From: Syntrophobacteria bacterium
Lineage (GTDB): Bacteria > Desulfobacterota > Syntrophobacteria > JARFUL01
Direction of reading: 5' to 3'
Length of the DNA: 16,428 nt
NCBI GenBank assembly: GCA_029289015.1
Contig: JARFUL010000280.1
Location: 1 to 16,428 of the forward strand
Part shown: one piece after another, positions 1 to 16,428 of the stretch
Layout: each line of letters begins with the position of its first letter
Position numbering within the stretch: position 1 is the stretch's first letter
The notes under the pieces: model-generated
Database searches by the model: none
What the model saw: the letters and a program-made list of their open reading frames with translations, nothing else
Told to the model about the DNA's origin: nothing
Translations under genes and position numbers: made by a program

Positions 1-21
1 GCCAATCATTCATAATTTAAC

Positions 22-618
22 TTAACTCAAAATGCTATTAAGATATGTGCCCTTCAGCCCACTCTCCTCCGCGACCTCCCGCATCCCCATTATCGTATCT
101 TCGATAAGCTCGGATAGCTCGACCCCGAGCATTTCCGCGCCTTTTTGGATTATCTCCCTGTCTACGCCCGCGGCGAACCTCTTGTCTTTGAATTTCTTGC
201 GCACCGACTTGACCTTGAGGTCCAGGACCGATTTGGAGGGCCGGATGAGCGCGGCCGCGGCCACGAGCCCGGTGAGCTCGTCCACAGCAAAGAGGTACTT
301 CTCAAGGAGGGTCTCGGGTACTGCGTCGGTATACCTGGGCCACCCGTGGGAGAGCACCGCGCGGATAATATCGTCGGGCCAGCCCGCGTCTCTTAGTATC
401 TCAGCAGACTTCTTGCAGTGCTCGTCCGGGTGTTTTTCGTAGTCCAGGTCGTGGATGAGCCCCACCGCTCCCCAGGTCTCGGCCTCTTCCCCGAGCTTTT
501 GGGCCACATGTCTAAGCACCGCCTCAACTGCCAGCGCGTGCTTTATCAACGACTCGGATTTGTTGTGCTCCTTGAAGAGATTCCACGCGTCTTCCCTGGT
601 GGGGCGCGCCTCTCCCAC
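22..618 (-). CDS. HD-superfamily hydrolase (predicted metal-dependent phosphohydrolase)
   Basis: A 198-residue soluble protein, last gene of the four-gene minus-strand set. It carries the metal-binding residues of the HD fold: His27 (in SLIKHALAV), the His56-Asp57 pair in GLIHDLDYEKH, His91 in VLSHGW and a downstream Asp113 in AVDELTG. HD proteins of this size are usually phosphohydrolases acting on nucleotides or other phosphoesters. The motif order resembles the family I know as COG2316 (predicted HD hydrolases), but the substrate is unknown. The start is a GTG preceded by GGGGGGA with a short spacer; the ATG just upstream is in another frame. It lies 14 bp behind the PAC2 gene, so co-transcription is likely. 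There is no signal peptide or membrane segment. The HD call is firm; a role linked to the carboxylase is only inferred from position. Confidence 0.85.
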   Translation of the reverse strand: MGEARPTREDAWNLFKEHNKSESLIKHALAVEAVLRHVAQKLGEEAETWGAVGLIHDLDYEKHPDEHCKKSAEILRDAGWPDDIIRAVLSHGWPRYTDAVPETLLEKYLFAVDELTGLVAAAALIRPSKSVLDLKVKSVRKKFKDKRFAAGVDREIIQKGAEMLGVELSELIEDTIMGMREVAEESGLKGTYLNSILS

Positions 619-632
619 GACATCCCCCCGGG

Positions 633-1430
633 CTAGTGCACCGAGCCGCCGCCGCGGTTGCGGGGGGGCAGCTCTATGTCGAGGTCGTCGGCCTCGTCCC
701 TCTCCTTGAGGGACTCGAGATAGCTGTCTATCTCTATGTCGAGGAACTCGGCCAGGTCGAGGAGGTCCGAGGTGTCGAACTCCACCCGTATGAGCCTTCC
801 CAGAGCCTTGAGAAGCTCCGCTGAGGAGCGGGGGTTTTCCAGGTGGAGGGTGTAGCCGGGGATCTCGCCGAGGATGCAGTAGCCGGGCAGGCCCCGCTTG
901 GCCGCAAGCGCGGGCAGGAGCCCGTTCATCCCGGTGATGTGGCCCTCCTCAAAGGGGTCTATGGAGAGGTGGCTGAGGCTCGCCAAAATCTCCCCCCGGT
1001 TCGCGGATATGAGCACCCGGGGCTCGTCGTAATGGCTCATGTTGGTGGGGAGCGCGGCAAAGGTGATGACCCCCGCGGCGCCGAACTCCTGGGCCGTGTC
1101 GAGCACCATCTCGCCGAGCTTCAGCTCCCTGCCGGGGATGGGCTGGCCCTCCCCGAGGAAGATGAGAAGGTCCCTGGGCGCGCCTTCGAGCCGGGCCGTG
1201 TAGAGGAACGACTCCGGGAGGTTGGGGTCCTCGAAGACCCCGTCCCTCACCATCACCCCGGGCAGGTGGAAGCAGTCCAGGGCTTCCAGGTGGCCCGCGA
1301 GCTCGGCATCGGTCACCCGTATGAGATGCTCCACCGCCTTCACCGCGACATATCCCATGCCCGGCCACGCGGCCACCAGGTAAGGCTCCCTGAGCCTTGG
1401 AAGCCTCTTGATCTTTTGTATGAAACTCAA
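633..1430 (-). CDS. PAC2 family protein (proteasome-assembly-chaperone-like)
   Basis: A 265-residue protein with the PAC2-family pattern: an N-terminal EPYLVAAWPGMGYVAVKAVE segment, a central strand-turn FLGEGQPI, then GAAGVITFAALPTNMSHYDEP and a GMNGLLPALAAKRGLPGYCI segment close to the usual G-x-N-G-L-L signature. A long acidic, helical tail follows (about residues 215-265). PAC2 proteins are named after eukaryotic proteasome assembly chaperones, but bacterial and archaeal members (COG2047 type) have no settled function, and nothing here suggests a proteasome. The start is TTG with GAGGG five bases upstream; no in-frame ATG fits the conserved N-terminus as well. The gap to the carboxyltransferase stop is 10 bp, so it is probably in the same transcript. 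I am confident of the family and not of the role. Confidence 0.85.
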   Translation of the reverse strand: MSFIQKIKRLPRLREPYLVAAWPGMGYVAVKAVEHLIRVTDAELAGHLEALDCFHLPGVMVRDGVFEDPNLPESFLYTARLEGAPRDLLIFLGEGQPIPGRELKLGEMVLDTAQEFGAAGVITFAALPTNMSHYDEPRVLISANRGEILASLSHLSIDPFEEGHITGMNGLLPALAAKRGLPGYCILGEIPGYTLHLENPRSSAELLKALGRLIRVEFDTSDLLDLAEFLDIEIDSYLESLKERDEADDLDIELPPRNRGGGSVH

Positions 1431-1440
1431 ATCAGCCCTC

Positions 1441-3075
1441 TCATTCTAATTTGCACCCTATGGCCTGGAACTGGTGGTCCACCAGGAGTGACGTCACCAC
1501 CTCTCTTTCCATTTTAGCCGTGGAGACTATTTCAATGGTATGGTTTTTTCCGTTAAGGTCGGTAAATTCGATCTTCTCGCCCTGCGCGAACCCTCCCCTC
1601 TTGAACCAGGCGGACGGCGGAAGCAGCCACACCCTGCCGTAGCGCTCCTCGAACTTCAGGTAGTTGATGGTGTCGAAGGGGAACATCAGGTAGAGGGCCA
1701 GCTCCTCGTCACTGGCCTTTCTTTTCATCTCCCGCTCGAGAAACTTCCTCCTGCCCTCGATGTCCTCCGCGGTGGAGCTTGCGGCCGCGCTCTTCGCGTT
1801 CAGCTCCCGCCAGCTCATCTCCTCGGGGCTCGTGTCACCCAGAACCTTCTCGTAGATCCACTTCTCGGGCCTGTAGAAGGGCAGCGGGCCGTAGCGCCCC
1901 CTGAGCAAATCCTTGAGGTCGTTGGTCACCCGCTTGTACCGGTCGCCCTCCAGCACGTTGGCCACCGCGGTTGTCCACAGTATCTGGGAGCCCGGGGTCA
2001 CGGCCCAGAAGTTCCCCAGCTCGACGTGCACCTTCGCGAACTCGGTGAATATCTCGTCTATGCGGTCCGCGAAACCGCCCTTCTCCGCCTGCTCGAAGAC
2101 CGAGCTCATGGCCCCGCCGGTGAGCTTGTAGGAGGCCACCGTGGGGTCGTGGCACCGGTAGGGGGACTCGAGGTGCGCGTAGAAGGTCCTTTGGTGCCTG
2201 AGCACCTCGGAGGTCTCGGTCAGGGCCTTGAAGTTGAGGCCCGGGGAGTCCTTGCCGTATTCCCTCAGGGTCTGGGCCACCGTAAGCGCGGGCGGAGGGC
2301 CGTAGAACCCGGACATGCCGTGGTCGCCCACGTCGCAGATCTTGGCCCCCCCCATTATGGCCATATAGGCCCTCGCGGTGTCGTTGCCGTCGGTGTTGTG
2401 GCCGTGGTAGGAGACTATCAGCCCGGGAAATCGTTCTATAATTGCCTTGACGAGGTCGTGAATACCCTGGGGCGTGCCCAGGCCGGAGTGGTTCTTCAGG
2501 CAGAGGATGATATCTTCCCCGGTGATTTCCACGATCTCCTCCGCCTTCTTCACGTACCAGTCCACCGTGTGCTCCGGGCCGGTGGAGTAGCAGATCGCGG
2601 GCTGGAGTATCTTCCCGGCCTTCTTCACCTCCTCGAACACCACCTCCATGTTGGGCACGCAGTTCAGGAAGTCGTAGACCCGCCAGACTTCCACATACTC
2701 GGCGAACTTTGAGACCACGAACCGCTGGACCTCCTCGGGATAGTGGCGGTAGCCGAACAGGTTGGCCCCGCGGCAGACCGCCTGGATCGGGGTGTCGGGC
2801 ATCGCGGCCTTTATTACCCTGAGCTTGTCAAAGGGGCTTATCTGCTTCTTGAGAAGGTCCATGTGCACCGACGCGCCGCCTGTGACCTCGAAGGAGAAGT
2901 ATCCCACCTGGTCTCTCAGGGGCGCGGCCTTGAGCGTGGTCTGGGGCATGATCCTCGAGCGGAAGTCGGACTGGGACACGTCCCGCTCGTTGTTGGTGAG
3001 GAAGAACCCTTCCTGGTCCCTCAAAATGGACAGCGCATCTTCAACAGGCGTCTTGGCGGTTATCATACCTGCCAT
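1441..3075 (-). CDS. Carboxyltransferase subunit of a biotin-dependent carboxylase (pyruvate/2-oxoacid carboxylase B-like)
   Basis: A 544-residue protein related to the carboxyltransferase domain of pyruvate carboxylase, PycB and OadA, which moves carboxyl from carboxybiotin to a 2-oxoacid-type acceptor. Visible landmarks are ERDVSQSDFRSRI (residues 30-41, versus the usual RDAHQS), GGASVHMDLL, AMPDTPIQAVCRGANLFGYR (91-110), WRVYDFLN, the carbamylated-lysine region LCLKNHSGLGTP (Lys194, versus usual KDMAGL) and the metal-binding His-x-His in SYHGHNTDG (224, 226). The C-terminus (YGRVWLLPPSAWF...) matches the conserved region following the barrel, and the protein ends there: there is no biotinyl domain. 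Changes at the RDAHQS and KDMAGL positions mark a diverged subfamily that I associate, from memory, with Desulfobacterota. The ATG start has GGAGGGG eight bases upstream and lies 14 bp after the biotin carboxylase stop. The acceptor is unproven; pyruvate is the default guess and 2-oxoglutarate an alternative. Confidence 0.85.
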   Translation of the reverse strand: MAGMITAKTPVEDALSILRDQEGFFLTNNERDVSQSDFRSRIMPQTTLKAAPLRDQVGYFSFEVTGGASVHMDLLKKQISPFDKLRVIKAAMPDTPIQAVCRGANLFGYRHYPEEVQRFVVSKFAEYVEVWRVYDFLNCVPNMEVVFEEVKKAGKILQPAICYSTGPEHTVDWYVKKAEEIVEITGEDIILCLKNHSGLGTPQGIHDLVKAIIERFPGLIVSYHGHNTDGNDTARAYMAIMGGAKICDVGDHGMSGFYGPPPALTVAQTLREYGKDSPGLNFKALTETSEVLRHQRTFYAHLESPYRCHDPTVASYKLTGGAMSSVFEQAEKGGFADRIDEIFTEFAKVHVELGNFWAVTPGSQILWTTAVANVLEGDRYKRVTNDLKDLLRGRYGPLPFYRPEKWIYEKVLGDTSPEEMSWRELNAKSAAASSTAEDIEGRRKFLEREMKRKASDEELALYLMFPFDTINYLKFEERYGRVWLLPPSAWFKRGGFAQGEKIEFTDLNGKNHTIEIVSTAKMEREVVTSLLVDHQFQAIGCKLE

Positions 3076-3089
3076 CCCCTAAACCCCTC

Positions 3090-4526
3090 CTACTCCGCGT
3101 GGGGGTTGAAGCCCCTCGCGTTTATCTCCGAGATGAGCCGGGCAAGTTTGTCCTCTTCCCTCTCCTTGACCCGGTAGTCGAAGAGCTCCCTGTGGGTCTC
3201 AAGATAGGACGTGTCGAACCTCTTCGCGAGGAAGTCCTTCTCCTTGACGAGCTGCTGGAAGAAGGGAATCGTGGTGTAGGGGCCTATGATCACGAACCCG
3301 TCCAGGGCCCTCGTCAGCCTCTGAACCGCCTCCTCCCAGGTGAAGCCGTAGACCGTGAGCTTCACCAGCATGGAGTCGTAGAACTGGGGCACGTCGTAGC
3401 CCTCGTAGACCGCTCCGTCCAGGCGCACCCCGTGCCCTCCTGGGGCTATGTAGACGTTGATGGTGCCCGGGGTGGCGATGAAGTCGTTTTTCGGGTCCTC
3501 CGCGTTTATCCTCAGCTCTATCGCGTATCCCCTCCTGTTTACGTGTTCCTGGGTAATGGAGAGGTTCTCCCCCGCGGCTATGGAGATCTGCTCCCTCACG
3601 ATGTCTATGCCGGTGATCATCTCGGTGACCGTGTGCTCCACCTGGATCCGGGTGTTCATCTCGAGGAAGTAGAAGTTATCCTCCGGGTCCACGAGGAACT
3701 CCACGGTCCCGGCAGACTCGTAGCTCGCGGCCCTGGCCGCGTCCAGCGCGACCCGGCACATCTCCTGCTCCAGGCCGTTGTCAAGGAGCGAGGGCGCTAT
3801 CTCCACCAGCTTCTGGTGGCGTCTCTGGATGGAGCAGTTGCGGCTGCCCAGGTGGACTATATTGCCGTGCTTGTCCGCTAAGATCTGCACCTCCACGTGC
3901 CTGGAGTTCTTGAGGCATTTCTCCAGGTAAATCTCGTCGTTTCCAAAGGCCATTACCGCCTCGGACCTAGAGGCCCTCATCACCTCAGCGAGCTTATCGG
4001 CCTCCTCCACCATGCGGATGCCCCGGCCGCCGCCGCCGGAGACCGCCTTCACCATGATGGGAAGGCCGTGCTCAGCCAGAAACTCCCGGGCCTCCCTCTC
4101 GCCCTCCTCGTCCCGGGAGAGCACGCCCGTACCCGGGATCATGGGAATGCCCGCGTCCACCATGATCCTGCGGGCCACCACCTTGGAGCCCATGTCGCTA
4201 ATCACCTTCGGGGGCGGGCCCACGAAGACCAGACCCGCGTCGGTGCAGGCCTCGGAAAAGGCCGGGTTCTCCGCGAGGAAGCCGTAGCCGGGGTGCACGG
4301 CCTGCGCGCCGGTCTTTTGGGCCGCTTCCACGATCCTCTCTATGCTTAAGTAGTCCTTCCTGGGGCCCGAGCCCAGGCAGAAGGCCTCATCGGCCCTCAT
4401 GATGTGATAGGACTCCTTGTCCGTCTCCTCATAGACCGCGACCGCCTTGAGGCCCAGCTCCTGCGCGGAGCGGATGATCCTCACCGCTATCTCACCCCGG
4501 TTTGCCACCAACAGCTTCTTAAACAT
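3090..4526 (-). CDS. Biotin carboxylase subunit (AccC / PycA type)
   Basis: A 478-residue ATP-grasp enzyme that carboxylates biotin on a carrier protein using ATP and bicarbonate. The standard three-part layout is present: an N-terminal biotin carboxylase fold (MFKKLLVANRGEIAVRIIRS...HPGYGFLAEN), the ATP-grasp core with glycine-rich loop KAVSGGGGRGIRM (about 160-172), CSIQRRHQKLVEIAPS and the metal/bicarbonate strand FLEMNTRIQVEHTVTE, then the C-terminal domain with LRINAEDP. Length matches free-standing subunits and no carrier domain is fused. The usual RDCS reads RNCS here, a small change. Placed directly ahead of a carboxyltransferase, it is most likely the ATP-dependent half of a pyruvate/2-oxoacid carboxylase, although it could also serve acetyl-CoA carboxylase. 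The ATG start has GAGGGG just upstream. The 277-bp leader holds only a weak promoter candidate. Confidence 0.95.
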   Translation of the reverse strand: MFKKLLVANRGEIAVRIIRSAQELGLKAVAVYEETDKESYHIMRADEAFCLGSGPRKDYLSIERIVEAAQKTGAQAVHPGYGFLAENPAFSEACTDAGLVFVGPPPKVISDMGSKVVARRIMVDAGIPMIPGTGVLSRDEEGEREAREFLAEHGLPIMVKAVSGGGGRGIRMVEEADKLAEVMRASRSEAVMAFGNDEIYLEKCLKNSRHVEVQILADKHGNIVHLGSRNCSIQRRHQKLVEIAPSLLDNGLEQEMCRVALDAARAASYESAGTVEFLVDPEDNFYFLEMNTRIQVEHTVTEMITGIDIVREQISIAAGENLSITQEHVNRRGYAIELRINAEDPKNDFIATPGTINVYIAPGGHGVRLDGAVYEGYDVPQFYDSMLVKLTVYGFTWEEAVQRLTRALDGFVIIGPYTTIPFFQQLVKEKDFLAKRFDTSYLETHRELFDYRVKEREEDKLARLISEINARGFNPHAE

Positions 4527-4604
4527 GGCCCCTCAATAAACCTTAAAAATATCCTTGCCCACAGCCCCGGGCCCCGACTTAACAGAGCACCGCCTGGCCT
4601 GGTA

Positions 4605-4633
4605 TTTATAACAGAATACGGGCCGGCAGGAAA
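4605..4633 (-). promoter_or_regulatory. Weak promoter candidate ahead of the carboxylase gene set
   Basis: In the 277-bp gap between the biotin carboxylase start and the Nudix stop, the minus strand has a good -10 hexamer TATAAA (4605-4610), with TTTCCT 17 bases upstream as a poor -35. Transcripts would have a leader of about 70 nt. I saw no riboswitch-like conservation, tRNA or additional gene in this gap. Confidence 0.3.
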
Positions 4634-4803
4634 GCCCGAGGAGCAATCTGGACTCTTATTTTCGCGTGCTGATTGGAAAAACCAAAAAAGGATGCACCAA
4701 GGTCCGCGCCAAAACAGGGATACATTAGCACAAGGTCAAAGGGGGAGCAAACGGTTGCTTGCCGGAAGACCATGCTTCGGGACCCCTTGCCGCGGGCGGG
4801 TGT

Positions 4804-5328
4804 CTACAGGGCTGAATCGCGCGCCAGGAAGAGCCCTATGATGGTCTTCGCGTCGGTGATCTCGCGCGCAAAGACCATGTCCAAAGCCTCCTCGACGCGC
4901 CTTGTCTCCACCCGGGCGATCTCGTCGGATATCTCTTCGCGGAACGGCCCCTCGAGGCCCGACGCGGAAAAGATGTGGAGCAGCTCGCTGGAGTAGGCCG
5001 CGGCAGGGTGGAACTCGAGGACCTTCTCCAGGGTCTTGGCCCTGTAGCCCGTCTCCTCAAAGAGCTCCCGCCGGGCGCACTCCTCGGGGCTCTCCCCCCT
5101 GTCCACCTTGCCCGCGGGAAGCTCAAGTGTCCAAAGCCCCGCACCATACCTGAACTGCCTCACCATGAGGATCTCGCGGCTATCGAGGAAAGCCAGCACC
5201 GCCGCGGCCTCGGGGTGGTCCACCCTGAGGCGCTCCTTCACCCTTCCCGAGGAGGTCGTCACCTCGTCGAGATAGGCCGAAAGGCTGCCTGTGCTGAAAA
5301 AGGACCTGGTCCTCCTCAAATGCTCCAT
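4804..5328 (-). CDS. Nudix hydrolase, ADP-ribose pyrophosphatase-like
   Basis: A 174-residue protein with a complete Nudix box at residues 73-95: Gly73, five residues, Glu79, seven residues, then RELFEETGY. It is preceded by the typical LWTLELPAG strand and followed by FHPAAAYSSELLHIF and a C-terminal DAKTIIGL helix. These are the usual marks of ADP-sugar/ADP-ribose pyrophosphatases of the NudF/YffH group, which hydrolyse ADP-ribose to AMP and ribose phosphate in the cytoplasm. I place the start at the ATG at 5328 (MEHLRRTRSF), with GAGAGGGGG upstream. The reading frame stays open to a TTG at 5391, but that TTG is the first half of a promoter -35 box, so the longer form is very unlikely. The gene appears monocistronic, divergent from the protease pair. 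The precise substrate cannot be told from sequence. Confidence 0.9.
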   Translation of the reverse strand: MEHLRRTRSFFSTGSLSAYLDEVTTSSGRVKERLRVDHPEAAAVLAFLDSREILMVRQFRYGAGLWTLELPAGKVDRGESPEECARRELFEETGYRAKTLEKVLEFHPAAAYSSELLHIFSASGLEGPFREEISDEIARVETRRVEEALDMVFAREITDAKTIIGLFLARDSAL

Positions 5329-5362
5329 GAATATCAACGCCCCCTCTCTCTTTGTGTCCCGA

Positions 5363-5391
5363 AATCTAGCAACAGGCCAAAACAGTGTCAA
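5363..5391 (-). promoter_or_regulatory. Sigma-70-type promoter of the Nudix gene
   Basis: On the minus strand there is a consensus -35 TTGACA (5386-5391), a 17-base spacer, and -10 TAGATT (5363-5368, 4 of 6 to TATAAT). Initiation would be near 5356, giving a leader of about 28 nt that contains the GAGAGGGGG ribosome site for the ATG at 5328. Position and spacing both support the call. Confidence 0.7.
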
Positions 5392-5426
5392 GTAGAGCTC
5401 TTTAGGCTTGAGGTTTTTGGGGTCAG

Positions 5427-6284
5427 GTGATAGTTAATCGGTTCATGAAGCCCACAAGATACCTGATATTGATGCTCCTCGGCGTGCTTCTCCTTGGGCC
5501 CGGCACCGCGCTCTCCCTGACCCAGGAGGAGCAGAACACCATAGATGTATACAAGCAGTGCCGCATGGGGGTGGTGAACATAACCACCACGGAGCTGGGC
5601 TTCGACTTCTTCCTGCAGCCCTACCCCAAAAAGGGCGCGGGCTCGGGCGTGGTGGTGGACAGCCGCGGCTTCGTGGTGACCAACTACCACGTGGTGGCCG
5701 GCGCGAAGCGAATCGAGGTCACCTTCGGGGACGGGACCCGCAGGAAGGCCGAGATCGCGGGCCAGGCCCCGGAGAACGACCTCGCGGTCCTCAGGGTGGA
5801 AAACCCGCCCGGGGGCGCGCTGGCCCTTAGCCTTGGCAACTCCGACAAGGTGGAGGTGGGCCAGAAGGTGATGGCCATAGGCAACCCCTTCGGCCTGGGC
5901 CATACCCTCACCACGGGCACGGTGAGCGCGCTGAGAAGCAGGGTGGGCCACACGGGCGGCGTGATGATAGAGAACGTGATCCAGACCGACGCGGCCATAA
6001 ACCCGGGCAACTCCGGGGGGCCGCTCCTCGACTCGGCCGGCAGGGTCATCGGCATAAACACCTCTATCCTCAGCCCCACCGGCGCATACGTGGGCATCGG
6101 GTTCGCGATACCCGTGAACCAGGCCAAGACCCTCATGCCCTCCCTGGTGTCGCCCGTGCCGAGGCTCGCGGGCTGGGGGATCGCGCTTCTCTTGTTCCTG
6201 GCCCTGTTCCTGTGGATCCGGAAGCGCTTGAAGAAAGCGCCCGCGGTGCCCCGCGGGGAGACCGGGCCGAGGAGGTACCATTGA
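5427..6284 (+). CDS. HtrA/DegP-type serine protease (S1C) without PDZ, with C-terminal membrane anchor
   Basis: A 285-residue exported trypsin-like protease. It has an N-terminal hydrophobic signal (MKPTRYLILMLLGVLLLG), then a chymotrypsin-fold domain with catalytic His88 (VTNYHVV), Asp118 (ENDLAVL) and Ser196 (NPGNSGGPLL), so the triad is intact. HtrA proteases normally continue into one or two PDZ domains. Here the chain instead leaves the protease fold at FAIPVNQAKTLM and runs into a hydrophobic helix (about 249-264, GWGIALLLFLALFLW) followed by a basic RKRLKK stop-transfer and a short tail. The protein is therefore probably held to the inner membrane, with the catalytic domain in the periplasm. 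The start is either the GTG at 5427 (GGGG four bases upstream) or the ATG at 5445, and the signal peptide works with both. It overlaps the next protease by 4 bp. The two are clear tandem duplicates, with shared stretches at DNA level such as AAAAAGGGCGCGGGCTCGGG. Confidence 0.9.
   Translation: MIVNRFMKPTRYLILMLLGVLLLGPGTALSLTQEEQNTIDVYKQCRMGVVNITTTELGFDFFLQPYPKKGAGSGVVVDSRGFVVTNYHVVAGAKRIEVTFGDGTRRKAEIAGQAPENDLAVLRVENPPGGALALSLGNSDKVEVGQKVMAIGNPFGLGHTLTTGTVSALRSRVGHTGGVMIENVIQTDAAINPGNSGGPLLDSAGRVIGINTSILSPTGAYVGIGFAIPVNQAKTLMPSLVSPVPRLAGWGIALLLFLALFLWIRKRLKKAPAVPRGETGPRRYH
6270..6276 (+). promoter_or_regulatory. Ribosome binding site fixing a TTG start for the second protease
   Basis: AGGAGGT lies four bases before the TTG at 6281. 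That TTG overlaps the TGA stop of the preceding gene (TTGA). This decides the start against the in-frame ATG at 6212, which would lie inside the first gene and would put a charged segment in front of the signal peptide. Confidence 0.85.
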
Positions 6285-7351
6285 GACCGCGGATCGTTTT
6301 AGCCCTTGTCCTGGCCCTGGGGCTCCACCTCGCGGCCGCGGTAGCGCTCTATGCGCAGACCGAGGACGAGAGGAACAACGTGGAGATCTACCGCAGGACC
6401 GCGCCCGCGGTGGTGAACATAACCTCCATCACCCTCAGCCGGGACTTCTTCTTCAACGTAATCCCCAAAAAGGGCGCGGGCTCGGGCGCGGTGATCGACG
6501 AGCGGGGCTACGTGCTCACGAACCACCACGTGATCGCGGACGCGCAGCAGCTCATGGTGACCTTCCACGACGGCACGAAGTCCAGGGCCAGGCTGGTGGG
6601 GAAAGACGAGGAGACCGACATAGCGGTGATAAAGGTGGCCAACCCCCCGGCAAACCTCAAGGTTTTGCCCCTGGGCGACTCCGACAGGCTCCAGGTGGGC
6701 CAGAAGGTGATGGCCATGGGCAACCCCTTCGGCCTGGGCCTCACGCTGACCACTGGGGTCATAAGCTCCCTCGGCCGCACCCTCCGCTCCGCGTCCGGCC
6801 GGAAGGTGGACGACATAATCCAGACCGACGCGGCCATAAACCCCGGCAACTCCGGAGGCCCGCTCCTCGACTCCGACGGCATGGTCATAGGCATAAACAC
6901 CTTCATCTTCAGCCCCACGGGCGCGTCCGTGGGCATCGGGTTCGCGATCCCCATCAACACGGTCTCCAGGATACTCTCCGACCTCATAGAAAAGGGCTAC
7001 TACCCCCAGCCCTGGCTCGGGGCCACCGTGGCCACGGTTGACCCCGGCATGGCCGAGAGGCTGAGGCTGCCCGCTGAAAGGGGCGCGCTCCTGGTAAAGG
7101 TGATCCCCGGCAGCCCGGCCCAGCTCGCGGGCCTACAGGGAGCGACCCGCGAGGCCAGGGTGGGAAACATGGTGCTGGGGGTGGGCGGCGACCTGGTGGT
7201 GGCTACGGACGCTAGGCCCGTGAAATCCGCGACGGAACTCATCAGGTTCATCCGGTCCAAGAGGCCCGGCGACACCGTCACCCTGACGATATTCAGCTAT
7301 GATGGAGACAGAAGGAAGGTCACGGTGAGCCTGGGGGAGAGGCCGAGGTAA
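6281..7351 (+). CDS. HtrA/DegP-type periplasmic serine protease (S1C) with one PDZ domain
   Basis: A 356-residue exported protease and chaperone-like quality-control enzyme. From the TTG start the order is: signal peptide (RPRIVLALVLALGLHLAAAV, cleavage probably near ALYA), protease domain with His83 (LTNHHVI), Asp113 (ETDIAVI) and Ser191 (NPGNSGGPLL), then a single PDZ domain from about 245 to 352 (WLGATVATV...GALLVKVIPGSPAQLAGLQG...). Members of this family cleave misfolded envelope proteins, with PDZ domains binding exposed C-termini. The start is set by AGGAGGT four bases upstream, and the TTG overlaps the previous stop, so translation of the pair is probably coupled. The PDZ carries an insertion (GATREARVG) at the position usually read as 'GLKxGDVI', slightly off the standard pattern. 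Two intrinsic terminators follow within about 110 bp. Confidence 0.92.
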   Translation: MRPRIVLALVLALGLHLAAAVALYAQTEDERNNVEIYRRTAPAVVNITSITLSRDFFFNVIPKKGAGSGAVIDERGYVLTNHHVIADAQQLMVTFHDGTKSRARLVGKDEETDIAVIKVANPPANLKVLPLGDSDRLQVGQKVMAMGNPFGLGLTLTTGVISSLGRTLRSASGRKVDDIIQTDAAINPGNSGGPLLDSDGMVIGINTFIFSPTGASVGIGFAIPINTVSRILSDLIEKGYYPQPWLGATVATVDPGMAERLRLPAERGALLVKVIPGSPAQLAGLQGATREARVGNMVLGVGGDLVVATDARPVKSATELIRFIRSKRPGDTVTLTIFSYDGDRRKVTVSLGERPR

Positions 7352-7368
7352 TCTTACTTTTCGGAAGG

Positions 7369-7452
7369 CAACTGAGGGGGCTTACGCCCCCGGGAACCCC
7401 GGGGGCCATTGGCCCTTTTCTGTTCACTGGCTAACGTGGGGGCCGCGCCCCC
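7369..7452 (+). repeat. Hairpin-rich dispersed repeat, copy A
   Basis: An approximately 84-bp element of successive hairpins: GGGGG-CTTACG-CCCCC, then GCCCCCGGG facing CCCCGGGGGC, then GGGCC-ATT-GGCCC with TTTTCTGTT, then GGGGGCCGCGCCCCC. It aligns along nearly its full length with the minus strand of 10018-10102; the shared core includes CCCTTTTCTGTT, TGGCT.AC and TGGGGGC. It sits at the 3' end of the protease pair in the sense orientation. Confidence 0.65.
7403..7419 (+). terminator. Intrinsic terminator inside repeat copy A
   Basis: The stem GGGCC (7403-7407) pairs with GGCCC (7411-7415) across a 3-nt loop and is followed by TTTT and a T-rich stretch (TTTTCTGTT). It is correctly placed, 50 bp after the second protease stop. 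Confidence 0.65.
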
Positions 7453-7463
7453 TGGTTTTTTTT
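7438..7463 (+). terminator. Intrinsic terminator downstream of the protease pair
   Basis: GGGGG (7438-7442) pairs with CCCCC (7448-7452) across CCGCG, then TGG, then eight consecutive T (7456-7463). It is the second terminator in tandem. It also separates the plus-strand protease transcript from the convergent TPR gene. Confidence 0.75.
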
Positions 7464-7489
7464 ACCGTCGTATGTGTCTTGGCGGTACC

Positions 7490-8152
7490 TTACGGCTTTG
7501 CCCCGCGGCCCAGCGCGCGCAGCTTGGTCTTGGCTATCGCGGCCAGCACGTCCTGGCCGGGGTAGAGCTGGATAAACTCCCGGTAGTAGATCTTCGCGTC
7601 ATTTATCCTGCCCAGCTTCTCGGAGAGCCTGGCCAGGGAGAAGAGCACCGTGCGGCCGGGCCTTTTCGTCTCCTTGGACGCGTTGAGGAAATACTCGAAG
7701 GCCTCCTCGGTCCTGCCCTGGACCTCGAGCGAGTAGCCCAGCCCCTCAAGCGCAAGGGGCAAGAGAGGGTCGTCCGCCGAGCTCTTGGATATGAAGACGC
7801 GGTAGGCCCGCTCCGCGGCCTTGGGGTCGCCCCGGTAGTACTCCAGGTTGCCCAGGTCCAAAAACCCTATGGGCGCCAGGTCGCGGTCGGCAAGGGTTTC
7901 GAGCAGAGAAGCGGTCTTCTCCAGGGACGCCCTGTCCCAAACGCTCCTCAGGTGAGAGATCACGGCCACGTACTGGGCGGTGGAATGGGCCTCCTTGCGC
8001 TGCATGTACCATTTACCCAGGAAGAAGAGAGCCATCACCACCACCAGGGACGCGCAGGCCCCGATTATCCAGGTCTTGTACTCCTGGTAGAATAGATCCA
8101 TGTGGCTGGGAACCACGAGGTCGGGTCTTTTTCTAGGTCTGTCCGCCGCCAA
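7490..8152 (-). CDS. Membrane-anchored tetratricopeptide-repeat protein
   Basis: A 220-residue protein with a short basic N-terminus, one transmembrane helix (about residues 28-46, TWIIGACASLVVVMALFFLG) and a C-terminal region of helical TPR-like repeats: ASLLETLADRDLAPIGFLDL, GNLEYYRGDPKAAERAYRVF, LPLALEGLGYSLEVQGRTEE and LARLSEKLGRINDAKIYYRE, the last ending in the typical YPGQ. Topology resembles YfgM-type proteins, with TPRs presented outside the cytoplasm to bind partners. The start is a TTG with AGGAGG nine bases upstream; the next in-frame ATG (8101) lacks a ribosome site. It is the last gene of the DUF3786 cluster, 33 bp after the free DUF3786 gene, and converges on the protease pair. 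It may serve as the membrane scaffold for that cluster, but this is only inference from position. Confidence 0.8.
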   Translation of the reverse strand: MAADRPRKRPDLVVPSHMDLFYQEYKTWIIGACASLVVVMALFFLGKWYMQRKEAHSTAQYVAVISHLRSVWDRASLEKTASLLETLADRDLAPIGFLDLGNLEYYRGDPKAAERAYRVFISKSSADDPLLPLALEGLGYSLEVQGRTEEAFEYFLNASKETKRPGRTVLFSLARLSEKLGRINDAKIYYREFIQLYPGQDVLAAIAKTKLRALGRGAKP

Positions 8153-8185
8153 TTTTGGGGGCCTCCTTTTCCAGAAATTCTCGGG

Positions 8186-8794
8186 TCAGCCGGCCCTGGC
8201 CAGCCTCAGGGCCACCTGGGTCACCAGGGACCACACGCAGTCCAGCGGCAAGAACCGATCCACCGAGGAGTCGAAGGTGGTGGCCACCGAGGCCCCGAAC
8301 TCCTCGTCCGCACTCCAGAGGATGAAGCCCAGCGGCACCCAGGGAAGGGGCATCAGCCTGATGGACGCGTCCCCCATGCCCGTGGCCACCCCGCCAAGCC
8401 TTGTGCCCGCTTCGATGAACCCTTCTGGGTCGGTGCCGTACCGCTCTAAGATCACTCCGATCCTCAGCTCGTGGGGCCCGGTGAAGAAGAATTGCCCGCC
8501 CTTGAGCTCCTTTTCCGTGACCGTGCGCCCTATGAGCCCCTTTCCGTCGGCCCTGATCAGATAGTTGAGCACCACCATGTAAAACTCGAAGTTGAGCCCC
8601 TCCCCGGGCTGAATGAGCCTTTGTTGCGGAAGCACGGTGTAGTCTGCGTCGAGGTACCGGAGCAGATAGCCGCCGTCCCTGTGGAGAACCCCCGCGTTCC
8701 GGGTCACCTCCTCGGGGCTCTTCCGGGAAAGCTCCTCCCACAGCGCGGGGTCAACGTCGCGGGGGTCGCGGTAGGGCCTCTTCTCTTCAGCCAT
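8186..8794 (-). CDS. DUF3786-family protein (stand-alone)
   Basis: A 202-residue soluble protein of unknown function. It aligns with the C-terminal two-thirds of the 10118-11002 product: shared blocks are GGYLLRYL / GAYLLEFL, the GLNFEFYMVVLNYLI / DVKGVVYYLAHL segment, GGQFFFTGPHEL / GVNFFKGRYLL, GFIEAGTRLGGVATGMGDAS / GFLKAGEMLGGVSTHKGDGS, RLMPLPWVPL and LWSADEEF, then D-x-SV-x3-LPLD. I recognise this as the DUF3786 pattern, found mainly in anaerobic bacteria and archaea. It has a single cysteine (186) and no obvious catalytic motif. The start is the ATG at 8794 (GAGGG five bases upstream) rather than the GTG at 8800, which abuts the ribosome site. The first 8 bp overlap the DUF2007 gene, implying coupled translation. 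Confidence 0.75.
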   Translation of the reverse strand: MAEEKRPYRDPRDVDPALWEELSRKSPEEVTRNAGVLHRDGGYLLRYLDADYTVLPQQRLIQPGEGLNFEFYMVVLNYLIRADGKGLIGRTVTEKELKGGQFFFTGPHELRIGVILERYGTDPEGFIEAGTRLGGVATGMGDASIRLMPLPWVPLGFILWSADEEFGASVATTFDSSVDRFLPLDCVWSLVTQVALRLARAG

Positions 8795-9038
8795 TGGCAC
8801 CCTCGCCCCGGGCCAGGGACTCGAGGAGCGGCTCTATTATGGCCAGGGCCTTCTCCTTCATGGTTTCGGGCACCAGCAGCGCGCCCCACCCTTTCTGGGG
8901 GATGAATATTCCGTTGTACGCGGTCTCCTCGTGACCCAGAACAAGATGGGGCACCCCCTCCTTTTCGAGCGCGTCCTTTACAAGGTCGGCCTCGAAGCGC
9001 GAGGAGAGCACCTTCACCCGTGTGAGATCGTCTTCCAT
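8787..9038 (-). CDS. DUF2007-type small protein
   Basis: An 83-residue protein. The pattern VKVLSSRFEADLVKDALEKE, followed by GVPHLVLGHEETAYNGIF and GALLVPETMKEKALAIIEPL, is that of DUF2007 proteins (sometimes labelled putative signal-transducing proteins): one small alpha/beta module of the ACT/PII-like size class. The biochemical role is unknown. It has no cysteines, signal or membrane segment. No clear Shine-Dalgarno precedes the ATG, so it may depend on readthrough from the Fe-S gene 16 bp upstream. Its end overlaps the start of the free DUF3786 gene by 8 bp. The family call is moderately secure; function is not inferred. Confidence 0.7.
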   Translation of the reverse strand: MEDDLTRVKVLSSRFEADLVKDALEKEGVPHLVLGHEETAYNGIFIPQKGWGALLVPETMKEKALAIIEPLLESLARGEGANG

Positions 9039-9054
9039 GGCTTAAGGGGTTCGT

Positions 9055-9606
9055 TTATCCCGTTTCGGGGTTTTGGTCAAGGGAAATCCCCGCGGCCCCA
9101 AGCACCGCTTCGGCCCCCGCGAGGTCTCCTTCGCCGTTGAGGAGAGGGGTGCAAAGGGAGAGCGCGCCCTGCCTGCGCATTATCTTCGCTGCAAAGGCCA
9201 TGCAGGTGGGCTCATCGCAGAGCCTGCAGTTGGTGCCTGGAAGGGTTTTGAAGAGGTCCAGCGGCCCCACGGTGATTCTCTTGTCGAAGACAGGGGTGAT
9301 CTCGTCCATCCTTGCGGCCGCGTCCCTGGCCAGCTCCACCAGCTTCTTGAAGATTTCCTCGGCCTCACTCTCGTCCATGACCGCGGTGATGGTGGTTTTT
9401 TTTGGATAGATCCCGATGATGTGGACCGAGTCGAAGTAGTTGATCACCCCGGCCGCGTGCTGGTAGGTGCACCCGGGGATCAGGGCCGCGATGTAGGGCA
9501 GCAGCTCACTGAGGTCGTCCGGGTAGGTCACCACCGCGTTGCGCTTGGTGGAGGTGGGCATGCACTCTATGTTGGTGATCTCAAGATGGTAGGTTTCAAG
9601 AACCAA
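9055..9606 (-). CDS. Four-cysteine (Fe-S)-cluster domain protein
   Basis: A 183-residue protein in two parts. Residues 1-115 form an alpha/beta domain I do not firmly recognise (KRNAVVTYPDDLSELLPYIA ... IGIYPKKTTITAVMDESEAE), with two isolated cysteines (15 and 46). Residues 117-156 hold a (Fe-S)-type domain: DLFKTLPGTNCRLCDEPTC and then MAFAAKIMRRQGALSLC, giving C127-x2-C130-x4-C135-x16-C152. The same four-cysteine module (PF04060 type) occurs in the corrinoid iron-sulfur protein AcsC and RnfB, where it binds a [4Fe-4S] cluster. The start is the TTG at 9606, with AGGAGG eight bases upstream; the GTG at 9615 overlaps that site. The gap from the cysteine-rich gene is 12 bp. It is probably an electron-transfer or cluster-binding partner of its neighbours; substrate and redox partner are unknown. 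Confidence 0.75.
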   Translation of the reverse strand: MVLETYHLEITNIECMPTSTKRNAVVTYPDDLSELLPYIAALIPGCTYQHAAGVINYFDSVHIIGIYPKKTTITAVMDESEAEEIFKKLVELARDAAARMDEITPVFDKRITVGPLDLFKTLPGTNCRLCDEPTCMAFAAKIMRRQGALSLCTPLLNGEGDLAGAEAVLGAAGISLDQNPETG

Positions 9607-9614
9607 CGCAACCA

Positions 9615-9620
9615 CCTCCT
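9615..9620 (-). promoter_or_regulatory. Ribosome binding site fixing a TTG start for the Fe-S protein
   Basis: AGGAGG on the minus strand, eight bases before the TTG at 9606. It overlaps the TAG stop of the preceding cysteine-rich gene (9619-9621), so the two genes are effectively contiguous. Confidence 0.75.
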
Positions 9621-9939
9621 ACTGGCTGCCCGCGGCCTTCATCCTCCGCTCCATCATCGCGAGGTAGGACTCGCTCAGGGGGGAGTCGGAAGACTTGAGG
9701 AGGTCGCAGGGATAGTCCGCGCAGTCCCGCCCGCAGTGGGACACGGACCTTTGGGCCGCGCAAGCCAGGATGGGGCAGGGCTTGCCCCATCTGCGCTCCT
9801 GGAGGGCCATCGCGGTGTCAACCTCCGGGGAGTCGCCCGCTGAGCAGGTGCACACCTCTCCCAGGTAGGCCCTGCAGACCCAGCAGCTTATCCCGCAGGC
9901 CCCTGTGGGCCCGGGGGTCTTGGCTTCACTCCGGCACAT
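9619..9939 (-). CDS. DUF3795-like cysteine-rich protein (stand-alone)
   Basis: A 106-residue protein with eleven cysteines (2, 15, 19, 22, 30, 32, 55, 60, 69, 73, 78). The first block is GACGISCWVC...VCTC (C-x3-C-x2-C-x7-C-x-C). The second is CPILAC...SVSHCGRDCADYPC (C-x4-C-x8-C-x3-C-x4-C). The second block matches in spacing that of the N-terminal domain of the 10118-11002 fusion protein, and CPIL.CA, RDCA and PCD are conserved letter for letter. This is the DUF3795-like pattern, presumed to bind zinc or Fe-S clusters; no enzyme function is established. The ATG start at 9939 has only a weak GGTAGAG-type ribosome site. It lies 12 bp before the Fe-S gene. It is separated from the fusion gene by a 178-bp gap that holds repeat copy B and its terminator, so it may have its own promoter, which I could not identify. 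Confidence 0.75.
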   Translation of the reverse strand: MCRSEAKTPGPTGACGISCWVCRAYLGEVCTCSAGDSPEVDTAMALQERRWGKPCPILACAAQRSVSHCGRDCADYPCDLLKSSDSPLSESYLAMMERRMKAAGSQ

Positions 9940-10017
9940 GGTTTTACTCTACCATCAAAACCCTGCTTTAACAAAACAACCTGTTGGGCCCGGAGCCGGC
10001 TCTTTTCCCATGCCTTC

Positions 10018-10102
10018 GGGTGAGAAGCCCCCAAGTAAGCCAATTAACAGAAAAGGGGCACTGCCCCCCCCCGAGGTTCTCGGGGCGGAGCACCCTCTGT
10101 TG
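10018..10102 (-). repeat. Hairpin-rich dispersed repeat, copy B
   Basis: An approximately 85-bp imperfect copy of the element at 7369-7452 in opposite orientation. Read on the minus strand it runs CAACAGAGGG, GCTCCGCCCCGAGAACCTCG, a run of nine G, CAGTGCCCCTTTTCTGTT, then TTGGCTTACTTGGGGGC. A 23-base stretch ending in AACAGAAAAGGG (plus strand) matches copy A at 20 positions. It lies immediately 3' of the DUF3795-DUF3786 fusion gene, in the sense orientation, as copy A does relative to the proteases. Confidence 0.65.
10051..10067 (-). terminator. Intrinsic terminator inside repeat copy B
   Basis: On the minus strand GGGGC pairs with GCCCC across AGT, followed by TTTTCTGTT. It is placed 51 bp after the stop of the fusion gene, so it should separate that transcript from the downstream cysteine-rich gene at least partly. 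Confidence 0.6.
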
Positions 10103-10117
10103 TACCGGATCATCCGG

Positions 10118-11002
10118 CTATCCGGCCCACGCGGCCACCCGGTCGAGGAGCACGTTCAAGAGGTCTGAGAGGAGGTCCAGGGGCAGGTGGTTTTCCACGG
10201 AGCGGTCCAGGATGAGGGTGAGCCTTGCGGGGAAGTCCTCGTCCGCGGACCAGAGTATCAGCTCCACCGGCACCCTGGGGAGGAGCATGATCCTGAACGA
10301 GCCGTCCCCCTTGTGGGTGGACACCCCGCCAAGCATCTCCCCGGCTTTTAGGAACCCTTTGGGGTTTGAGGGGAACGCTTCTTCCACGGCCCGGGTGTTT
10401 AGGAGGTAGCGTCCCTTGAAGAAGTTTACCCCCCGGTTGAGCTCCGGCGGAGTGACGGGCGCACCGAGGAGCTGGCCTCCGGGAAGGTGCGCGAGGTAGT
10501 AGACCACCCCTTTCACGTCTACGAGGTCGGGTACCGCGCCCCCCTTTCGCTCCACCTTTTTCGCTGCGGGGTCCACCCTGAAACCGACCCCCAGGAACTC
10601 GAGCAGATACGCGCCGCGCTCGAGGACCGCGCCCGACTTTTCCACCACCCTTTCCGGCTCGAGGGAGTTCAGCCTCTCCCAGACATCCCCGGGGAGGGCC
10701 CGCTCCGGCCTGATCTGGATGTGGCGGGCGTCTCTGGCCCTCTTTTCCAGGTGGGCCCGGGAGAATGGATACCCGGAGTCAGCGAACTCGTCGCAGGGAA
10801 AAAGCGCGCAGTCCCTGGGGCAGTAGGCCACGGATTTTTCCTCCGCGCACTTGAGGATCGGGCAGAACCCGCCAAAGGCCTGGAGCTGGGCCGCGAGCTT
10901 CCTCGCGCCGCCGAGCGACGTGCCCGCGTCGCAGGAGCTGCACAGCCCCATGACGTTGAGCCGGCAGGCTCCGCAGTCTATACCGCAAGCTCCTATGGCC
11001 AT
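10118..11002 (-). CDS. DUF3795-like cysteine-rich domain fused to DUF3786 domain
   Basis: A 294-residue two-domain protein. Residues 4-75 are a ten-cysteine domain: Cys 6, 10, 13, 21, 24 and then 47, 52, 61, 65, 70 in CPILKC...SVAYCPRDCALFPC. This resembles DUF3795 and suits zinc or Fe-S binding. Residues 105-294 are a DUF3786 domain, recognisable by GAYLLEFLG, GVNFFKGRYLL, GFLKAGEMLGGVSTHKGDGS, LPRVPVELILWSADEDF and SVENHLPLD. No signal peptide or membrane helix. The same two domains occur downstream as separate genes (9619-9939 and 8186-8794), which argues that they work as a unit. The ATG at 11002 has only a weak ribosome site (GGG); the promoter candidate lies at 11073-11101, with a GC-rich stem-loop at the start of the leader. 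Function unknown; anaerobic metal or redox metabolism is an inference. Confidence 0.78.
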   Translation of the reverse strand: MAIGACGIDCGACRLNVMGLCSSCDAGTSLGGARKLAAQLQAFGGFCPILKCAEEKSVAYCPRDCALFPCDEFADSGYPFSRAHLEKRARDARHIQIRPERALPGDVWERLNSLEPERVVEKSGAVLERGAYLLEFLGVGFRVDPAAKKVERKGGAVPDLVDVKGVVYYLAHLPGGQLLGAPVTPPELNRGVNFFKGRYLLNTRAVEEAFPSNPKGFLKAGEMLGGVSTHKGDGSFRIMLLPRVPVELILWSADEDFPARLTLILDRSVENHLPLDLLSDLLNVLLDRVAAWAG

Positions 11003-11034
11003 TCGAACCCATGCATAGCTAAGAGTCAGGCGAC

Positions 11035-11065
11035 GCGGCCCCGGATGATAGCAGCGCGGGGCCGC
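11035..11065 (-). other. GC-rich stem-loop at the start of the fusion-gene leader
   Basis: A perfect 8-bp inverted repeat, GCGGCCCC (11035-11042) and GGGGCCGC (11058-11065), around a 15-nt loop. It begins at about the predicted transcription start of the fusion gene and lacks a T-tract on either strand long enough for a good terminator. An additional 9-bp pair, GACGCGGCC (11032-11040) and GGCCGCGTC (11086-11094), brackets the -10 region. It could be an operator, an mRNA-stabilising 5' hairpin or chance. Confidence 0.45.
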
Positions 11066-11072
11066 TGATTAT

Positions 11073-11101
11073 CTTTTATCCCACAGGCCGCGTCAGGTCA
11101 A
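11073..11101 (-). promoter_or_regulatory. Sigma-70-type promoter candidate of the fusion gene
   Basis: On the minus strand: -35 TTGACC (11096-11101, 5 of 6), a 17-base spacer, and -10 TAAAAG (11073-11078, 4 of 6). A second -10-like GATAAT lies just downstream but is too far from the -35. Predicted initiation falls near 11066, giving a leader of about 64 nt. Confidence 0.45.
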
Positions 11102-11242
11102 TGGAACCGGCCCCTTTATGCGAAGGGATGGCAAAACCCGGCCGCGGCCCCAAAGGAGGGAATGGACCGCGTGAAGGGAGAGCAACGGTAGGGAAAAAGG
11201 TATGGTTCAGCGGAAATTTCCCTGGCCCGGCGCGGGCAAAGG

Positions 11243-11731
11243 CTATGAGTATTTCGAGGGGTTATCTTCGGTCAATTTCAGGGTCATCGTGTGAAAGCTC
11301 TCTTCCTCATAATCCATTGAAAACGACCCTGTAATCTCGAAGTTGAACTTTTCATAGAGCCTGATGGCAGGGGCTCTATTCATCTCAACTTCCAGGCAAA
11401 CCTCTTTGATTTCCTTCTCTTTAAGTATTTCAATGGCGGTTCTCAATAGTTCATAAGCAACGCCCATGTTTCTATAGTCAGGATGAGTCGCCACTTTCAT
11501 TACAACTGCCTTCAAATGTTTGGGGCAGCATACTGCAATCAGATAACCCAGAATATCTGGCTTTTCGTAGACCAGAAACAAATGCTTTAGTGCCGATTTA
11601 AAGTGTTTGTACTCCCATGGAATAGGGAATGACAACTTTTCAACTAAAAGAACATAGGGCAAATCACTTTCAGTGGCACATCTGATATTGCCAGAACTAT
11701 TTAATAGTGCACTATTTATTACCGCAGTCAT
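11243..11731 (-). CDS. GNAT-family N-acetyltransferase (RimI-like)
   Basis: A 162-residue protein with the GNAT layout: IRCATESDLPYVLLVEKLSF at the start of the fold, strands around FLVYEKPDILGYLIAV, the acetyl-CoA-binding motif A VATHPDYRNMGVAYELLRTA (R-N-M-G-V-A loop), EVCLEVEMNRAPAIRLYEKF (motif B with the conserved Asn and Tyr) and a short C-terminal strand. The spacing resembles RimI-type protein N-terminal acetyltransferases, but the acceptor is unknown. Base composition is clearly different from its neighbours: two sampled lines are 37% and 43% GC, against 65% in a line of the neighbouring regulator. Codons are correspondingly AT-rich, so recent transfer is likely. The ATG start at 11731 lacks a visible Shine-Dalgarno; the predicted leader is only about 13 nt. 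Its own promoter lies at 11751-11780. Confidence 0.85.
   Translation of the reverse strand: MTAVINSALLNSSGNIRCATESDLPYVLLVEKLSFPIPWEYKHFKSALKHLFLVYEKPDILGYLIAVCCPKHLKAVVMKVATHPDYRNMGVAYELLRTAIEILKEKEIKEVCLEVEMNRAPAIRLYEKFNFEITGSFSMDYEEESFHTMTLKLTEDNPSKYS
11703..11716. repeat. Perfect 14-bp palindrome in the 5' end of the acetyltransferase gene
   Basis: AATAGTGCACTATT is its own reverse complement. It lies in about codons 6-10 of the GNAT gene, about 28-41 bp downstream of the predicted transcription start. It could be a regulator site or simply chance in AT-rich DNA. Confidence 0.4.
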
Positions 11732-11750
11732 TGGTAAAAGACCGTGTAAA

Positions 11751-11780
11751 ATAATAGATTAATTTAATAAATATTGTCAA
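11751..11780 (-). promoter_or_regulatory. Strong sigma-70-type promoter of the GNAT gene
   Basis: On the minus strand: consensus -35 TTGACA (11775-11780), an 18-base AT-rich spacer, and -10 TATTAT (11751-11756, 5 of 6). Initiation would be near 11744. It is among the closest matches to consensus that I found in the window. Confidence 0.7.
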
Positions 11781-11797
11781 AGTATCAATGTTTAGTG

Positions 11798-11888
11798 CAT
11801 GATACATTATCTCACATTATGGAATATATTTTCAATCATTAATTGTAAGGATCATTCAAACGAAGTTAAGGCTCCGTTCATGATACAT
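11798..11888. repeat. Pair of direct repeats CATGATACAT in an AT-rich spacer
   Basis: Identical decamers at 11798-11807 and 11879-11888, with starts 81 bp apart, in the AT-rich gap between the acetyltransferase promoter and the sigma-54 regulator. They could be regulator sites or target-site-like scars. No insertion-sequence ends or transposase are visible between them. Confidence 0.35.
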
Positions 11889-11966
11889 GGAAAAGAGGTC
11901 TTATCAGGAGGTGGGTACGGATGATCTCCGCAACCCTGGGATTGGGGCTCTCGTAAAAGAGGCGGG

Positions 11967-13433
<1,467 letters not shown>

Positions 13434-13479
13434 ATATAACGTTTAACCTTCTCTAATAATTATATATTATATTTAACTC

Positions 13480-13495
13480 TGCCCCGGCTATGCCA
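13480..13495 (-). promoter_or_regulatory. Possible sigma-54 (-24/-12) promoter of the regulator gene
   Basis: On the minus strand TGGCATAGCCGGGGCA has GG and GC separated by exactly ten bases and keeps TGGCA at the -24 side, but has GG instead of TT before the -12 GC. Initiation near 13468 would leave a 35-nt leader. The tract that follows (two TATAAT hexamers, 13459-13471) lacks suitable -35 boxes. It overlaps the flavodoxin stop codon. Confidence 0.3.
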
Positions 13496-13964
13496 TGAGC
13501 TTTTTAGCCAGCTCGGCAAACCTCTCCCCGTAGCGCAGGCATTCCTCCTCGGCCCTTTTGTCCGGCTCGCCCACCGCGACGGGGCCGTAGTGGCTCCCCT
13601 GGTGGTCGCCCTGGACCACCATCCCGTGAATCAAGAGCGCCTGGAGTATGGACATTATGGTGGTCTCGTTGCCCCCGGCCAGGTTGCCGGAGGAGGTGAA
13701 CGCGCCCCCCGCCCTGCCCATGAGCTTGCCGTAGCATGCGATGGACCTGTCCAGCAGGTCCTTCACCTCCGCGGCCATTACCCCGAAGTAGGTGGGGCTC
13801 CCGATGATTATCCCGTCGAACTTGGCGAAATCCTTGCCTTTCACGTCCTTGGCCCGCATAAGCTCCACCTCGACCCCGGACTCTTCCGCGGCCCGAGCTA
13901 TGAGCTGGGCCATCTTCTTCGTGTTCCCTGTTTTCGAGTAGTAGCACACCAAAACCCTGGGCAT
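13488..13964 (-). CDS. Flavodoxin-family protein, WrbA-like NAD(P)H:quinone oxidoreductase
   Basis: A 158-residue flavodoxin fold protein. MPRVLVCYYSKTGNTKKMAQ carries the FMN phosphate loop (SKTGNT, 10-15). GIIIGSPTYFGVM (51-63) is the conserved GSPTYFG loop, and SSGNLAGGNETTIMSILQ (91-108) followed by LIHGMVV is characteristic of WrbA-like quinone reductases. FMN-bound members transfer two electrons from NAD(P)H to quinones or act in redox-stress defence; in anaerobes related small flavoproteins also carry electrons. The start is the ATG at 13964, with GGAGG eight bases upstream. The upstream 23 codons in frame (to 14033) overlap the ATP-grasp gene and are not conserved flavodoxin sequence. 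It follows the ATP-grasp gene by 25 bp. Confidence 0.88.
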   Translation of the reverse strand: MPRVLVCYYSKTGNTKKMAQLIARAAEESGVEVELMRAKDVKGKDFAKFDGIIIGSPTYFGVMAAEVKDLLDRSIACYGKLMGRAGGAFTSSGNLAGGNETTIMSILQALLIHGMVVQGDHQGSHYGPVAVGEPDKRAEEECLRYGERFAELAKKLMA

Positions 13965-13989
13965 AACGGCAACCTCCAAGTCTCTTGGT

Positions 13990-14802
13990 TTACGCGCGAA
14001 GCCCCCCGGCCCAGCGCGAGACCGCGTGTTCAAGAACCCTGAAGAAGGGAACTGAGCCCCCGAGCCCCTTCCTGCCGAAACAGTAGTTTATCTCCAGGAA
14101 CATCGGCTCATCCGAGCCCCGGGGAAAGATCAGGTCGAATCCGGCCAGGTTGACGCCGGTCCTGGCCACCGCGTCCCTCACCGCCGCGATCCCTCTTTTC
14201 AGGAGGCGGGGCTCCCCTTCCCTGTCTATCCTGGCTCCCATCGCGAGGTTGTTGCGGAACTCGCCCTCTCTCTCCTGGCGCCGCCAGTATGCGTAGGCCC
14301 TGTCTCCTATGGCCACCACCCTCATGTCCCGGCCCGCGGAGTCGAGGAACTCCTGGGCCACCACCGGGCCCTGCGCGCCCCGCATGTAGCCCGCGACACC
14401 TTCGAGGGCCGCGTCGAGCTCCCCGGGGCTCCGGGCCAGAAAGACCCCCTGGCCGCCGCCTCCCCAGTGCGCCTTTACCACCAGGGGAAATTTCAGCCCT
14501 TTGGAACTTCTCAGCCCCTCAATACCGGCAAAGAGCCAGGTCTTCGGGTGGTTTAGGCCGAACCGCTCGAAGAAGCGGGCGTTGCCCCATTTTCCCTCGA
14601 GGCCGAACCTGTAGTCGTAGTTGGGAAAGAGGCGCAAGCCCGCCTGGCGGAGAAGCCAGTACTGCCAGCCGCGCACCGCCTGGGAGACCACCGCGCCCCT
14701 GAACCTGCCCGCGTCGGGCCCCCCGAGGAGCCCCATGAGCGCTTCCCGGGTCATGGGCAGCCTCTTGTCGCCCTTGATGCGCGGATGAAACGATACGATC
14801 AT
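13990..14802 (-). CDS. RimK-like ATP-grasp ligase
   Basis: A 270-residue protein with an ATP-grasp core. Motifs: FPLVVKAHWGGGGQGVFLA (Lys110 and a glycine-rich loop at 114-119), VVAQEFLDSAGRDMRVVAIG (Glu151, Arg161), the typical FRNNLAMGA strand with acceptor-side residues, and GFDLIFPRGS ... EPMFLEINYCFG with the metal-binding Asp223, Glu237 and Asn239. This pattern is closest to RimK and glutathione-synthetase-like ligases, which join an amine to a carboxylate using ATP. The N-terminal 85 residues are shorter than in classic RimK. No substrate peptide, peptidase or partner is recognisable nearby, so peptide modification, small-molecule ligation or protein tailing are all possible. The ATG start has AAAGG five bases upstream. 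It lies 91 bp behind the EEP gene. Confidence 0.85.
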   Translation of the reverse strand: MIVSFHPRIKGDKRLPMTREALMGLLGGPDAGRFRGAVVSQAVRGWQYWLLRQAGLRLFPNYDYRFGLEGKWGNARFFERFGLNHPKTWLFAGIEGLRSSKGLKFPLVVKAHWGGGGQGVFLARSPGELDAALEGVAGYMRGAQGPVVAQEFLDSAGRDMRVVAIGDRAYAYWRRQEREGEFRNNLAMGARIDREGEPRLLKRGIAAVRDAVARTGVNLAGFDLIFPRGSDEPMFLEINYCFGRKGLGGSVPFFRVLEHAVSRWAGGLRA

Positions 14803-14893
14803 CTGGACCTTTGGACCGGCGGGCCGAGCCCTCGGACGCTGCGGCCCACCTCTTTCAGTGTCAAAGCCGGACCCTTGGCTCTCGGGCTTCGGG

Positions 14894-15667
14894 TCACCGG
14901 GGCTCTCCGAAATCCGCGTCCGCGACCACGGGAAAGTGATCCGAGGGGTAGCGCCCTTGCCGGCTCTCCCGGATCAGAAAGCAGGCCCTCGGCGTGAAGT
15001 TGCGGGAGAAGAGGATCCAGTCTATCCTCGCGCACTCCGGATGGCCCGTAAACCCGTGGAATGTGTACGAATCTTTCCCGCTGGGCATGCCCAGAACGTC
15101 CCAGGGGTCCACCAGCCCGAGGGGATCGCAGGTGAACAGGCGGTACACCCCGAGCCCGGGCGCTTCGTTCATGTCCCCCGCGACCACCACGGGCCCCTTC
15201 CTCTTTTTGAGGAACTCGAGGATCATGCGCGCGCCCTTTATCCTGGCCATGGCCGAGATGTTGTCCAGGTGGGTGACGAGAAAGGTCAGGGTTTCGCCCC
15301 CCATCCTGAAGAGGCCGTACGCGGCCATCCTGGGCCACTTGGACCCCCAGCTCCTGGACATGGGCACATGGGGGGTCTGGGAGAGCCAGAACTCACCGCC
15401 CTCTATGGGCTCGAGCAGCTCCTCGCGGTAGAGGATGGTGGGCAGCTGGGGCGCGTCTTTGAGGGACCGGCCGGGCGCGTAGACCCGGTAGCCCTCCAGG
15501 CGGCTCTCCAGGTACTCGATCTGGTGGGGAAGCCCCTCCTGGGTGCCCAGGAGGTCGGGCGAGTAATCATTGATGGTCTCGAAAGCCGCGTCCCGCCTGA
15601 ACTCCCAGCTGTTGGGGCCGTCCTCCACGCTGTCGAACCTCAGGTTGAGGGTCATTATCCTGAGCAT
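14894..15667 (-). CDS. Endonuclease/exonuclease/phosphatase (EEP) superfamily protein
   Basis: A 257-residue protein of the DNase I-like fold, with its active-site set intact: Asn8 in TLNLRFD, Glu44 in GTQEGLPHQ, His133 in VTHLDN, Asp165 and Asn167 in VVAGDMNEAP, Asp216 in RIDWILFS, and Asp243-His244 in YPSDHFPVVAD. The group uses Mg2+ to hydrolyse phosphodiesters or phosphomonoesters. The bacterial stand-alone members of about 250 residues include putative nucleases, phospholipases and sugar-phosphate phosphatases, and the substrate here cannot be chosen. No signal peptide. The start is the ATG at 15667, with AAGGGG seven bases upstream. It is likely the first gene of the unit continuing to the ATP-grasp and flavodoxin genes. 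Confidence 0.9.
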   Translation of the reverse strand: MLRIMTLNLRFDSVEDGPNSWEFRRDAAFETINDYSPDLLGTQEGLPHQIEYLESRLEGYRVYAPGRSLKDAPQLPTILYREELLEPIEGGEFWLSQTPHVPMSRSWGSKWPRMAAYGLFRMGGETLTFLVTHLDNISAMARIKGARMILEFLKKRKGPVVVAGDMNEAPGLGVYRLFTCDPLGLVDPWDVLGMPSGKDSYTFHGFTGHPECARIDWILFSRNFTPRACFLIRESRQGRYPSDHFPVVADADFGEPR

Positions 15668-15725
15668 CCCGGGTCCCCTTTCAAGGAGTTGAGCAATCGG
15701 AGGTTTACATGGCTAACTTATTCAT

Positions 15726-15753
15726 ATTATATAGAAAATCCCCGGCCACGCAA
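15726..15753 (-). promoter_or_regulatory. Promoter candidate for the EEP / ATP-grasp / flavodoxin unit
   Basis: On the minus strand a perfect -10 TATAAT (15726-15731) has TTGCGT (15748-15753) 16 bases upstream as a weak -35 (TTG retained). Initiation near 15719 gives a leader of about 51 nt to the ATG at 15667. The -10 box sits in a short AT-rich patch amid GC-rich DNA. Confidence 0.5.
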
Positions 15754-15844
15754 GAAGTATTTCCCGGAGTTTGCCGGGGAACCGGGGCACCGGGCGGGCT
15801 TCACCACCGCGGCACGGAAGGCCGAAAGGGAGGCGCGCGGCTGG

Positions 15845-15865
15845 CCCCGAAGGGGCTAAAGCCCC
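15845..15865 (-). other. Overlapping hairpins at the sirtuin stop codon
   Basis: On the plus strand GGGGCTAAAGCCCC (15852-15865) spans the sirtuin stop codon, and CCCC-GAA-GGGG (15845-15855) shares one arm, so the two are mutually exclusive. There is no long T-tract downstream in the gene's direction, so a strong intrinsic terminator is not supported. It may be a weak or factor-assisted terminator. Confidence 0.4.
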
Positions 15866-16428
15866 TCCCTGAGGCCCAAAAGGGCCTCGCTCGCGCCCAT
15901 GTTGAGCCGCACATCGGGGCTTAGGCCGGGGTTGGCGTTCGGGTCGGGGTTTATGACTATTATCTTCGCGCGAAAAAGCTCCCGCATCTTGAGCGCCATG
16001 TAGTCGTTGGTGGGGACCTCCCCGGAGGAGCCCACGAGGAGGGCCGCGTCCACTTTGGAGGTCTCGATGAACCGGATGAAATCCTGTTCCTGGGTGGGGT
16101 GGCCCACGTAGCCGAAGTCGTTGAACATGAGGATGTGGGGCCTGGCCACGGAGCCGCACAGCTCACACCTGGGGAAATTGGAGGCCCGCATGGTGGACTC
16201 GTCCAGGTCGCAGAGCGGCACCCTTGGCTCGTCCCAGTAGCTCTTTGAGCAGGGGCCCAGGCACTGGAGCCTCCACATGGAGCCGTGGACCTCCCGGACG
16301 AGCCCCTCGGGCACGCCGGAGCGCAGGTGGTAGCCGTCGGTGTTGGTGGTGTGCACGAACCCCGCGAACCTCCCGGACACGAGCCAGTCCCGGATCACCT
16401 CGTAGCCCTTATGGGGCTCGTTTGCGGC
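15856..16428 (-). CDS. Sirtuin (Sir2-family NAD-dependent deacylase), 5' end beyond the window
   Basis: A partial gene; the final 190 residues are visible and the frame stays open to the window edge. The GTG at 16398 is internal, because the codons before it (ANEPHKGYEVIRDWL) continue sirtuin-like sequence. Motifs: FVHTTNTDGYHLRSG (cf. TQNIDGLH), the catalytic histidine in REVHGS, a four-cysteine zinc module (LQCLGPC and PRCELCGS), RPHILMFND (usually RP-x-VV-x-FGE) and a NAD-site ALLVGSSGEVPTNDYM (cf. VGTSL-x-V-x-P) with IIVINPDPN. Sirtuins remove acyl groups from lysines using NAD+. The Asp-Gly-Tyr-His variant and FND replacing FGE are unusual. The N-terminal GAG-x-S motif lies outside the window and could not be checked. 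The EEP gene starts 188 bp downstream. Confidence 0.85.
   Translation of the reverse strand, partial: AANEPHKGYEVIRDWLVSGRFAGFVHTTNTDGYHLRSGVPEGLVREVHGSMWRLQCLGPCSKSYWDEPRVPLCDLDESTMRASNFPRCELCGSVARPHILMFNDFGYVGHPTQEQDFIRFIETSKVDAALLVGSSGEVPTNDYMALKMRELFRAKIIVINPDPNANPGLSPDVRLNMGASEALLGLREGL

Follow-up and report, generated by a model that had tools for sequence, protein, structure and literature searches.

The locus analysed here raises the question of whether six neighbouring genes of a Syntrophobacteria bacterium form one functional system and, if so, whether that system serves anaerobic C1 chemistry, as an earlier note on this DNA had suggested. The six genes (A-F, Table 1) lie collinearly on the minus strand at 7490..11002 of the window, the whole stretch of 16,428 nucleotides that was analysed, and all six open reading frames were found at the positions the note had given. 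The tight packing that it described from B to E was also confirmed, with neighbouring genes at most 16 bp apart or overlapping. C starts at GTG 9615 or later, which leaves 3 bp after B, or 12 bp with the start at 9606 used in the note; C and D are 16 bp apart, and D shares 8 bp with E if the latter starts at ATG 8794, or 14 bp if it starts at GTG 8800. The gaps between A and B and between E and F are 178 bp and 33 bp, respectively. A may be a separate transcript, as suggested by a promoter-like site upstream of it and a terminator-like stem before B, both of which are pattern matches in a region where 13 terminator-like matches were obtained versus 3.9 expected.

Table 1 Features of the six-gene cluster and the basis of their assignment.
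Feature	Position	Strand	Basis
Gene A: DUF3795-like N-terminus fused to DUF3786, 294 aa	10118..11002	-	Pfam, database relatives, invariant cysteines
Gene B: stand-alone DUF3795, 106 aa	9619..9939	-	Pfam and alignment
Gene C: TBP-like N-terminal domain and CoFeSP-type [4Fe-4S] domain (both predicted), 186 aa	9055..9615	-	Pfam, alignment, predicted fold
Gene D: DUF2007-like small alpha/beta domain, 83 aa	8787..9038	-	Sub-cut-off Pfam, fusions in relatives, predicted fold
Gene E: DUF3786, 204 aa	8186..8800	-	Pfam, alignments, trees
Gene F: N-terminal hydrophobic segment and TPR repeats, 220 aa	7490..8152	-	Pfam; segment judged by eye
Terminator-like stem between A and B	10050..10072	-	Pattern match only
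Promoter-like site upstream of A	11068..11096	-	Pattern match only

E and A scored 121.9 and 90 bits, respectively, against DUF3786 (PF12654; curated Pfam cut-off 27), and B scored 23.8 bits against DUF3795 (PF12675; cut-off 22.6). The N-terminus of A fell below the latter cut-off (18.8 bits) and aligns with B, and is hence termed DUF3795-like. These DUF3795 units are cysteine-rich, and the part belonging to A has cysteines that are invariant in the alignment. D scored 22.5 bits versus the DUF2007 (PF09413) cut-off of 25.7 and is DUF2007-like only; in a structure model of a D-E fusion from Desulfacinum, the D part adopts a small alpha/beta fold. In F, the TPR repeats follow the hydrophobic segment. 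The DUF3786 part was modelled confidently, with no Foldseek match at an E value of 0.001 or below; a later fold comparison aligned mainly residues 6-81 and 200-285 with a middling Z score, and alignments of DUF3786 contained no conserved cysteine or histidine. The conserved residues of E include the acidic D144, D165, E167 and D177.

C matched the Fe-S domain PF04060 with 45.7 bits (Pfam cut-off 23) and contains four conserved cysteines predicted to bind a cluster; C18, C130, C133, C138 and C155 are invariant in 17 aligned rows. In both sequence and predicted fold, the four-cysteine domain is like the N-terminal [4Fe-4S] domain of AcsC/CdhE, so the view that the Fe-S module of C is of the CoFeSP type holds. 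However, C shares with AcsC residues 117-160 only, and a TBP-like domain replaces the rest of AcsC. C was correspondingly rejected as the corrinoid iron-sulfur protein AcsC/CdhE itself (NF003195, 48.8 bits over residues 117-160 only, versus a cut-off of 306), and also as RnfB (TIGR01944, 14.7 versus 68.7 bits). The predicted structure of its N-terminal domain has the same fold as the repeats of TBP (TATA-binding protein). The prediction for C is thus a TBP-like fold joined to a [4Fe-4S] domain of the kind found in the corrinoid iron-sulfur protein.

Part of this cluster is conserved in the class. Arrangements were counted around the 18 best C matches, weaker matches being taken as paralogues or Fe-S-only proteins, and genes in the fetched loci were mechanically called open frames. 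E or a D-E fusion lies downstream of C in 16 of the 18 relatives, and D and E are one protein in 10. Because C, D and E keep this order even in divergent relatives, many of which have D and E fused, C-D-E is a conserved module rather than a chance association. The outcome named in the earlier note as fatal to its proposal, that the set never recurs together, therefore fails for the C-D-E core, while all six genes together were seen at no other locus. In six of the 18 relatives E is followed by a TPR homologue, and a DUF1232-DnaJ gene is present in all 18 and absent from the window; in the window's own genome J-domain matches were found, but no whole DUF1232-DnaJ protein. HscB is the J-protein of the ISC system. 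The window's relatives may be compared with that system in having a J-domain protein gene adjoining an Fe-S protein gene, but differ in that their J-protein combines DUF1232 with DnaJ and has no counterpart in the window. Around C-D-E in the class relatives neither A nor B was found, and both were rejected as part of a class-wide arrangement; DUF3795 is absent from these loci and elsewhere is fused or adjacent to DUF3786. This absence of A and B would also be expected if the genes had no joint function and were housekeeping neighbours whose linkage is inherited within one class, as would the synteny around C, which in one family reaches unrelated genes (EEP, nitrilase-like and AroE/AroA/TyrA-like). 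Such a reading is very unlikely, since the C-D-E core stays constant while its flanks vary between families f2, f4, f5 and f6, and since the D-E, Fe-S-DUF3786 and DUF3795-DUF3786 fusions all share DUF3786.

The two-part architecture of C, with its five cysteines (two rows aligned), is shared by TBP-Fe-S paralogues which, in contrast to C, have arsenic-type gene neighbours (16 of 22 fetched stretches) and are ~25-32% identical to it. From sequence, we take these neighbours to be ArsR, ArsC, DGC, thioredoxin and CcdA; Acr3 beside a C paralogue was confirmed once. These clusters raise the alternative that the genes protect against metal or oxidative stress by dealing with metals bound to thiols or with damaged Fe-S centres, without serving one enzyme. 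The cysteine-rich nature of DUF3795 agrees with this, as do two loci (L103 and L105) where DUF3786 has a C paralogue and a DGC gene as neighbours, and two Fe-S-DUF3786 genes adjoining rubrerythrin, rubredoxin and ferritin-like genes. Nevertheless, we regard protection as unlikely, because no arsenic-type gene family recurs around the 18 C-D-E loci and DUF3786 genes elsewhere are linked to a biosynthetic operon. A literature search for arsenic clusters with a zinc-binding protein found nothing.

In the literature searched, no function is given for DUF3786 or DUF3795. An Fe-S domain is fused to DUF3786 in 17 distinct proteins, and the DUF3795-DUF3786 fusion of A also occurs in seven near-full-length database relatives and at locus L218. 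Three groups emerge from trees of DUF3786: the Fe-S-fused proteins, a CODH/ACS-CooC group and clade III. A and E, the two window copies, belong to clade III and lie outside the CODH/ACS-CooC group, with no CODH/ACS or CooC-like gene near, and a third copy of the same genome (contig C83) falls in the CODH/ACS-CooC group by neighbours and tree. This group is narrower in the final tree than in an earlier one, and in the final tree the Eubacterium callanderi and Acidobacteria copies do not lie inside the supported Desulfobacterota CODH/ACS-CooC group. Beyond the class, neither C nor a DUF2007-like gene was found in any of 22 stretches with clade III copies (L243-L259, L197, L201, L218, L226 and L227), and stretches of three class genomes (L260-L262) contain a D-E fusion without C; C is therefore not always needed.

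The co-occurrence with CODH/ACS that the earlier note had proposed to examine is evident across the phylum, where a strong CdhD match (E < 1e-40, a limit of our choice) occurs in 114 of the 117 genomes with DUF3786 and 23 CODH/ACS genomes have no DUF3786, in raw counts from hand-transcribed genome lists that ignore kinship. Moreover, one DUF3786 group is located in CODH/ACS operons or by CooC-like genes, and the E. callanderi copy is inside the CODH/ACS operon, between RACo/AcsV and AcsD. By position, we infer that it is the counterpart of ELIM_c1649 of E. limosum, a hypothetical protein that one study places in one operon with cooC1 and acsV (PMC5651825); a paper on A. woodii describes two hypothetical ORFs in the CODH/ACS cluster (PMC3315566). 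The DUF3786 genes in these operons are thus comparable to the CODH/ACS accessory genes (cooC, acsV/RACo and the unnamed acetogen ORF), whereas the window copies are of clade III without a CODH/ACS gene nearby. In 44 clade III stretches, the window included, no CODH/ACS or CooC gene came up, AcsC matches to short Fe-S segments and weak NuoE/NuoF matches in L222 not being counted as CODH/ACS; at L294, a further locus of clade III, a CooC-like gene lies ~6 kb away. The window cluster was accordingly rejected as part of a CODH/ACS locus, and the suggested anaerobic C1 role fits the family but not directly this cluster. In the window's own genome, an AcsC-type fragment is truncated by the end of its contig and CdhC (PF03598) was not found, an absence that is not firm in an assembly 89% complete and in 338 contigs. 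In the control genomes of M. jannaschii and M. acetivorans, CdhD is present and DUF3786 was not found; it was likewise not found in four of four archaeal genomes of a separate search, or in the stretches examined around full-length AcsC-like frames at 14 loci of other phyla. Helicobacter pylori is not known to have CODH/ACS. Its protein HP0386 is called DUF3786 in one paper.

By neighbourhood only, an AccA-AccD fusion and an acetyl-CoA hydrolase are candidate clients of clade III. The genes could instead form a regulatory module, with D as a PII/ACT-like sensor, E as a target-binding domain tuning acetyl-CoA enzymes and the Fe-S protein C reporting the redox state. This is improbable, because the fold matches of D are middling and to common folds, no effector-binding motif was identified, and the other clade III loci examined have no recurrent acetyl-CoA enzyme neighbour.

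We tentatively favour the explanation that C-D-E(-F) and a second unit, A/B, form a conserved accessory module of anaerobic Desulfobacterota in which DUF3786 partners the CoFeSP-type [4Fe-4S] domain. C would be a small redox or cluster-carrying protein whose TBP-like domain presents a [4Fe-4S] domain of the AcsC kind, E would be the partner of that domain, and D may be a small adaptor or sensor acting with E. F, and in relatives also the DUF1232-DnaJ protein, would link the set to the membrane and, via DnaK, to protein assembly, and the cysteine-rich DUF3795 units may be extra metal-binding modules. Because other DUF3786 members lie in the operon for making acetyl-CoA from CO2, the module may assist a metal enzyme sensitive to oxygen by building, reducing or protecting it. 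Weighing against this explanation are the clade III stretches without CODH/ACS or CooC genes, the loci without C, the CODH/ACS-bearing genomes and AcsC loci without DUF3786, the tree position of the E. callanderi and Acidobacteria copies, HP0386, and the lack of a conserved cysteine or histidine in DUF3786. It is also conceivable, if somewhat more speculative, that CoFeSP-type [4Fe-4S] domains in general have DUF3786 as an unrecognised partner: within one chain in Fe-S-DUF3786 proteins, through AcsC in CODH/ACS operons, where DUF3786 would be the unnamed acetogen ORF, and through C here. The window would then encode a paralogue of that system, for assembling or reducing a different oxygen-sensitive enzyme.

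These results place DUF3786, a family without known function, in a concrete genomic setting, the CODH/ACS operons of anaerobes, among them a named acetogen, and divide it into paralogous systems that can be tested. Should DUF3786 prove to be a missing accessory of CODH/ACS or of Fe-S/corrinoid handling, this would bear on how that oxygen-sensitive enzyme is assembled and kept active, and the module in the window would be a parallel machine for another enzyme.

All six collinear minus-strand genes claimed by the earlier note were present as described when open frames were checked in the window, and its claim of tight packing was borne out for genes B to E, which are closely spaced or overlapping. 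Genes A and B are 178 bp apart, with a terminator-like stem (pattern match) in between. The remaining window genes look ordinary from their sequences, encoding HD, PAC2, NUDIX, flavodoxin-like, ATP-grasp and EEP-family proteins, a sigma-54 activator, a carboxylase-type pair (PYC_OADA and biotin carboxylase), two trypsin-like (HtrA-type) proteases, a GNAT protein near RimI and under the RimI cut-off, and a Sir2-type partial frame. In relatives belonging to one family, homologues of the EEP and ATP-grasp genes also lie near C, which points to shared ancestry of the region. Neither tRNA genes nor Rfam matches at gathering score were found in the window. The source assembly (89% complete, 338 contigs) is the sole member of its family among the genomes searched, and we infer that Desulfacinum, Desulfosoma, Thermodesulforhabdus and Desulforhabdus are among its relatives in the class Syntrophobacteria.

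Features of the window and of contig C83 from the same genome
Feature	Position	Strand	Assignment
Gene A	10118..11002	-	DUF3795-like (below cut-off) + DUF3786 (Pfam)
Gene B	9619..9939	-	DUF3795 (Pfam)
Gene C	9055..9615	-	PF04060 Fe-S domain at C-terminal end; N-terminal half without Pfam assignment
Gene D	8787..9038	-	DUF2007, sub-threshold (Pfam)
Gene E	8186..8800	-	DUF3786 (Pfam)
Gene F	7490..8152	-	TPR (Pfam)
HtrA-type pair	5427-7351	+	Tandem, frames overlap; no PDZ match in first gene
EEP and ATP-grasp genes	13990-15667	-	
Contig C83 (L004)	1988-5985		DUF1786 on one strand; DUF3786, CooC-like ATPase, FolE2 on the other

The module is real and conserved, and we found no description of it. 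Gene C as query matched 39 of 40 genomes, its own included (E 0.001), with many of the matches spanning the Fe-S domain only or being paralogues; arrangements were counted in the neighbourhoods of the 18 best matches (38-50% identity). E or a D-E fusion lies downstream of C in 16 of these. No E was seen in L037, where the stretch stops about 0.2 kb past C, and L036 has no E or D-E fusion within about 6 kb of C. D and E form a single open frame in 10/18 relatives, D is a separate gene in 5/18, and 6/18 have a TPR homologue of F after E. All 18 carry a DUF1232-DnaJ gene before C (Pfam run on three); the window lacks this gene, and in the own genome only J-domain matches came up. Five cysteines are kept across 17 aligned C-type proteins, two being paralogues. 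In L035, L038 and L041, an acetyl-CoA hydrolase/transferase-GNAT frame and the gene for the D-E fusion overlap.

Judged by domain architecture, DUF3786 is the hub, with fusions to DUF2007-like domains, to Fe-S domains of the corrinoid iron-sulfur protein (CoFeSP) type (17 distinct rows) and to DUF3795 (gene A, L218 and seven near-full-length proteins from databases). In three genomes, all of one family, its gene and one for DUF3795 overlap. Two domain trees, of 75 and 114 domains, both recover an Fe-S-fused group as well as clade III (support 100/99), which contains every C-D-E locus and both window copies; the exact position of gene A is unsure because its branch is long. Clade III comprises 23 rows in the smaller tree and 47 in the wider one, having gained 20 further loci within the phylum and 4 rows outside it. 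Between these groups lies a set of loci with CooC and CODH/ACS, the acetyl-CoA-making complex, whose supported core in the wider tree has 25 rows (95/84), two from other phyla.

Of 198 genomes in the phylum Desulfobacterota, 117 have DUF3786 and 160 have a CdhD match at E 0.001. With CdhD at E < 1e-40, 114 genomes have both, 3 DUF3786 alone (the own genome, G097 and G196), 23 CdhD alone and 58 neither (odds ratio 96, p 3e-27, phylogeny not corrected). Among the matches listed, at least 13 genomes carry both on one contig with a gap of at most about 4 kb, and there DUF3786 comes after AcsB-AcsC-AcsE or AcsB-AcsC-NuoE-NuoF(-CooC). AcsB was confirmed in L189 (1084 bits), and the AcsE-type proteins match NF005719/NF040758 under cut-off; we take the others to be CooC, AcsC, NuoE and NuoF from their sequences, the AcsC naming being consistent with CdhD match positions. 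By tblastn, CODH/ACS-type or CooC neighbours occur at 15 of 31 loci of the CODH/ACS-CooC grouping in the 75-domain tree (11 of the 31 with short flanks only), all 15 within the narrower core of the 114-domain tree (23 phylum rows), at 0/12 Fe-S-fused loci and in 0/44 clade III stretches, 42 of which contain the DUF3786 gene.

Outside the phylum, DUF3786 was found in 20 of 27 genomes picked via the Fe-S motif, a biased choice; the four archaea in this set have none. Of the places listed, 20 were examined. One of four copies in Eubacterium callanderi lies within a CODH/ACS gene order (CooC-like, RACo/AcsV, DUF3786, AcsD, AcsC, AcsE, AcsA, CooC), in which AcsC, AcsE and the last CooC were identified by tblastn and the other named neighbours are presumed. 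The DUF3786 gene of an Acidobacteria MAG (L293) and a CooC-like gene overlap, and an AcsE-like piece lies 2.3 kb away. In the 114-domain tree both copies fall outside clade III, the Fe-S-fused group and the supported Desulfobacterota CODH/ACS-CooC core. An Aminicenantes MAG (L294) has a clade III DUF3786 with a CooC-like gene about 6 kb off, and 14 other-phyla loci with a 444-469 aa AcsC-like frame had no DUF3786 in the stretches examined. The literature searched gave no function for DUF3786 (PF12654) or DUF3795. Published work describes one operon of cooC1, acsV and the hypothetical protein ELIM_c1649 in E. limosum (PMC5651825), two hypothetical ORFs in the A. woodii cluster (PMC3315566), and an orf2 mentioned in related strains and absent from E. 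limosum (PMC10625859). By position, ELIM_c1649 is very likely the same gene as the E. callanderi operon DUF3786.

What these contexts share is a [4Fe-4S] domain of the CoFeSP type that is either fused to DUF3786 or next to it: it is carried by the DUF3786 fusion in one group, by AcsC in CODH/ACS operons and, in the window and in its relatives, by C. Given this recurrence, we propose that DUF3786 may dock on such a domain as an assembly aid or redox partner; D would be an adaptor, and F or the J-protein a membrane tether. The main weakness of the docking proposal is the clade III copies without C, which was absent nearby in 22/22 clade III stretches outside the class. Both a regulatory and a stress reading of the module are kept open by the neighbours of clade III, AccA-AccD at 6 loci and acetyl-CoA hydrolase at 3, and by the rubrerythrin or DGC/arsenic-type contexts of Fe-S-type relatives. 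In L243, L244, L249, L259, L197 and L201, the clade III DUF3786 is directly downstream of or overlaps an AccA-AccD fusion carboxyltransferase gene. Paralogues of C (TBP-like plus Fe-S) adjoin arsenic-type genes in 16 of 22 stretches fetched (L053, L054, L057-L061, L063-L069, L071, L073), in varying sets of Acr3, confirmed in L060, and what are presumably ArsR, DGC, ArsC, thioredoxin and CcdA. At both L103 and L105 a paralogue of C lies together with genes for DGC and DUF3786, the latter Fe-S-fused in L103, and in L234 and L235 an Fe-S-DUF3786 fusion gene lies amid rubrerythrin, rubredoxin and ferritin-like genes.

The DUF3786 family of the module is tied to CODH/ACS, a tie that does not extend directly to the window cluster itself. 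A third DUF3786 of the own genome, on contig C83, groups with the CODH/ACS-CooC set in both trees and adjoins a presumed CooC-like ATPase, a presumed FolE2 and DUF1786, which we take from its motif to be an ASKHA-like ATPase. At its edge, contig C229 carries the terminal part of a CdhD-family gene, and an AcsE-type methyltransferase follows. Therefore, the organism probably has CODH/ACS with a DUF3786 of its own, to which the window pair would be additional.
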